Shown piece after piece: positions 1 to 64,000 of a stretch of 64,000 bases of DNA. The notes under the pieces are model-generated. The model was given only the letters and a program-made list of their open reading frames with translations, searched no databases and was not told the origin of the DNA. Made by a program: the position numbers and the translations under genes. The stretch's first letter is position 1. Each line of letters opens with the position of its first letter. The stretch lies in assembly GCF_004570845.1 (NCBI RefSeq), contig NZ_SPQZ01000007.1, positions 62,001 through 126,000 of the forward strand, given 5' to 3'. The DNA comes from Orlajensenia leifsoniae (GTDB taxonomy: Bacteria > Actinomycetota > Actinomycetes > Actinomycetales > Microbacteriaceae).

Positions 1-1087
1 TCGCGTACAGGTCGCCCAGAAGCATGGACACGGCGTTGCCGATGTCGAGTTTCGACCCGTCGGGAAGGTCGATCGGTCCCGTTGCGGCCATGATGTAGGA
101 CAGAGCGACCGTGTCCACTGCAATGACTCCATCCACCGCGACGCCGGTTCGTTGCTTCCACATCTCGTGCGCGATCTTCGAACTCAGGTCGAACCGGGGT
201 GTTCTCGTGAGGCTCTGCACGCGACTCCCGAGACCGTCCGGGTACGTCTCCTGGGATCCTGGCGGCATCCCGACGACCGGTCCCGGAAACGCTGGGAATG
301 CCTCGGCGGACCCTGACGACTGGCGCGTGATCGTGAGCGCGCCGTTGTCGGCGTGCACCTCGGCGAGGGAGTCGATGGTGCCACCGCCCGGCATCACCTC
401 TCCGCTGTTCTGGAAGAGCAGCAGGTAGTTCCGCGGGCCGTCGCCGCCGAGGACGGCAGGCAGCACCTTGAGTCCGTTGTCGACACTGACGATGGACGGG
501 CGGAGGGTGGCGATCTCGCCTGCAAGCCGGTCGATTCCGGCCGCGACCTGAGGAAGGAGGGCCGCCCGGTCGACGAGGCTCAGTCGCGCCCCACTCAGAT
601 CGGCCACCGTCAGAGCACGGGACACCGTCGTCGAAAGAGTCCTGACCGCCGCGAGGTCGATCCGTCCGTCGACGGGCCGGATGGCGTCGACTCCGACGTC
701 CGCCATCGGGATGACGACCTCGCCGGTCAGACGATCGGCCTCTTCCGCCGCGACTCGCACCGCAGCGAGGTTCTCACCGACCCACGGCATCCTCTCGACC
801 ATCGTCCAGGCGCGACTCTGGGTGGCCGCCCGGGCGCGTGCCGTATGCGTGCGCATCTCCGCGCCCGCTGCGGCTGCAGCGGCTGCGTCGCCGGATGTCG
901 CCGCCTTCTGCGCCGCCGCGGCGTAGGGGATCGCCTTCTCGAGTTCGTCCCTCGCCGTCAGGACCGAAGGCGTGACGGTGACCGCGAGCCAGGCCAAGCC
1001 GACGAGTACGGCGGCCAGGCTTACGGGCACCCAGAATCGCGCACTCCGCAGCAGCGGTCTGCGCACTCGTCGGGTCCGAGCACTCAT
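1..1087 (-). CDS. DUF4012 domain protein, 3' end outside window
   Basis: The reading frame starts at the ATG at 1087 and stays open to the window edge, giving at least 362 residues without a stop. An N-terminal basic stretch (RRVRRPLLRSARF) is followed by one membrane segment at about residues 18-40, then an Ala-rich helical part. The segment NYLLLFQNSGEVMPGGG, followed by a line describing an evaluation of data (EVHADNGALTI), is characteristic of the DUF4012 family of actinobacterial cell-surface proteins. Function is not known for the family; members often sit near polysaccharide or envelope genes. It is divergent from the secreted amidase-like gene at 1285. The C-terminus is missing only because the window begins here. 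Confidence 0.8.
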   Translation of the reverse strand, partial: MSARTRRVRRPLLRSARFWVPVSLAAVLVGLAWLAVTVTPSVLTARDELEKAIPYAAAAQKAATSGDAAAAAAAGAEMRTHTARARAATQSRAWTMVERMPWVGENLAAVRVAAEEADRLTGEVVIPMADVGVDAIRPVDGRIDLAAVRTLSTTVSRALTVADLSGARLSLVDRAALLPQVAAGIDRLAGEIATLRPSIVSVDNGLKVLPAVLGGDGPRNYLLLFQNSGEVMPGGGTIDSLAEVHADNGALTITRQSSGSAEAFPAFPGPVVGMPPGSQETYPDGLGSRVQSLTRTPRFDLSSKIAHEMWKQRTGVAVDGVIAVDTVALSYIMAATGPIDLPDGSKLDIGNAVSMLLGDLYA

Positions 1088-1284
1088 AGGACCTCAACGA
1101 TAGACCTGTGATGAGCGAATCTCAGGTCGGGTATGTGGAAACAGCCTCTCCGACTCGAATGCGAGCACGGTGCGTTGCACCGAGATGTCGCTGTACGCCC
1201 GCTCCGTGACATCATCGGAGAGCAGGAAGACGAGCTGCAGAGCCGCACTGATGGTCGGGTGCGTGCGCAGGAGGGTGCGACTTC

Positions 1285-3132
1285 ATGACTCTGTTCACCA
1301 ATCAGTCGGCCATCGCCTGCGCCCTGGCCGCCGCCATCACCTTCGGTGGGGGTGCCGCCCACGCGGATACCCTTCCCGACACACCGACCGCCTCGGCTAC
1401 GCCGGCGCCGACTGAGACCGCGCCGACTGAGACGCCGGCTGCAGCTGAGACATCAGCGCCCACCGAGCCGCCGCCGCCCACCGAGTCGCCCGCCGCGACG
1501 CCGTCGCCCGCTCAGACGACAGCGCCCAGCGAGACCCCGGCGCCCATCGAGGCGCCGGCGCCTTCGGCGGATTCCGATGACGGTGAGGCGGCCGCGGATC
1601 CATCAGAGGCCGCGATCGCGGCAGCCGCGCAGCGCGACGAAGCCACCGCCGTCATCGCAGCGGCGAAAGGGAACGCATCCTCCGCAACCATCTCCGTTCT
1701 CATCGCCGCCGTCGACTCGGTGACGGTCGCGCTCGACGGTGACGCCGACGATGCCACTCTCACAGCGCTCACGGCCGCGATGGGCGTCGCTCGGACGGCG
1801 GTCGAGGAGTCCGTGAACGTCTACACGGATGCCCGGGCGGCTCTCGCCGACCAGGGGAGCCTGATCGCAGCCGACCTGCCGACGGGGATCCTCGACGCCC
1901 AGAAGGCGACGGCTGCACCCCTCGCCGCGGCCCTCGCAGCGCTGGCTGCTGACGACGCCGTCGCCGCCGCCGCGGGCCAGGTGACTGCGTGGTCGGCGAA
2001 CGTCCGCGGGTATCGTCCGGCGAAGGCCACCGCCACGGGCTACGTCACCCAGATCACCACTCTGCGGAAGACCAAGTCCTACGCGGCTGCGACCATCGCT
2101 CGAGCCGCCGAGGTGGTGAACAGCAAGACGGCACTCATCTCGGCGTTGAGCGCCCCCGTCCCGCAGACCGCCACGCTGAATGCGGCATCCGCCCGGGCGA
2201 AGGCGGCGATCGCGGCGTGGAGGAAGAGCAACTCCGACCGCGGCTCCGCGTACAGGGAAGCTCTCGCCGTGAAGGCCACCGGCGCTGTCACCTCCAAGAA
2301 GTACGCCACGACCGTCAACGCCACCTACGCGAAGCGATTGACGTCGGCGCTGGACAAGCTGACCGCCGGCCTGAACACCACGACCATCGCCCAGCTGGGC
2401 ACCCTGACTCAGGCCGTCCGGTCGGCGAACACCACGGTGACCTCGGCCGCATCCTCCCTCGCTACGGCGAAGACCGTCTACGCGAACGGGATGAACGCCC
2501 TGCGGGTGTTCACGAAGGCGACAGCCGCCACCCGATCGCCGCTGTCGAAGGCGAACGCCGCGTTGAAGAAGGCGATCACAGCGAAGGCGTCACCTGTCAC
2601 GCTGAAGCGTCACATCACTAACGTGAGCTCGAGAGCCGCTGCGGCGAAGATCTCGCACACCGAGGCGCCGATCCGTGCCGAGCTGAAGTGGGTCGCCGAG
2701 AATGCCTGGTCTCGCTCCTATACGTGGGGCCACCCGTACATCTTCAACGAGGACTGCGCCAACTTCGCCTCCCACGCCCTCGAGGTGCGCGGCCTCGGTC
2801 CCCAGGTGCTGAACATCTCCTCCACCTCTCTCCGGAACCACCTCGTCGGGCGAGGGTTCCGGGAAACGGCCGACAGCCAGGCCGTGCGGAGGAACGTGAA
2901 GCTCGGCGATGTCATCCAGTTCGACTGGCGGAACAACGGACGGTACGCCGGCGACCGTGACCACACCGGCATCGTCACCCGCATCGACAGGAACGCGAAC
3001 GGCACGATCACCATCCGGTACACCGCCCACACCGACCCCGGCAACGACCCGAAGGTGAATCAGACGATCGAAGCGTCACTCGCCGACTGGGGGCACGACC
3101 GGAACGGCGGGGTGTTCTTCATCAGCATCTAG
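1285..3132 (+). CDS. secreted protein with C-terminal amidase_6-type (NlpC-like) domain
   Basis: 615 residues. The start is supported by AGGAGGG at 1269-1275, nine bases upstream. A signal peptide ends near AAHA (residue 27). Residues 30-95 are a Pro/Thr/Glu linker with repeated TETPA/TESPA units; about 100-450 is Ala-rich and helical, probably an extended wall-spanning stalk. The last 150 residues match the putative amidase domain: NEDCANFASHAL with the likely nucleophile Cys491, and DHTGIV with His560, then a terminal WGHDRNGGVFF. The role is inferred to be secreted peptidoglycan or peptide amidase activity; substrate unknown. It converges on the channel gene at 3150 with 17 bases between stops. 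Confidence 0.75.
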   Translation: MTLFTNQSAIACALAAAITFGGGAAHADTLPDTPTASATPAPTETAPTETPAAAETSAPTEPPPPTESPAATPSPAQTTAPSETPAPIEAPAPSADSDDGEAAADPSEAAIAAAAQRDEATAVIAAAKGNASSATISVLIAAVDSVTVALDGDADDATLTALTAAMGVARTAVEESVNVYTDARAALADQGSLIAADLPTGILDAQKATAAPLAAALAALAADDAVAAAAGQVTAWSANVRGYRPAKATATGYVTQITTLRKTKSYAAATIARAAEVVNSKTALISALSAPVPQTATLNAASARAKAAIAAWRKSNSDRGSAYREALAVKATGAVTSKKYATTVNATYAKRLTSALDKLTAGLNTTTIAQLGTLTQAVRSANTTVTSAASSLATAKTVYANGMNALRVFTKATAATRSPLSKANAALKKAITAKASPVTLKRHITNVSSRAAAAKISHTEAPIRAELKWVAENAWSRSYTWGHPYIFNEDCANFASHALEVRGLGPQVLNISSTSLRNHLVGRGFRETADSQAVRRNVKLGDVIQFDWRNNGRYAGDRDHTGIVTRIDRNANGTITIRYTAHTDPGNDPKVNQTIEASLADWGHDRNGGVFFISI

Positions 3133-3149
3133 TCGCCGAGAAGACCCGG

Positions 3150-4427
3150 TCAGGTCGACTCTGCAACGGCCACCGGCTCCTTGGGCAGGATCCGCAGCTC
3201 AGGCACGCCCGTCACCAGGAGCCACGTGGGAAGCACGATGACGCACAGGATCGGCAGCAGGGTGGTGTCTCCGGTCAGGGCGATCCCGAGGAACAGGGCG
3301 ATCCAGCCGTCGCGGGTGACGACGAGAACTATGCCGAGAACGCCGCAGGCGATGGCGAGCCCGATCGGCATGCTCGGGATCACGGAGTGGAAGAAGAGTC
3401 CGAGCGCCACTCCGATGAACACCGCCGGGAAGACCCGACCGCCTCGGAAGCCAGCGGCGGCCGCGATCAACAGCGCGACGAGCTTGATCACGGTGAACAG
3501 GGCCAGAGTCCCTGGCGAGTAGTCGCCGGGATTGTTGATGATCTGGCCGGCCTGCTCCAGCCCTTTGAACATCGTCAGAGGTCCGCCGATGATGGCGAGC
3601 ACACCGAGGACGGCGCCGCCGAGGGTGGTGAAGATCACGGGATTCCTCAGGGCGTGGAAGGCCCGGTGGATGAGCGGGAAGGCATAGACGGCGAGGATGC
3701 CGAGCACGGCGGAGACGACAGCGACCAGTGTGCCGGTCGCGAGGTCGATGGCTTCTGGAGTGCCGAACGGGGCGACCGTGAACGCCATAGGCGGCGTGCC
3801 CAGCACGTGCATCGTGAGAGCTCCCGCGCCGGCTGCAGCGACCGGGAGGAAAAGTCGATCCCAGAGCGAGCCGCCGGACTTCAGCGCCGCCACGATCCCG
3901 GTGAAGACGAGGGCTGCCGCGACCGGGGTGCCGAACAGGGCCCCGATCGTCGCCGCCGACGCGAGGAGCGCCACGAGCGGGGTCGGTACCGCCGTTGCGA
4001 ATCGTGCCACGGCGGTGACGGCCACGGCCGTGTTGATGGCGATGATCGGATTCTCCGGCCCCAGGCTCACTCCGCCAGCCAGCGAGATGGTGACCGCGAG
4101 CGCCAGTCCGGGCAGGACCCGGAGCGGAAGCGGCGGCGCAGACAACTCGGTGGTCGCGGAGTCCGGTCCGGCGTGGCCGGGCATCAGCCACACGACCAGG
4201 CCGACGGCAGCGCCCGTGAGGGTGAGAACCCCGAAGGTCCACCACGGTGTGTAGGGCTCAAGCCCCAGCGCATCGGGCCACGCGGTCCAGATCTGATCCG
4301 CGAGCAATCCCGAGATCTGATTGAGAAGCCAGAGGATGAGGGCCGAGACCACGCCGATCACGAGCGCGGGAATCGCGAGGATGGCGAGCGTTCGTGCTCC
4401 CGGCGGAGCGATCGAAGGTGTGGACAC
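3150..4427 (-). CDS. ClC-type chloride/ion channel family protein (YfeO-like)
   Basis: About 425 residues with ten or more hydrophobic segments. The ClC selectivity-filter motifs are present in variant form: GGVSLGPENP (the usual GREGP region, keeping the Glu) and RGGRVFPAVFIG (the GxFxP region). Length and the GPENP variant resemble the E. coli YfeO branch rather than canonical ClcA. The GTG at 4427 is chosen because AAGAGGAGG at 4440-4432 lies just upstream; the frame continues to an ATG at 4592, but that extension is Arg-rich with no homology feel and would overlap the divergent gene at 4591. Likely role: proton-coupled or passive anion transport across the cytoplasmic membrane. Confidence 0.85.
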   Translation of the reverse strand: MSTPSIAPPGARTLAILAIPALVIGVVSALILWLLNQISGLLADQIWTAWPDALGLEPYTPWWTFGVLTLTGAAVGLVVWLMPGHAGPDSATTELSAPPLPLRVLPGLALAVTISLAGGVSLGPENPIIAINTAVAVTAVARFATAVPTPLVALLASAATIGALFGTPVAAALVFTGIVAALKSGGSLWDRLFLPVAAAGAGALTMHVLGTPPMAFTVAPFGTPEAIDLATGTLVAVVSAVLGILAVYAFPLIHRAFHALRNPVIFTTLGGAVLGVLAIIGGPLTMFKGLEQAGQIINNPGDYSPGTLALFTVIKLVALLIAAAAGFRGGRVFPAVFIGVALGLFFHSVIPSMPIGLAIACGVLGIVLVVTRDGWIALFLGIALTGDTTLLPILCVIVLPTWLLVTGVPELRILPKEPVAVAEST

Positions 4428-4590
4428 CTGACCTCCTCTTTCCGCCACGCAGGGGCGCTTCGGACGGTAGGCCCCAAGGGAAGGCACTGTCAAGAGTCCG
4501 GCCCTGACCGGGGGACTTGTCGCGCCCGTGTTACGCCACCGCGCCGATCCTCGTCTTTCCCGGCGCGGCCGAGTCGTGGAGGATGGGCAC

Positions 4591-4800
4591 ATGATCGAAC
4601 CAGGGCTCTATCGCCATTTCAAGGGCGGCCTGTACACGGTCGTCGGTGAGGCCACCGACTCTGAGACCGAGCAGCCCGTCGTCGTCTACAGGTCGGCGGA
4701 CGGACGCCTGTGGGTTCGGCCTGCAGCGATGTGGACAGAGGTCGTGGAGCATGAGGGCGCGCTCGTGACGCGGTTCACTCCCATAGCGCACGAAGGGTAG
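4591..4800 (+). CDS. DUF1653 domain protein
   Basis: 69 residues. The sequence GLYRHFKGGLYTVVGEA near the N-terminus, then VVVYRSADGRLWVRP and a terminal RF, is the pattern of the small DUF1653 family, a compact beta domain of unknown function. The ATG at 4591 is preceded by TGGAGGA at 4576-4582. It stands alone, divergent from the channel gene. Confidence 0.85.
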   Translation: MIEPGLYRHFKGGLYTVVGEATDSETEQPVVVYRSADGRLWVRPAAMWTEVVEHEGALVTRFTPIAHEG

Positions 4801-4917
4801 GGAGGGACCGGCGCCTGAAGAGATGCCGAATGTTCACCATTCCCCACTTCCCTCGCCCCCCGGTCGGGGGCATACTCGATCCACACGGGTCGGGGGATCC
4901 GCGGAACGGGGGAGACG

Positions 4918-5001
4918 ATGGCGACTCAGATCGATCTGGCAATCCTGATCGCAGAGCAATTGGCAGCCGTCGCCGCAGCGGACGCAGAGCTCGGCGACTG
5001 A
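4918..5001 (+). CDS. possible small protein, 27 residues
   Basis: A short frame starting MATQIDLAILIAEQLAAVAA and ending in an acidic tail, preceded by GGGGGAGA as a possible ribosome binding site. It is Ala-rich with no recognised domain and could be chance in a GC-rich gap between the DUF1653 gene and the TetR gene. Listed because it is the only start with an apparent ribosome binding site in the 4801-5014 gap. Confidence 0.2.
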   Translation: MATQIDLAILIAEQLAAVAAADAELGD

Positions 5002-5014
5002 GCTCGACAGCGTC

Positions 5015-5587
5015 TCAGCCCGGCAACTCCTGGGCCGACGGCGTCCCGGGCGCGGGGGTGAGCCGGTCGATGACAGCGAGCAGGGCGTCGAGGTCCGTCG
5101 GGACGGCGACGGATGCGTCGAGCCCGACGTCGGCGATGGCCGAGTTGTAGTACAGGCCGTCACTGACGAGCATGATGAGCTGCGCAACGGCCGGGTCGCC
5201 CACGGCGTCCTCGATGGCCTCCAGCCGCCCCGCGTTCACGGCGGCGATCGCAGCCTTCGCGCCCTCGTGCCGGCCCTGGGCCAGTCGGTAGGCGCCGATC
5301 ATCGACCGGTCGAGTGGGGAGCCCGTGTCGACGGAATTGCGGATGAGGTGATCGACGGCTCCCGACGACGCCGTGCGGATCTGCTCGGCATCGAGGGCGG
5401 CCAGGTCGCGCAGGCGGTCGAGGAGGCCGGTGGCGAGGGCGTCCTTCGAGGCGAAGTGGTAGAGCAGGCCGCCTTTGGAGACTCCGGCCGACGCCGACAC
5501 CGCATCGAGGGTGGCCGCACGCTCTCCGCCGTCGATCAGCAGGTCCTGAAAGGCATCGAGGATGCGGTCTCGGGTCGTCGGGGGCAT
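5015..5587 (-). CDS. TetR family repressor
   Basis: 190 residues. The N-terminal DNA-binding domain is clear: ILDAFQDLLIDGGERAATLDAV, then GVSKGGLLYHFASKDAL as recognition helix region. The C-terminal ligand domain is not assigned to a ligand. It is divergent from the MFS exporter at 5708 with 120 bases between starts, and a perfect inverted repeat lies in that gap, so it very probably represses the exporter and itself, released by an exported compound. Confidence 0.9.
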   Translation of the reverse strand: MPPTTRDRILDAFQDLLIDGGERAATLDAVSASAGVSKGGLLYHFASKDALATGLLDRLRDLAALDAEQIRTASSGAVDHLIRNSVDTGSPLDRSMIGAYRLAQGRHEGAKAAIAAVNAGRLEAIEDAVGDPAVAQLIMLVSDGLYYNSAIADVGLDASVAVPTDLDALLAVIDRLTPAPGTPSAQELPG

Positions 5588-5647
5588 GGCGCAATCTTAA
5601 CGATCGTCGCCGCCCGTCCGGGAGACCAGCCGGGCAGGCTGGATAAC

Positions 5648-5667
5648 TGTACCGGGTAGACGGTACA
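5648..5667. promoter_or_regulatory. operator of the TetR/MFS divergon
   Basis: TGTACCG, six bases, CGGTACA: a perfect 7-bp inverted repeat in the gap between divergent tetR and MFS genes. A -10-like TACACT overlaps its right arm, so repressor binding would block the exporter promoter. Assignment to this TetR is by position. Confidence 0.7.
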
Positions 5668-5707
5668 CTAATCCCACGCCCACGATCCGAGAACACCGAG
5701 TACAGCC

Positions 5708-7285
5708 ATGACCATGCAGAACAGCACGCCCGCGACGGCATCCGTCGTCGTCCCTTCCGAGCACGACGGAGCCACGACCCGTACGGGAGCGAGCTCGTCG
5801 AGCGGCGCCCGTCGCCGCTGGTTCGCGCTCGCCGCCCTCATGCTGCCGGTGCTACTCGTCTCGATCGACAACACCGTGCTCAACTTCGCCCTGCCGGCCA
5901 TCTCGGAGGCACTGCAGCCGAGCGGCGTGCAGCTGCTCTGGATCATCGACATCTATCCGCTCGTGCTGGCCGGCCTGCTGGTGTCGATGGGGAGCCTCGG
6001 CGACCGTATCGGTCGTCGTCGCCTGCTGCTCGTCGGCTCCGTCGGATTCGGCGTCGTGTCCGTGGCCGCCGCCTTCGCCCCGAGCGGGGAGTGGCTCATC
6101 GGTGCCCGCGCGCTGCTCGGCTTCTTCGGTGCGATGCTCATGCCGTCGACCCTGTCGCTGTTGCGCTCGGTGTTCTCCGACCGTGACGAGCGCCGTCTCG
6201 CCATCGCGATCTGGGCGACCGGATTCGCGGCCGGAAGCGCCCTCGGCCCTGTCGTCGGCGGTATCCTGCTCGAGCACTTCGCCTGGGGGAGCGTCTTCCT
6301 GCTCGCCGTGCCGCTGCTGCTGCCGCTCGTCATCCTGCTGCCGCTCCTGGTGCCCGAGTCGAAGGACCCGAACCCCGGCCGCATCGACCTCCCGAGCATC
6401 GTGCTGTCGCTGCTCACCATGGTGCCCGTGGTGTTCGGCATCAAGAACCTCGCCGAACACGGCTTCGACCTGCTCGGCATCGGGTCGATGCTCGTGGGCC
6501 TGGCCGCGGGTGTCGTGTTCGTACGCCGACAGAACCGCATCCGGAACCCGATGATCGACATGGAGCTGTTCCGGCGCGGTTCGTTCAGCGGTGCCATCGG
6601 CGTGAACCTCCTCAGCGTGCTGGCGCTCGTGGGCGGTCTCTACTTCGTCTCGCAGCACCTGCAGCTCGTGCTCGGGCTCTCGCCGTTCGCGGCCGGTCTC
6701 GTGCTGGTGCCCGGGCTCATCGCCATGATCATCTCCGGCCTCGCCGTCGTGCCCATCGCCCGACGCGTGCGGCCTTCGCGCCTCGTTCCGGTCGCGCTGG
6801 TGATCTCCGCCGTCGGCTACCTGGCCGTTGCGCTCTCGGGCGGCCGCATGGACGCCGCCGGCATCGCGGTGGCGTTCGTGGCGCTCGGTATCGGGATCGG
6901 CGCCGCCGAGACCGTGTCGAACGAGCTGATCCTCGCGAATGCCCCCGCAGCCAAGGCCGGCGCGGCCTCCGCCGTGTCCGAGACGGCCTACGAGGTGGGC
7001 GCCGTGCTCGGCACGGCCATCCTCGGGACCATCCTCACCGCGTCGTACCGGGCGACTGTGGTGTTGCCCGAGGCCCTCGACGCCGCCCAGCGTCATGCGG
7101 CAGGGGAGACCCTCGGTGGGGCCGTGGCGATCGCGGACGAGCTTCCGGCGACGGATGCCGCCACTCTGCTCGCCTCGGCCACGGAGGCGTTCGGCAGCGG
7201 GGTGGGGCTCACCGCGTGGATCGGCTTCGCGCTCGTGCTGGGTGCTGCCGTCGTCGCCGCGACAACGCTGCGCCGGGCACGCTGA
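5708..7285 (+). CDS. MFS multidrug exporter, DHA2 (14-helix) type
   Basis: 525 residues with about 14 hydrophobic segments. After a 35-residue polar N-terminus comes SIDNTVLNFALPAISEAL (the first-helix motif of the DHA2 drug:H+ antiporters), LGDRIGRRRLLL (motif A) and GAMLMPSTLSLLRSVF (motif C region). Overall closest in appearance to the SmvA/QacA branch, which exports cationic dyes, quaternary ammonium compounds and antibiotics. Regulation by the divergent TetR repressor is indicated by the palindrome at 5648-5667. Confidence 0.9.
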   Translation: MTMQNSTPATASVVVPSEHDGATTRTGASSSSGARRRWFALAALMLPVLLVSIDNTVLNFALPAISEALQPSGVQLLWIIDIYPLVLAGLLVSMGSLGDRIGRRRLLLVGSVGFGVVSVAAAFAPSGEWLIGARALLGFFGAMLMPSTLSLLRSVFSDRDERRLAIAIWATGFAAGSALGPVVGGILLEHFAWGSVFLLAVPLLLPLVILLPLLVPESKDPNPGRIDLPSIVLSLLTMVPVVFGIKNLAEHGFDLLGIGSMLVGLAAGVVFVRRQNRIRNPMIDMELFRRGSFSGAIGVNLLSVLALVGGLYFVSQHLQLVLGLSPFAAGLVLVPGLIAMIISGLAVVPIARRVRPSRLVPVALVISAVGYLAVALSGGRMDAAGIAVAFVALGIGIGAAETVSNELILANAPAAKAGAASAVSETAYEVGAVLGTAILGTILTASYRATVVLPEALDAAQRHAAGETLGGAVAIADELPATDAATLLASATEAFGSGVGLTAWIGFALVLGAAVVAATTLRRAR

Positions 7286-7472
7286 GGCGAGGCCGCGAAC
7301 GCCCTAGCGGGCTTCCGCTGGCAGAGGCACAGACGCGAAGCGGCTGCGCCGAAGCCGAGGGCAGGCGGGTGAGGTGCGCTTCGCGGCGCTCGCTTCGCTC
7401 CCGTCGCTCTGCGGGCGGGGTGGTCCGCTTCGGCCGCCGACTTCGTCGGGGCCTCAGCGAGCGGAGCTCGCC

Positions 7473-7541
7473 GGCTGAAATGTCATGCGGAAAACGTGGC
7501 CGACCCTTTGTCGCCCAGGTTTTCCGCATGGCATTTCAGCC
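7473..7541. repeat. long imperfect hairpin between convergent genes
   Basis: Arms 7473-7495 and 7519-7541 (beginning GGCTGAAATG and ending CATTTCAGCC) are complementary over 23 bases with one mismatch, enclosing a 23-base loop. It lies between the convergent MFS and bioN genes. The preceding 7300-7470 is low-complexity GC-rich DNA rich in CGCTTCG/GCGGAGC words. It may act as a bidirectional terminator or be a REP/MITE-like copy; which is unknown. Confidence 0.6.
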
Positions 7542-7549
7542 CATAAGCA

Positions 7550-8140
7550 TCAGTCGTCGACGCCGCGGGCTATGAGCGCGTCGCCGAGTTCGTCGGCAGA
7601 TTGCAACGACCTCACGATGACGGGCACGGCGATGGCCCGAAGCGACCGGTCGACGCCGCGTGCGCGCCTGGCCTCGAAGACCGACCCCACGATCTCGCTG
7701 AGGAGCGGGATCGCGCGGATCGTCAGGGCGAGCAGCAGGCCCACCCGATCGGCATCGACTCGGGGCAACGGACGCAGCAGTGTCTCGACGGCGCCGAGCA
7801 CGGCCGACACCGTCGTCGTCAGCGTGAACAGCCCGGCGAGGGCCACGACGGTGACCACGCGCAGGGCCATGATGACGGCGGAGTCCCAGCCGACCAGCCA
7901 GCCGTTCAGCGGCACCGCTATCAGCAGCACCCAGAAGACCGGGCCCACGGCGCGGAGCGCGAGCCGCGGCGGGATGCCGGCGACGACGAAGAGCAGCGTC
8001 GTCACGGCGAGGGCGATGCCGAGTGCCTCGGGGGAGCGCAGGAACGCCACGACGGTGACGGTCACGATCAGTGTCAGCAGCTTGGCGACTGCCGGCATCC
8101 GGTGCAGCAGCGATCGCCCCGGGTGATAGAAGCCGTTCAC
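7550..8140 (-). CDS. bioN: ECF transporter transmembrane component (BioN/EcfT)
   Basis: 196 residues. Starts FYHPGRSLLHRMPAVAKLL, typical of the EcfT N-terminus, with about five membrane helices and the coupling-helix signatures SVFEARRARGVD near the C-terminus (the Ala-Arg-Gly/Ala-Arg-Arg motif that contacts the ATPase). The GTG start at 8140 overlaps the stop of the ATPase gene by 4 bases (GTGA), indicating translational coupling. With BioY and the ATPase it makes the biotin uptake complex in the cytoplasmic membrane. Confidence 0.88.
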   Translation of the reverse strand: MNGFYHPGRSLLHRMPAVAKLLTLIVTVTVVAFLRSPEALGIALAVTTLLFVVAGIPPRLALRAVGPVFWVLLIAVPLNGWLVGWDSAVIMALRVVTVVALAGLFTLTTTVSAVLGAVETLLRPLPRVDADRVGLLLALTIRAIPLLSEIVGSVFEARRARGVDRSLRAIAVPVIVRSLQSADELGDALIARGVDD

Positions 8141-8817
8141 CGGATCGCCGCTCGGTACAACTCGAGTGCCGGGCCCGGAGCGTCGTCGGCGACGACCCGG
8201 CCGTCCTCCATGACGATGACGCGCTCGAAGTCCTCGAGCAGCTCCAGCTGGTGCGTCACCACGATCAGCTGCTGGTGGAGGGAGCCGAGGTACTCGGTCA
8301 CGATGCGCGCGTTGCGGCCGTCGAGCAGCGTGGTGGGCTCGTCGGCGATCACGATCGACGGCTCGGCCACGAGCACGGCCGCCAGGGCGAGCAACTGCTT
8401 CTGCCCGCCCGAGAGCTTGTGGGCCGCGCGATCGGCCAGTGCGTCGAGGCCGAAGCGCTCGAGGGCGGCGTCGACACGGGCCGCGGCATCCGTCGCCGGG
8501 AGCTTCAGGCGGCGCAGGGAGAACGCGACGTCTTCGCGCACGGTGGGCATGACGATCTGGGTGTCGGGGTTCGTGAAGATGAATCCGACGCGGCGCCGCA
8601 CCTCGCGAGCGTGCTTCGCGACGTCCTGGCCGTCGACGAGAACTCGACCCGCCTGCGGGGAGACGAGGCCGTTGACGAGTCGCACGAGGGTCGACTTGCC
8701 CGATCCGTTGGCGCCGACCACGCCGATGCGCTGCTCGGTGAGCGTCAGGTCGATGTCGCGCAGCACGGCATCGTCGCCGAAATGATGGCTGACGCCCTCG
8801 AAGCGGATGTCTCCCAT
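8137..8817 (-). CDS. bioM: ECF transporter ATPase (BioM/EcfA)
   Basis: 226 residues, one complete ABC ATPase domain: Walker A GANGSGKST at residues 35-43, Q-loop TNPDTQ, signature LSGGQKQ, Walker B PSIVIADEP, and switch His in VVTHQ. It energises uptake of biotin bound by BioY. Three bases separate it from the bioY stop, and its own stop overlaps bioN, so all three form one minus-strand operon. A single ATPase gene implies a homodimer, as in classic BioMNY. Confidence 0.92.
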   Translation of the reverse strand: MGDIRFEGVSHHFGDDAVLRDIDLTLTEQRIGVVGANGSGKSTLVRLVNGLVSPQAGRVLVDGQDVAKHAREVRRRVGFIFTNPDTQIVMPTVREDVAFSLRRLKLPATDAAARVDAALERFGLDALADRAAHKLSGGQKQLLALAAVLVAEPSIVIADEPTTLLDGRNARIVTEYLGSLHQQLIVVTHQLELLEDFERVIVMEDGRVVADDAPGPALELYRAAIR

Positions 8818-8820
8818 GCG

Positions 8821-9444
8821 TCAGGCGTCGACGGCTGCGGTGGTCGCATCCGTCGACGAACCGTCGCGTCGGCGTCCCCATGGCCGCGGCGTGATGAGGC
8901 CGGGCCAGGCGCGGTGCACGGCTTTGGCCACCGAGACGGTGACCAGCACCTTGATCAGGTCGCCGGGCAGGAAGGCCACCATGCCGAGCGCGACGGCGCC
9001 GATCGGAGTGCCCGTCGTCACGGCGAGCCACGGGATGCCGATGAGATAGACCGAGAGGATGCCGCCCACTGCCGTGAGGCCGAGAGCCGGCCAGAACGGG
9101 TAGCGGGGAAGGAGGCGTGCGGTGAGCCAGCCGACGACGAACGCGCAGAGGATGAAGCCGAACAGGAATCCGCCGGTGGGTCCGAAGAGGATGCCGAGGC
9201 CGCCGGTGCCGCCGGCGTAGATCGGCAGCCCGATGGCGCCGAGCGCCACATACACGACGACGGCGAGGGTGCCCTTCTTCGGACCGATGATGGCGCCGGC
9301 CAGCAGCACGCCGAGGGTCTGGAGGGTGATCGGCAGCCCGAGTGCCCCCGTGGGAATGGCGCCGGGGAGGGTGAGTGCGGCGATGAGCGCCGCGAAGACG
9401 GCTATCTGGGCCAGGTCGCGAGCTGAGATGCGGGCGGATGCCAT
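8821..9444 (-). CDS. bioY: biotin transporter substrate-binding component BioY
   Basis: 207 residues from the ATG at 9444, matching normal BioY length; an extension to an ATG at 9528 is possible but lacks family character. About six membrane helices. The family motifs GALGLPITLQTLGVLLAG, GAIGLPIYAGG and FGPTGGFLFGF are all visible. It binds biotin in the membrane and works with the ATPase and BioN encoded directly downstream. Confidence 0.93.
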   Translation of the reverse strand: MASARISARDLAQIAVFAALIAALTLPGAIPTGALGLPITLQTLGVLLAGAIIGPKKGTLAVVVYVALGAIGLPIYAGGTGGLGILFGPTGGFLFGFILCAFVVGWLTARLLPRYPFWPALGLTAVGGILSVYLIGIPWLAVTTGTPIGAVALGMVAFLPGDLIKVLVTVSVAKAVHRAWPGLITPRPWGRRRDGSSTDATTAAVDA

Positions 9445-9533
9445 GGGCGAACTCCGGTGGGCGTCGGGGCCGCACTGCGCGGCCGGGTGACACCAGACTA
9501 GGAAAGGAGAGTCGCCGTGCGCGGGCATCCGCT

Positions 9534-9559
9534 TACAAGATCACGGCTCGGATTTTGTA
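9534..9559. promoter_or_regulatory. AT-rich inverted repeat upstream of bioY
   Basis: TACAAGATC, eight bases, GATTTTGTA: 9-base arms with one mismatch, about 90 bases upstream of bioY in otherwise GC-rich DNA. It could be an operator for a biotin regulator or a weak terminator for the upstream 148-residue gene; it does not match the operator patterns I know for BirA or BioQ. Confidence 0.3.
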
Positions 9560-9578
9560 CGGCCGTGCCGGGGTGCGC

Positions 9579-10025
9579 TCAGGCGACGAGACGAACGGGC
9601 TCGGCAGAGACGTGCCGGGCGGGAACGATCTCGTTCGAGTCCGTGTCCGTGGTGTCGAGCAGCTCCGCCATCGGGGCCTCGGCGATGACGACGGCGTCGC
9701 GCTCAGCCCACTCGGTGATGGGTGCAGGGATCCACGACAGTGCGGCAGGCTCGGGAACGGGCTCGCCGCGCAGGGCGGAGCGCTCGGCGAGCAGGGCCTG
9801 AGTGAGTTCCGATGCGATCTGGTGCGTGAGCATGGCGTGGAAGATCTCGTCGGTGTCGGCGTCGGTGCGTCGAACGAGGGTCCAGCTGCCGTGTGCTCCG
9901 ATGACATCGGCCAGACGGCTGTTGAGAAGATCGAAGACCTGTTCAGGCGTGAGCTCTGGGGTGGAACTCGCCACGACCGGAGCATCGTGCCTCCGTCGCC
10001 GGAACATTCCGGTGCCCTTCGCCAT
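9579..10025 (-). CDS. hypothetical protein, 148 residues
   Basis: A soluble protein with a basic start (MFRRRRHDAP) followed by a compact helical stretch TPEQVFDLLNSRLADVIGAHGSWTLVRR and acidic helices. GAAAGGGC lies upstream of the ATG as ribosome binding site. I do not recognise the family. It precedes bioY on the same strand with a 134-base gap, which is too wide to claim an operon. Confidence 0.65.
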   Translation of the reverse strand: MAKGTGMFRRRRHDAPVVASSTPELTPEQVFDLLNSRLADVIGAHGSWTLVRRTDADTDEIFHAMLTHQIASELTQALLAERSALRGEPVPEPAALSWIPAPITEWAERDAVVIAEAPMAELLDTTDTDSNEIVPARHVSAEPVRLVA

Positions 10026-10208
10026 GCTGGTGCCCTTTCGTGCCGCGGATGCTACCCACAGTCTCGTTCAGCGCAAGCCGCGCGAGCGGGGGACACGCCG
10101 CAGGAACACGCCGAAATCGGCGGATTTCCGCGGATCGAGGGGGATCGGCGCCGAAAAGGGCTCGCACAGGAGCGCCTAGGGGCTGAAAGGTCCCGCGTCA
10201 GCCTCGGG

Positions 10209-10397
10209 TCACTTGCCGATGGCCTTCTCGTCGGACTCCTCCTTGACGGTTCCGATGGCGATGGCGAGGGTGAGCCCCCAGCTGATCCAGGTGAGCAGGA
10301 GCTTCCAGTCGCGGGGTCCGTTGCGGGTGCGCTGAACGACAGCCCAGCCACCGATGACGCTGCCGATCACGGCTCCGTTGAACAGGTACTTGCGCAT
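10209..10397 (-). CDS. small membrane protein, 62 residues
   Basis: Starts MRKYLFNGAVIGSVIGGWAV, with AAAGGGA upstream of the ATG at 10397. Two hydrophobic segments (residues 6-20 and 33-50) flank a polar QRTRNGPRDWK turn; the tail is charged. Resembles small DUF4235-like or unassigned actinobacterial membrane proteins, but I cannot name it firmly. Divergent from the permease at 10508. Confidence 0.65.
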   Translation of the reverse strand: MRKYLFNGAVIGSVIGGWAVVQRTRNGPRDWKLLLTWISWGLTLAIAIGTVKEESDEKAIGK

Positions 10398-10507
10398 GAT
10401 GCATCCCTTTCGTCGTCTCAACGTTATCGCTCGGTGCGAATGCGCAGCAGGGGTATTCTTTGCGAGGCATATCGTCTAGTGGGGCGGGCCGAGTGGAGGC
10501 TCGCGGA

Positions 10508-11674
10508 ATGAAGACGGCGCTCATCGGAGCGGGTCTCCTCGGGGTCGGAGCCGTCGCGCTGGCGACAGGCATCCTGCCCGCCGACGAGGCTGTCGCCCTC
10601 TGGGATCGGGTCTGGCCCGTGCTCCTGTTCGTCCTCGCCATGACGATCGTGACGGAGTTGGCTGACGAGGCCGGACTCTTCGACTGGCTCGCCCAGCACG
10701 CCTCCACCTGGGCGCACGGGCGCTCGTGGCTGCTCTGGCTCATCGTCGTCGCCCTCGCCACCGTCTGCACGATCTTCCTGTCGCTCGACACGACGGCGGT
10801 CCTGCTCACACCGGTCGTCATCGTCATGGCGCGCCACGTCGGGATCAGTCCGCTGCCGTTCGCCCTGACGACGGTGTGGCTCGCCAACACGGCGTCGATG
10901 CTGCTGCCCGTCTCGAACCTCACCAACCTGCTCGCCGTCTCGAAGCTCGAGCAGATCGTGGGGCATCCGGTGAGCCCCCTCGAATTCGCCACCCTCACGT
11001 GGGCTCCGGCCATCGCGGCGATCGTTGTGCCCGTCGCCGTCATCGCCGTGCTCCACCGTCGCAGCCTCGTCACGCGGTACGTCATCGAACGACCCGAGCG
11101 CGTCGCCGATCCGACACTGCTGATCGCGAGCGCCGTGGCGGTCCTCATCCTCATCCCCGGCCTGCTCTCCGGTCTGCCCGTGTGGATTCCGGCCTGCGTG
11201 GCCGCCGTGACCCTGCTCATCGCCTTCGCCGTCTCGAGACCGGCAGTGCTCCGGCTCGGGCTGGTGCCCTGGCCGCTGCTGCTGCTCGTCGCCGGCCTCT
11301 TCCTCGTGCTCGAGACAGCGCACGCTCTCGGGCTGGGAGACGCTCTCGCCGCGGTCGCGGGCACGGGAGACGATCCGCTCAGCCTGCTGCAGCTCGCAGG
11401 CCTCGGGGCCGGAGGCGCGAACGTCGCCAACAACCTGCCCGCCTACCTGGCGCTCGAGCCGTCGGTCGACTCGCCGGCCCGCATGATCGCCTTGCTGATC
11501 GGCGTGAATGTCGGCCCGCTCGTCACGCCCTGGGCGTCGCTGGCCACGCTGCTCTGGCACGACCGCCTCAAGGCGATGGGCGTCGAGTTCACGTGGTCGC
11601 GGTACGCGATCCTCGGGTTGGTCGTAGCACCCCTCGCCGTCGTGGCCGCCACGGCCGCGCTCGCGGTCCGGTGA
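10508..11674 (+). CDS. ArsB/SLC13-type ion transporter superfamily permease
   Basis: 388 residues, ten or more hydrophobic segments. Motifs fit the ArsB/NhaD/CitM group: SLDTTAVLLTPVVIVMAR, ANTASMLLPVSNLTNLL in the first half and GGANVANNLPAYLAL in the second, the paired re-entrant loops of this superfamily. The ATG at 10508 has TGGAGG upstream; an earlier ATG at 10460 has no ribosome binding site. No arsenic genes are nearby, so substrate (arsenite, or a dicarboxylate or other anion) is undetermined. Confidence 0.82.
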   Translation: MKTALIGAGLLGVGAVALATGILPADEAVALWDRVWPVLLFVLAMTIVTELADEAGLFDWLAQHASTWAHGRSWLLWLIVVALATVCTIFLSLDTTAVLLTPVVIVMARHVGISPLPFALTTVWLANTASMLLPVSNLTNLLAVSKLEQIVGHPVSPLEFATLTWAPAIAAIVVPVAVIAVLHRRSLVTRYVIERPERVADPTLLIASAVAVLILIPGLLSGLPVWIPACVAAVTLLIAFAVSRPAVLRLGLVPWPLLLLVAGLFLVLETAHALGLGDALAAVAGTGDDPLSLLQLAGLGAGGANVANNLPAYLALEPSVDSPARMIALLIGVNVGPLVTPWASLATLLWHDRLKAMGVEFTWSRYAILGLVVAPLAVVAATAALAVR

Positions 11675-11712
11675 CCAGCAGGTTGCGGATGGCTGGGAGA
11701 TCGCCGCAAATC

Positions 11713-11745
11713 TGACCGATCGTGCAGTTGCTGACCGATCGGTCA
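11713..11745. promoter_or_regulatory. TetR operator: perfect and imperfect palindrome
   Basis: TGACCGATCGGTCA at 11732-11745 is a perfect 14-bp palindrome; a related imperfect copy TGACCGATCGTGCA lies at 11713-11726. A -10-like TACCGT at 11748-11753 follows directly, six bases before the tetR ATG at 11760. This is the arrangement expected for autoregulation of the TetR-MMPL-YhgE operon. Confidence 0.75.
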
Positions 11746-11759
11746 ATTACCGTCGGATC

Positions 11760-12380
11760 ATGCCTGCAGAACCTTCGGTCTCCGCGCGCGCCAAGCCCAG
11801 CGACGAGCTTCAGGCCGTCGCCCTCGAACAATTCGCCACCCGGGGCTTCTCGGGAACGTCGTTGCAGCAGATCGCCGACGTCGCGGGCTATTCGAAGTCG
11901 AGCGTGCTCTACCACTTCGCATCCAAGGAGGCCCTGCTCGACGCCGTGCTCACGCCGGCGATCGACGAGTTCGGGCGCATCCTCGACGCCTGGATCTCCG
12001 ATGCGTCGACGGATGCCGCCCGCCAGGCCTTCCTCGAGGCCTTCGTCGACCTGCTCCTGCGCTATCGCCTCGAGGTGCACACCTTCATCAGCCAGGGCCA
12101 GTCCCTCGAGGACGTTCCCGTCGTCGCCCGGGCCAACGCCACGATCCTGCGCATGGCGGAGGCGGTCTGCCCGCCCGAGGCCAGCGTCGAGGATCGCCTG
12201 CGCTTCGGCATCGCCCTCGGCGGCGCCGCCTACACCCTGACCGCCGACCTGACCTTCGGCAGCGGGATGACCACCGACGACGCGGCGACAGACGTCGAGC
12301 TGCGTCCGGCACTGGTGCACATCATCTCCGAGCTCCTCTCCCCGGTTCCGGCTCACGCCGTGCCGGCTTCGACCCGATAG
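11760..12380 (+). CDS. TetR family regulator of the MMPL/YhgE operon
   Basis: 206 residues. DNA-binding domain: AVALEQFATRGFSGTSLQQIADVAGYSKSSVLYHF at residues about 18-52. It heads a three-gene operon: nine bases to the MMPL gene, which overlaps the YhgE gene. No Shine-Dalgarno sequence is seen; the -10-like TACCGT six bases upstream suggests a leaderless transcript. Likely represses its own operon through the palindrome at 11732-11745. Confidence 0.9.
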   Translation: MPAEPSVSARAKPSDELQAVALEQFATRGFSGTSLQQIADVAGYSKSSVLYHFASKEALLDAVLTPAIDEFGRILDAWISDASTDAARQAFLEAFVDLLLRYRLEVHTFISQGQSLEDVPVVARANATILRMAEAVCPPEASVEDRLRFGIALGGAAYTLTADLTFGSGMTTDDAATDVELRPALVHIISELLSPVPAHAVPASTR

Positions 12381-12389
12381 GACACTCCC

Positions 12390-15299
12390 GTGGCCACTTT
12401 CCTCTACCGCGTCGGACACTTCGCCTTCCGCCGAGCCTGGCTCGTGGTCGCCGTCTGGGTCGCGCTGCTCGTCGGCATCCTCGGCGGCGGTCTCGCCCTC
12501 GGCGGCCAGACCCAGGAGTCCTACGCTATTCCGGGCACCGAGTCGCAGGAGGCCATCGACAAGCTCGCCGCGGTCTTCCCGCAGACCGCCGGCGCCTCCG
12601 TCCAGGTGGTCATGCAGGCCCCGGAGGGGGAGACCGTCACCGACGACGCGCACAAGGCGGCCATCGAGTCGATGGCGACGCAGCTCGAGGACATCGACGG
12701 AGTCGAGTCCGTGCTCGACCCCTTCGACGAGTATGCGGGCAACGCCGTCTCCGACGACGAGCGCACCGCATACACGCAGGTACAGCTCGATTCCCCGTCG
12801 ACGGATGTCGCCCCTGAGACTCTCACCGCCATCCAGGACACGGCGGAGACCGGCGAGGACGCCGGCCTCGATGTGGCCTTCGGCGGCCAGGTGTTCCAGG
12901 ACCAGACCTTCGGGCTCACCATCACGGAGGGTCTCGGCGTGCTGTTCGCCGGGGTCGTGCTGTTCATCGCCTTCGGGTCGCTGCTGGCGGCCGGCATGCC
13001 CCTGTTCACGGCGCTCATCGGGGTCGGCGTGGCCGTCGCCGGTGTCACCGTCGTCTCGGCGTTCACGCCGGTGTCGAGCACGGCACCCATGCTGGCGGTG
13101 ATGCTGGGCCTCGCGGTCGGCATCGACTACGCGCTGTTCATCCTGTCGAGACACCGCAATCAGCTCGCACGCGGCGAGACGCCCGAGGAGTCGGCCGCCA
13201 CCTCGGTGGCCACGGCGGGTTCCGCCGTGATCTTCGCCGGCGTGACCGTCATCATCGCTCTGCTCGGCCTCCTCGTGGTCGGCATCCCGTTCCTCAGCAC
13301 CATGGGCATCGCAGCGGCCTTCGCCGTCTTCGTCGCCATGATCGCCGCGGTCACCCTGCTTCCGGCGGTGATGGGCATCTTCAAGGGGCGACTCATCCCG
13401 AAGCCGAGCAGCCGCGCCGCCCGCCGGGCGGTCGCGGCCGATGATGCGAAGCCCACCATGGGCCGACGTTGGGTGAACCTCGTGTTGAAGGCACCTGTCG
13501 TGGCGGTCGTGTTGGTGGTCGGCATCCTGGGCGGACTCGCCATCCCGGCCCTCAGCCTCGACCTGAACCTGCCCTCGGGGGCGAGCGAGCCCGAGGGCTC
13601 CACGACGCGTGACGCCTACGAGATGCTCTCCGAGGGCTTCGGTCCCGGGTACAACGGCCCGCTCATCGTCTCGGTCGACATCACGCAGACCACCGACATC
13701 CTCGACGACCTCGATGCGATCGGCACCGAGCTCGGCGCGCTCGACGGCGTGGCCGAAGTCGGTCAGGGCATCCCGAACGCCTCGGTCGACACCGCCATCA
13801 TCCGCGTGATCCCCGAGACGGCACCGGATGATCCGGCCACCAAGGTGCTGGTGCAGGAGATCCGCGATCTCGCGCCCCACATCGACGACGAGTACGGCAC
13901 CCCCATCACGGTGACCGGTGCCACGGCCGTGTCCATCGACATCTCCAACCGGTTGACGGATGCCCTGGTGCCCTTCGCCCTCGTGGTCGTCGGGCTGTCG
14001 GTGCTGCTGCTCATGATGGTGTTCCGCTCGATCTTCGTGCCGATCAAGGCCGCGCTCGGCTTCCTGCTCTCGGTGTTCGCCGCCATCGGAGTCTCCGTCG
14101 CGATCTTCCAGTGGGGCTGGTTCGCCGACCTGCTGCACGTGGAGACGACGGGCCCCATCCTGAGCTTCCTCCCGATCCTGCTGATGGCCGTGCTGTTCGG
14201 CCTCGCCATGGACTACGAGGTCTTCCTCGTGTCGGGCATGCGGGAGGAGTACGTGAAGACGAAGGACCCGCGCGGATCGATCGTGCACGGCTTCCGGCAC
14301 TCCGCCCGAGTGGTGACCTCGGCGGCTCTCATCATGTTCTTCGTGTTCTTCGCCTTCGTGCCTGAGGGCAGCGGACCGATCAAGGGCATCGCCCTGGCGC
14401 TCGCCGTCGGCGTCGCGTTCGACGCCTTCCTCGTGCGCATGACCCTCGTGCCCGCAGCCATGGCGCTCGCCGGCCGCGCGGCCTGGTGGCTGCCGAAATG
14501 GCTCGACCGTATCCTTCCCGATGTCGACATCGAGGGCGAGCACCTGCGTCATCACCTGACGGATGCCGCATGGGCGCGCACCGAGGACGCCGCGATCTCC
14601 TCGGTCGACGCCACCTTCGGGATCGAGGACGCCCCCATCGGTCCGCTCGATCTGAGGGTCCCTGCCGGCGACGTGCTGCTGGTCACCGGCGACGCCGCCG
14701 ACCGTCGGGTGGTCTCCGCCACCCTGGCCGGTCGCCTCGCACCGGTCTCCGGACGCCTGCAGGTGCTCGGATCGCCGCTACCGTCGGAGAGCGGCAGGGC
14801 GCTGCGTCGAGTCGCGCTCGTCGACATCGCCGCCGGGGAGGCCGCCTTCGGCGACCGCACCGTGGGCGAGGTGCTCTCGGAGCGCATCGACCTCGGCCAG
14901 CCCTGGTATCGCGCCAGCACCATCGACTCGCAGGTCCGCCGATGGATCGGCCAGATCCGCACGGCTCTCGCCGACGACCCGCAGTCCGAGCGGGTTCAGG
15001 CCGAGACGCAGATCTCCTCGCTCGACAGCCTCGAGCGCTCGGCCGTGCTCGTCGCGGCCGGTCTCTCCGAGCGACCCGGTGCCCTCGTGGTGGAGCTCGG
15101 CGACGACCTCCCCTCCGAGGGAGCCGCCGACGAGCTCATGCTCATGATCGGCGCTCTCGCCCCCGTGGCGACGACGATCGTGCTGACGGCGGCCGGAGTC
15201 GAGGCCCCGGTCGGTCTCGGAATTCGCGGCGTGCACGCCGTGGCGCTCGCCGACAGGACACCATCCTCCCTCTCGAACAGAAAGGCCGTGCTGCGATGA
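12390..15299 (+). CDS. MMPL family transporter with degenerate ABC-ATPase-like C-terminus
   Basis: 969 residues. The first ~720 form a standard MMPL/RND pump: helix at 12-35, extracytoplasmic domain, a five-helix block with VGIDYALFILSRHRNQL at residues ~245, a second external domain and a second five-helix block with AMDYEVFLVSGMREEY. Residues ~750-960 look like an ABC nucleotide-binding domain that has lost its catalytic residues: GDVLLVTGDAADRRV where a Walker A should be, SSLDSLERSAVLVAAGL at the signature position and ALVVELGDD at the Walker B. The GTG start follows tetR by nine bases; the stop overlaps the next gene (ATGA). Probably exports lipids or an envelope-active compound. Confidence 0.9.
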   Translation: MATFLYRVGHFAFRRAWLVVAVWVALLVGILGGGLALGGQTQESYAIPGTESQEAIDKLAAVFPQTAGASVQVVMQAPEGETVTDDAHKAAIESMATQLEDIDGVESVLDPFDEYAGNAVSDDERTAYTQVQLDSPSTDVAPETLTAIQDTAETGEDAGLDVAFGGQVFQDQTFGLTITEGLGVLFAGVVLFIAFGSLLAAGMPLFTALIGVGVAVAGVTVVSAFTPVSSTAPMLAVMLGLAVGIDYALFILSRHRNQLARGETPEESAATSVATAGSAVIFAGVTVIIALLGLLVVGIPFLSTMGIAAAFAVFVAMIAAVTLLPAVMGIFKGRLIPKPSSRAARRAVAADDAKPTMGRRWVNLVLKAPVVAVVLVVGILGGLAIPALSLDLNLPSGASEPEGSTTRDAYEMLSEGFGPGYNGPLIVSVDITQTTDILDDLDAIGTELGALDGVAEVGQGIPNASVDTAIIRVIPETAPDDPATKVLVQEIRDLAPHIDDEYGTPITVTGATAVSIDISNRLTDALVPFALVVVGLSVLLLMMVFRSIFVPIKAALGFLLSVFAAIGVSVAIFQWGWFADLLHVETTGPILSFLPILLMAVLFGLAMDYEVFLVSGMREEYVKTKDPRGSIVHGFRHSARVVTSAALIMFFVFFAFVPEGSGPIKGIALALAVGVAFDAFLVRMTLVPAAMALAGRAAWWLPKWLDRILPDVDIEGEHLRHHLTDAAWARTEDAAISSVDATFGIEDAPIGPLDLRVPAGDVLLVTGDAADRRVVSATLAGRLAPVSGRLQVLGSPLPSESGRALRRVALVDIAAGEAAFGDRTVGEVLSERIDLGQPWYRASTIDSQVRRWIGQIRTALADDPQSERVQAETQISSLDSLERSAVLVAAGLSERPGALVVELGDDLPSEGAADELMLMIGALAPVATTIVLTAAGVEAPVGLGIRGVHAVALADRTPSSLSNRKAVLR

Positions 15300-17215
15300 G
15301 CGCGCGACTCGACAGCCTCTTCGGACGCACCCGCTCCCAGCGACGCTGGCGCTTCGGAGCCATCATCGTGGGCGTCCTGGTCGTCCCGCTCGCCGTGGCC
15401 GGCCTGGTCACCGGCGGCCTCGCCAGCGCGAACGACCGGCTCGACACCGTTCCCGCCCTCATCGTGAACAACGACGAGATGGTCACGGCGACGGCAGCGG
15501 ACGGAACCGAGACGCAGATCCTCGCCGGACGCCTGCTGGTGACCCAGCTCACCGACCCCGACGACGCGGGATTCGACTGGCAGCTCTCCAACACCGATGA
15601 GGCGACGGAGGCACTCGAGGCGGGAACGGCCTACGCCGTGCTCACCATCCCGAACGACTTCTCGGCATCGATCAACTCCATCTCGGGATCCGATCCGCAG
15701 CAGGCCGACCTCAACATCCGCACCGACGACGCCCACTCCTACCTCGCCGGTTCGGCCGCCCAGTCCGTGGGCGGGGCGATGACCGATGCCTTCGGTCGAG
15801 CCATCACCGAGCAGTACCTCAAGGGCTTCTACGCCAACCTGGCCGGCATGGGTGGCTCCCTGTCCTCTGCCGCCGATGGGGCCACGAAGGTGTCCGACGG
15901 CGTCGCCAGCCTGGCCGGAGGCCTCGACCAGCTCGCATCAGGCGCATCGTCGGCTGCATCCGGGGCAGCGGATGCGGCATCCGGAGCCGATCAGTACTCC
16001 AGCGGCGTCGCCGACTACACGAACGGCGTCGACGGACTCGCAGGCGGCATCGGCGAGCTGAACGCCCAGGCCGGCGGTCTCGACGGGATCTCCGACGGCG
16101 TCGGCTCCTACGTCGGGAACGTCGCTGCGACATCGACCGGCTTCACCCAGCTGAACGGCGCTCTGTCGGCAGCTCTTCCGCCAGGCCCGCAGGGCGATGC
16201 CCTTCGATCGGAGTTGGCGAAGGTCGACGCCGGCCTCCAGGCCCTCGCTGCCGGCGGGCAGACACTCGCGCAGCAGACCACTGGCGGAATCGACGGCCTC
16301 CAGTCCGGCATCGCCTCCCTCGCCACAGGGGCGAGCCAGCTCTCGGGCGGATCCGCCGCCCTGCGCGACGGCGCCGACAACCTCGCCAGCGGGGTCGGCT
16401 CGCTCTCCGACGGCCTGTCGACGCTGTCGACCGGAACAGCCACCAGCGCCTCGGGGGCGCACCAGCTCGCCGACGGCGCAGGCACCCTGGCGACGGGACT
16501 CACCGACGGCGCCACCCAGGCCTCCGCGATCGGCGACATCGACGCCGACAAGACGGCGAGCGTCGTCTCCCAGCCCGTGACCGTCAGCACCGACCGCGAC
16601 AACCCGATCGAGACGATCGGCGAGGTGATCGGCATGGTGTTCGTTCCCGTCGGGCTCTGGATCGGCGCCCTCGCGATCTTCCTGCTGCTCCGACCGATCA
16701 CCGCGACGGCGCTGCAGAGCACGGCCTCCACCCGGCGTCTCGTGATGCGCTCGCTCGCCCGGGCGGCCGGACTCGCCATCGCGCAAGCCGTGCTCGTGGT
16801 CGCCCTGCTCCACACCGTGCTCGGAGTCACATGGGAGACGCTGCCCGCCACCCTGTCGTTCGCCGTGCTCATGGCGCTCGCGTTCGCGGCGATCCACCAG
16901 TTCCTCACGGTGGCGTTCGGTCGCGTCGGCATCGTGATCTCTTTGCTGCTCGTGATCGTGCAGCTCACCTCTGCCGGCGGCATCTACCCGGTCGAGATCC
17001 TGGCGGTGCCCTACCAGGTCATCACCCCGTACCTGCCGCTCACCTGGGCCGTGCAGGGGATGCAGCAGATCATCGCCGGCGTGGGCGGAGCATCCGTCGC
17101 CGCCGCAGCCGGAGGCCTCGCGGCGCTCGGCCTGCTCGCGCTGCTCGGATCCCTCGTGGCGGTGGCGCGCAAGCGCGGCGCCCGATCCTGGGGCTTTGCA
17201 CTCGCCCGGGGGTGA
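15296..17215 (+). CDS. YhgE/Pip family membrane protein
   Basis: 639 residues. One N-terminal helix (residues 20-42), then a long external domain rich in ASGA/DGVASLAGG repeats (about 190-400, predicted helical heptad-like repeats typical of YhgE/Pip), then about five C-terminal helices. The start ATG overlaps the MMPL stop by 4 bases, so the two are translationally coupled and probably form one export complex. The family includes phage infection protein Pip and the type VII secretion component EsaA; no type VII genes are visible here. Confidence 0.88.
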   Translation: MSARLDSLFGRTRSQRRWRFGAIIVGVLVVPLAVAGLVTGGLASANDRLDTVPALIVNNDEMVTATAADGTETQILAGRLLVTQLTDPDDAGFDWQLSNTDEATEALEAGTAYAVLTIPNDFSASINSISGSDPQQADLNIRTDDAHSYLAGSAAQSVGGAMTDAFGRAITEQYLKGFYANLAGMGGSLSSAADGATKVSDGVASLAGGLDQLASGASSAASGAADAASGADQYSSGVADYTNGVDGLAGGIGELNAQAGGLDGISDGVGSYVGNVAATSTGFTQLNGALSAALPPGPQGDALRSELAKVDAGLQALAAGGQTLAQQTTGGIDGLQSGIASLATGASQLSGGSAALRDGADNLASGVGSLSDGLSTLSTGTATSASGAHQLADGAGTLATGLTDGATQASAIGDIDADKTASVVSQPVTVSTDRDNPIETIGEVIGMVFVPVGLWIGALAIFLLLRPITATALQSTASTRRLVMRSLARAAGLAIAQAVLVVALLHTVLGVTWETLPATLSFAVLMALAFAAIHQFLTVAFGRVGIVISLLLVIVQLTSAGGIYPVEILAVPYQVITPYLPLTWAVQGMQQIIAGVGGASVAAAAGGLAALGLLALLGSLVAVARKRGARSWGFALARG

Positions 17216-17250
17216 TCGCAACCCCCGGGTCGGGGTCGCCGCCCCGCTGG

Positions 17251-17256
17251 TAGCCT
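17251..17256 (+). promoter_or_regulatory. possible -10 element of the trehalose gene
   Basis: TAGCCT fits TANNNT and would start a transcript near 17263 carrying AAGGAGG (17267-17273), a small inverted repeat CCGACA/TGTCGG (17280-17297) and a second ribosome-binding-like AAAAGGA (17298-17304). No clear -35 is seen. Confidence 0.3.
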
Positions 17257-17357
17257 GAGAGAACGCAAGGAGGCGCTGGCCGACAGGCCGGTGTCGGAAA
17301 AGGATCGTCGCCATCTCGCAGCCCACTCAGACCCCGAACCGCGACCAGTCCTACAGC

Positions 17358-19586
17358 ATGGTCGTGCTGTCCAACCGCCTGCCCGTCGACCACGTCGTGA
17401 ACTCCGACGGGTCCTCCGGCTGGAAGTCGTCGCCCGGCGGCCTCGTCACGGCTCTCGAGCCCGTGATGCGCGCAGCCGAGGGTGCCTGGATCGGCTGGGC
17501 CGGTGTCGCCGACACCGAGTTCGCGCCCTTCGAGAACGACGGCATCGAGATCATCCCCGTTCCCCTCAGCGAGTCCGAGATCGAGCAGTACTACGAGGGC
17601 TTCTCCAACGACACCCTGTGGCCGCTCTACCACGACGTCATCGCCCCTCCGCAGTACCACCGGGAGTGGTGGGAGGCCTACGTGCAGGTCAACCGGCGCT
17701 TCGCCGAGGCCGCCGCCCGCTATGCGGCCACCGAGGCCGTCGTCTGGGTGCAGGACTACCAGCTGCAGCTCGTTCCCGAGATGCTGCGCGAGCTCCGCCC
17801 CGACCTCGTCATCGGGTTCTTCGACCACATCCCGTTCCCGCCGTACGGCATCTTCTCCCAGCTGCCGTGGCGCAAGCAGATCCTCAAGGGTCTTCTCGGC
17901 GCCGACGTCATCGGATTCCAGCGGGTGGCGGATGCCGGCAACTTCACCCGCGCCGTGCGCCGCCTCTTCGGCTTCACGACCCGCGGCAACGTCGTCGAGG
18001 TCATCGGCGATGACGGCGACGTGCGCCACGTCGTCGCGCGCACCTTCCCCATCTCGATCGACGTCGCCGGCTACGAGGAGATCGCGGCTCGGCCCGAGGT
18101 GCAGGAGCGGGCCCGCCAGATCCGCCACGACCTGGGCGACCCGAAGGTCGTCATGCTCGGCGTCGACAGGCTCGACTACACCAAGGGCATCGGCCACAGG
18201 CTCAAGGCCTTCGGCGAGCTGCTCGCCGAGAACCGGCTCCAGGTCGAGGACGTCACCCTCGTGCAGGTCGCCAGCCCGAGCCGCGAACGGGTCGCCACCT
18301 ACATGGCCCTCCGCGACGAGATCGAACTGCAGGTCGGCCGCCTCAACGGCGAGTTCTCCACCATCAGCCACAGCGCGATCGCCTACCTGCACCACGGCTA
18401 CCCCCGCGAGGAGATGGTGGCGCTCTACCTGGCCGCCGACGTCATGCTCGTCACCGCCCTCCGCGACGGCATGAACCTCGTGGCGAAGGAGTACGTGGCG
18501 TGCCGGGCCGACAACACCGGGGTGATGGTGCTCAGCGAGTTCGCCGGAGCCTCCGACGAGCTGCGGCAGGCGATCATCGTGAACCCCCACGACATCGCCG
18601 GCCTGAAGGACGCCATCGTGGCCGCCGTCGAGATGCCGAAGCGGGAGCAGGCCCGACGGATGCGGGCACTCCGCAAGACCGTCAACGGCAACACCGTGAA
18701 CGACTGGTCGAAGTCGTTCCTCGACACCCTCACCGGGCGTGCAGCGGTTCCGCGAGGCATTCCCGAGACCCTCGTCAACGCCCTCCGCGAACTCGCAGCC
18801 GCCGATGAGCTCCTCATCGCCCTCGACTTCGACGGCACCCTCGCCCCGCACGTCGACCAGCCGGAGGACGCGCGCGCTCTCGACAGCGCCCGGGACGCGG
18901 TTCTCCGCCTCATCCGCCTCGCCGACACTCGTGTCGCGTTCGTCTCCGGGCGTGCCCTCGTCAGCCTGCAGCACGTGGCCGACCCGCCGGAGGACGTGCT
19001 GCTCACGGGCTCGCACGGCGTCGAGCTCAAGCTCGACCAGCCCGACGTCACCCTCGACCTGCTCGCCAGCGAGATCGACAGGCTCGATCACGTGGCCGGC
19101 ATCCTCGAGCGCATCGCAGGTTCGGCCGAAGGCGCATGGGTCGAGCGGAAGCCTGCGGGCCTGGCTCTCCACACCCGCCTGCTCTCACCTGCGGCGGGGC
19201 AGAGCCTGCAGCGCAGCGCCCGCACCCGTGTGCGCTCCGCCGAGCCCGGACTGACGGTGCGCGAGGGAAAGAACGTGATCGAGTTCGCGCTGCGCCCCGG
19301 CAACAAGGGCGACGCCATCGCGAAGCTCCGCGAGCACACCGGTGCCACGAGCGTCTTCTACGCCGGCGACGACGTGACGGATGAGGACGCCTTCGTCGCC
19401 CTGGGAGCCGACGACCTCGGGATGAAGATCGGCCAGGGACGCACGGCGGCAGGACACCGAGTGCGCGGCCCCGAGGAGGTCGCCGAGGTGCTCGCGCTGC
19501 TGGCCGACTTCCGTGCCGGGTTCCTCCAGGCGCAGAAGCGCGAGCGGGCGTACACCGGATCGAATCCGATCGTCACCGAGTCCTGA
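17358..19586 (+). CDS. otsAB: bifunctional trehalose-6-phosphate synthase/phosphatase
   Basis: 742 residues from the first ATG. OtsA domain 1-~470: VVLSNRLPVD, PGGLV, FFDHIPFPPYGIF, VDRLDYTKG and DGMNLVAKEYVA, the glycosyltransferase family 20 motifs for UDP-glucose and glucose-6-phosphate. OtsB domain ~480-742: DFDGT with Asp490 nucleophile, VSGR, and AGDDVTDEDAF, the HAD phosphatase motifs. Together they make trehalose from UDP-glucose and glucose-6-phosphate in the cytosol. The first ATG has no ribosome binding site and falls where homologues are already inside the first strand; AAAAGGA at 17298-17304 points instead to ATC at 17313, giving 15 more residues. Confidence 0.93.
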   Translation: MVVLSNRLPVDHVVNSDGSSGWKSSPGGLVTALEPVMRAAEGAWIGWAGVADTEFAPFENDGIEIIPVPLSESEIEQYYEGFSNDTLWPLYHDVIAPPQYHREWWEAYVQVNRRFAEAAARYAATEAVVWVQDYQLQLVPEMLRELRPDLVIGFFDHIPFPPYGIFSQLPWRKQILKGLLGADVIGFQRVADAGNFTRAVRRLFGFTTRGNVVEVIGDDGDVRHVVARTFPISIDVAGYEEIAARPEVQERARQIRHDLGDPKVVMLGVDRLDYTKGIGHRLKAFGELLAENRLQVEDVTLVQVASPSRERVATYMALRDEIELQVGRLNGEFSTISHSAIAYLHHGYPREEMVALYLAADVMLVTALRDGMNLVAKEYVACRADNTGVMVLSEFAGASDELRQAIIVNPHDIAGLKDAIVAAVEMPKREQARRMRALRKTVNGNTVNDWSKSFLDTLTGRAAVPRGIPETLVNALRELAAADELLIALDFDGTLAPHVDQPEDARALDSARDAVLRLIRLADTRVAFVSGRALVSLQHVADPPEDVLLTGSHGVELKLDQPDVTLDLLASEIDRLDHVAGILERIAGSAEGAWVERKPAGLALHTRLLSPAAGQSLQRSARTRVRSAEPGLTVREGKNVIEFALRPGNKGDAIAKLREHTGATSVFYAGDDVTDEDAFVALGADDLGMKIGQGRTAAGHRVRGPEEVAEVLALLADFRAGFLQAQKRERAYTGSNPIVTES

Positions 19587-19642
19587 GCGCCGGGCGGAGC
19601 CGCGGCATCCGTCGTATGCGAAATGGGCATGTTCACTGGTCA

Positions 19643-19648
19643 TAGACT
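19643..19648 (+). promoter_or_regulatory. -10 element, likely leaderless ilvD transcript
   Basis: TAGACT ends seven bases before the ilvD ATG (19656), and no Shine-Dalgarno sequence is present between them. That spacing places transcription start at or next to the start codon. Confidence 0.4.
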
Positions 19649-19655
19649 TTGGACC

Positions 19656-21350
19656 ATGGCGGAGATCGATCTGAAACCACGTTCGCGAGTAGTCACCGAT
19701 GGCATCGAAGCCACCACGAGCCGCGGAATGCTGCGCGCCGTCGGCATGGGCGATGAGGACTGGGACAAGCCCCAGATCGGCATTGCGAGCTCGTGGAACG
19801 AGATCACTCCCTGCAACCTGAGCCTCGACAGGCTCGCGCAGGGTGCCAAGGAGGGCGTGCACTCCGGCGGGGGATACCCCCTGCAGTTCGGCACCATCTC
19901 CGTCTCCGACGGCATCTCGATGGGCCACGAGGGCATGCACTTCTCGCTGGTGTCGCGCGAGGTCATCGCCGACAGCGTCGAGGTCGTGATGAACGCCGAG
20001 CGCCTAGACGGTTCGGTCCTGCTGGCCGGATGCGACAAGTCGCTGCCCGGCATGCTGATGGCCGCCGCCCGCCTCGACCTCGCCTCGGTCTTCCTGTACG
20101 CGGGCTCCATCGCTCCGGGCTGGGTCAAGCTCAGCGACGGGACCGAGAAGGAGGTCACGATCATCGACTCCTTCGAGGCCGTCGGCGCCTGCAAGGCCGG
20201 AACCATGAGCGAAGAGGACCTGAAGCGCATCGAGTGCGCCATCGCGCCGGGTGAAGGCGCCTGCGGCGGCATGTACACCGCCAACACCATGGCATCCGTC
20301 GCCGAAGCCCTCGGCATGAGCCTGCCCGGCTCGGCATCGCCGCCCTCGGCCGACCGTCGTCGCGACTACTTCGCGCACCGCTCGGGAGAGGCCGTCGTCA
20401 ACATGCTGCGCCTCGGCCTCACCGCCCGCGACATCATGACCAAGAAGGCGTTCGAGAACGCCATCACCGTCGCGATGGCTCTCGGCGGTTCGACCAACGT
20501 CGTGCTGCACCTGCTCGCCATCGCCCACGAGGCCGAGGTCGAGCTCACCCTCGACGACTTCAACCGCATCGGCGACAAGGTTCCGCACCTGGCCGACATG
20601 AAGCCGTTCGGCAAGTACGTCATGAACGACGTAGACCGCCACGGCGGCATCCCCGTTCTCATGAAGGCCCTGCTCGACGCCGGCCTCATCCACGGCGACG
20701 CCCTCACCGTGACCGGCAAGACCGTGGCCGAGAACCTCGAGGCGCTGAACCCGATGCCGCTCGACGGCGAGGTCATCCGCACTCTCGACAACCCCATCCA
20801 CGCCTCCGGCGGCATCACGATCCTCAAGGGCACCTTCGCCCCCGAGGGCGCCGTCGTCAAGACCGCCGGCTTCGACGCCTCGGTCTTCGAGGGCCCTGCA
20901 CGGGTGTTCGAACGCGAGCGTGGGGCGATGGACGCCCTCACCAACGGCGAGATCCAGGCCGGCGACGTGATCGTCATCCGCTACGAGGGTCCGAAGGGCG
21001 GCCCCGGCATGCGCGAGATGCTCGCCATCACCGCCGCCATCAAGGGCGCTGGCCTCGGAAAAGATGTACTACTCTTGACGGACGGTCGATTCTCAGGCGG
21101 CACAACCGGACTGTGCATCGGCCACATAGCACCCGAAGCGGTGGACGCAGGTCCTATCGCCTTCGTGCGCGATGGTGATCTCATTAGGGTCGATATCGCA
21201 GCTCGCTCGCTCGACCTACTTGTCGACGAGGCTGAGCTGGTCGCTCGCCGTGAAGGCTGGGCTCCGCTTCCCCCGCGCTACACCCGTGGCGTCCTCGCGA
21301 AGTACTCCAAGCTCGTGCACTCCGCCGCTGTCGGCGCTGTCACAGGCTGA
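19656..21350 (+). CDS. ilvD: dihydroxy-acid dehydratase
   Basis: 564 residues, normal length. Converts 2,3-dihydroxy-isovalerate and -methylvalerate to the 2-oxo acids of valine and isoleucine synthesis. The three cluster cysteines are visible in [21 protein letters not shown] and [14 protein letters not shown], and the C-terminal [10 protein letters not shown] is the family signature. The ATG at 19656 is chosen over 19623 because homologues begin near [15 protein letters not shown]. First gene of the ilvD-ilvB-ilvN-ilvC series. Confidence 0.96.
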
Positions 21351-21395
21351 GTCTCGCGCCAGATCATCCATACGCAATCAAGGGACCACACACGC

Positions 21396-23198
21396 ATGTC
21401 CACGGAAACCTTCCCCGTGCCATCGCCCGCTGCCCCCTCTCAGAAGGGGCCTGAACTGCTGACCGGGGCCCAGGCCGTCGTCCGCACGCTCGAGCTGCTC
21501 GGCATCACCGACGTCTTCGGTCTGCCCGGCGGCGCCATCCTCCCGGTCTACGACCCGCTGATGGACTCCACCAAGCTCCGGCACATCCTCGTGCGCCACG
21601 AGCAGGGCGCAGGCCACGCGGCCGAGGGCTACGCATCGTCGAGCAACAAGCTCGGCGTCTGCATCGCCACCTCGGGCCCCGGAGCGACGAACCTCGTCAC
21701 GGCCATCGCCGACGCCCACATGGACTCGGTGCCGGTCCTGGCCATCACCGGCCAGGTCTTCTCGACCCTCATGGGAACGGATGCCTTCCAGGAGGCCGAC
21801 ATCGTGGGCATCACGATGCCGATCACCAAGCACTCCTTCCTGGTGACCGACGCTCACGACATCCCGGCGACGATCGCCGCGGCGATGCACATCGCCACGA
21901 CTGGTCGCCCCGGCCCCGTGCTCGTCGACATCACCAAGGACGCCCAGCAGGACACCGTGCCGTTCATCTGGCCGCCCAAGGTCGACCTGCCCGGCTACCG
22001 TCCGGTCATGAAGGCGCACGGCAAGCAGATCCACGCCGCAGCCCAGCTCTTCGCCGAGGCGAAGAAGCCCGTGCTGTACGTGGGTGGCGGCGTGATCAGG
22101 TCGAAGGCGTCCGAGGAACTCCTCGCCCTCGCCGAGACCACCGGCGCCCCCGTCGTCACGACGCTCATGGCCCGAGGTGCGTTCCCCGACTCGCACCCGC
22201 AGCACCTCGGCATGCCCGGCATGCACGGAACGGTTCCCGCAGTGCTCGCGCTGCAGGAGGCCGACCTGCTCATCTCGCTCGGCGCGCGCTTCGACGACCG
22301 TGTGACGGGCAAGGCATCGCTCTTCGCTCCGAACGCCAAGGTCGTGCACGTCGACGTCGACCCGGCCGAGATCTCGAAGATCCGCGTGGCCGACGTTCCC
22401 ATCGTGGGCGACGCGCGCGACGTGATCGTCGATCTCACCGCCGCCTACAGCGAGGCCGTGCGCGATGCTCCCGCCGACATCAAGGACTGGTGGGAGTACC
22501 TCGACGGCCTCCGCACCGAGTTCCCGCTCGGCTACGCTCCGACGACCGACGGCGCCCTCGCACCGCAGTACGTCATCAGCCGCATCGGCGAGCTCACCGG
22601 ACCGGAGGGCGTCTTCGCCGCCGGCGTCGGCCAGCACCAGATGTGGGCGGCGCAGTTCATCAAGTACGAGCGCCCCAACTCCTGGCTGAACTCGGGCGGC
22701 GCCGGCACCATGGGCTACGCGGTTCCGGCCGCCATGGGCGCCAAGGTGGCCCAGCCCGATCGCCACGTGTGGGCGATCGACGGCGACGGATGCTTCCAGA
22801 TGACCAATCAGGAGCTCGCCACCTGCACGATCAACGACATCCCGATCAAGGTCGCGATCATCAACAACTCGTCGCTCGGCATGGTGCGCCAGTGGCAGAC
22901 CCTGTTCTACGAGGGCCGCTACTCGAACACCGACCTGAACACCGGTGCCGACACCATCCGCGTTCCCGACTTCGTGAAGCTGGCCGAGGCCTACGGGGCC
23001 CTCGGCATCCGTGTCACGAAGGAGGAGGAGGTGGATGCGGCCATCAAGCTCGCGCTCGAGACGAACGACCGCCCCGTCGTCATCGACTTCGTCGTGAGCC
23101 GCGACTCCATGGTCTGGCCGATGGTGCCGCAGGGCGTCTCGAACAACTACGTGCAGTACGCACGCGACCACAGCCCCGCATTCGACGAGGAGGCGTAA
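21396..23198 (+). CDS. ilvB: acetolactate synthase large subunit
   Basis: 600 residues. TPP/FAD enzyme joining two pyruvates, or pyruvate and 2-oxobutyrate. The catalytic Glu lies in [15 protein letters not shown]; the TPP motif is [15 protein letters not shown] to [19 protein letters not shown] precedes the ATG. It is 45 bases after ilvD and followed four bases later by the regulatory subunit. Confidence 0.96.
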
Positions 23199-23202
23199 GA
23201 CC

Positions 23203-24784
<1,582 letters not shown>

Positions 24785-24824
24785 AGCGCGGACCTGCCTG
24801 CACACACCCCTCGCGCTATCGACT

Positions 24825-24862
24825 CCCCGCCGCGCTGCTGTTCTTTCAGCAGCGCGGCGGGG
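24825..24862 (+). terminator. strong hairpin terminator after ilvC
   Basis: Arms 24825-24840 and 24847-24862 (CCCCGCCGCGCTGCTG and its complement) pair perfectly over 16 bases around the loop TTCTTT. There is no T-run afterwards, as is common in actinobacteria. Confidence 0.7.
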
Positions 24863-24896
24863 GTTCGGTAGCGCGCCCCTCGTTTCAGGAGCAACG

Positions 24897-25631
24897 ATGA
24901 CAGCGGTCGAGATCGCCGTGCAGGATCTGGCCGGCGTGCGCACAGCCCTCGAGGAGGGCGCCGACCGCATCGAGCTGTGCATCGCGCTCGACCTGGGCGG
25001 ACTCACGCCGTCGATCGGGCTCGTCGAGGCGGCCGTGGCCGCAGCAGCCGAGGCGCGGGTCACCGACTTCGTCCACGTGCTGGTGCGTCCGCGCGGCGGC
25101 GGCTTCGTGTACGACGAGGGCGAGCTCGCCGTGATCGAGCGTGACATCCGCGCGGTCTTCTCCGCCGGCGCCGATGGCGTCGTCGTCGGCGCCGCGCACG
25201 CCGATGGCACCCTCGACGAGACGGCGATCGCGCGGTTCGGCGAGGCATCCGACGGCATGACGGTCACAGTGCACCGCGTCATCGACGCTGCACCCGACAC
25301 TGTGGAGGCGCTGCGTCCACTCGGCGGCCTCGGCGTGACACGGGTGCTGAGCTCCGGGGGAGCTGCCGACTGCCGGGCCGGGGCACCGGTGCTGGAACGG
25401 ATGCGGACCGCCGGCGCCGGCGCCGTGCAGATCATGGCGGGCGGCGGCGTGCGCGTTGACGACATCGCGCTGCTCGTCGCGGCCGGTGTCGACGCCGTGC
25501 ATCTCTCGGCCCGCGGGCGCACCGACCGCGGGGGAGCCAGCGGTCCGGGCGGCGGAGCGGCCGGCTTCGACGTGACCGACCGCGCCCTGGTGCGCGCCGC
25601 GGTCGACGCCGCTCGCGCCGCGCAGGGCTGA
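24897..25631 (+). CDS. cutC: CutC family protein
   Basis: 244 residues, a TIM-barrel protein. Typical motifs: GADRIELCIALDLGGLTPSIG, VLVRPRGGGFVYDEGE, DGVVVGAAHADGTLD and TVHRVIDA. Called copper homeostasis protein in older annotation; the real activity is unclear. ATG at 24897 has CAGGAG upstream. Stands after the ilvC terminator. Confidence 0.9.
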   Translation: MTAVEIAVQDLAGVRTALEEGADRIELCIALDLGGLTPSIGLVEAAVAAAAEARVTDFVHVLVRPRGGGFVYDEGELAVIERDIRAVFSAGADGVVVGAAHADGTLDETAIARFGEASDGMTVTVHRVIDAAPDTVEALRPLGGLGVTRVLSSGGAADCRAGAPVLERMRTAGAGAVQIMAGGGVRVDDIALLVAAGVDAVHLSARGRTDRGGASGPGGGAAGFDVTDRALVRAAVDAARAAQG

Positions 25632-25720
25632 GTCAGTCCGGCATCGGCCGTCGTCGGCTGTTCACCCGACACACCGGCTGCTGATCGGTCCCGTTCAGAT
25701 CGGCGCGGGAGTCTGCGCGT

Positions 25721-28700
25721 GTGACGCACGAGGCACGACCTTTCCGGATCATCGCCCCGGCCTTCGCCACCGTTCTCGCCGGTGCCCTCATCACGGTGCT
25801 CGTCACCTCGATGGGCACCACTCCGGTCGAGGCGCACGGTGCGCAGGCGCGACTCGAGGGGACCGGGAGCGCCGCGGCGCGTTCGACCTCGAACCGATCA
25901 CCGAGCCTGCAGCCGCGCACGGACGACCTCGTCGCCGGCGGGTCCGTCGTGATCAACGAGCTCGCGGCAGGAGGGCCGGCATCCGACTCCGACAGCTTCT
26001 TCGAACTGCGCAACATCGGAACGTCCGCGGTCGACCTCAGCGGCTGGGGCGTGTACCGCTGCAGTGCCCAGGGTCTGCGGGCGAACGTCGGGCGGGCCGA
26101 GACCGATCTCGACGGCGTCACCCTCGACCCCGGGGAGATCTTCACCGTCGCACGCGTCGGGGCCCACCTCGACGGCGCGCCGGTCGATGCGCAGTTCACC
26201 CAGCCGTTCGCCGCCCTCGGCTTCGGGCTCTACCTCGAGGATGCCGCAGGCGACCGCGTCGACTCGGTCGGGGTCTACCCGAATCAGCCGTGGCCGACCA
26301 CGACTGAGTGCTCGAACGGCTCGAACCTGCCGAACAGCCTCGCTGCAGCGCTCGGAGAGAGCTGGCAGCGGGTCGCCGCCACCGGTGTCGGCACGGCCGA
26401 CTTCCAGCGGGCGACGGCGACGCCGGGAGCGCCGAACATGCCCGACGGTTCGACTGCTCCGACGCGCGCCTCGGTTCCGGATGCCGCAGCTCGATCCATC
26501 GTCATCAACGAGCTCGCGGCCGCCGGCCCGGCATCCCGCTCCGACGACTTCGTCGAGCTCCGCAACGAGGGCGACGAGTCCGTCGACCTCGCCGGGTGGC
26601 AGCTCTTCCGCTGCACTGTGAGCGGGCGGCTCACCGAGAGCAGCCGTCAGATCGTCCTGCCGGCGGGCACCCGCGTGGAGCCCGGTGGGCTGTTGACGAT
26701 CGCGAACGAGGACTACGTGCCCGCGACGGGAGAGGCATCCGTCGCCCTGCGCTATGCGACCTCCTTGTCCGACTCGAGTTTCGGCGCGCTGCTCACCACT
26801 CCCGACGGCAGGAGAGTCGACGGCGTGACGGTGTCGCCCCACCCCGACAGCGCCTGCCAGGACGGCGACGCCAAGTTGCCCGCCGAGCTCGACTATCGGG
26901 CGGGGGAGTCGTGGCAGCGCATCGCCCGCACCGGGAACCTGCTCGCCGACTTCGTGATCGCCCCACGCACCCCGGGTGCGGCGAACGCCAGCGAGGAGAC
27001 GAGCGTGTTCCGCGCGCCCTTCTCCTATCCGCAGCAGCCGTCTGTGGCGATCAGCGAGTTCGCGACGGACCCGTCGACCGAGGGGATGCCGGCGGGCAGC
27101 GTGCAGCGCAACTACGTCGAACTCGCGAACTACGGAGACGCGTCCGTCGACCTGAGCGGCTGGAGCATCGCGCGCTGCGAGTCCGATGGACTGCGGGCGC
27201 GGGACGACCAGGCTCGCATCGCCGCCGGCACGATTCTGCGTCCGGGCCAGACCTGGCTCGCCGCCGCCTCCGGGACGCCCCTGGCAGCGACGGCAGACGC
27301 GAGCTACGACACGGCATTCGACTTCCTGGGGAGCGGCGTCTGGGTGGCGGATGCCGCGGGCGAACGCGTGGACAGCGTCGGCGTCTACCACGCCAACGAG
27401 ATGGACCACAGCACCGAGCGTCCGAGCCCGTGCACGAAGGGGCTCTCCCTCGTCACCTTCGAACCCGACAGGCTGCTCACCGAGACCTACCAGCGCACGA
27501 GGTTCACCGGCGTCGACGCCGACGACTTCGTCACGGCACCGGCCACCCCGGGGGAGATCGACGAGCACCCGTGGATCGATCCGACGGTGGCGGATGCCGC
27601 GAGCCTGTCGAGGGCGGCGGTCTCGCCCGAACCGGAGGTCGAGCCCGAGGCCGGGGCTGACGCCGAGCCGGACGACGCAGCGGCCGAGAATGCCGACGGC
27701 CGCCCGGTCAAGGTGCTCGCCGCGTACGCAGGCCGCAGCGCCGGCGGGCGCCTCGCGACGCGCGTCGGCGATGTCGAGCGTCCGCTCGATGCGGGGGAGA
27801 CCGCGGACCTGGCCGCCGCCGACGACGCCTACGACTTCCCGTACGTGCGACTGGTGCTCGACGCCACGACCATCGCACCCGGCGACGCCATCACCTGGAC
27901 CGGCGCCAGCGTCGGCCGCAACGAGGTGCAGTTGTCGGTGTGGAATCCGCCGTCGGCGAGCTGGCGCCTGCTCGATGCCGGAGTCGCCGGCGCCGGCGCC
28001 GGCGCCGGCGCTGACGCCGACGCCGACGCCGACGGCACTCCCACCCTCACCCTCACTGGTACACCGACCGCCGACGAGGTGATCGACGGTGGCATCGAGG
28101 TGCTCGTGCAGAACGGCCCCCGCACCGGGCGCACGCTCAGCGAGGGCGTCACGGGCGACTTCGAGCATCCGGACGACTACGACCTCGCGATCAGCCATGT
28201 CACCGACACTCAGTACCTCACCGAGGCGTATCCCGAGGTCTACACCGGTCTCGTCAGCTGGATCGCCTCCAACGCGCAGGCTCGCAAGATCGCCTTCGCC
28301 ACGCACACGGGCGATCTGGTGCAGAACTGGGTCGACCCCGACCAGAACGAGCAGCGCGCCCGGCGCGAGTTCGCGCGGGCCTCGGCCATCCAGGGCATCC
28401 TCGACACCGCCGGAGTGCCCAACAGCGTGCTGCCCGGAAACCACGACAACAAGCGGGGCGTCAGCAACGAGCTGTTCAACGAGTACTTCCCGCCCGGGCG
28501 CTATGCCGCGACAGCGACCTACGGCGGATCCATCGCCGCAGGCGACAACAGCGCGAACTTCAACACCTTCATGCACGACGGCGCTCGCTTCCTGATGCTC
28601 AGCCTGCCCTACGCGTTCGGCGAGAGGGAGCTCGCCTGGGCCGAGCAGGTCGTGGCCTCGCACCCCGACCACAACGTCATCATCTCGACCCACGAGCACG

Positions 28701-29230
28701 TCACCCCGAAGACCGCCGAGATCGGAGCCGGTCGATCGACGGGCTCCCGCTGGGTCTCGCGAGGGGGTGAGCTCTGGGACCGGGTCGTCGCCCCCAACCG
28801 CAATGTCCTGCTCGTGCTGTCGGGCCACTTCCACGGTCTCGGCCAGATCACCACGGAGAACGCCGGCGGTATCGCGGGTCACACCGTCGTGGAGCTCGTG
28901 GCGGACTACCAGGAGTTCCGCACGCACACCGGCGAACGGGCCACGGGCTTCCAGCGCCTGCTGCAGCTCGACCTCGACGGCGGCGCCATCGCCGTCGACA
29001 CCTTCTCGCTGCGACTCGGCGCGCACGCGAGCTTCCCTTACGACTACGAACAGTTCGTTCCCGACAACGGATCCACGGTGTCGGGCTCGAACGCCCGTCC
29101 CTGGCGCATCGTGGCCGACGGCCTGCAGGATCGTTACACGGCCATCGACGATGAGTTCCAGGTGCCCATGACCTTCCAGTTCCCGAAGCTCGTGCAGACG
29201 GTATCGATCACGGCGGCGCCTGCCGCCTGA
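25721..29230 (+). CDS. large secreted lamin-tail / metallophosphoesterase protein
   Basis: 1169 residues from a GTG with GGGAG upstream. An N-terminal membrane/signal segment ends near VEAHGAQA. Three lamin-tail domains follow at about 65-220, 255-410 and 440-610, each with an INELAAGG/SEFATD start, FVELRN or YVELAN, and VDLSGW. An acidic spacer leads to a hexanucleotide-encoded GAGADADADADG run near 760, then a calcineurin-like phosphoesterase at about 820-1110: HVTDTQY, HTGDLVQNW, LPGNHDN, ISTHEH and LSGHFHG carry the metal ligands. The protein is predicted to be exported and to cleave phosphoesters outside the cell, perhaps in phosphate or nucleotide scavenging. Confidence 0.85.
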   Translation: MTHEARPFRIIAPAFATVLAGALITVLVTSMGTTPVEAHGAQARLEGTGSAAARSTSNRSPSLQPRTDDLVAGGSVVINELAAGGPASDSDSFFELRNIGTSAVDLSGWGVYRCSAQGLRANVGRAETDLDGVTLDPGEIFTVARVGAHLDGAPVDAQFTQPFAALGFGLYLEDAAGDRVDSVGVYPNQPWPTTTECSNGSNLPNSLAAALGESWQRVAATGVGTADFQRATATPGAPNMPDGSTAPTRASVPDAAARSIVINELAAAGPASRSDDFVELRNEGDESVDLAGWQLFRCTVSGRLTESSRQIVLPAGTRVEPGGLLTIANEDYVPATGEASVALRYATSLSDSSFGALLTTPDGRRVDGVTVSPHPDSACQDGDAKLPAELDYRAGESWQRIARTGNLLADFVIAPRTPGAANASEETSVFRAPFSYPQQPSVAISEFATDPSTEGMPAGSVQRNYVELANYGDASVDLSGWSIARCESDGLRARDDQARIAAGTILRPGQTWLAAASGTPLAATADASYDTAFDFLGSGVWVADAAGERVDSVGVYHANEMDHSTERPSPCTKGLSLVTFEPDRLLTETYQRTRFTGVDADDFVTAPATPGEIDEHPWIDPTVADAASLSRAAVSPEPEVEPEAGADAEPDDAAAENADGRPVKVLAAYAGRSAGGRLATRVGDVERPLDAGETADLAAADDAYDFPYVRLVLDATTIAPGDAITWTGASVGRNEVQLSVWNPPSASWRLLDAGVAGAGAGAGADADADADGTPTLTLTGTPTADEVIDGGIEVLVQNGPRTGRTLSEGVTGDFEHPDDYDLAISHVTDTQYLTEAYPEVYTGLVSWIASNAQARKIAFATHTGDLVQNWVDPDQNEQRARREFARASAIQGILDTAGVPNSVLPGNHDNKRGVSNELFNEYFPPGRYAATATYGGSIAAGDNSANFNTFMHDGARFLMLSLPYAFGERELAWAEQVVASHPDHNVIISTHEHVTPKTAEIGAGRSTGSRWVSRGGELWDRVVAPNRNVLLVLSGHFHGLGQITTENAGGIAGHTVVELVADYQEFRTHTGERATGFQRLLQLDLDGGAIAVDTFSLRLGAHASFPYDYEQFVPDNGSTVSGSNARPWRIVADGLQDRYTAIDDEFQVPMTFQFPKLVQTVSITAAPAA
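27985..28036 (+). repeat. in-frame GCCGGC/GCCGAC hexamer tract
   Basis: Four or so GCCGGC units followed by four GCCGAC units encode an AGAGAG-ADADAD linker in the phosphoesterase protein. Unit length is a multiple of three, so slippage would change linker length without shifting frame. Confidence 0.7.
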
Positions 29231-29259
29231 GGCGGACGTGCTGCGATCGACCCTCCCGG

Positions 29260-29265
29260 TAGTCT
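29260..29265 (+). promoter_or_regulatory. -10 element, likely leaderless
   Basis: TAGTCT lies six bases before the ATG at 29272 with no Shine-Dalgarno sequence between. Confidence 0.35.
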
Positions 29266-29271
29266 GAGTGC

Positions 29272-29778
29272 ATGGCTGCAGCACGCGACGACGACGCTCT
29301 CAACTGGGCGGGCGACGACGATCCGACGCTCGTGGCGAAGGATGCCGACGCCCTCGCGCCCGGGCGATCGACCGATCCGGAAGCTCCTGCCGGAGCCGAG
29401 CTCCCCTCAGGGTGGACGCCGGTCGGCGAGCCCGGCCGCGTGACGCATCCGGATGCGGCAGCAGACACCGACGACGGCCCCGCCCAGACCAGTTCGGCCA
29501 CCCTGATCACGCTCGGCGTGCTCGGCGGCATCTACTTGATCTACACGATCGGGTGGGCAGTGGTCGCGACGCGCATGTCGACGGGATCCATGGACCCCGT
29601 CGCGCAGTTCATGTTCGTACTCGGCACGTGGCTCGCCATCCTCGCGGTGCCGCTGTGGTTCGCCGTCACGCTCTGGCTCACCGGCGGTCGCCCGCGCCGG
29701 CGATTGCTCTGGCTGTTCGCTGGGGTGGTGCTGCTGGTGCCGTTGCCGTTCCTGCTCGGCACGGGGGTGGCGTCATGA
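29272..29778 (+). CDS. membrane protein with acidic N-terminus, 168 residues
   Basis: Residues 1-80 are acidic and disordered-looking (RDDDALNWAGDDDPTL); three hydrophobic segments follow at about 83-103, 115-137 and 145-165, with the basic GGRPRRR between the last two. I do not recognise a catalytic family. The stop overlaps the next start (ATGA), so the two membrane proteins are made together. Confidence 0.8.
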   Translation: MAAARDDDALNWAGDDDPTLVAKDADALAPGRSTDPEAPAGAELPSGWTPVGEPGRVTHPDAAADTDDGPAQTSSATLITLGVLGGIYLIYTIGWAVVATRMSTGSMDPVAQFMFVLGTWLAILAVPLWFAVTLWLTGGRPRRRLLWLFAGVVLLVPLPFLLGTGVAS

Positions 29779-30161
29779 CCGCATCCGACGACCTGAACGC
29801 CGCGCCGACCGTGAGGTCCGATTCCGACGGGACCCGACCGCGCACCCCGCTCTGGCTCGCCGTCACCCTGGCCGTGCTGTTCGGCCTGTTCTACGCCTAC
29901 GACGTCTTCGAGGCGCTCGGCAACCTCATCGGCATCTCCGACTTCGCCAACCAGCTCGACGCCTCGATCAACGGGTTCGGCTGGGTGCTGCTCGTTCTCG
30001 GCCTCGTGCTGCCGCTCGTGCTGTTCGCGATCGCCTTCTCGCTGGGGCGCAACCGAGGTCCACTGGCCCAGATCGCGTTCTACGCCGTGGGGCTCGGCCT
30101 CTCGGCCGTGCTGAGCCTCGACATCATCGCCGCGTTCGCGCGCTGGATCCCGATCGGCTGA
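29775..30161 (+). CDS. small membrane protein, 128 residues
   Basis: Starts MTASDDLNAAPTVRSDSDG then three hydrophobic segments (about 27-48, 66-90, 98-122). ATG overlaps the upstream stop by four bases, giving a two-gene operon of unknown function. Converges on the DoxX gene. Confidence 0.75.
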   Translation: MTASDDLNAAPTVRSDSDGTRPRTPLWLAVTLAVLFGLFYAYDVFEALGNLIGISDFANQLDASINGFGWVLLVLGLVLPLVLFAIAFSLGRNRGPLAQIAFYAVGLGLSAVLSLDIIAAFARWIPIG

Positions 30162-30209
30162 CCCGGCGGTCAGAGCCCGGGATCACCGGGTAGCGGCATC
30201 CGCTCGCCG

Positions 30210-30608
30210 TCAGACGGCGGCGAAGATGCACAGCCCGATCAGCACGATCTGCGCGATGAGGCGCGGGACGAGCGGGATCGAGAGCGAGCGGAAGGTCTCC
30301 GGATGCCGCGCCGCGAAGGCGTTCGCCGGGAAGACGGCGACGAGGAAGATCGCCAGCAGGATGCCGGCCGCGAACTGCGTGGCGGGGATCAGCAGGCCGA
30401 TGCCGCCGGCGATCTCGCACACGCCGGTGAAGCGCACCAGGTTGATCGGGCTCAGCAGGCCATCGCGCCGCATCCGGGGCGGAATCATCTTCGCCATGAT
30501 CTTCGCGGGGCCGCGTCGGAAGTGATTGAGGCCCATTCCGATGAAGACGATGGCGAGCAGGATGCGCACCACCCACTGGGCGATCTCGAAGATGTCGTCC
30601 GTCGTCAT
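30210..30608 (-). CDS. DoxX family membrane protein
   Basis: 132 residues, four membrane helices. RILLAIVFIGMGLNHF at the start, RFTGVCEIAGGIGLLIP in the second helix and FPANAFAARHPETF in the third loop are the DoxX/DUF-like pattern. Role is undefined; relatives are linked to oxidative stress defence. Confidence 0.85.
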   Translation of the reverse strand: MTTDDIFEIAQWVVRILLAIVFIGMGLNHFRRGPAKIMAKMIPPRMRRDGLLSPINLVRFTGVCEIAGGIGLLIPATQFAAGILLAIFLVAVFPANAFAARHPETFRSLSIPLVPRLIAQIVLIGLCIFAAV

Positions 30609-30710
30609 GAATTCCTCTCGGCTATGCGGCCTCGGCTAGAGTTTCACATGATTGCGTCCCAGTGACGGCGACGCGCATCCTCCCCTCTGCTGCAAAGGAA
30701 TCGATTCGTC

Positions 30711-32303
30711 GTGTCAAAGCCGGTCGTGCTGATCGCTGAAATCCTCTCGCCCGCCACGATCGATGCCCTCGGTCCCGACTTCGATGTGCGCCAGGTCGAC
30801 GGAACGGATCGCCCCGCGCTCTTCGCCGCTCTCGCCGACGCGAACGCGATCCTCGTGCGCAGTGCCACCCAGGTCGACGCGGAGGCCATCGCGGCGGCGC
30901 CGAAGCTCCAGGTCATCGCCCGCGCCGGCGTCGGCCTCGACAACGTCGACATCAAGGCGGCCACCACGGCCGGCGTCATGGTCGTGAACGCTCCGACCTC
31001 CAACATCATCTCGGCGGCCGAGCTCACGGTCGGTCACATCCTGAGCCTCGCCCGTCACATCCCGGCCGCGCACAACGCCCTCGCCCAGGGACAGTGGAAG
31101 CGCTCGGCGTACACCGGAACGGAGCTCTACGAGAAGACCGTCGGCATCATCGGTCTCGGCCGCATCGGCGCGCTCATCACGGCCCGCCTGCAGGCCTTCG
31201 GCACGAACGTGATCGCCTACGACCCCTACATCACCAGTGCCCGCGCCCAGCAGCTCGGCGTACAGCCCGTGAGCCTCGACGAACTGCTCGAGCAGTCCGA
31301 CTTCATCACGATCCACATGCCGAAGACGCCCGAGACCACGGGCATGATCAGCACCGAGCAGCTGAAGAAGATGAAGAAGACGGCCTACGTCGTCAACGTC
31401 GCACGTGGTGGGCTCATCGATGAAGCCGCGCTGCACGAGGCCCTCGTCGCCGGCGAGATCGCCGGAGCCGGCCTTGACGTGTTCGTGAGCGAGCCTCCGG
31501 AGGACTCGCCGCTGCTCGCCCTGCCGAACGTCGTCGTCACGCCGCACCTCGGTGCGTCGACGGACGAGGCGCAGGAGAAGGCCGGAGTGTCGGTGGCCAA
31601 GTCGGTGCGCCTCGCTCTCGCGGGCGAGCTGGTCCCGGATGCCGTCAACGTCGCCGGCGGCGTCATCGACCCGTACGTGCGCCCCGGCATCCCGCTGCTC
31701 GAGAAGCTCGGCCAGGTGTTCTCGGGCCTCGCGCACTCGAGCCCCCTCACCAGCGTCGACGTCGAGGTGCGCGGCGAGCTGGCCGACTACGACGTCAGCG
31801 TGCTGAAGCTCGCGGCCCTCAAGGGCGTGTTCACCAACGTCGTCAGCGAGACGGTCTCCTACGTCAACGCGCCGCTGCTCGCCGACCAGCGCGGCATCGG
31901 CGTGCGCCTGATCACCGACGCCGTCTCCGAGGAGTACCGCAACGTCATCACGCTCCGCGGCGCTCTCGCCGACGGCACCCAGGTCTCGGTCTCGGGAACG
32001 CTCACCGGAACCAAGCAGACCGAGAAGATCGTCGAGATCAACGGCTACGACGTCGAGGTGCCGATCGCGAAGAACCTGATCGTGATGCAGTACACCGACC
32101 GCCCCGGCATCGTCGCGGTCTACGGTCGCGAGTTCGGCGACGCCGGCATCAACATCGCCGGCATGCAGATCGCCCGGCACACTGCCGGGGGCCAGGCACT
32201 CAGCGTGCTGACGGTCGACTCGCCCGTTCCCGCCGAGATCCTCGCCGCCGTGCGCGACGCCATCGCCGCCGACGTCCTGATCGAGATCGACATCACCGAG
32301 TAG
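30711..32303 (+). CDS. serA: D-3-phosphoglycerate dehydrogenase
   Basis: 530 residues, the long form with an intervening and an ACT domain. GTG start with AAAGGA upstream. ARAGVGLDNVD, NAD motif GIIGLGRIGALI, HMPKTPET, VNVARGGLIDE and the catalytic His in TPHLGAST are all present; the C-terminal ACT domain (MQYTDRPGIVAVYG, INIAGMQIAR) is the serine feedback site. First step of serine synthesis. Followed by a strong bidirectional terminator. Confidence 0.97.
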   Translation: MSKPVVLIAEILSPATIDALGPDFDVRQVDGTDRPALFAALADANAILVRSATQVDAEAIAAAPKLQVIARAGVGLDNVDIKAATTAGVMVVNAPTSNIISAAELTVGHILSLARHIPAAHNALAQGQWKRSAYTGTELYEKTVGIIGLGRIGALITARLQAFGTNVIAYDPYITSARAQQLGVQPVSLDELLEQSDFITIHMPKTPETTGMISTEQLKKMKKTAYVVNVARGGLIDEAALHEALVAGEIAGAGLDVFVSEPPEDSPLLALPNVVVTPHLGASTDEAQEKAGVSVAKSVRLALAGELVPDAVNVAGGVIDPYVRPGIPLLEKLGQVFSGLAHSSPLTSVDVEVRGELADYDVSVLKLAALKGVFTNVVSETVSYVNAPLLADQRGIGVRLITDAVSEEYRNVITLRGALADGTQVSVSGTLTGTKQTEKIVEINGYDVEVPIAKNLIVMQYTDRPGIVAVYGREFGDAGINIAGMQIARHTAGGQALSVLTVDSPVPAEILAAVRDAIAADVLIEIDITE

Positions 32304-32321
32304 CGCACTCGCTCCAGACAG

Positions 32322-32358
32322 CACGAAGGCCCCGGATGATGCATCCGGGGCCTTCGTG
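32322..32358. terminator. bidirectional terminator between serA and DUF6458 gene
   Basis: Perfect 17-bp arms (32322-32338 CACGAAGGCCCCGGATG and 32342-32358) with a 3-base loop, located between convergent genes. Confidence 0.8.
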
Positions 32359-32378
32359 GTCGTGCGAGGTGATGCGCT

Positions 32379-32630
32379 CTACAGCTCGGGAGTCGAGCTC
32401 TCGTTGCGCGTGACCTGGCTGCCGTTCGCCGGGTCGACCGAGGTCGCGGTGACCGAGGTCGACTGGCGACGACGGAACAACAGCACGAGTCCGATGATCA
32501 CGACCACGGCCCCGGCGATCATGAGCACGTAGCCCACCATGTCGAGGTTGATCCATTCGACGTCGACGTTGAGCGCCCAGACGAGGATCGCCCCGACGGC
32601 GATGAGGAAGATGCCGAGACCGATGCTCAT
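32379..32630 (-). CDS. DUF6458 family membrane protein
   Basis: 83 residues, two membrane helices: MSIGLGIFLIAVGAILVWAL and VLMIAGAVVVIIGLVLLFRRR, with a short polar loop containing VDVEWINLD and a Ser/Thr tail. The pattern is that of DUF6458, a widespread actinobacterial small membrane protein of unknown function. Three bases downstream of the next small gene on the same strand. Confidence 0.8.
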   Translation of the reverse strand: MSIGLGIFLIAVGAILVWALNVDVEWINLDMVGYVLMIAGAVVVIIGLVLLFRRRQSTSVTATSVDPANGSQVTRNESSTPEL

Positions 32631-32633
32631 AGG

Positions 32634-32795
32634 TCAGCCCTTGTTTCCCGAGACCACCCGGATGAGCCAGGCGATGATCGCGATCACGGCGAGGATGATA
32701 CCGACCCAGAGGAGCCAGCTGAGTGCGCTGTTCAGGCCACCCAAGATGGCGAGCACGACAGCGACGACGATGATGATGATGAAGAGGAGGTTCAT
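32634..32795 (-). CDS. small hydrophobic protein, 53 residues
   Basis: Two hydrophobic segments in MNLLFIIIIVVAVVLAILGG and WLLWVGIILAVIAIIAWL. AAAGGA lies upstream of the ATG at 32795. It forms an operon with the DUF6458 gene and may belong to the DUF5670/lmo0937-like group of tiny membrane proteins; function unknown. Confidence 0.7.
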   Translation of the reverse strand: MNLLFIIIIVVAVVLAILGGLNSALSWLLWVGIILAVIAIIAWLIRVVSGNKG

Positions 32796-33035
32796 TGTGG
32801 TGGATCCTTTCGTCGGGATTCCGGTTCTGCGTCGAATCACGACCGGAGATGACCCCCGATCGCAGGATGCACGGCGCATCGCCCCCTGTTCGGGGCAACA
32901 CCCGACATTACTCAGCATCGGCCCCCGAGGGTAGAGGATTGCGGGCGTGGCGGATCTGTGATTAGCCGTGCGCTGCGCCGCCCGAACCGGCGACTACGCT
33001 GGAATGACACCCTTTCACCGCTTGCGAGGAGCGAA

Positions 33036-34094
33036 ATGTCGCGTGTCATCTCCCTGGCCGTCATCCCCGGCGACGGCATCGGGCCCGAAGTCGTCACCGA
33101 GGGCCTCAAGGTGCTCGATACCGTGACGGATGGCGGCGACGTCGCCTTCGAGAAGACGACGTTCTCGCTGGGAGCCACCCGGTACCTCGAGACCGGCGAC
33201 ACCCTCACCGACGACGACCTCGCGGCCGTCTCGCGCCACGATGCCATCCTTCTCGGAGCTGTCGGCGGCACCCCCGGCGACCCACGTCTGGCCGGTGCGA
33301 ACATCGAGCGCGGACTGCTGCTGAAGCTGCGGTTCTCGCTCGACCACTACGTGAACCTGCGCCCGTCGGTGCTGCACCCCGGCGTCTCGAGCCCTCTGGC
33401 CGACCCCGGATCCATCGATTTCGTCGTCGTGCGCGAGGGCACCGAGGGGCCGTACGTGGGCAACGGCGGCTCGATCCGCCAGGGCACGCAGCACGAGGTC
33501 GCCAACGAGGTGTCGGTCAACACGGCCTACGGCGTCGAGCGCGTGGTGCGGCACGCCTTCGGAGTGGCATCCGCTCGCCCGCGAAAGCACCTCACCCTGG
33601 TGCATAAGACCAACGTCCTGGTCTTCGCCGGCGGCATCTGGAAGCGCGTCGTCGACGAGGTCGCCGCCGAGTTCCCCGAGGTGACCGTCGACTACCTCCA
33701 CGTCGATGCCGCGACGATCTTCCTCGTCACGAACCCTGCTAGATTCGATGTCATCGTCACGGACAACCTCTTCGGCGACATCCTCACCGATCTTGCGGCC
33801 GCGATCAGCGGCGGCATCGGCCTCGCAGCCTCCGGCAACATCAACCCGGACGGCCGATTCCCCAGCATGTTCGAGCCGGTGCACGGTTCTGCGCCCGACA
33901 TCGCCGGGAAGGGCATCGCCGACCCGACTGCCGCCATCCTCTCCGTCGCACTCCTGCTCGATCACCTCGGGCTCACGGATGCCGCGGCACGAGTGCAGGC
34001 GGCCGTCGCAGCCGACATCGCCGAACGCGGTGAGGCAACTCGGTCGACCTCGGAGATCGGCACTGCGATCTCCGACCGGATTCGCGCACACTAG
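33036..34094 (+). CDS. leuB: 3-isopropylmalate dehydrogenase
   Basis: 352 residues. [41 protein letters not shown] and [15 protein letters not shown] are the family motifs for substrate, Mg and NAD. ATG at 33036 has GAGGA upstream. Leucine synthesis; 24 bases before ilvE, giving a leuB-ilvE unit. Confidence 0.96.
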
Positions 34095-34118
34095 ACGTAC
34101 TCGAAGAAAGAGCAGCCC

Positions 34119-35225
34119 ATGACGATCCAGCTTCCCCTCGCAAGCCAGAGCCTCATCTGGCAGACCGTCCGCAACGAGAACCCCGTCGCTCCCGAGGCGC
34201 GCGAGGCGATCCTCGCCGACCCCGGATTCGGCAACCACTTCACCGACCACATGGTCGACGTGTGCTGGTCGGAGCGCGGCGGTTGGCACCGTCCGCGTGT
34301 CTCGCCCTACGGGCCCATCCAGCTCGACCCGGCCGCCGCCGTGCTCCACTACGCCCAGGAGATCTTCGAGGGTCTCAAGGCCTACCGTCACGCCGACGGC
34401 TCCATCTGGACCTTCCGCCCCTACGAGAACGCAGCACGCATGCAGCGCTCGGCGCACCGCCTCGCCCTGCCCGAGCTGCCGTCGGAGCACTTCATCGCGT
34501 CGCTCAAGCAGCTCATCGCCGTCGACGGCGACTGGGTGCCGACGGCGCCGGAAACCAGCCTGTACCTGCGGCCGTTCATGTTCGCCAAGGAGGCGTTCCT
34601 CGGCGTGCGGCCGGCGAAGAAGGTGGCCTACTACCTGATCGCCAGCCCCGCTGGTGCGTACTTCACCGGGGGAGTGCAGCCGGTCAACATCTGGCTCTCG
34701 AGCGAGTACGCCCGCGCCAGCAAGGGTGGAACCGGCGCGGCCAAGACCGGTGGCAACTACGCGTCGAGCCTGCTGCCGCAGGCCGAGGCCTACGAGCACG
34801 GCTGCCAGCAGGTGCTCTTCCTCGACGAGGGGAAGTACCTCGAGGAGCTCGGCGGCATGAACATCGTGCTGGTGCGCAAGGACGGCACTCTCATCACGCC
34901 GGAGTCCGAGTCGATCCTCGAGGGCATCACGCGCGATTCGGTTCTGCGCCTGGCCGCCGACCGCGGTCACCTCATCGAGCAGCGCAAGGTCACTCTCGAC
35001 GAGTGGCGGGAGGGTGCGGCGTCCGGCGACATCGTCGGAGCCTTCGCCTGCGGCACGGCCGCGGTGATCGTGCCCATCGGACGGCTGCTCGGCGAGGACT
35101 TCGAGATCGTGCACAACGGCCCGCAGGCGGAGGAGCTCGCGCTGTCACTGCGCGAAGAGCTCACCGGCATCCAGTACGGCCGCGTCGAGGACCGCCACGG
35201 CTGGCTGGTGCGTCTCGACGCATGA
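34119..35225 (+). CDS. ilvE: branched-chain amino acid aminotransferase
   Basis: 368 residues, fold-type IV PLP enzyme. The PLP lysine is in AAKTGGNYASSL, followed by LEELGGMNIVLV and ILEGITRDSVLRLA. Last step of leucine, isoleucine and valine synthesis. Directly followed by a GNAT gene seven bases on. Confidence 0.95.
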   Translation: MTIQLPLASQSLIWQTVRNENPVAPEAREAILADPGFGNHFTDHMVDVCWSERGGWHRPRVSPYGPIQLDPAAAVLHYAQEIFEGLKAYRHADGSIWTFRPYENAARMQRSAHRLALPELPSEHFIASLKQLIAVDGDWVPTAPETSLYLRPFMFAKEAFLGVRPAKKVAYYLIASPAGAYFTGGVQPVNIWLSSEYARASKGGTGAAKTGGNYASSLLPQAEAYEHGCQQVLFLDEGKYLEELGGMNIVLVRKDGTLITPESESILEGITRDSVLRLAADRGHLIEQRKVTLDEWREGAASGDIVGAFACGTAAVIVPIGRLLGEDFEIVHNGPQAEELALSLREELTGIQYGRVEDRHGWLVRLDA

Positions 35226-35232
35226 GCGCCGC

Positions 35233-35670
35233 GTGACTGACGCTCCTGAACTGCAGCTGCGGGCCTTCGGGCGCGACGACACCGAGACCGTCGTCGCGCT
35301 CTGGCGTGCCTGCGGTCTCGTCGTTCCCTGGAACGACCCGTACCGCGACATCGAACGCAAGCTCGCCGAGCAGCCCGAGCTATTCCTCGTGGGGGAGAGC
35401 GGCGGCCGCGTCGTGGCGTCGGTGATGATCGGCTACGACGGCCACCGGGGCTGGATGAACTATCTCGCCGTCGACCCGACGGAGCAGGGAAGAGGCCACG
35501 GTCGCACGCTGGTGCTGGAGGCCGAACGGATGCTGACGGCCCGCGGATGCCCCAAGCTCAACCTGCAGGTGCGGGGGACGAACACCGCCGCACTGGGGTT
35601 CTACGAGGCCATCGGCTACGCGCCCGATCACGCCGTGAGCCTCGGCAAGCGCCTCATCGCCGACGACTGA
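35233..35670 (+). CDS. GNAT family acetyltransferase (YpeA-like)
   Basis: 145 residues from GTG. Acetyl-CoA motif VDPTEQGRGHGRTLV, and LNLQVRGTNTAALGFYEAIGY at the C-terminal half, which matches the YpeA group. The substrate is not known. Likely cotranscribed with ilvE. Confidence 0.88.
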   Translation: MTDAPELQLRAFGRDDTETVVALWRACGLVVPWNDPYRDIERKLAEQPELFLVGESGGRVVASVMIGYDGHRGWMNYLAVDPTEQGRGHGRTLVLEAERMLTARGCPKLNLQVRGTNTAALGFYEAIGYAPDHAVSLGKRLIADD

Positions 35671-35672
35671 GG

Positions 35673-35695
35673 CGGCAGCACCCGCCCTGCTGCCG
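35673..35695 (+). terminator. hairpin after the GNAT gene
   Basis: CGGCAGCA, seven-base loop, TGCTGCCG: an 8-bp stem starting three bases after the stop. No T-run. Confidence 0.4.
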
Positions 35696-35753
35696 ACGCA
35701 AGCTACGGCATCCGTCGCCCGAATCGCGTTCGTGCTGCTCCCTGCGCTGCCGG

Positions 35754-35759
35754 TACCGT
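35754..35759 (+). promoter_or_regulatory. -10 element of the FAH gene, likely leaderless
   Basis: TACCGT lies six bases before the ATG at 35766. TGAGG between them could also be a weak ribosome binding site, too close to the start to be typical. Confidence 0.3.
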
Positions 35760-35765
35760 TGAGGC

Positions 35766-36536
35766 ATGAAGATCGCACGGTTCAGCCACGACAATCGCAT
35801 CGCCTTCGGAATCGTCGACGACGACGACCTGGTGGTGTTGACGGGAGACCCGATGTTCGCGGGCTACGACACCACGGGGGAGCGCGTGCCGATCGCGGAC
35901 GCCACCCTGCTGGCGCCGTCGATCCCGCGCTCGAAGGTGGTCGGCGTCGGCAAGAACTACCGCGACCACGCCACGGAGATGGGCACGGCGGTTCCCGAGG
36001 AGCCGCTGCTGTTCCTGAAGCCGAACACCTCGGTGTCGGGTCCGGGCGACTACATCGTGCTGCCGAAGCAGAGCCAGCGGGTGGAGTTCGAGGGCGAGCT
36101 CGCCATCGTGATCGGCACGATCACCAAGAACGTCACCGAGGAGAAGGCGATGGAGCACGTGTTCGGCTTCACCATCGCCAACGACGTGACGGCACGCGAC
36201 CTGCAGAAGTCCGACGGCCAGTGGACCCGCGCGAAGGGCTTCGACTCGTTCTGCCCGATCGGCCCCATCGTCGACACAGAGTTCGACTTCCCGTCGGCCG
36301 AGATCGTCACGCGCGTCAACGGCGTGGTGAAGCAGCAGGCGCCGCTCACCGACATGGTGCACGACGTCGAGACGATCATCGCCTACGCCTCGAGCGTGTT
36401 CACGCTGCTCCCGGGCGACATCATCCTGACCGGAACCCCGGCCGGTGTCGGCCCGATCGAGAACGGCGACACCGTCGAGGTCGAGATCACGGGACTCGGA
36501 ATCCTGACGAACCCCGTGGTGCGGCCCCGCGGCTGA
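35766..36536 (+). CDS. fumarylacetoacetate hydrolase family protein
   Basis: 256 residues. Metal-binding and catalytic motifs: VGVGKNYRDHATEMG, FEGELAIVIG, GFTIANDVTARDLQ, and ILTGTPAGVGPI at the C-terminus. The family cleaves or decarboxylates oxo-acids (fumarylpyruvate, acylpyruvate, oxaloacetate tautomers). In this backbone position next to gltX it is probably the common acylpyruvase/oxaloacetate tautomerase-like housekeeping version, not part of the catabolic region. Confidence 0.9.
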   Translation: MKIARFSHDNRIAFGIVDDDDLVVLTGDPMFAGYDTTGERVPIADATLLAPSIPRSKVVGVGKNYRDHATEMGTAVPEEPLLFLKPNTSVSGPGDYIVLPKQSQRVEFEGELAIVIGTITKNVTEEKAMEHVFGFTIANDVTARDLQKSDGQWTRAKGFDSFCPIGPIVDTEFDFPSAEIVTRVNGVVKQQAPLTDMVHDVETIIAYASSVFTLLPGDIILTGTPAGVGPIENGDTVEVEITGLGILTNPVVRPRG

Positions 36537-36556
36537 GCGACTGAGCGACTGAGCGA
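36533..36556 (+). repeat. three tandem copies of CTGAGCGA
   Basis: CTGAGCGA repeats exactly three times across the stop codon of the FAH gene and into the gap before the convergent aminotransferase. Confidence 0.85.
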
Positions 36557-36558
36557 CT

Positions 36559-37626
36559 TCAGCGGCCCAGCGCTGCCAGCGCGTCGGCCACGTCCTGCTC
36601 GTCGTTCCAGAGGTGGAAGGCGACTCGGGCGCATCCGTTCCGGCCCGACGCGGTGATCCCGGATGCGGCGAGCCGACCGAGATCGCGACCGTCGGCATCC
36701 GGCCACGTGATGATCGCCTGGCCCGGTCGGCGTTCGAGTCCGAGTCCGTCGGTGAACGCCGCCGCGAGGCCTGTCACGTGGGTGCGCAGGGCCCCGAGGT
36801 CGAGCTGCGCGAACATCGCGATGGCCGCCTCGGCGCCCACCCACACGGGCCAGGCGGGGGAGACGTCGAAGCGCCGGGCATCGGCGGCGAGGGTCATGGT
36901 CGGTCCATAGCACGACGCCCACGGATCGACGCCGGCGTACCAGCCGGTCTGCGTCGGCGCGACCTCTGCGGCGAACGCTGCCGAGATCGTGAGGAAGGCG
37001 GCCCCGCGGGGAGCGCACAGCCACTTGTAGCCGTGGCAGATCGTGGCGTCGAAGAGAGCGGCATCTACCGGCATCCACCCAACGGCCTGGGTGGTGTCGC
37101 ACAGCGTGCGGGCGCCCTGCGCCCGTGCTGCCGCGACGACGGCAGCGGCATCCGCCACCGCCCCCGTGGCGGACTGCACGAGCGAGAACGCGACGAGCCA
37201 GGTGGATGCCGTGATGGATGCGGCGAGCTCGACGAGCGGCACGCTGCGCACGGTGACGCCGCGGTGCGCTTGGCTGAGGAACGGGAACACGATCGAGCTG
37301 AAGTCGCCGTCGACGCAGAGCACCTCGGCGCCGTCGGGCACGCTCGCGGCGATGACGGCGGCCATCGCCGAGGTCTGCGACCCGATCGCCACGCGGTCTG
37401 CGCCCACTCCGACGAGGCCGGCATAGGACAGGCGTGTGCGTTCGACCCCGGCGGTGTAGTCGACGGCGCAGGCTTCGCCGCGCGCCCAGCGATCGGCGTC
37501 GGCGCGCATGGCCGCGCTCGTCTCGACGGTCGGCAGGCCGAGCGTGCAGGCGGCCAGGTAACCGCGTCCAGCGGCGAACCGGGCGCGCGCGTCGGCGACA
37601 GAGACAGGGGTGGTGGCGGCGGGCAT
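36559..37626 (-). CDS. class V aminotransferase / cysteine desulfurase-like PLP enzyme
   Basis: 355 residues. [12 protein letters not shown] and the PLP lysine in [12 protein letters not shown] are class V features; the family includes kynureninase, isopenicillin epimerase and desulfurases, so activity is open. The in-frame ATG at 37626 is taken; GGAGG is only one base away, so initiation may be leaderless. Divergent from a LysR regulator with a clear LysR box between them, so it is probably that regulator's target. Confidence 0.85.
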
Positions 37627-37683
37627 GCCTCCATGGTGCGCCGACGGCTCCCATTCGACAATCGCAGATGAGTGCTGACACCC

Positions 37684-37698
37684 ATAACAAGTGGTTAT
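37684..37698. promoter_or_regulatory. LysR-type operator between divergent genes
   Basis: ATAACAAGTGGTTAT is a perfect inverted repeat with the T-N11-A core of LysR boxes. It lies between the aminotransferase (start 37626) and lysR (start 37708). TATGCT at 37696-37701, six bases before the lysR GTG, overlaps it as a -10 element, which fits autoregulation. Confidence 0.75.
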
Positions 37699-37707
37699 GC
37701 TGCGGAC

Positions 37708-38661
37708 GTGAACAGCACCGACCTCGACCTCGACTCGCACTCGCTGCGCACAGTGCTGGCCATCGCCGAGCACGGCTCGATCACGGCGGCATCCGAGGCC
37801 CTCGGCTACAGCCAGCCGGCGATCAGCCAGCACGTGAAGCGGCTCGAGGCGCGCATCGGCATGCCCGTACTCGAGCGCACAGGTCGCACCGTGCGCCTCA
37901 CCGAGGCCGGCACCGTGCTCGCGCGTCACGCCCAGACCGTGGCGACGGCTCTGGATGCCGCAGCAGGCGAGATCGCCGAACTCCAGGGCCTGCGCTCCGG
38001 CAGGGTGCGCATCGCCGCGTTCCCCTCGGCGTCGGCGACGATCGTGCCGAGGCTGCTCGCCGCGATGGCGGAGCGGCATCCGGCGGTCTCCATCAGCTAT
38101 CTCGAGGCCGAGCCGCCCGAGGCCGTCGCGGCCGTCCGCGAGAACCGCGCCGACATCGCGATCACGTTCAGCTACCCGGGAGACCAGGACGACCCTCACC
38201 GCGAGAGCGCCCGCGGCCTCTCGGTGCGCACAGTAGGCCGCGAGCCCGTGCACGTCGTGCTGCCCGAGTCGCATCAGCAGGCGGCTGCGGCATCCGTCGA
38301 CATCGCAGCCCTCGCCGACGAGAGCTGGATCGCCGGATGCCCGCGCTGTCGCGGCCACCTGGTCGAGCTCTGCGCTGCGAGCGGCTACGTTCCCCGCATC
38401 GGCTACGAGACCGACAACTTCGTCGCTGTGCTGGGCATGGTGGCGGCCGGCCTCGGCGTCGCCACGCTTCCGCGCCTGGCCCTCGCCTCGACCCGGCTGC
38501 CCGCTGGGGTCGTCGCCCTTCCGACCACGCACGCCGACCACCGCACGCTGAACGTCGTCACTGCCGAGGGCGCCGAGAAGGTACCGGCCATCGGAGCGAG
38601 CCTGCGCGTGCTCGCCGGCATCGACCGCAGCGAATGGACCGGCGAGGATCTCCACGCCTGA
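37708..38661 (+). CDS. LysR family transcriptional regulator
   Basis: 317 residues. N-terminal helix-turn-helix: [35 protein letters not shown] at residues about 12-46, then the periplasmic-binding-like effector domain. GTG at 37708 has no Shine-Dalgarno but a -10 six bases upstream, so it is likely leaderless. Probably controls the divergent PLP enzyme. Confidence 0.92.
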
Positions 38662-38688
38662 CCGGCTCCGGCACCGGATGCCGCTGGC

Positions 38689-38694
38689 TAGACT
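38689..38694 (+). promoter_or_regulatory. -10 element, likely leaderless gltX transcript
   Basis: TAGACT, identical to that of ilvD, ends eight bases before the gltX ATG with no Shine-Dalgarno sequence. Confidence 0.4.
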
Positions 38695-38702
38695 TGACCG
38701 CG

Positions 38703-40220
38703 ATGTCTGACACCGCGCACCCCTTCTCCTCTGCCACCGGGAGCGACGTTCGCGTTCGCTTCTGCCCGTCGCCTACCGGAACGCCGCACGTCGGCCTGGT
38801 GCGCACGGCTCTCTTCAACTGGGCCTACGCCCGGCATACCGGCGGCAAGCTCGTCTTCCGCATCGAGGACACCGATGCCGCCCGTGACAGCGAGGAGAGC
38901 TACGAGCAGCTGCTCGACGCCCTCACCTGGCTGAAGCTCGACTGGGACGAGGGCATCGGCATCGGCGGACCGCATGAGCCCTACCGCCAGTCGCAGCGGA
39001 GCGCCATCTACCTCGACGTGATCGAGCGCCTCAAGGCCTCGGGTCACGTCTACGAGAGCTTCTCCACCGCCGAGGAGATCGACGCCCGCAACGAGGCGGC
39101 CGGCCGCCCCAAGCAGCTCGGCTACGACAACTTCGACCGCGACCTCAGCGACGAGCAGCGTGCGGCCTTCCGTGCCGAGGGCCGCGAGCCGGCTCTGCGT
39201 CTCAGGGTGCCCGACGCCGACCTCTCCTTCACCGACCTGGTGCGTGGCGATATCACCTTCCCGGCCGGCTCGTTCGTCGACTTCGTCGTCGTGCGTCCGA
39301 ACGGGGCCCCGCTCTACACGTTGGTGAACCCCGTCGACGACGCGATCATGCAGATCACGCACGTGCTGCGCGGCGAGGACCTGCTCTCGTCGACTCCGCG
39401 CCAGATCGCGCTCTACCACGCGCTCATCGACATCGGAGTGACCACCTTCGTGCCGCAGTTCGGCCACCTGCCCTACGTCATGGGCGACGGCAACAAGAAG
39501 CTCTCCAAGCGCGACCCCGAGTCGAACCTGTTCCACCACCGCGACCGCGGCTTCATCCCCGAGGGCCTCGTCAACTACCTGTCACTGCTCGGCTGGTCGC
39601 TGTCGCACGACCGCGACGTGTTCACCGTGGCCGAGATGGTGGCGGCGTTCGATGTCGTCGACGTGAACCCGAACCCCGCCCGCTTCGACCTGAAGAAGGC
39701 CGAGTCGATCAACGGCGACCACATCCGCCTGCTCGGCGTGCAGGACTTCGCGGCGCGCACCGTGCCGTACCTCGAGGCCGCCGGTGTGCTGACCTCGCCG
39801 ATCACACCCGCCCAGGAGGCGATCCTCGCCGAGGCGGCGCCGCTCGTGCAGGAGCGCATCGCACTTCTCGGCGAAGCGCCGGGCATGCTGGGCTTCCTGT
39901 TCACGGATGCCGCGAGCCTGGGCTACGACGATGGCGTGGTGTCGGGACTCCCGGCCGACGCTGCCGCCGTGCTGACGGCATCCGTCGACGTGCTCGATCG
40001 TATTCCGCCGCTGGAATGGACCCACGAGGTCATCCAGGAGGCGCTCTCGGCCGCGCTCATCGACGGTCTTGGTCTCAAGCCGCGCGTGGCCTACACGCCG
40101 CTGCGGGTCGCCGTGTCGGGTCGGAGGGTCTCTCCACCGCTCTTCGAGTCGATGCAGATCCTCGGCAAGGACGACACCCTCGCGCGTCTCATGCGCCTGC
40201 AGGGTGAGCTCGGCGCGTAG
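38703..40220 (+). CDS. gltX: glutamyl-tRNA synthetase
   Basis: 505 residues. Class I signatures: [18 protein letters not shown] (HIGH region), LVFRIEDTD, and KKLSKRD (KMSKS region). In organisms without GlnRS it charges both tRNA-Glu and tRNA-Gln for the amidotransferase route; the tRNA-Gln gene just downstream is consistent with that. Confidence 0.97.
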
Positions 40221-40266
40221 GCGTCGAGCGGCGCGACTGCTGCCTCACGGGCGAGCCTCCCTCAAT

Positions 40267-40296
40267 TTGGAGGGGTGCCCGACCGTAGGTTAGAGT
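40267..40296 (+). promoter_or_regulatory. promoter of tRNA-Gln
   Basis: TTGGAG (40267-40272) and TAGAGT (40291-40296) spaced by 18 bases, about 33 bases before the mature tRNA 5' end. Confidence 0.45.
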
Positions 40297-40328
40297 TGCA
40301 TGTCGGCCGGGGGTTCGCCCGCGGCTGG

Positions 40329-40400
40329 TGGGGTATGGTGTAATTGGCAACACGGCGGTTTCTGGTACCGTTGTTCTTGGTTCGAGTCCAGGTACCCCAG
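40329..40400 (+). tRNA. tRNA-Gln (anticodon CTG)
   Basis: 72 bases fold as a full cloverleaf: acceptor TGGGGTA with TACCCCA and discriminator G; D stem GTGT/ACAC; anticodon stem GCGGT/ACCGT around loop TTCTGGT, anticodon CTG; T arm CTTGG-TTCGAGT-CCAGG. CCA is not encoded. Reads CAG codons. Confidence 0.93.
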
Positions 40401-40404
40401 CTCG

Positions 40405-40428
40405 AAAAGCCCGGTTCGCCGGGCTTTT
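40405..40428. terminator. intrinsic terminator after tRNA-Gln
   Basis: AAAAGCCCGG, TTCG loop, CCGGGCTTTTT: a textbook stem with tetraloop and T-run. It works on both strands and also ends the beta-propeller gene coming from the right. Confidence 0.9.
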
Positions 40429-40435
40429 TCTGTTT

Positions 40436-41389
40436 CTACTCGGCCTGTCGGGCTGACGGCGGAGTCGGGCTCCAGGCGATCCCGTCGGGCTTGCGTCCGG
40501 TCGCCATCAGCCGCAACAGCCGACCCGTCGTGACATCGACTTCCACGACGCAGTCGTCAGCGTCGCAGGCGGAATAGGCACGGATGCCGTCCGGATGGAG
40601 AACGATCGCCTGAGGATGATCCGGTGTCGGAATCCGATGCACGATCTCCCCGGATCGGCGATCGATCACGGCTATCTCCGAAGCCGATCTGAGGGCGACG
40701 ACGAGGTGGGATCCGTCGGCCGTCACTGCGGTGCCGAATCCGATCGAGGGCAGGTCGATCCACGCAGCCAGCTCGATGAGCTCGGTGTCGATGACGGCGA
40801 TGCGGGGGAGTGACTGGTCGGCCGTATAGGCGAGGCGTCCCTGGGGTTCGAGGCAGATGCGATTGACCTTCTCGGAGACCTCGACCGCGCCGAGAAGCAG
40901 GCGCGACGCAACGTCGATCACGCTGACGCTCCCCGCACCGACGTTCGCCGTCACGATGCGCCCGCCGTCGGCACTGACCGCGAAGGTGTGCGACTCGATC
41001 TGCCCGGTCGGCAGCCGCGCAACGATGCGGTGCGTCCCGCGATCGATCACGCAGACCGACTCGTCGAGTTCAGCCGACACGAGCAGACGCCCGTCGGCAA
41101 GAAGGCCCGGCTGGTGTGGACGACTCGCGAAGGGCAGATCGATCTGGTCGACGCGCCGCAGCGTGACGAGGTCGATGACGTCGACTCTGCGGCCATCCGT
41201 TCCCGGCCACCCCACCGGCGAATCACTGTAGGAAGGGAGGTAGCCGAGCCGACCCTCGCTCGTGGCGACCACCTCATGTGGCGTGGGAGCCGAGGCCACC
41301 ACCGTCCCCACAGTCGTGGCGGTCTCGAGGTCGATCACCTGGAGCGAGCTGTCGTCTTTGCAGACGACGAGCAGCCGTCCGTCGTCCAT
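40436..41389 (-). CDS. YVTN-type beta-propeller protein
   Basis: 317 residues from ATG 41389 (GGAGG upstream). Seven or so repeats of about 42 residues, each with a VIDRGTHRIVARLPTG-like strand (I-D-x2-T/G-x2-I/V) and DGxxxY turns. No signal peptide is visible from this start, so it may be cytosolic or have an unrecognised leader. Such propellers bind ligands or partners; the substrate is unknown. Divergent from the ThuA gene and first gene right of the tRNA. Confidence 0.8.
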   Translation of the reverse strand: MDDGRLLVVCKDDSSLQVIDLETATTVGTVVASAPTPHEVVATSEGRLGYLPSYSDSPVGWPGTDGRRVDVIDLVTLRRVDQIDLPFASRPHQPGLLADGRLLVSAELDESVCVIDRGTHRIVARLPTGQIESHTFAVSADGGRIVTANVGAGSVSVIDVASRLLLGAVEVSEKVNRICLEPQGRLAYTADQSLPRIAVIDTELIELAAWIDLPSIGFGTAVTADGSHLVVALRSASEIAVIDRRSGEIVHRIPTPDHPQAIVLHPDGIRAYSACDADDCVVEVDVTTGRLLRLMATGRKPDGIAWSPTPPSARQAE

Positions 41390-41456
41390 GGCACCTCCGC
41401 TCATCAGTGAAGCCCATGTCGGCCGCCGTGTCGATGCGGCCACCCCATCCGGCTTA

Positions 41457-41476
41457 CTGGGTGGAACGAGCTTTGG
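41457..41476. promoter_or_regulatory. IclR-like box between propeller and ThuA genes
   Basis: CTGGGTGGAACGAGCTTTGG lies in the 180-base divergent gap. It shares GTGG(A/G)AC and GCTTTGG with the box at 59159 and the TGGAAC core with the others in the region. Confidence 0.45.
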
Positions 41477-41569
41477 CGCGCTGCTCGGGCGGAGCCTAGA
41501 TTCGCAGCAGCCCCGGGCCGGTCTCGCATGGCGCATTCGGGGTGGGCACGAACGATCAAAGGAGATCAC

Positions 41570-42538
41570 ATGAAATCGCTCATTCGCTCCGGGGCCGCAT
41601 TGGTCGCCGCCGCAGCGCTCGGCGCCGGTATGGCGCTCGGTGGGGCTGCGCTCGGCAACGATCGGGACAACGGGCACGGCAACGGTGGACGGTCGGTGTC
41701 CGCCGACGAGATCTACCTCGACGAGATCAAGGACTACGGCGTGTGCCGTGGCACCGATTCCGAGTGTTACAACGAGTGGGGCAACGGATGGGTCGAAGGT
41801 GAACAGAAGCGCATCTTCGTCTGGAGCCGCACGGCCGGCCCCCGCCACGCACACCTCGGCACTCCGCTGGCGCCGGGACTCAATCCGCCGCTGGCCGCCG
41901 ACAACGTCGCCCAGATCGCCCTCAAGGCGTGGGCCGAGGAGCGGGGAATCGCCGTGGACTACACCGAGGACCTGGCGAGCTTCAGCCGCCTGAACAACTA
42001 TCAGGCGGTCGTGTTCCTGGGCTCCAACCGCGACACCCTCGACGACGCCGCACAGACGACTCTGATGCAGTACATCCGTGGCGGCGGTGGCTTCGTCGGC
42101 ATCCACAACGCCTTCGGCGCCGAGTACCACTGGCCGTACTACGAAGGACTCCTGGGCGGTGCGAACTTCTACAACCACGGGCCCAACCGCGACGGAACCG
42201 TGGAGCGGATCAACCGCAAGGACGTCTCGACCTCGTTCATGCCGAAGACCTGGCCCTTCAAGGACGAGTGGTACAACCTGGTGCCGTACCCGAGCTACGT
42301 CAACGTCCTGCTGGAGGTCGACCAGGCGACGAGCGAGGCGACTCCGGCGGGTCACGGCAAGTCCCATCCGGTGAGCTGGTGCCAGTACTACGACGGTGGT
42401 CGGTCATGGCTGACGACTCTCGGCCACGACGTCGCAGCCTGGACCGACGCTCCGCTGGCGGGCGACGAGTTCTTCAAGCAACACGTCATGGCGGGTCTCG
42501 AGAGCGCCATGGGCGTCAAGCCGTTCTGCGCGGTCTGA
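41570..42538 (+). CDS. secreted ThuA-domain protein
   Basis: 322 residues. Signal peptide through about residue 28 (AALGAGMALGGAALG). A ThuA-like class I glutamine-amidotransferase-like fold follows: RIFVWSRTAGPRHAHLG, NYQAVVFLGSNRDTLDD, RGGGGFVGIHNAFG and YDGGRSWLTTLGHD. ThuA proteins are found in trehalose and other sugar utilisation loci, activity unresolved. AAAGGAGA precedes the ATG. Confidence 0.85.
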   Translation: MKSLIRSGAALVAAAALGAGMALGGAALGNDRDNGHGNGGRSVSADEIYLDEIKDYGVCRGTDSECYNEWGNGWVEGEQKRIFVWSRTAGPRHAHLGTPLAPGLNPPLAADNVAQIALKAWAEERGIAVDYTEDLASFSRLNNYQAVVFLGSNRDTLDDAAQTTLMQYIRGGGGFVGIHNAFGAEYHWPYYEGLLGGANFYNHGPNRDGTVERINRKDVSTSFMPKTWPFKDEWYNLVPYPSYVNVLLEVDQATSEATPAGHGKSHPVSWCQYYDGGRSWLTTLGHDVAAWTDAPLAGDEFFKQHVMAGLESAMGVKPFCAV

Positions 42539-42570
42539 CATCACGAATCAGGGAACGTGAGCTCGCCGTA

Positions 42571-42612
42571 GAGGGAGCCCGGATGCTCCACCTGGAGCAT
42601 CCGGGCCCCCTC
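42571..42612 (+). terminator. terminator after the ThuA gene
   Basis: 19-base arms with one mismatch (42571-42589 and 42594-42612), loop ACCT, followed by TTTC. Confidence 0.8.
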
Positions 42613-42649
42613 TTTCGGCGTTCCACGCCGCGGATTGCTGACGCCTGTC

Positions 42650-42669
42650 CCGCTGAATGGGATCTTGAC
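42650..42669. promoter_or_regulatory. IclR-like box upstream of the first IclR pair
   Basis: CCGCTGAATGGGATCTTGAC, 55 bases before the regulator start. Shares CGCTGAATGG with the box at 50987. The right half is weak. Confidence 0.45.
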
Positions 42670-42724
42670 AGGCTCGACCCACGACATGCTTGCCCCGATC
42701 TCGGCCTCGACTGATACTGCAATC

Positions 42725-43465
42725 ATGCGATCCGCTCTCACTGGCGAGCCGGTGTGCGTGCTCGACCGGATCCTCGCCATCCTCGACACCGTCCGGGAGT
42801 CGCACGGCACGTCCACGATCACCCAGCTCGCTCAGGCCACCGGCATCCCGAAGTCCACGGTGTCGCGACTCGTCGGAGATCTCGTCCGCCATCGGTACCT
42901 CGTGCGCACCGACCAGGGAGTCGTCATCGGACTGAGGCTCTTCGAGCTCGGAGCGCGCGCGAGCACTCCGCGGCGCCTCATCGTCGCGGCGACACCGGTC
43001 CTGGTCCAGCTGTTCAACGCCACCGGCGAGCACCTGAACGTCGCGGTCCAGGAGGGATGCGACATGCTCTCGGTGATCTCGGTACGGGGTCGGCTGCGAC
43101 CGGCTCCGTCGCGGGCGGGGGTGCGGGTGCCTTCGGCGACCACGGCGCTCGGGAAGGCTGTGCTGGCATTCACCGACGATGAGTCGGTCATCGGCAGCGC
43201 GATGACCGGGCTCGACTCGCGGAGGCGGGAGATCTTCGTACGGGAGCTCGCAGCGGTTCGCACGGAGTGGGTCGCCGTCGACCGGTGCGAGACGTTCCCC
43301 GGAGTCGTCGGGGTGGCGAGCCCGATCCTCTCGCCCGACGGGGATCCGCTCGCGGCCATCTCCGTCGCAGGGCCCGCGACCGACATGGACGTGAACCGGA
43401 TGATGCCCTTGGTGCGGCACGCCGCGCTCGCGCTCACGCACCGCTTGGGAAGGCAGGCGGCGTGA
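42725..43465 (+). CDS. IclR family regulator (first pair, type A)
   Basis: 246 residues. Winged helix at the N-terminus: VLDRILAILDTV, ITQLAQATGIPKSTVSRLVGDLVRHRYL; the C-terminal effector domain contains SRAGVRVPSATTALGKAVLAF, the typical IclR signature. It is followed after three bases by a second IclR gene. Sequence is closest to the gene at 48108 (shared LRLFELGARAS.PRRL). An effector is inferred to be a small aromatic or hydroaromatic acid from context only. Confidence 0.9.
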   Translation: MRSALTGEPVCVLDRILAILDTVRESHGTSTITQLAQATGIPKSTVSRLVGDLVRHRYLVRTDQGVVIGLRLFELGARASTPRRLIVAATPVLVQLFNATGEHLNVAVQEGCDMLSVISVRGRLRPAPSRAGVRVPSATTALGKAVLAFTDDESVIGSAMTGLDSRRREIFVRELAAVRTEWVAVDRCETFPGVVGVASPILSPDGDPLAAISVAGPATDMDVNRMMPLVRHAALALTHRLGRQAA

Positions 43466-43468
43466 TCG

Positions 43469-44239
43469 ATGGGCGACGCCGCTGAGAATGACACCCTGGG
43501 AGTCCTCGACCGCATGACCTCGATCCTCGAGGCCTTCGACCAGGACGACCATGGCTTGGGGATCTCCGAGCTCGCGTCGCGTGCCGGGCTGCCCAAGTCC
43601 ACTGTCTCGCGGCTGGTCACGACGCTGGTGCGGCAGAGGTATCTCGAACGCGACGGCAGGCGGATCCACCTGGGTCTGCGGGTGTTCGAGCTCGGGCAGC
43701 TCGCCGCGGGCCCCCGCGACCTGAGGGCCGCCTCGCTGCCGGCACTGGCAGACCTTCGCACTGCGACGCGCCACACCGTCCACCTGGCCATCCGTGACGG
43801 ACGCGAGCTCGTCTGCATCGCCGTCCTCCGCTCCTCCGCGGCCGAATCGACGGCGGTCCGTGCCGGCGGCCGACTTCCCATCCCGTGCACCGCGCTGGGC
43901 AAGGCGGTGCTCGCGAACTCCACGGTCCGCGAGATCGACGAGATCCTCTCCGTGAAGCTCGACCCCTGCACGACCCGGTCCATCACCGATCCGACGGTCC
44001 TCCGTCGCCAGCTCGACGACATCCGGGGCGGACGTCCCGCTCTGAGCCTGGAGGAGTTCCGCGCCGGCGTGTCCTGCATGGCGCGGGCGGTGTTCGGCCC
44101 AGCGGGTGCCGTCGTCGGAGCGATCTCCCTCTCGGGAAGCGCGGACGGATTCGACGCGGATCGGTTCGATCCGGCCCTCCGCCTTGCTGCTCTCAGGGTC
44201 GCGAGTCGCCTGTCGCAGGGTGCGTCAGGGGCAGTCTGA
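43469..44239 (+). CDS. IclR family regulator (first pair, type B)
   Basis: 256 residues. Helix-turn-helix: VLDRMTSILEAF, ISELASRAGLPKSTVSRLVTTL; effector domain with RAGGRLPIPCTALGKAVLAN. More like the gene at 48861 (FDxxDxGLGISELA) than its own neighbour. Ends six bases before the convergent tetR. Confidence 0.9.
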   Translation: MGDAAENDTLGVLDRMTSILEAFDQDDHGLGISELASRAGLPKSTVSRLVTTLVRQRYLERDGRRIHLGLRVFELGQLAAGPRDLRAASLPALADLRTATRHTVHLAIRDGRELVCIAVLRSSAAESTAVRAGGRLPIPCTALGKAVLANSTVREIDEILSVKLDPCTTRSITDPTVLRRQLDDIRGGRPALSLEEFRAGVSCMARAVFGPAGAVVGAISLSGSADGFDADRFDPALRLAALRVASRLSQGASGAV

Positions 44240-44245
44240 CTCTCG

Positions 44246-44908
44246 TCAGCGCACGCGCCGATCCGTCATCGTCGCGATGACCATGTCGCCGATGAGACGG
44301 CGGTGCCGGTCCTGAAGTGCCGGATCGAGCATGTCCCTGTCGAAGATGGCCGAGAACGTGTGCCGGTTGGCGACGTGGAAGCACGCGTACGCGCTGATGA
44401 TCATGTGCACGTCCACCGCGTCCACGTCGTCGCGGAAGATCCTCTCCGCGACCCCGCGGGCGATGACCTCCTCGAGCAGAGTGATCGCGGTGACGTTCTC
44501 GCGCAGGATCGTCTCGGACTGACGCAGGTGCTCCGCGCGATGGATGTTCTCGATGCTGACGAGCTGAATGAAGGCCTCGTGCGTCGTGTGGTGGTCGTAC
44601 GTCGCCTCGGCGAGCGTTCGCAGCGCCTCGTCAGGGGACAACTCGTCGATGCGGATGCCGCGCTCGACACTGCGGATCTGGGCGTAGACCCGCTCGAGCA
44701 CCGCGAGGTAGAGCCCCTCCTTCGATCCGAAGTAGTAGTAGATCATGCGCTTGGTCGTGCGGGTGCGCGCCGCGATCTCATCGACTCGTGCGCCGGCGTA
44801 GCCGTTCGCTGCGAACTCGGCGGTGGCGACCTCGAGGATGTCGCCCTGCGTCCGGACGGCTCGTTCCGTCATCCCGCTCTCGTGCACATCGCTCAGCCGA
44901 TCGGTCAT
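44246..44908 (-). CDS. TetR family regulator, last gene of quiC operon
   Basis: 220 residues. DNA-binding domain: ATAEFAANGYAGARVDEIAARTRTTKRMIYYYFGSKEGL at residues about 28-66. The remaining helical domain is of the longer type. Its ATG overlaps the stop of the dehydrogenase gene (ATGA). Last of four genes, so it probably feeds back on the operon through the palindrome at 48040-48053. Confidence 0.9.
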   Translation of the reverse strand: MTDRLSDVHESGMTERAVRTQGDILEVATAEFAANGYAGARVDEIAARTRTTKRMIYYYFGSKEGLYLAVLERVYAQIRSVERGIRIDELSPDEALRTLAEATYDHHTTHEAFIQLVSIENIHRAEHLRQSETILRENVTAITLLEEVIARGVAERIFRDDVDAVDVHMIISAYACFHVANRHTFSAIFDRDMLDPALQDRHRRLIGDMVIATMTDRRVR

Positions 44909-45837
44909 TGCGAGTTCCCTCCTGCACCGGACCGTTGCTCTTCTCCGATCAATGCGCGGAAGGTCCGTTCCATCCGGTCACGATCGGGCAGCATTCCCGT
45001 GATGATTCGGAGACTAGCGCACGCCTGCCCCACGGCCATCAGGCCTCCATCGAGCACGGGATGCCCCCGATCGGCAGCCTGCCTGACGAGCTCGGTCTGC
45101 AGGGGCCGGTACACGACATCCGACAGCCATGCTCCCTCTCGGAGCCAGGCGACGTCGAAGGCGATCCCCGGGTGATGGAGCATCCCCATCGGTGTGGCAT
45201 GGACGACGCCGTCTGCGCGGGCGATGGCTCGGGGAAGGTCGCCGTGTTCGACCGTCACGATGGTCTGACTCGGGAAATGAGCGCGCATTCGGGCCGCGAG
45301 CTCCTCGGCACGTGTTCCGTCCACGTCTGTCAGATCGAGACGCTGGGCGCCTGTCGACAGGAGCGCGTAGGCGGTGGCGGCCCCTGCGCCACCGCACCCG
45401 ATCTGCAGGACGCGGTCGAACGACGCCCCGGGAAGGCCAGCAGTGAGGCCGTCGCGGTACCCCATCCAATCGGTGTTGTATCCGACGAGACGCTCCTCCT
45501 CGAGCACCACGAGATTGGCTGCTCCGAGGCGGGCGGCATCCGTGTCCAGGTCATCGACGAGCTCGAGGACGAGTTGCTTGCACGGATGCGTGATGTTCAA
45601 AGCACTGAAGCCGGCGGATCGGGACTCGGCGATGAGCGAGCCGACGTCGGATGCGGGGCGTCCGAGCTCGATCAGATCGAGGATGCGGTATTCGTACTCG
45701 AGACCCATCTCCCTGGCCTCGGCCACATGCATCGCCGGCGTCAGGGATGCCGTGATGCCCTCGCCGATCAGGCCGACGAGGTAGGGCCCGGCGCTCGATC
45801 GAGGGGTCGCTCCTGCGTCGCCTGACTGATCGATCAC
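44905..45837 (-). CDS. shikimate/quinate 5-dehydrogenase family enzyme
   Basis: 310 residues from GTG. Substrate domain with NITHPCKQ (catalytic Lys) and GYNTDWMGY (Asp), nucleotide domain with GCGGAGAATAYAL and ATPMGM. Biosynthetic AroE uses NADP; this one sits in a catabolic operon with quiC, so NAD-linked oxidation of quinate or shikimate (QuiA/QsuD-like role) is inferred. GTG overlaps the Dabb gene stop (GTGA). Confidence 0.88.
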   Translation of the reverse strand: MIDQSGDAGATPRSSAGPYLVGLIGEGITASLTPAMHVAEAREMGLEYEYRILDLIELGRPASDVGSLIAESRSAGFSALNITHPCKQLVLELVDDLDTDAARLGAANLVVLEEERLVGYNTDWMGYRDGLTAGLPGASFDRVLQIGCGGAGAATAYALLSTGAQRLDLTDVDGTRAEELAARMRAHFPSQTIVTVEHGDLPRAIARADGVVHATPMGMLHHPGIAFDVAWLREGAWLSDVVYRPLQTELVRQAADRGHPVLDGGLMAVGQACASLRIITGMLPDRDRMERTFRALIGEEQRSGAGGNSQ

Positions 45838-46136
45838 GGCAGGTCCGGCATCTCGAAGTCGACCGTCGCCAGAGACGTCTTCACCGGGCCTGAGATCCTG
45901 AGCACCTCGGCATGGGCGGGATGCCGCGTGTACGCCTCCAGCCCGGCGAGATCATCGAAGTCGGCGACGATCGCGAGCTCATGCGACGCCGGGCCCCCCA
46001 GCACATCCACTCCGACGCTCATTCTGCGGAGTTCCGGAATCTGCCCTTCCAACGCCAGCACGAGCGACACCCAGTGCTCGCGTTCGGCTCCGGCGAACTC
46101 CGGCACGAATCGGAAGACGGCCACATGTCGGATCAT
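45834..46136 (-). CDS. Dabb (stress-responsive A/B barrel) domain protein
   Basis: 100 residues. Begins IRHVAVFRFVPEF, ends in a GLEAYTRHPAHAEV helix, the dimeric alpha-beta barrel pattern. Such proteins are often accessory cyclases or isomerases in aromatic or polyketide breakdown. Overlaps both neighbours by 4 bases, so it is a real operon member. Confidence 0.85.
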   Translation of the reverse strand: MIRHVAVFRFVPEFAGAEREHWVSLVLALEGQIPELRRMSVGVDVLGGPASHELAIVADFDDLAGLEAYTRHPAHAEVLRISGPVKTSLATVDFEMPDLP

Positions 46137-47974
46137 GCGAGATCCCCCTGGTTCGCTCGGTGGCGATACTGAGACGCGAGCCTGATGGGAGCGTTCAACG
46201 CACCGTATCCCGCATAGCCATCGCGTCGCTCGACCACTTCCAGGAAGACGGTGCCGACGGAATGGGTGTAGAAGTGCAGGAACTCGCCTGCGTCATCCCG
46301 GTCGTACATGACGTTCAACTCCCTGAGCTCATCCAACAGCGCGGGTTCGAGCTGATAGCGCGCGTCGATGTCGTCGTAGTAGTTCGCGGGGATGTCGAGA
46401 GGACTGAAGCCGCGTTCACGGGCGGCTCGAGCCAGGGAGAGCACATCCGACGTCGCAAATGCGACGTGCTGCGGCAGGATCGCGTCGGCTCCCGAGCCGG
46501 ATGGCACCAGGTTGAGAGCGATCCGCAGGATTCCATCGTCGCTGCGGAGAACCTGGCTGCGTACGAGTCCGACCGGAGCGGCCACCTCGACCGATGCCTC
46601 GGTGTGCAGGTCGAGCACCGCCCGGAAGAACAGGACCGCCGCGTCGAAGTACTGCCAGGGCTGAGCGAGGTTGACATGGTCGACGCGCTCGATGAGGTCC
46701 GCGTGCTCGGCCGCGGTGGAACCGAACTCGTCGACCCATGTCGGCACGGATCCGCGATCAGCCCCGAAGAACACCTCCGAACCGTCGGGTGCGCGAACGC
46801 CGACGAGGGGCTCCTCGCCCTCCGACTCCTCTCGGGGAACGACCGCTGAGAAGAGCTCTTCCGCCCGCAGCAACGCCGCGGCGGGATCTTTCACGGTGAG
46901 GCCGATACCGGCCACCGTCGGCTGCGGATGCTCCGAATCCGGCGCGCCGAGCACGATCCGGGCGGCGCCCTGCGACCACAGCTCGACCTGCTTGCTCCGG
47001 TGTCGACCGTGTGGGCGGAACCCCAGCTGCATGAGGAGCAGCCGCAGCTCGTCCGAGTCTCCGGTACGCAGCTCGACGTAGCTCACATCGGCGGGGGACT
47101 CGACGAGGGGAAGCATGGCCGTGGACATCGGTGCGGCGCGGCTGCTCGGCCCCGAGCCCAGCGATGCGGCCGTCTCGTGCTCGAGCCAACGCAGTGAGCG
47201 TCGCGCATGGATCGCGGTGGCGAAGGGGTCGGCCTGCCGGAACGTGTCGTTGAAGACCTCGAGCGAGATGGGACCGTCGTAACCGGTTCGGGCGAGGTGC
47301 CCCATGAAGGTGCCGAGGTCGAATGCGCCCTCGCCGGGGAAGAGACGGTGGTGCCGACTCCACGAGAGCACGTCCAGGGAGAGGAGGGGAGCATCCGCCA
47401 TCTGGACGAAGAAGATCTTGTCGGCGGAAATCGTCTCGATCGCCTCGGGGTCGTGACCCTTCGACAGGATGTGGAAGCTGTCGAGGCAGAGGCCGATGCG
47501 CTGATGGTCGGCGAGGCGAACGATCCGAGCGGCCGTTTCGTAGTCGTCGACGAATCTGCCCCACGCAAGTGCCTCATAGGCGACGCGGACACCGAAGCGA
47601 TCGGCGACGTCTCCGAGCTTCCGCAACTGAGCGGCAGCCAGGTGCTCATCGCCGCTGCGGGCGGTCGCGACGTTGCTGCACAACAGCATGGTCTCGATGC
47701 CGAGGCGATTCATCAGGGTGAACTTCGCCGCCGCACGACGAAGATTCTGCTCGAGCCGCTCGGGGCCGACGCCCTCGAAATCCCGAAAGGGCTGGTACAG
47801 GTCGAGACTCAGCCCCAGGTCCTCGGCTCGCGTGCGGATCGCCTCCGGTGACAGCGGGGAGGCGACCAGATCAGGCTCGAAGATCTCGACGCCGTCGAAG
47901 CCGGCCTCGCGCGCAGCGACGAGCTTCTGATCGAGCGTGCCACTCAGGCAGACCGTGGCGATCGATGTGCGCAT
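46133..47974 (-). CDS. quiC: 3-dehydroshikimate dehydratase, two-domain type
   Basis: 613 residues. N-terminal TIM barrel (1-~285) of the sugar phosphate isomerase/epimerase fold: ATVCLSGTLDQKL, metal ligands in YEALAWG (Glu), LCLDSFH (Asp), FVQMADAP (Gln) and ISLEVFND (Glu). C-terminal ~300 residues resemble 4-hydroxyphenylpyruvate dioxygenase (VOC folds: RVDHVNLAQP, HVAFATSD). This is the QuiC1 architecture, which converts 3-dehydroshikimate to protocatechuate. ATG 47974 preceded by GAGAGG. First gene of the minus-strand operon. Confidence 0.92.
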   Translation of the reverse strand: MRTSIATVCLSGTLDQKLVAAREAGFDGVEIFEPDLVASPLSPEAIRTRAEDLGLSLDLYQPFRDFEGVGPERLEQNLRRAAAKFTLMNRLGIETMLLCSNVATARSGDEHLAAAQLRKLGDVADRFGVRVAYEALAWGRFVDDYETAARIVRLADHQRIGLCLDSFHILSKGHDPEAIETISADKIFFVQMADAPLLSLDVLSWSRHHRLFPGEGAFDLGTFMGHLARTGYDGPISLEVFNDTFRQADPFATAIHARRSLRWLEHETAASLGSGPSSRAAPMSTAMLPLVESPADVSYVELRTGDSDELRLLLMQLGFRPHGRHRSKQVELWSQGAARIVLGAPDSEHPQPTVAGIGLTVKDPAAALLRAEELFSAVVPREESEGEEPLVGVRAPDGSEVFFGADRGSVPTWVDEFGSTAAEHADLIERVDHVNLAQPWQYFDAAVLFFRAVLDLHTEASVEVAAPVGLVRSQVLRSDDGILRIALNLVPSGSGADAILPQHVAFATSDVLSLARAARERGFSPLDIPANYYDDIDARYQLEPALLDELRELNVMYDRDDAGEFLHFYTHSVGTVFLEVVERRDGYAGYGALNAPIRLASQYRHRANQGDLA

Positions 47975-48039
47975 GACGCCTCTCTGCGGTGGCCGGCGAT
48001 GAGGTCCGAACGATTCTCGAAACAGCATTGCACGAATGT

Positions 48040-48053
48040 GTACTAACTAGTAC
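48040..48053. promoter_or_regulatory. palindrome between quiC and the second IclR pair
   Basis: GTACTAACTAGTAC is a perfect 14-bp palindrome in the 133-base gap between divergent quiC and iclR. Likely site for the TetR encoded at the end of the quiC operon. Confidence 0.55.
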
Positions 48054-48107
48054 GTTCGAACACAAGGATGATCGACGACGATTCAATCCGCTGGGAAGGG
48101 AAACTCG

Positions 48108-48857
48108 ATGACGAGTCTCGCCGAATGGAACAGCGTTCCGACTGCGCCGGTCGCCGTGCTCGATCGAATCATCGCGATTCTCGACGCGGTGAGGGCCTCA
48201 CGGGGCTCGATCTCGATCACCGACCTGGCCACGAGCACCGGCCTGCCGAAGTCCACGGTGTCCCGCCTCGTCTCGGAGCTGACCGCGCAGCGCTACCTGG
48301 AACGAACGGATGACGGAGTGACGCTCGGGCTGCGCCTCTTCGAGCTCGGCGCACGGGCTAGTCTGCCTCGCCGGCTCCTGGCAGCCGCAGCACCCGTCAT
48401 TCGGAATCTGCGGGACGTGACAGGTGAGCGAGTCGGGCTCTGGGTCCAGCAGGGAACCGACATGGTCTCCATTGCCACGGTCGCGGGTCGACTTCCGATG
48501 CTTCCGACGCGTGCCGGAATGCGCTCGCCGGCCCTGACGACGGCCAGCGGCAAGGCCTACCTCGCGTTCTGTGCGGACAAGGGCATCGTCGACCGCGTGA
48601 GCGCACCACTCATCGACGATGCTGCAGCGCACTTCCGCGACGAACTCACCCTGGTGCGCGCCTCGGTCGTCGCCATGGACATCGAGGGCTCCTACCCGGG
48701 CATCCTCGCCGTGGCCAGCCCCGTCCTCACCGCGGGACACGTCGTCCTCGGCGCGATCTCCATAGCGGGTCCCAGCGGAGCGATGGACCCGGATCGCGTC
48801 GCGCCTCTCGTGCGTGCGGCAGGCGAGACCGTAAGCCGTCGACTGACGGCGGCCTAG
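48108..48857 (+). CDS. IclR family regulator (second pair, type A)
   Basis: 249 residues from the ATG with GGGAAGGGA upstream. VLDRIIAILDAV, ITDLATSTGLPKSTVSRLVSEL, LRLFELGARASLPRRLL and SRAGMRSPALTTASGKAYLAF-like effector features. An IclR-like box (48118-48139) lies just inside the coding sequence, suggesting tight self-repression. Three bases before the next IclR gene, the same spacing as in the first pair. Confidence 0.9.
   Translation: MTSLAEWNSVPTAPVAVLDRIIAILDAVRASRGSISITDLATSTGLPKSTVSRLVSELTAQRYLERTDDGVTLGLRLFELGARASLPRRLLAAAAPVIRNLRDVTGERVGLWVQQGTDMVSIATVAGRLPMLPTRAGMRSPALTTASGKAYLAFCADKGIVDRVSAPLIDDAAAHFRDELTLVRASVVAMDIEGSYPGILAVASPVLTAGHVVLGAISIAGPSGAMDPDRVAPLVRAAGETVSRRLTAA
48118..48139. 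promoter_or_regulatory. IclR-like box at start of third IclR gene
   Basis: CCGAATGGAACAGCGTTCCG contains the inverted repeat GGAAC-AGC-GTTCC, the best palindrome of the set. With its left flank it shares GAGTCTCGCCGAATGG with the box at 56146. Confidence 0.6.
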
Positions 48858-48860
48858 GAC

Positions 48861-49625
48861 GTGCGCACCGCCGACTGGACCGACTCCGTGAGCGTGCTCG
48901 ACCGCGTCACAGCGGTCTTCGACGCATTCGGCGATCACGACGAGGGTCTCGGCATCTCGGAGCTCGCCCGGCGCGCGAACCTCCCGAAGTCCACGGTCTC
49001 GCGGATCGCCGCCGATCTCGTCACCCAGCGCTTCCTCGACCGTGACGGCGACAGGCTGTACCTGGGCGTTCGGCTCTTCGAGCTGGCCATGGCCGTGGAA
49101 CGGCCGCGCAGACTGCGCCACGCCGCGCTTCCAGTCATGAGCGACCTGCGCGACGTGACCGGTCACTCGGTGCAACTGGCGGTTCTCGAAGACGACGACG
49201 TCGTCTTCGTCATGATCGTGCGGGGCGGGACGGAATCCAAGCCGGCGGTTCGGGTCGGCGAGCGGCTCCCCGCGCGGGGGACCGCGCTCGGGAAGGCGAT
49301 GTTGGCCTATTCGCCGCAGTCGGTGGTCGAGCTCGTCATCGCGGGCGCTCCGGCGGGTCTCGACGGGCGCGTCCCGTGCGATCCGGCAGAACTCCGACGC
49401 GCGCTGGCCGACATCCGCAAGTCTGGTCTGGCCATCGAGAAGGAAGCGTCCGCGAACGACAGCGTCTGCGTAGCCGCCCCGATCCTCGGGCTCGGTGGCG
49501 TACCGATCGCGGCGATATCCGTCGTCGGCTCCGCCCCGGGGCTCGTCCCCGAACGGATCGGCCCGGCGGTGCGGGCAGCCGCGATGGCGCTCGGTCGTCG
49601 GCTGGGAGCCGAACACGTGCGCTGA
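48861..49625 (+). CDS. IclR family regulator (second pair, type B)
   Basis: 254 residues from GTG. VLDRVTAVFDAFGDHDEGLGISELARRANLPKSTVSRI is split over helix 1 and the recognition helix; effector domain has RVGERLPARGTALGKAML. Paralogue of 43469. Ends before the 46-bp palindromic terminator. Confidence 0.9.
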   Translation: MRTADWTDSVSVLDRVTAVFDAFGDHDEGLGISELARRANLPKSTVSRIAADLVTQRFLDRDGDRLYLGVRLFELAMAVERPRRLRHAALPVMSDLRDVTGHSVQLAVLEDDDVVFVMIVRGGTESKPAVRVGERLPARGTALGKAMLAYSPQSVVELVIAGAPAGLDGRVPCDPAELRRALADIRKSGLAIEKEASANDSVCVAAPILGLGGVPIAAISVVGSAPGLVPERIGPAVRAAAMALGRRLGAEHVR

Positions 49626-49646
49626 TGCCGGTCCCATGCCGGGACA

Positions 49647-49692
49647 CACAGGAACGGGGTGGGTGCGCATGCGCACCCACCCCGTTCCTGTG
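49647..49692. terminator. 46-bp perfect palindrome between convergent iclR and dctP
   Basis: Every base from 49647 to 49692 pairs about a central GCGCATGCGC, 23 bp per arm, including CACAGGAACGGGGTGGGTGC. Located between convergent genes, so a bidirectional terminator. Confidence 0.85.
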
Positions 49693-49701
49693 AGGCTTAC
49701 G

Positions 49702-50757
49702 TCAGCCCGCGGTCTCGCGGATGGCCTGGTAGGCCTCGAGGTTCTCACCGGTGAAGAAGCCCTCGAAGTACTCCTCGGCCTGGCTCCGGAAGGCATCCAT
49801 GTCGATGTCGTCCTGCTCGATGACGGTGAAGGCATCGTTGGCACGGTACTCGTCGAGGATCTTCTCGGTCTCCTCGTCGACGCAGTCCCGGTTCTCGGGC
49901 CGGATCTCGTGGATGGTCTTCTCCAGCAGCTCGGTCTGCTCCTCGCTCAGCTTGTCGTACGTCTTGTCACTGACGATGATCCAGTGGATGCCGACATTGT
50001 GGTCGTTGAGGATCGCCGTGTTGAGCACCTCGTCGTAGCTCGACGAGTGCGTCGCGACGATGGGGTTCTCCTGTCCGACTGCGATTCCCTGCTGCAGAGC
50101 GGTGTAGACCTCCTCAACCGCGACCGAGACCGGGTTCGTCACTCCCATAGCCTCGGCGTTCGCGAGGAAGATCGGGGAGTTCGGGAACCGCATCGGCACA
50201 CCTGCCAGGTCATCGGGGCTGCGAACCTCGACGTCCTTGGTGGTGAACGTGCGGTTGCCGAAGAACCAGCCGTCCACGACGTTCACACCGGTCGCCTCGT
50301 GGAAGCCTGTGAAGAGGTCTTCCGAACTGTCATCGATCCACTTGAAGGCGTGGTCGACGTCGTCGAAGGCGTAGGCGGCGTCGACGACACCGATCGGCTC
50401 GTAGGTGGCGCTGAGTGCGGACGCACCCTGCAGGTCGATGTCGATATCGCCGGCCTGCACCTGGGGGAACCTGTCGGCATCGGGGCCGAGCTGGCTCGCC
50501 GGGTACAGGTCGACCGTCAAGCCGACATCGGCATCCTCGAGCCGCTCCTTGAGCAACTCGACGCCGCAGTAGTAGTTCGGCGTCTGCTCGTTCTGGCTCG
50601 TCGCCACGGTGAGGGTCACAGGCTTGTTCTCCGAACTGGCCTCTCCTGTGTCCTCGGGACTGGCGCCGCCTCCGGCACAGCCGGTGACAGCGAGCGTGGT
50701 TGCTGCGAGTACCGACGCGGCGAATAGGCCTCGGCGCCTCGATCGGGCTGTGCCCAT
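49702..50757 (-). CDS. dctP: TRAP transporter substrate-binding protein
   Basis: 351 residues. A lipoprotein: SRRRGLFAAS then lipobox VTGC with Cys27. A Gly/Ser/Glu linker leads to the DctP domain: TLTVATSQNE, LYPASQLGPDADRFPQVQAGDID, MRFPNSPIFLANAEAMG (with the carboxylate-binding Arg) and GQENPI. It captures a carboxylate outside the membrane for DctQM, encoded apart at 54080-56020. ATG 50757 has GAGGAGAG upstream. Confidence 0.92.
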   Translation of the reverse strand: MGTARSRRRGLFAASVLAATTLAVTGCAGGGASPEDTGEASSENKPVTLTVATSQNEQTPNYYCGVELLKERLEDADVGLTVDLYPASQLGPDADRFPQVQAGDIDIDLQGASALSATYEPIGVVDAAYAFDDVDHAFKWIDDSSEDLFTGFHEATGVNVVDGWFFGNRTFTTKDVEVRSPDDLAGVPMRFPNSPIFLANAEAMGVTNPVSVAVEEVYTALQQGIAVGQENPIVATHSSSYDEVLNTAILNDHNVGIHWIIVSDKTYDKLSEEQTELLEKTIHEIRPENRDCVDEETEKILDEYRANDAFTVIEQDDIDMDAFRSQAEEYFEGFFTGENLEAYQAIRETAG

Positions 50758-50940
50758 GGGACTCTCCTCTGTTCTGCGCACGTCTTCGTGCAAGTTCTGA
50801 CGTGAGATTCGATGGCCGAAGCGCGACGCTCAGTCGACACCTTTCGCATTGGGCGAGATCGTCGTCGACCACGCTGTCGAGTTGCGGCCCGGTGGCAGTG
50901 CCGACTCTTACCGACTTCGAACAGTTCGCAAAGCGATGTC

Positions 50941-50963
50941 CCGTCGAATGGAACATGCCCTCC
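50941..50963. promoter_or_regulatory. IclR-like box, dctP/Gfo-Idh region, copy 1
   Basis: CCGTCGAATGGAACATGCCC then TCC. TGGAAC left half is intact; right half TCC is partial. Confidence 0.5.
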
Positions 50964-50986
50964 CGCGCCGCCGATCGGCGACGTCG

Positions 50987-51006
50987 CCGCTGAATGGAAC
51001 GACTCC
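50987..51006. promoter_or_regulatory. IclR-like box, dctP/Gfo-Idh region, copy 2
   Basis: CCGCTGAATGGAACGACTCC, 46 bases from copy 1 and 71 bases before the Gfo/Idh start. The 46-base offset puts the copies on nearly the same face of the helix if ~4.4 turns apart is ignored; cooperative binding is possible but unproven. Confidence 0.5.
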
Positions 51007-51076
51007 TAGGCGGCGGACTCATCCTGTCATACGCTCAGCTGGCACCGGCACGAAGGCGCCGATGCAGGAGGGACCC

Positions 51077-52153
51077 GTGACGCAGCCGCTTCGCATCGGA
51101 GTCGTGGGAGCCGGCTTCATGGGACGCCAGCACATCGATCTCATCTCCGCTTCGCCGGGTGCCGTCCTGGCTGCGATCGCCGACCCGGCAGCACCCCGCG
51201 ACGGTGGGCTGGGGTGTCCCGTGTACGAGGACGCCCCGGCGATGCTGCACGCAGGGGGAGTGGATGCCGTCGTCATCGCCGATCCGACCCCCATGCACGC
51301 CGAGACCGCCGTCGAATGCCTCGAGGCCGGTGTCGCCGTGCTCCTCGAGAAGCCGGCCGCCATGGATTACGCCGAGTCCAGGCGGCTTGCCGACAGCATC
51401 CGACGCCTGAACGGGCGACTTCTCGTCGGCCACCACCGGCGCCACCATCCCGCCGTCGCTCGAGCCCGCAGCGCCATCCACGATGGCGAGCTCGGTGACG
51501 TCGTCGCGGTCAGCGGACTCTGGTCGGCGCGCAAGGACGACGCCTACTTCACCGACACCCCATGGCATCGTGCGCCCGGTGCCGGCGTGATGCTGATCAA
51601 CGTCGTGCACGACCTCGATCTCCTGCGCCATCTCTGCGGCGAGGTGGCCGAGATCCAGGCCATCAGCAGTTCTCGCGCCCGTGGTCTCGAGGTCGAGGAC
51701 ACGGTGTCGCTCAACCTGAGGTTCGAGACCGGAGCCGTGGGCAGCTTCCTGGCCTCGGACGCCGCGGTCTCTCCCTGGGGCTGGGACCAGGCCACGGAGG
51801 AGACGCTCGCGTTCCCGTACCTGCCTGACGAGGTCGCCTACAGGATCGTCGGCACGCGCGCAGCATTGTCGGTTCCGAATCTCGCGCTGTACACGTACCA
51901 GCAGGCGGTGCCGCCCGACTGGCATTCGCCACTGTCGCGCACGTATCTTCCGGTCGAGCACCGGAGCTCGTTCCGGGCGCAGCTCGATCACTTCATCGAG
52001 GTGGCGCGAGGAACGGCGGAACCTCTCGTGTCGGCCGATGACGCCTCTCGGACCCTCGCGCTCGTGGAGGCGGCAGCGCGAGCGGCCAGCGAACGCACGA
52101 CGGTCGACGTCGTCGCCTTCCGCGCCGCGATCGAGGCAGCGGAACCGACGTGA
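51077..52153 (+). CDS. Gfo/Idh/MocA family oxidoreductase
   Basis: 358 residues. NAD(P)-binding IGVVGAGFMGRQHIDLI at residues 7-23, LLEKPAAMDYAES (the EKP motif) and VGHHRRHHPAVARAR. The family oxidises sugars, inositols and related cyclic alcohols. GTG 51077 is chosen since AGGAGGG at 51066-51072 sits in the right place; an ATG at 51062 lies within it. Followed after 28 bases by an FAD oxidoreductase. Confidence 0.9.
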   Translation: MTQPLRIGVVGAGFMGRQHIDLISASPGAVLAAIADPAAPRDGGLGCPVYEDAPAMLHAGGVDAVVIADPTPMHAETAVECLEAGVAVLLEKPAAMDYAESRRLADSIRRLNGRLLVGHHRRHHPAVARARSAIHDGELGDVVAVSGLWSARKDDAYFTDTPWHRAPGAGVMLINVVHDLDLLRHLCGEVAEIQAISSSRARGLEVEDTVSLNLRFETGAVGSFLASDAAVSPWGWDQATEETLAFPYLPDEVAYRIVGTRAALSVPNLALYTYQQAVPPDWHSPLSRTYLPVEHRSSFRAQLDHFIEVARGTAEPLVSADDASRTLALVEAAARAASERTTVDVVAFRAAIEAAEPT

Positions 52154-52181
52154 GTCCGACTCGCGACACCGGAGGCCCGAC

Positions 52182-53546
52182 GTGACGACACGGAGCGACG
52201 AATTCGACGCGGTCATCGTCGGTGGAGGGCTCGCCGGCCTGGCGGCTGCGCAGCGTCTCGCCGCGCAGCACCTGAGTGTCGCCATCGTGGAGAAGCGCGA
52301 TCGTCTGGGAGGCAGCTCTGCACTGAGCGGGGGCTGGTTCGCACTGTCCGGCACCGCGCGCCAACGTCGCGCAGGCATCGAGGACTCGGACGACCTCTTC
52401 CTGTCGGACATGGCGGACACGGGCGGGGGCTTCGCCGACGAGGCGCTGTTGCGAGCTCTCATCGACGGACAGGCGAACGCCGTCGCCGCGATCGACCATG
52501 CGGGGGTGTGGACCGACGAGCTGAAGATCAGTGCCGGGATGACCGTCGCCCGCGCACACCTGGTCTCGATGGGGGCGCTGCTCGCCCATCTCGAACACGA
52601 GGCTCTCGCCGCCGGTGCCGTCATCCTCCCCGCTCGCGCTGCCGTGGGACTCGTCACCGACGGGCCCCGCGTGGTCGGAATCACGTCCCAGGACGGACGC
52701 GCGCTCATCGGGCGGTCGGGGGTGGTGCTCGCGAGCGGGGGATTCTCCCGCTCACGTGAGCTTCTCGAGCTCTTCGTGCCCGGCCAAGCGGCCGCCATGC
52801 CCTACGGGGGCGCCGGCAACACCGGTGACGGGCTGCGGATGGCATGGATGCTCGGTGCCGGCCTGGCCGACATCGGGCACGTCTCCGGCACCTACGGGCA
52901 ACACGCCGAGACGAAGGACGACGAGCATGAACTCCTGACCGCCAACTACCTCGGCGCGATCCTCGTCAACTCGCGGGGCGAGCGTTTCACAGATGAGTCC
53001 CAGTCGTACAAGGTTCTCGGATCCGCCGTGCTGAGCCAGCCTGACCGCATGGCATTCCAGGTCTTCGACTCGACCGTGAGGGCACGGTCGCGGCCCGGTG
53101 TCCCGCTCTCGGACATGGAGCGTCTCGAAGAGCTCGGACACCTCGTGAGTGCGCCGACCATCCCGGCATTGGGGCATGAGCTGGGGCTCCCGACGGGACG
53201 CCTCGAGGAGACCGTCGCCCGATACAACGACCACGTCATCGCCAGGCGGCAGGACCCGTTCGGCCGTCGCGGTCTCGTCAACGGTGTCGGTGACCTGGTT
53301 CCCGTCGCGCGCGGACCGTTCTACGCGTACGCGGCGGTGACGGCGATGACGTCGACCTACGGCGGGCTGAGCGTCGCCGCCGACAGCTCGGTCACGCGGG
53401 TGGATGGAACTCGCATCGACGGACTGTACGCCGCTGGCGAGATCGCCGGCGGCTTCCATGGCGCGTCCTACATGACGGGTACAGCGCTCACGAAGGCCCT
53501 GGTGTTCGGGTTCGTGGCCGCCGACGCCATCGCCCTCACCCTGTGA
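52182..53546 (+). CDS. FAD-dependent oxidoreductase (fumarate reductase/KstD-like)
   Basis: 454 residues from GTG with GGAGG six bases upstream. FAD fold VIVGGGLAGLAAAQRLA at residues 9-25, GGSSALSGG, and a C-terminal DGLYAAGEIAGGFHG...YMTGTALT flavin-binding end. Members desaturate or reduce ring or dicarboxylate substrates (3-ketosteroid dehydrogenase, urocanate/fumarate reductase). A role in dehydrogenating a cyclohexane or cyclohexene carboxylate fits its neighbours but is inference. Its last 11 bases overlap the convergent dehydroquinase gene. Confidence 0.88.
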   Translation: MTTRSDEFDAVIVGGGLAGLAAAQRLAAQHLSVAIVEKRDRLGGSSALSGGWFALSGTARQRRAGIEDSDDLFLSDMADTGGGFADEALLRALIDGQANAVAAIDHAGVWTDELKISAGMTVARAHLVSMGALLAHLEHEALAAGAVILPARAAVGLVTDGPRVVGITSQDGRALIGRSGVVLASGGFSRSRELLELFVPGQAAAMPYGGAGNTGDGLRMAWMLGAGLADIGHVSGTYGQHAETKDDEHELLTANYLGAILVNSRGERFTDESQSYKVLGSAVLSQPDRMAFQVFDSTVRARSRPGVPLSDMERLEELGHLVSAPTIPALGHELGLPTGRLEETVARYNDHVIARRQDPFGRRGLVNGVGDLVPVARGPFYAYAAVTAMTSTYGGLSVAADSSVTRVDGTRIDGLYAAGEIAGGFHGASYMTGTALTKALVFGFVAADAIALTL

Positions 53547-53985
53547 TCGTGGGCACCAGCCGGTCGGCGGCGCGGATCCCCAGTTCGTATCCGTATACGC
53601 CTGCGCCCGCGATCACGACGCGTGCAGCCGACGAGATGAGGGAGTGCTGGTAGACGGCGTCGCGGGCATGGATGTTCGTGATGTGAACCTCGACGACCGG
53701 GGAGACGAGCATCTTGAGCGCGTCGAGCAGCGGCACGGACCGGAAGCTGAAGCCGGCCGGGTTGATCACGACGGCCGCATCCTGACGGAAGGCGTCGTGC
53801 ACCCATTCCACGAGTTCGTACTCCGCATTCGTCTGCGCGAAGAACAGGTCGAATCCCAGCTCGTCCGCCACCCGCTCGCACTCGCCGCGCACGTCGTCGA
53901 GAGTCGTCGTGCCATACAACTCAGGTTGGCGCAGGCCGAGCATGTTGAGGTTCGAGCCGTTCAGTACGAAGAGTCTCCTGGCCAT
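53536..53985 (-). CDS. aroQ: type II 3-dehydroquinate dehydratase family, divergent
   Basis: 149 residues, normal length. NGSNLNMLGLRQPELYG holds Arg19 and Tyr24; Asn75 (NPAG), Asp88, His101 and Arg108 (EVHITNIHARD) are kept. Positions that are His81 and Arg112 in characterised enzymes are Phe81 and Tyr112 here, and Pro11 is Ser. Since those two contact substrate hydroxyls, this may act on an altered substrate. In a standard quinate route it would turn 3-dehydroquinate into 3-dehydroshikimate. Lies downstream of dctQM. Confidence 0.88.
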   Translation of the reverse strand: MARRLFVLNGSNLNMLGLRQPELYGTTTLDDVRGECERVADELGFDLFFAQTNAEYELVEWVHDAFRQDAAVVINPAGFSFRSVPLLDALKMLVSPVVEVHITNIHARDAVYQHSLISSAARVVIAGAGVYGYELGIRAADRLVPTITG

Positions 53986-54079
53986 GGTCGTCCTTCTCTC
54001 TGGTTCTGGTCAGCCCTCGTCGATGCGTCCCCGACAGCGCTCGCTGCGCCGCGGGGACGCTCCGACGTCGTGTCGTGTG

Positions 54080-55360
54080 CTACATCAAGCCGAGCCACGT
54101 CGGCAGGCTCGTCACGATCACCGGGAACAGCGTCAACAGCAGGAGGACGATCCCGAGCGGGATGAGGAAGGGGAGGATGCCGCGGAACAGCTCGCCCATG
54201 GGCCTGCGGGTGATCGAGCCGACGACGAACAGCACCGCACCGACAGGTGGTGTGAGCGATCCGATCATCAGGTTGAGGATCATGATCACGCCGAGCTGGA
54301 CCGGATCGATGCCGAACTGCCCGATGATCGGCATGAGGATCGGCACGAGCACCAGGATCACCGGCGGGGCCTCGAGCGGGATCCCCAGCAGGATGAGGAG
54401 CACGTTCAACATCAACAGGAACACGATCGGGTTGTCGGTGAAGCCGGTCAGCCACTCACCCAGCGCCCGGGACACCTGCTCGCGTGCCAGCACCTGGCCC
54501 ATGAGGTTCGATGCGCCGAGGATCAGGAGGATTCCGGCGGAGATGACGACGGTCTCCTTACCGGCTCTCCAGAACACCCGCCAGGTCAATGTGCGATAGA
54601 TCGCACCGAGGATGAGCATGTAGACCGCGGCGATGCCCGCGCTCTCGGTCGGCGTGAACAGCCCGCTGAAGATGCCGCCGAGGATGATCACGGGCAGCAT
54701 CGCGGGTCCGATGACCCGGACGGCAGCCTTGGCGAGCATCGATCCGACGAACGGCTTGCTCTTCGCGACCTCGGGGTGGCGCCGCACCCAGAAGAAGACA
54801 TAGGCGGCGAGCCCCAACGCCATGAGCATGGCGGGAATGATCGAGCCGGCGAACAGGGCGCCCGTTGAGATCGATGCCGTCGCAGCGAAGAGCACGGCCG
54901 GGATGCTGGGAGGCATCACCGTGCTCATCAGGGATCCGGATGCCGTGAGACCTGCCGAGAAGCCGTACGGATAGCCGGCCTTGAGCATCTGGGGAATCTG
55001 GACCTTGCTCGTCGAGGCCGCATCCGCGAGCGCCGATCCGCTGATCCACGAGAAGCCGATCGCGGTGCCGAGATTGACGTAGGCGAGGTTGCCCGGGAGT
55101 CGTGGCAGGAGGGCTCGAGCGAGGTCGTAGAGTCGCGTGGCGATGCCGAGCTGGTTGGCGACGGTGCCGACGAAGATGAAGAGCGGGACTGCGAGCAGGG
55201 GGAAGCTGTTGATCCCGTTCACGACCGACGAGATCGCGTAACCCGCCGACAGGCCGTGGCTGTAGAAGTACAGCATGCTCGATGCGATCATCGCGAAGGC
55301 GACGGGCACCCGGAGCAGGAGGAAGATGACGAACAGCAGGATGTAGAGCCAGAGGTCCAA
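54080..55360 (-). CDS. dctM: TRAP transporter large permease
   Basis: 426 residues, about 12 hydrophobic segments. LLLRVPVAFAMIASSML at the start, GSALADAASTSKVQIPQML (the conserved substrate/Na region), PPSIPAVLFA and LTPPVGAVLFV in the second half. Start is TTG at 55360, with GGAAGG upstream; no ATG fits better. Three bases after dctQ. Confidence 0.92.
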   Translation of the reverse strand: MDLWLYILLFVIFLLLRVPVAFAMIASSMLYFYSHGLSAGYAISSVVNGINSFPLLAVPLFIFVGTVANQLGIATRLYDLARALLPRLPGNLAYVNLGTAIGFSWISGSALADAASTSKVQIPQMLKAGYPYGFSAGLTASGSLMSTVMPPSIPAVLFAATASISTGALFAGSIIPAMLMALGLAAYVFFWVRRHPEVAKSKPFVGSMLAKAAVRVIGPAMLPVIILGGIFSGLFTPTESAGIAAVYMLILGAIYRTLTWRVFWRAGKETVVISAGILLILGASNLMGQVLAREQVSRALGEWLTGFTDNPIVFLLMLNVLLILLGIPLEAPPVILVLVPILMPIIGQFGIDPVQLGVIMILNLMIGSLTPPVGAVLFVVGSITRRPMGELFRGILPFLIPLGIVLLLLTLFPVIVTSLPTWLGLM

Positions 55361-55363
55361 GGA

Positions 55364-56020
55364 TCAGCCTTCCATCTCGCCGATGTCGAGCTTGTGCTCC
55401 GGGCGATTCGCATACGGGATCTTGAAAGAGGAGTGGATCGCTGCCGACAGGAAGCCGACGAGGGCGAAGAGGTACAGCACGCCCACGGGCATGTGCATCG
55501 CCGCGCTCAGTCGTCCCCACTCGGTGTCGATCTTCACGAAGGCCTCGTAGGCGAGCGCGAGGCTCGTGGCGACCATGATGACCGCCGAGATGACGCGCAG
55601 CGCGACGAAGAGTCGAGTGCCGGCGAGCAGCTCATCGAAGATCTCGAGCACGATGTGGCCGTTTCGACCGACGAGGTATCCGGTCGTGATGAATGTCATG
55701 GCGATCATCGACATGAGTGCGACCTCACCAGCACCGACCCAGCCGATGGCCGGGAAGTAGCGGCCGAGCACCTGGTACATGACGCCGAAGACGATGAGGG
55801 CGAAGAGGGCGACGCCGATCGTGATCTCGATTGCCGAGAGCACGCGGATGAACGCGGGATCCGCTGGGACGCCCCGGTTCAGTTCGGGTCCTGCGAAGAA
55901 GGAGTCGGTATGCGGGAAGATCGAGTCGCCGAGCTCGGCCTCTGACGCCTTGCGAGGCACGTTCCCGGGTTCCTCGGGCCGCCTCTGCTCCGGGTCCAGC
56001 CCGCGCTCCTCGTCGGTCAT
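55364..56020 (-). CDS. dctQ: TRAP transporter small permease
   Basis: 218 residues. After a 60-residue polar, unusually long N-terminus come four helices: VLSAIEITIGVALFALIVFG, the VGAGEVALMSMIAMTFI segment, VALRVISAVIMVATSLALAY and HMPVGVLYLFALVGFLSAA. It pairs with DctM; substrate-binding DctP is encoded 5 kb away at 49702. Confidence 0.9.
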   Translation of the reverse strand: MTDEERGLDPEQRRPEEPGNVPRKASEAELGDSIFPHTDSFFAGPELNRGVPADPAFIRVLSAIEITIGVALFALIVFGVMYQVLGRYFPAIGWVGAGEVALMSMIAMTFITTGYLVGRNGHIVLEIFDELLAGTRLFVALRVISAVIMVATSLALAYEAFVKIDTEWGRLSAAMHMPVGVLYLFALVGFLSAAIHSSFKIPYANRPEHKLDIGEMEG

Positions 56021-56145
56021 GGCGTCACCGCCACGGTGTCAGGGTGCATGGTCAACCTCTCTGTTGATGCAGGGCCGAGCGTGCTCGCGCACACTGCTGC
56101 CTCTGCGACTCTGGACTGCGATCCGATGGGTGCAAAGTCGAGTCT

Positions 56146-56166
56146 CGCCGAATGGGACAGTTCCCG
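56146..56166. promoter_or_regulatory. IclR-like box upstream of dctQM-aroQ
   Basis: CGCCGAATGGGACAGTTCCC with GGGA-CAG-TTCCC symmetry. Preceded by GAGTCT as in the box at 48118. Confidence 0.6.
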
Positions 56167-56173
56167 TACAGAC

Positions 56174-56211
56174 CGATCCGTCCCCGTCGAGGATGACGGA
56201 GACGGATCGGC
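56174..56211. terminator. terminator after the PQQ dehydrogenase gene
   Basis: Arms 56174-56189 and 56196-56211 (CCGATCCGTCCCCGTC against its complement with one mismatch), loop GAGGAT; 17 bases beyond the stop at 56228 on the minus strand. Confidence 0.7.
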
Positions 56212-56227
56212 CGGCGAACGGACGGGT

Positions 56228-58945
56228 TTACTTGATGACTGTCACCGCCCCCGTGGAGGTGAGGCGCTTCTGGACACCCTCATGCAGGAAGTTCGCCTCG
56301 AACGTCAGCGAGGTCTTCCCCTCCGGCACATTGTTGTCGAGGTCGGCCTTGTCGAACTGCAGGACGAGCCACGTGCGCTTGGTCAGCTTCGTCAGCCACT
56401 TGCTCGTCGTCCGAACGCTCGACGCCTCGACAGGGTTCGTGCTCAGGGGCGTCACCAGTTGCGCTCCGCCCTCGTACACGTATCCGGCCGGGAGGTCGAA
56501 GGTCGCCGTCACCTTCTGATTGAGGCGACTGAGCAGGCCTCCCTTGTCGCCGAGATTCAGTCGGCTCGGCACGAACTTCAGGGCGCCCGCCACATCCGTC
56601 GGCTCGAGGTAGACCTCGATCTTGCCCGTCGGGCGAGGGTCGGTGCAGTCGTTGAAGAAGTACTCGCCTGCACGATCGAACGTGTGCTCGTACGTCTCTC
56701 CTGGCTGCAGCGTGACGTTGAACTCGCCTTCGAAGAACTGCGTCGCGCAATGCGGCTTCACGTTCGGGAAGCTGGGGAAGGTCTCAGCACCCGGATTGCG
56801 GAAGGTGACGGCGCTGCCGACGGGCACGCGGAGATGGGTCGGCTGCATCGCGTTCTGCGACACGCTGTCGCGCGCCGCGGCGGTGTCATCGGTGCGGTTG
56901 GCCCGTGCGAGGAGCACTGTGTTGCCGACGGTCTCGCCCGCGACGGCAGCACCGCCGACCGGGCGACGGATCGTCAGCGGGGCCGTGTCCGGTCCCTCGG
57001 GACTTCCGGACTCGGTGGTGTAGGAACCGCCGAGCTTGAACGCCCACAGGGAGTCGCCCTGCGTGACCGATCCGCCGTACGGGTTGGTCGACCCGGCAGC
57101 GAACACGGCGACGTACTGCTCGCCGTCGACCTCGTAGGTGACGGGCGCCGATGCGATGCCCGATCCCGTCTGGAAGCTCCAGAGTTCATCACCGTCCGCG
57201 GCATCCAGCGCCAGCATCCGACCGTCGATCTGTCCGACGAAGAGGAGATCGGATGCCGTCGTCAGCGGACCCTGGCCATGCGACATGTCGGTGCCGAGAT
57301 GGTTGCTCCAGGCGACCTCCCCGGTCGACGCGTCGTAGGCGAGGATGCCCCCGGTCTGGTACTGCCCGATGGCACGCAGGCCGTTCGCCGATGCACCGTT
57401 GTAGTGCGCGACCGGGTTCGTTCCGTAGGGGAAGTAGACGAGATTCGTCTTGTGGCTGTACGAGTGGTTCGACCAGTCACCGCCTCCGTTCTGGCTCGTC
57501 GTCGAGAGGATGGGGGCGTCCCACTGCGGGTCGTACATGCATCCCTCGCGGTGTCCGGACGGGTGACCGTCAGGGTAGGTGAGGAATGGTTCGTCGACGG
57601 CGACGTAGCTGTCGGGGTTGAAGACGAGGTTGCCATCGGCATCCGGCTGGTAGCCGTTGTAGTTGGGCACGGCACGCCAGGGGTCGCCGGGAATGTTCTC
57701 CGGGTCGAGCTTCTCCCAGACGACGCACTCGGGCAGCAGCCGGTTCTCGGGGAACGGCTGGGTGGTGGCATGGTTCTGTCGGGAGTCGGTGATCATGGGC
57801 TTGTCGATCACCGGGAGCACCGGCTCACCGTTCGTGCGGTCGAGCACGAACTGATGGCCCGACTTGCTGCCGTAGAAGACCACCTTGCGCTCTTCGCCTC
57901 CGATCTCCAGGTCGGCGAGTGTCGGCGGGTGAACGTTGTCCATGTCCCAGACGTCATGCCGGATGGACTGGTAGTGCCACTTGTACTCGCCGGTCGCCGC
58001 ATCGACGGCCACCATCGTGCTGGAGAAGAGGTTGTCGCCGGGACGCAGCGACCCGTTCTGCGAGGAGGTGCAGCTGCGGGCGTTGCCGAAGGTCATGTAG
58101 TACATGCCGAGCTCGGGGTCGACCGCGCCGTGCATCCACGACGTCGCGCCGCCCTCCTCGGCGCAGTCGGTGCCATCTGCGAGCACCGGACCCCACGTCT
58201 CCGACGCGTCGAACGTCTGTCCGTCCACGCCGGTGAATTCCTGGCCTCGCTTCGGCCCGCCGAAGAAGTGCCACAGGTACGACCCGTCGGCCGCGTCCAG
58301 GGCGACGACGGCACCGCGGTCGCCATCGGCGGCGTGGGCGTACACGATTCCGTCGGAGTACACGGTGGCGACCTTGCCGACGCGCCCGAGGTCCTCACCC
58401 GCCGGTCCGGCGACCTCGACCGCCCAGACCTCTTCGCCTGTGGTGTCGTCCAGGGCGACGACGCGATTGCCGCCTCCCAGGGTGAAGATCCTGCCGTCGC
58501 CCGCAGAGACTCCGCGGCGCGTACCGGAGAGTCCGTAGACGTCGTTCTCCCACTTCCAGAGGGGTTCACCCGTCGCGCCGTCGACTGCGGCCACACCGCC
58601 GCTGGGCGTATCGAGGTAGATGACGCCGTCGACGACGATGGGGGTCGTCTGCTGCCCTACGTCGTCGGATGCCGGTGCAACCGCCGACAGATGGGTTCGC
58701 CAGGCCGGGGCCAGATGTTTCAGGTTCCGTTTCGTGATCTCGGTCAGCCCGGAATAGTGCTGATTCCCGAGATTGCCGCCGACGGTGGGCATGTCCGCTC
58801 CGGTCGGCGCGAGCCCCGTCAATCCGCCCGGCGGAACCGGTTCCGTCGGGCTCGCCGACGCGATGCCGGGTGAAGCGGTGATGGTGAGGGCGATCAATGC
58901 CCCGATCCCCGCAATACCCCATCTCGTGGTCTGTCGTGTGCGCAT
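56228..58945 (-). CDS. secreted PQQ-dependent dehydrogenase with cupredoxin-like tail
   Basis: 905 residues. Signal peptide ends near GIASAS (residue ~32). Quinoprotein propeller at about 50-620: tryptophan-docking repeats ending ALDAADGSYLW, ALDAADGDELW; LRPGDNLFSSTMVAVD, HYQSIRHDVWDMD with the catalytic Asp. Residues ~690-760 form a cupredoxin-like domain (VTFRNPGAETFPSFPNVKPH, GEYFFNDCTDPRP), then a last beta domain. Copper ligands are incomplete: one His and the Cys are there, the second His and the Met are not. Probably oxidises an alcohol group of the growth substrate outside the membrane. AAGGAGG precedes the ATG. No pqq synthesis genes are in the window. Confidence 0.85.
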   Translation of the reverse strand: MRTRQTTRWGIAGIGALIALTITASPGIASASPTEPVPPGGLTGLAPTGADMPTVGGNLGNQHYSGLTEITKRNLKHLAPAWRTHLSAVAPASDDVGQQTTPIVVDGVIYLDTPSGGVAAVDGATGEPLWKWENDVYGLSGTRRGVSAGDGRIFTLGGGNRVVALDDTTGEEVWAVEVAGPAGEDLGRVGKVATVYSDGIVYAHAADGDRGAVVALDAADGSYLWHFFGGPKRGQEFTGVDGQTFDASETWGPVLADGTDCAEEGGATSWMHGAVDPELGMYYMTFGNARSCTSSQNGSLRPGDNLFSSTMVAVDAATGEYKWHYQSIRHDVWDMDNVHPPTLADLEIGGEERKVVFYGSKSGHQFVLDRTNGEPVLPVIDKPMITDSRQNHATTQPFPENRLLPECVVWEKLDPENIPGDPWRAVPNYNGYQPDADGNLVFNPDSYVAVDEPFLTYPDGHPSGHREGCMYDPQWDAPILSTTSQNGGGDWSNHSYSHKTNLVYFPYGTNPVAHYNGASANGLRAIGQYQTGGILAYDASTGEVAWSNHLGTDMSHGQGPLTTASDLLFVGQIDGRMLALDAADGDELWSFQTGSGIASAPVTYEVDGEQYVAVFAAGSTNPYGGSVTQGDSLWAFKLGGSYTTESGSPEGPDTAPLTIRRPVGGAAVAGETVGNTVLLARANRTDDTAAARDSVSQNAMQPTHLRVPVGSAVTFRNPGAETFPSFPNVKPHCATQFFEGEFNVTLQPGETYEHTFDRAGEYFFNDCTDPRPTGKIEVYLEPTDVAGALKFVPSRLNLGDKGGLLSRLNQKVTATFDLPAGYVYEGGAQLVTPLSTNPVEASSVRTTSKWLTKLTKRTWLVLQFDKADLDNNVPEGKTSLTFEANFLHEGVQKRLTSTGAVTVIK

Positions 58946-59129
58946 CCCTTGCCTCCTTGATCATCGTTGATCCGCGGCGGTTGGACTCGGGTTCTTTCGC
59001 CGTTCCTTCAGAACCTGGCGATCCCTCCGATCCGAAGGTCGGCGAGATCAGCCAGCGCTCGGACGCTAACCCCGCGGTCTCGAGCCGGCAACCTCACGGC
59101 TCAGCGAGTGAGACAACTCCCGGGCCGAA

Positions 59130-59156
59130 GAAAGGGGCGCGGCGAGCGCCCCTTTC
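59130..59156. terminator. hairpin upstream of the aldehyde dehydrogenase operon
   Basis: GAAAGGGGCGC, GGCGA loop, GCGCCCCTTTC: a perfect 11-bp stem ending 84 bases before the ATG at 59241. Could be an upstream terminator or an attenuator in the leader. Confidence 0.5.
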
Positions 59157-59158
59157 TG

Positions 59159-59178
59159 CCCAGTGGGACACGCTTTGG
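59159..59178. promoter_or_regulatory. IclR-like box upstream of the ALDH operon
   Basis: CCCAGTGGGACACGCTTTGG; resembles the box at 41457 in its right half and the others only in TGGGAC. Confidence 0.4.
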
Positions 59179-59240
59179 TAGCGGTGTCGGCGTGTGCGTA
59201 GCATGCGGCATCGGCACCAATGCCCATGGACGGAGTTGTC

Positions 59241-60680
59241 ATGGCTGCTTCAGCACCCAGATCGTTGTCCCCTCAACAGGAGCAGGAACTCGATGATGTG
59301 TTCGCCCGCGCGAGGGCTGCGCTCGCGGTCATCGCCACCTATGACCAAGAGCGGGTCGACCGACTGATCCAGGCTGTCGCGTGGGCCGTTGCGAACCGCA
59401 CTGCCTTCCACCGGCTGGTCGGGATGGGCATCGCCGAGTCGGGCCTCGGCGATTTCGAGAGTCGCATGAACAAGAGGATGAAGATCCGCGGGGTGCTGCG
59501 CGACGCTCTGCGGAGTCCCTCGGTGGGGATCATCGAGGAGGATGCGGCCAGGGGACTCGTCAAGTACGGCAAGCCGGTTGGCATCATCGGATGCGTAGTT
59601 CCGACCACGAACCCCGACCTGACGCCTGCCGGGAATGCGATCTACGCCATCAAGGCACGCGACGTCGTGGTGTTCTCACCGCACCCCCGCTCGAAGCACA
59701 CCACTGCGGAGACGGTTCGGCTCATGCGGGAGGCGTTGGAGGCGGAGGGTGCCCCGGCCGACATCCTGCAGTGCATCACGCTTCCCAGCCTCACAGCCTC
59801 ACAGGAGGTCATGAGGCGATCGGACCTCGTGATCGCCACGGGCGGTCAGGGGCTGGTGCGGGCGGCGTACAGTTCCGGCACCCCCGCCTACGGCGTGGGC
59901 GCCGGCAATGCGACCGAGTTCGTCGACGAGACCGCTGACCTCCAGGAGACGGCACGCAACTGCATGCTGTCCAAGACCTCGGACTTCGGCTCGGGGTGTT
60001 CGGCGGACGGAAACGTCCTCGTTCCGGCAGGCCGATACCGGGCGATGCTCGATGCGCTCCAGAGCGAGGGCGGCTACCTCGCGACATCGGACCAGCGGGC
60101 GGCGCTCCAGGCCGTGATGTGGGATGACGAGGGCCACCGCCTCCCGGACACGGTGGCGATCTCGCCCCAGGCGCTCGCGAACGCTGCGGGCTTCGACATC
60201 CCCGATGACCGCCGGTTCATCCTCGTGGAGGGGGATGGAATCAGCGAGGACAGGCAGTTCTGCAAGGAGAAGCTCACGACCCTGATGGCGGTGCACGCCT
60301 ACGAGGGCAGTTTCGAGGATGGCGTCGAGCTTGCCAAGCGTCTCTACGACATCGGCGGCAAGGGCCACTCCTGCGGCATAGCCTCGACCGACGACGCCCA
60401 CATCGACTACTTCGCACAGCACATGCCCGTCTCTCGGATCATGGTGCGTCAGCCGAACTCGAAGGCGAACGCGGGATCGTTCACGAACGGGATGCCGATG
60501 ACCTCGTCGATGGGATGCGGCACGTGGGGCGGCAACATCACGTCCGAGAACATCTCCCTCCGTCACTACCTCAACACGACCTGGGTCTCGCGCGCGATCG
60601 CGGAGGATCGCCCATCCGACGACGAGCTGTTCGGAGACTTCTTCGACCCGGACCTCGAAGAAGCAGGCCAGGGCCGATGA
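59241..60680 (+). CDS. acylating (CoA-dependent) aldehyde dehydrogenase
   Basis: 479 residues from the ATG at 59241 (GGAG five bases upstream; two earlier ATGs at 59220 and 59226 lack a site). The fold of the EutE/AdhE/SauS branch: GIIGCVVPTTNPDL, then AIKARDVVVFSPHPRSK, TGGQGLVRAAYSSGTPAYGVGAGN split, with nucleophile Cys253 in FGSGCSADGN. Reaction: aldehyde + CoA + NAD(P)+ to acyl-CoA. Substrate unknown; SauS acts on sulfoacetaldehyde, but no sulfonate genes are here. Stop overlaps the next gene (ATGA). Confidence 0.88.
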   Translation: MAASAPRSLSPQQEQELDDVFARARAALAVIATYDQERVDRLIQAVAWAVANRTAFHRLVGMGIAESGLGDFESRMNKRMKIRGVLRDALRSPSVGIIEEDAARGLVKYGKPVGIIGCVVPTTNPDLTPAGNAIYAIKARDVVVFSPHPRSKHTTAETVRLMREALEAEGAPADILQCITLPSLTASQEVMRRSDLVIATGGQGLVRAAYSSGTPAYGVGAGNATEFVDETADLQETARNCMLSKTSDFGSGCSADGNVLVPAGRYRAMLDALQSEGGYLATSDQRAALQAVMWDDEGHRLPDTVAISPQALANAAGFDIPDDRRFILVEGDGISEDRQFCKEKLTTLMAVHAYEGSFEDGVELAKRLYDIGGKGHSCGIASTDDAHIDYFAQHMPVSRIMVRQPNSKANAGSFTNGMPMTSSMGCGTWGGNITSENISLRHYLNTTWVSRAIAEDRPSDDELFGDFFDPDLEEAGQGR

Positions 60681-61522
60681 CCGAGGAAACGCCTGAGGAG
60701 GTGCTCGCCGAGGCGCGTCGCTGGTGGCACACCGACATCATCGATGTGCGTCCCGGCGAGATCGACCTGCGCGGCTACCCCGTGCAGGAACTGATCGGCA
60801 CCGTCGGCTTCGTCGACACCATCTGGCTCATGCTTCGGGGAGAGCTGCCGTCCCACGCGCAGGCGGCGCTCCTCGAAGCCGCGCTCGTGGCATCCGTCGA
60901 CCATGGTCCACAGGCGCCGTCCATCGCGATAGCGCGCATGGCCACCACGTGCGGCGCTCGGATCAACGGCGCGATGGCCTCGGCCATCAATGTCCTCGAC
61001 GACATCCACGGCGGTCCCGGGCAGCAGTGCATGGAGATCTACCTCCAGATCGACGCGGAAGCGGAGCGGACGGGCGACCTCGGCGAGGCCGTCCGCCGCG
61101 TCCTGAAGCGCCAGAGCGATGCCGGCGTCGCGTACATCCCCGGCTTCGGGCATCGCTTCCATCCGCTCGACCCGCGGACCCCGCGCCTGCTGTCGCTCGT
61201 CGACGCCGCGGCGGCAGACGGGTCGGTGGACGGACGGTTCGCCGCGATCGGGCGGGCTGTCGAGGATGCCATCAGCGAGGGGAAATCGCGGCGCGTGCCC
61301 ATGAACATCGACGGCGCCACCGCCGTCATCTACTGCGAACTCGGCTTCACGCCCGAACTCGGGCGGGGAGTCTTCATCCTCTCCCGCTCGGTCGGGATCC
61401 TCGCCCATGCCCACGAGCAGATGCAGCAGGGGGGCCGGATCAAAGGCCCCGTGCCGAAGTCGATCGGCTACACGTACACCGGGCCGGCACGACGATCCGT
61501 GCCGAACGAACGCGACAAATGA
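60677..61522 (+). CDS. citryl-CoA-lyase-like (small citrate synthase family) enzyme
   Basis: 281 residues, single-domain citrate synthase fold. DDIHGGPGQQCME, GFGHRFHPLDPRTPRLL and NIDGATAVIYCELGF correspond to the His, His, Asp triad of citrate synthase. The short length and lack of a large N-terminal domain match citryl-CoA lyase and related C-C lyases rather than TCA-cycle citrate synthase. It probably breaks or makes an acyl-CoA plus oxo-acid bond with the CoA ester produced upstream. Confidence 0.82.
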   Translation: MTEETPEEVLAEARRWWHTDIIDVRPGEIDLRGYPVQELIGTVGFVDTIWLMLRGELPSHAQAALLEAALVASVDHGPQAPSIAIARMATTCGARINGAMASAINVLDDIHGGPGQQCMEIYLQIDAEAERTGDLGEAVRRVLKRQSDAGVAYIPGFGHRFHPLDPRTPRLLSLVDAAAADGSVDGRFAAIGRAVEDAISEGKSRRVPMNIDGATAVIYCELGFTPELGRGVFILSRSVGILAHAHEQMQQGGRIKGPVPKSIGYTYTGPARRSVPNERDK

Positions 61523-61533
61523 AGGAGAGCAAC

Positions 61534-63297
61534 ATGAAGGACCTGGTGTCCAACCAGATCGTCCGGTACCTGGAAGCGCGCGATGTCGAGCACATCTTCG
61601 GCTTGTGCGGGCACACGAACATCGCGCTGCTGGCCGCCGTGGAGAAGAGCGACAGCATCTCCTTCGTGAACGTGCGCCACGAGCAGATCGCCGCCCACGC
61701 CGCCGACGGGTACGCGCGCGTGACCAAGCGGACGGGGGTCGTGCTGACCCACCTCGGCCCGGGACTGACGAACGCCACCACGGGAGTGGCGAACGCTGCA
61801 CTCGACTCCATTCCGATGGTCGTGATCGCGGGTGACGTGCCGACGCACTATTTCGGAAAGCACCCCCACCAGGAGATCAACCTTCACGCCGACGCCGCCC
61901 AGTACGAGATCTATCGACCCTTCGTGAAGCGAGCCTGGCGAGTCGACCAGCCCCACCTCATCGCAGAGGTTCTCGACAAGGCATTCACCCTGGCAGAGAG
62001 CGGTCGGCCAGGGCCGGTCCTGGTCGACGTGCCCATGGACGTCTTCTCCGCGGAGATCGAGGTCGCTCTGTTCGACAGGGTGATCGGCAACACCCGTTCG
62101 CTCGCCCGACCCAGCATCGATGAAGATGTCGCCGAGCGGATCGTGCAGAACCTGCTCGATGCCGAGAGGCCCGTCCTCTACGTGGGAGGCGGCATCGTCG
62201 CAGCAGACGCGGCGACCGAGCTGGCGGAGTTCGCCAACGCCCTGTCGTTGCCCGTCGCGCACAGTCTCATGGGCAAGGGCGCACTGCCCGACGACAGCCC
62301 CCTCGTCCTGGGCATGACCGGGTTCTGGGGAACGGCCTTCACCAACGAGACGACGCGGACGGCCGACTGGATCCTCGCGCTCGGCACGCGGTTCGCTGAG
62401 GCCGATTCCAGTTCCTGGTATCCCGAGTACACCTTCGACCCCTCAGTCACGAAGCTCATGCAGATCGACATCGACCCGGCCGAGCTCGGTCGGAACTACC
62501 CGCTCGACATCGGCGCGTTGGCAGATCTGAAGTCCGCGCTGAGAGTGCTCACGCGGGTTGCCCATCGTCTCGCCCCGACAGGAGTGCAACGCGACGACCT
62601 GCTGGCTCGGATCGCCGAGAATCGAGCATCCGCGAAGCTCCAGAACGCCGACGCCCGAGTCTCCGATGCCTGGCCGATGCGGCCGGAACGGATTCTGGCC
62701 GAGACCCGGGAGGTTCTCCCGCCGGATGCGATCATCACCACGGACGTGGGCTGGAACAAGAACGGAGTCGGCCAGCAGTTCGACATCCTCACTCCGGGAA
62801 CCTTCCTCACCCCCGGCGGTTTCGCGACGATGGGATTCGGGGCACCGGCTGCAGTCGGGGCGAAGATCGCGCGCCCCGACCGCGTCGTCGTCTCGCTCGT
62901 GGGCGACGGAGGCTTCGGGCAGAATCCCGCGGTGCTCGCGACGGCGCGCGAGGAGAACGTTCCCGTCGTCTGGGTCGTGATGAACAACAACGCCTTCGGC
63001 ACGATCGCCGGCCTCGAGAAGGCCGCGTTCGACACGACGTACGGGACCGTGTTCGGCACCGCCGATGATCCCATGTACACGAACTTCGCAGCCATTGCGG
63101 AGGCTTACGGTGTCACCGGAATCAAGGTCGAGACAGCGGCGGAGTTCAAGCCGGCCCTCGAGCGGGCGATAGCCCTCGGACGACCCGTCGTGATCGATGT
63201 GTCGATGGTCAACGTTCCGACACCGACCACGGGCCACTGGAACATCCTCGACATCTACACGCCCGGCGAGACCGTCGAGCATGTCGCGACCCACTGA
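61534..63297 (+). CDS. thiamine pyrophosphate-dependent enzyme (ALS/POX family)
   Basis: 587 residues. ATG 61534 preceded by AAGGAGAG. Catalytic Glu50 in RHEQIAAHAADGYAR, TPP/Mg motif VGDGGFGQNPAVLAT to MNNNAFGTI. Three-domain layout as in acetolactate synthase, but without a partner small subunit and with GHTN in place of the ALS GGA region, so it is not the biosynthetic ALS at 21396. Could decarboxylate a 2-oxo acid to an aldehyde for the dehydrogenase in the same operon, or cleave a cyclic diketone as IolD does. Confidence 0.85.
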   Translation: MKDLVSNQIVRYLEARDVEHIFGLCGHTNIALLAAVEKSDSISFVNVRHEQIAAHAADGYARVTKRTGVVLTHLGPGLTNATTGVANAALDSIPMVVIAGDVPTHYFGKHPHQEINLHADAAQYEIYRPFVKRAWRVDQPHLIAEVLDKAFTLAESGRPGPVLVDVPMDVFSAEIEVALFDRVIGNTRSLARPSIDEDVAERIVQNLLDAERPVLYVGGGIVAADAATELAEFANALSLPVAHSLMGKGALPDDSPLVLGMTGFWGTAFTNETTRTADWILALGTRFAEADSSSWYPEYTFDPSVTKLMQIDIDPAELGRNYPLDIGALADLKSALRVLTRVAHRLAPTGVQRDDLLARIAENRASAKLQNADARVSDAWPMRPERILAETREVLPPDAIITTDVGWNKNGVGQQFDILTPGTFLTPGGFATMGFGAPAAVGAKIARPDRVVVSLVGDGGFGQNPAVLATAREENVPVVWVVMNNNAFGTIAGLEKAAFDTTYGTVFGTADDPMYTNFAAIAEAYGVTGIKVETAAEFKPALERAIALGRPVVIDVSMVNVPTPTTGHWNILDIYTPGETVEHVATH

Positions 63298-63342
63298 CCA
63301 CTCTTCACCGACCGACCGACCCATCCGCGAGGCCCGACTCCC

Positions 63343-64000
63343 ATGAACGTCGTACCCGGTCCTGAGAACGTCTTGATCTCGACGGTGTGCCTGTCCGGCA
63401 CCCTCGAGGACAAGATGCGCGCCGCCGCAGCGGCGGGGTTCGCCGGGATCGAGATGCTCGACTACGACCTCGTCATGTCGCCGTGGTCGCCGTCTCGCCT
63501 GGCGGCCGAGGCCGGCGGTCTCGGTCTCACGGTCGACGTGTATCAGCCGTTCCACGTCGAGACGGTCCATCCCGAGCTGTTCGGTGCCGGCCTCCGCCAC
63601 GCCGATCGCAAGTTCGACCTCCTGATGGAGCTCGGTGCTCGTGTCCTGGTGTGCTGTTCGTCCAGAACGGCGGGAGGGCTGGACGACGACGACCTCGCGG
63701 CGGAACAGCTGCACACGCTCGCGGAGCATGCCGAACACCGTGGTCTGCGGCTCGCTTACGAAGCTGTGCCCTGGGGGCGGGTACCCACGCACGAGGAGGC
63801 CTGGCGCATCGTCCAGTCCGTCGACCATCCGGCCCTGGGACTGTGCCTGGACAGCTTCCATGTCCTGTCGCGGCACAACGATCCGACCGTGATAGCCCAG
63901 GTGGACGCCGACAAGGTGTTCCACGTCCAGCTTGCGGATGCCCCTCGCGTCAACATGGACGTTCGCGAGTGGAGCCTCCACTCCCGCATGTTCCCGGGGC
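63343..64000 (+). CDS. second quiC-like TIM-barrel gene, 3' end outside window
   Basis: The frame from ATG 63343 stays open for 219 residues to the edge. STVCLSGTLEDKMRAAAAAG, YEAVPWG, LCLDSFHVLSRH and VFHVQLADAP align with the N-terminal barrel of quiC at 46133, with the same metal ligands (Glu, Asp, Gln). Whether it has the C-terminal dioxygenase-like domain cannot be seen. 45 bases after the TPP gene, same strand, so probably the fourth gene of that operon. Confidence 0.85.
   Translation, partial: MNVVPGPENVLISTVCLSGTLEDKMRAAAAAGFAGIEMLDYDLVMSPWSPSRLAAEAGGLGLTVDVYQPFHVETVHPELFGAGLRHADRKFDLLMELGARVLVCCSSRTAGGLDDDDLAAEQLHTLAEHAEHRGLRLAYEAVPWGRVPTHEEAWRIVQSVDHPALGLCLDSFHVLSRHNDPTVIAQVDADKVFHVQLADAPRVNMDVREWSLHSRMFPG

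Follow-up and report, generated by a model that had tools for sequence, protein, structure and literature searches.

A degenerate ABC-type domain on an MMPL pump encoded beside YhgE/Pip suggests two kinds of transporter joined in one machine

The window, a 64,000-nucleotide stretch of Orlajensenia leifsoniae DNA, encodes an MMPL (RND) transporter that carries an ABC nucleotide-binding fold without its catalytic residues at the C-terminus, and the gene overlaps that of an ABC-2-like YhgE/Pip protein. This combination suggests that two transporter kinds are joined in one machine. The reading we favour, with somewhat better than even confidence, is that a single fusion event joined the nucleotide-binding partner of YhgE to an MMPL protein, and that this partner, its ATPase site gone, has become a docking or coupling piece between MMPL and YhgE.

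Locus and fold of the MMPL tail

All features described here lie on the + strand. The locus consists of a TetR-type regulator (11760..12380; Pfam TetR_N, 52.6 bits), the MMPL transporter with its C-terminal pseudo-ABC domain (12390..15299; an open reading frame of 969 aa with a GTG start) and the YhgE/Pip protein (15296..17215; 639 aa), which is shorter than its enclosing 909-aa open frame (from 14486). The ORF coordinates confirm the gene overlap reported in the initial annotation: the MMPL stop and the YhgE start share 4 bp (ATGA, 15296..15299). A script placed the start in 74 named loci, and 58 of these show the same 4-bp offset; the two genes are likely to be translationally coupled. Loci of named relatives had a TetR match in 78 of 80 cases, and this gene neighbourhood is consistent with TetR control of MMPL-YhgE.

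The body of the transporter matched PF03176 with 301 bits in two stretches, corresponding to two MMPL domains. An Asp-Tyr pair is intact in each half, Asp246-Tyr247 (13125..13130; DY in 80 of 81 aligned sequences, with a gap in the other) and Asp608-Tyr609 (14211..14216; 81 of 81); we take these putative proton-relay residues to have the same role as in MmpL3. The protein is not an MmpL3 orthologue, as it scored 219.8 bits against the cut-off of 1400 for the equivalog model NF052608.

A linker helix (residues 716-731, 14535..14582; helix 2-16 of the AlphaFold2 tail model) leads from the last membrane helix to the ABC-like domain, and the segment directly before it, PKWLDRILPDVDIE, is highly conserved. 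The domain itself covers residues 732-956 (14583..15257), as judged by AlphaFold2, Foldseek, VIA-align and hhalign. The tail was modelled with a pLDDT of 92.0 and a pTM of 0.89 from a 54-row alignment. In Foldseek searches of the PDB the best E value was 2.4e-11, and the best 50 matches were mostly ABC ATPase subunits and ABC transporters. VIA-align superposed the tail on FtsE (6z4w) with Z 19.1 over 206 aligned residues (rmsd 2.7), and Z was at least 8 for 998 of the 998 chains aligned, which were drawn from the Foldseek top 1000. As a single sequence the window's tail gave no match to the Pfam ABC model, and phmmer against the PDB returned seven matches with E values from 0.05 to 0.55, all of them ABC proteins. 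The model contains both the RecA-like core and the ABC-specific parts, confirming that residues 732-956 are an ABC nucleotide-binding domain by fold. The structural matching that the initial annotation had called for therefore bore out its proposal of an ABC ATPase-like C-terminus. Chance similarity to ABC proteins is excluded by hhalign, AlphaFold2, Foldseek and VIA-align, and short matches to UPF0147 and SRE_fam (E about 0.03) were dismissed as chance.

Decay and descent of the tail

The three catalytic motifs are all degenerate. The Walker A segment reads GDAADRRV (14688..14711) and does not fit GxxGxGK[ST]; R772 and R773, found in 69 and 62 of 71 full-length fused relatives, occupy the GK step. 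GxxxxGK[ST] occurs in none of the 81 family-set tails, which comprise the window's own and those of 80 family loci, in none of the 80 named-genome tails, which overlap that set in part, and in none of the 20 order-wide fused tails. At the place of LSGGQ the sequence reads ISSLDSLER (15012..15038), in which L878 is kept in 71 and R883 in 61 of the 71 full-length relatives. A loose LSGGQ expression matched 1 of 81 tails (LSSGH in L084, at a location within L084 that is unconfirmed) as against 6 of 6 canonical controls. The Walker B segment, ALVVEL (15081..15098), lacks the catalytic Glu and has E902-L903 in place of Asp-then-Glu. Finally, no His that could act as the switch residue was read at MMPL residues 930-938. 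Judged by its sequence, the tail is catalytically dead. The absence of a Walker A Lys and of a proper LSGGQ was thus correctly noted at the outset, and a check of close homologues for displaced active-site residues found none. The claim that the Walker B DE pair is missing holds for the window; it does not hold for the Asp in the family, since position 902 is D in 61 and E in 8 of the 71 full-length relatives. At position 903 the eight commonest residues account for 65 of these 71, and Glu is not one of them.

With regard to descent, hhalign matched the tail to free-standing YhgE-linked ABC proteins at 99.9% (E 4.8e-31). We built a tree from 23 fused A rows (21 of the 71 family rows plus L225 and L226), 26 fused B rows (8 of the 10 family rows plus 18 of the 20 order-wide ones), 5 fused K rows, 30 free-standing proteins (19 of the first 20 plus 11 more) and 6 canonical ABC proteins; the rows omitted include L203, L253 and the near copies L105 and L108. 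The YhgE-linked domains split from the six canonical proteins with support 100/100, and all 54 fused rows fell into one clade (98/88). The first branch of this clade, of five sequences, keeps GKT, and the other fused rows, grouped with support 100/98, are without the lysine. Scores against Pfam ABC_tran (cut-off 25) were 32.9-45.8 bits in the four free-standing proteins tried, 22.1 and 24.5 bits in two short fused tails, and 14.8 bits or none in four long ones. In the short fused class (10 of the 81 in the family set; 18 of 20 order-wide loci by reading) the helical and signature portion is missing from the domain, and YhgE is still kept. These comparisons show that the tail has its origin in a nucleotide-binding subunit of a YhgE-type transporter and that the fusions form a single clade.

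The five distant fused MMPLs have an intact Walker A that aligns with the degenerate one, so that nucleotide binding may have existed early in the fused lineage and may be important for some family members. This bears on an alternative in which the tail acts as a sensor of a nucleotide or metabolite: ATP, ADP or another phosphate ligand would be bound but not hydrolysed, the tail would switch the pump, and the Arg pair would replace the P-loop lysine. The strong conservation of R772 and R773, unlike random decay, speaks for such a role, as do the GK[ST] kept in the five fused and in 9 of 30 free-standing relatives and the common Walker B Asp. The P-loop lysine is, however, absent from every family-set tail, the window is without even the Walker B Asp, and a sensor alone leaves the constant YhgE neighbour unexplained; we regard this alternative as unlikely.

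Another possibility is that the tail is a relic which lost its job after fusion and is tolerated as a passenger, with YhgE working alone. The tail changes faster than the MMPL body, an entire subdomain is gone in the short class, and one fused match among the family matches listed (G115, E 2.6e-7) contains an internal TGA, all of which would fit a relic. Against it, dN/dS of the tail was well below 1 in two near pairs (0.12 and 0.24), indicating that the tail is under purifying selection. Moreover, some residues are invariant family-wide, a compact fold is predicted confidently, and the listed family matches at E 1e-8 or better are free of internal stops. We find a relic improbable, and set aside a frameshift or pseudogene origin in view of family-wide conservation together with dN/dS below 1.

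YhgE and its constant pairing

YhgE scored above the cut-offs of both family models (TIGR03061, 109.0 against 96.15; TIGR03062, 160.1 against 102.2) and of PF12698, ABC2_membrane_3 (58.7 against 31.6), and below that of PF01061 (20.6 against 26.9). The AlphaFold2 model (pLDDT 78.9, pTM 0.52) shows a predicted long helical stalk at residues 149-414 (15740..16537; helices 149-293 and 298-414; heptad-repeat model TIGR03057) and an ABC-2-like membrane domain at residues 441-638 (16616..17209), whose first membrane helix lies apart, at residues 13-51. VIA-align superposed the membrane domain on ABCG2 (6hco) with Z 17.4 over 214 residues (rmsd 3.8); both the PF12698 match and the membrane fold are of ABC-2 type. 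Whole-protein Foldseek returned mostly long helical and coiled-coil proteins, and the YhgE profile gave 47 PDB matches, of which most were coiled coils and one was a marginal ABC-2 domain (E 0.59). YhgE is most likely, as modelled, an ABC-2-type permease with a long outer stalk.

The pairing of the two genes was constant. YhgE stood beside the fused MMPL gene in all 80 family loci fetched, which were picked for a long open frame among the family matches listed, and in 79 of 80 named loci, the remaining locus ending at a contig edge. The link between tail and YhgE that the initial annotation had drawn is thus borne out at the gene level, and it extends wider than claimed. All 20 free-standing tail relatives fetched sit upstream of a YhgE gene. 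Conversely, among the YhgE genes listed with an E value of at most 1e-25 in the class sample of 148 genomes, every one of the 35 is preceded by an ABC-like gene or domain (25 by coordinate comparison, 4 of them MMPL-fused, and 10 fetched and scored). In the sampled actinobacterial class, YhgE thus has an ABC-like subunit encoded directly upstream, itself usually degenerate. The ABC-2-like membrane part of YhgE and this class-wide pairing, two points that the initial annotation had missed, explain the origin of the tail.

In the favoured fusion reading, the nucleotide-binding subunit of a YhgE-type transporter would have joined the cytosolic C-terminus of MMPL once, in one lineage, and the P-loop lysine would have been lost after fusion while fold and YhgE pairing were retained. 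The job of the dead domain would then be mechanical: it may anchor YhgE to the pump and transmit movement between the two, so that proton-driven MMPL and YhgE would act as a single exporter, whose cargo may be a lipid of the envelope or a lipophilic compound. The TVGEVLSERID segment (14859..14891), conserved in P-loop-bearing and dead versions alike, is a candidate for touching the membrane domain of YhgE; E831 and R832 are the commonest residues at their positions (0.70/0.87 in fused A, 1.0/1.0 in fused K and 1.0/0.87 in free-standing proteins). In the cytosolic loop of YhgE, L473 is invariant and S475, T476 and A477 are kept at 91-96%; loop 465-478 overall has no special conservation (mean 0.68 versus 0.76 for the preceding helix and 0.75 for residues 542-597). 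Once MMPL was accounted for, the divergence of the tail and that of YhgE correlated at 0.58 in 61 of 80 loci, which hardly exceeds the controls tail-OtsAB (0.54) and tail-TetR (0.44); a run without these controls covered 69 of 80 loci. The docking detail is weakened by this overlap with the controls, and also by the short fused class, which is without the part expected to face YhgE.

Comparison with known exporters

In TmrAB, TAP and MRP1, an ABC domain without catalytic residues is kept for structure and one complete site per dimer remains. Such degenerate/live pairs, and the presence of TAP and TmrAB among the tail's matches, would be in line with a dead domain that pairs with a live ABC ATPase encoded elsewhere, in a complex that still burns ATP. 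Unlike those exporters, however, the window's tail is without all key motifs and has no live partner nearby: no second ATPase gene was found among TetR, MMPL, YhgE and the genes adjoining them. LSGGQ was also absent from all 30 free-standing YhgE partners, and neither composite site would be complete because P-loop and signature are both lost in the tail. We consider a live partner highly improbable.

The membrane domain of YhgE resembles ABC-2 or type V exporters (ABCG2, ABCG5/G8, ABCA1), with ABCA proteins matched in addition to ABCG2, and the nucleotide-binding-domain fold is common to these exporters and the MMPL tail. In contrast to them, the window has this domain on the other protein, a pump of proton-driven type, and by its motifs the domain is dead. 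A bolder version, which we hold tentatively, is an engine swap: YhgE would be moved by proton force, the former ATPase subunit being a dead adaptor on the MMPL pump, and more broadly actinobacterial YhgE/Pip proteins would be ABC-like transporters with dedicated pseudo-ATPase partners.

The window's MMPL is like MmpL3 and MmpS5-MmpL5 in its two MMPL modules and DY pairs. It differs from MmpL/MMPL pumps in its pseudo-ABC C-terminus and also in the place of the stalk, whose long helices are predicted for the partner, YhgE, and not for the pump. YhgE/Pip proteins, to which the window's YhgE conforms by both TIGR models, are named after a role in phage infection and are poorly understood. Excerpts of two papers on MmpL5 describe binding of the cytosolic partner AcpM and a proposed outer coiled-coil tube (PMC12501195, PMC12346298), and an excerpt of a third states that PIP homologues include ABC-2 proteins (PMC3924187). 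The literature searched on MMPL-ABC fusions and on YhgE with an ABC-like partner, the broadest queries being covered by their top matches, yielded no description of either.

If the favoured fusion reading is true, two great bacterial exporter families, the RND pumps driven by protons and the ABC transporters driven by ATP, would be united in one complex, and YhgE/Pip would be identified as permeases of ABC-2 type whose dedicated ATPase partners are mostly degenerate. The natural series of free-standing GKT, free-standing GRT, fused GKT and fused dead forms would trace a pseudo-ATPase's path to a structural role.

In line with the favoured reading, cholesterol raised two Saccharopolyspora hirsuta genes whose gene numbers adjoin, one annotated as YhgE/Pip (3.82-fold) and the other as MMPL (3.33-fold), the latter a putative counterpart of the tailed pump (PMC9782250).

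Gene order and fold of the MMPL tail

In the window, a TetR gene (11760-12380, + strand) precedes the gene of the 969-aa MMPL transporter (12390-15299, +), which overlaps that of the 639-aa YhgE/Pip protein (15296-17215, +) in the sequence ATGA. Residues 1-715 of the MMPL protein represent an ordinary pump (PF03176, 301 bits in two stretches, Pfam). Its DY pairs at 246 and 608, which by analogy with MmpL3 would carry the protons, are intact in 80/81 and 81/81 aligned relatives, respectively. An ArsB-like anion transporter gene upstream of the TetR gene (10460-11674) scores below curated cut-offs; a match to it is present in 38/160 relatives' loci.

The initial annotation placed an ABC-ATPase-like domain at the C-terminus of the MMPL protein. 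Pfam returned nothing meaningful for residues 721-969, and a phmmer search of the PDB with the tail, whose ABC-like domain spans residues 732-956, gave seven matches, every one of them ABC, with E values from 0.05 to 0.55. With a tail profile built from 54 relatives, ABC proteins came up at E 7e-6 or higher among the 60 listed of 183 matches, and the AlphaFold2 model derived from the same 54 rows reached a pLDDT of 92.0 and a pTM of 0.89. Among the 50 Foldseek matches listed for this model, of which the best had E 2.4e-11, ABC ATPase subunits and ABC transporters prevailed. In VIA-align the model superposed on FtsE with a Z score of 19.1 over 206 residues (rmsd 2.7), and 998/998 aligned chains, drawn from Foldseek's top 1000, gave a Z of at least 8. 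On account of the AlphaFold2, Foldseek and VIA-align results, we regard the ABC fold of the tail as settled as far as prediction allows, and the annotated domain is thereby upheld.

Catalytic motifs and origin of the tail

Fused tails, i.e. those joined to the pump, occur in a full form (71/81) and a short form (10/81) that has no helical and signature region. Short tails were seen at loci L099, L102-L110 and 18 of L211-L230, with YhgE kept where the contig allows.

The Walker A lysine, LSGGQ and the Walker B DE pair, all reported missing in the initial annotation, are indeed replaced in the window by GDAADRRV, ISSLDSLER and ALVVEL, respectively. Since both arginines at the Walker A site are conserved among full-length fused relatives (69/71 and 62/71), this site has been replaced, not scrambled. 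At the LSGGQ position, L878 is found in 71/71 and R883 in 61/71 of these relatives. Walker B has Asp in 61/71 and Glu in 8/71, and the catalytic Glu is absent from the eight commonest residues at its position, which cover 65/71 relatives. GxxxxGK[ST] is missing from every fused tail in three sets of 81, 80 and 20, of which the first and second overlap. Judged by its sequence, the tail is dead.

The tail shares its descent with proteins that partner YhgE. All 20 free-standing relatives (separate ABC-like proteins), drawn from the better matches of the order search, precede a YhgE gene, and the free-standing profile matched the tail profile at 99.9% (E 4.8e-31). Against Pfam ABC (cut-off 25), four free-standing relatives scored 32.9-45.8 bits and two short fused tails slightly under the cut-off (22.1 and 24.5 bits); one of four long fused tails scored 14.8 bits and three had no ABC match. 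In a class-wide search, five MMPL proteins (L237-L240 and L242) turned up whose fused ABC-like domain keeps the Walker A GKT but bears no LSGGQ; they too are followed by YhgE. In the tree, YhgE-linked domains stand apart from canonical ABC proteins (100/100) and all 54 fused domains form one clade (98/88), in which the five lysine-bearing domains are sister to the other 49, themselves grouped at 100/98; some long branches make the inner placements unsure. One fusion followed by one lysine loss would be the simplest history.

Among the 30 free-standing proteins of the tree set, LSGGQ is found in 0/30 vs 6/6 canonical controls. GK[ST] is kept in 9/30, the other 21 having Arg as judged by reading, so that in this class YhgE may as a rule be partnered by a pseudo-ATPase. 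At L196-L200 and L243-L250, the Walker A Lys of free-standing partners is often replaced by Arg (GSGRT/S).

Neighbourhood and YhgE partners

Tail matches occur in 135/199 genomes of the family and 233/396 of the order, counts that take in free-standing ABC proteins, ordinary ABC included. The neighbourhood is constant: an MMPL gene and YhgE are present in 80/80 fetched family loci, chosen for a long open frame (cut by the contig end in one) and with YhgE as no criterion. The 80 named-organism loci (best 80 of 362; Leifsonia, Glaciibacter, Cryobacterium, Agromyces, Salinibacterium, Clavibacter and others) contain MMPL in 80/80, YhgE in 79/80 and a TetR match in 78/80, the YhgE-less locus running off its contig. 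The association of the tail with YhgE neighbours, proposed earlier as a check, holds in both sets.

The class sample comprises the 35 listed YhgE genes with E ≤1e-25, spread over 31/148 genomes; weaker YhgE proteins fall outside it. By coordinates, 25/35 adjoin a free-standing-profile match (four of them MMPL-fused), and each of the remaining ten has an ABC-like open frame upstream (E 3e-24 to 9e-8, small frame set). Among these ten is a second YhgE of the window's own genome, in an operon (L264:1071-4359, contig C3, - strand) with a free-standing pseudo-ABC gene ahead of it (P-loop region AETERRPT) and, by reading, a TetR gene before that; no MMPL match was found within the 11 kb examined there.

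The YhgE membrane part scores 58.7 with PF12698 (cut-off 31.6), PF01061 staying under its cut-off. In a moderate AlphaFold2 model (pLDDT 78.9, pTM 0.52) it superposes on ABCG2 (Z 17.4 over 214 residues), and the outer part is predicted to contain one helix of 145 residues and another of 117.

Proposed coupling and substrate

The best explanation, to which we give somewhat better than an even chance, is that the dead tail derives from a YhgE-partner ABC protein and would dock and couple YhgE to the proton-driven MMPL pump. To judge by YhgE's ABC-2 fold and by ABC transporters in general, the tail would sit under the YhgE membrane domain, at the usual place of a nucleotide-binding domain. Candidate contacts are YhgE residues 473-477 and the tail segment TVGEVLSERID, which is conserved both in dead versions and in those that bear a P-loop. 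Proton-driven movement of MMPL would pass through the tail, and the YhgE stalk would lead the substrate outwards, a path paralleled by the coiled-coil tube proposed for MmpS5L5 (PMC12501195). The short fused class, which keeps YhgE without the helical subdomain, counts against this mechanism. Further, correlated divergence of tail and YhgE (0.58) was not clear of controls (0.54 and 0.44), and the dN/dS of the tail was about 4x that of the pump in two near pairs and 1.6x in a far pair. Overall conservation of the YhgE loop 465-478 (0.68) is no higher than that of neighbouring parts, which lowers our confidence slightly.

The component parts are known families, and what is new is their combination; no MMPL-ABC fusion or YhgE ABC partner was found in the literature searched, partly the best matches of longer lists and mostly outside subscription journals. 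Directly downstream lies a trehalose-phosphate synthase gene, bifunctional with phosphatase (OtsA-OtsB, 17358-19586, +), possibly hinting at a trehalose-linked substrate. In 69/80 named loci a homologue follows YhgE on its strand, 0.1-2.5 kb away; eight with room have no such gene and three could not be judged. Its position may equally be plain local gene order, since within the limited flanks of L191-L268 the gene was found beside the window's own copy (L232) alone, apart from a partial match at L208. Together with a cholesterol response, the trehalose neighbour points weakly to envelope lipids or lipophilic compounds as substrate: among 28 genes listed in a study of Saccharopolyspora hirsuta on cholesterol (PMC9782250), one annotated YhgE/Pip was up 3.82-fold and one annotated MMPL 3.33-fold, the two bearing neighbouring numbers.
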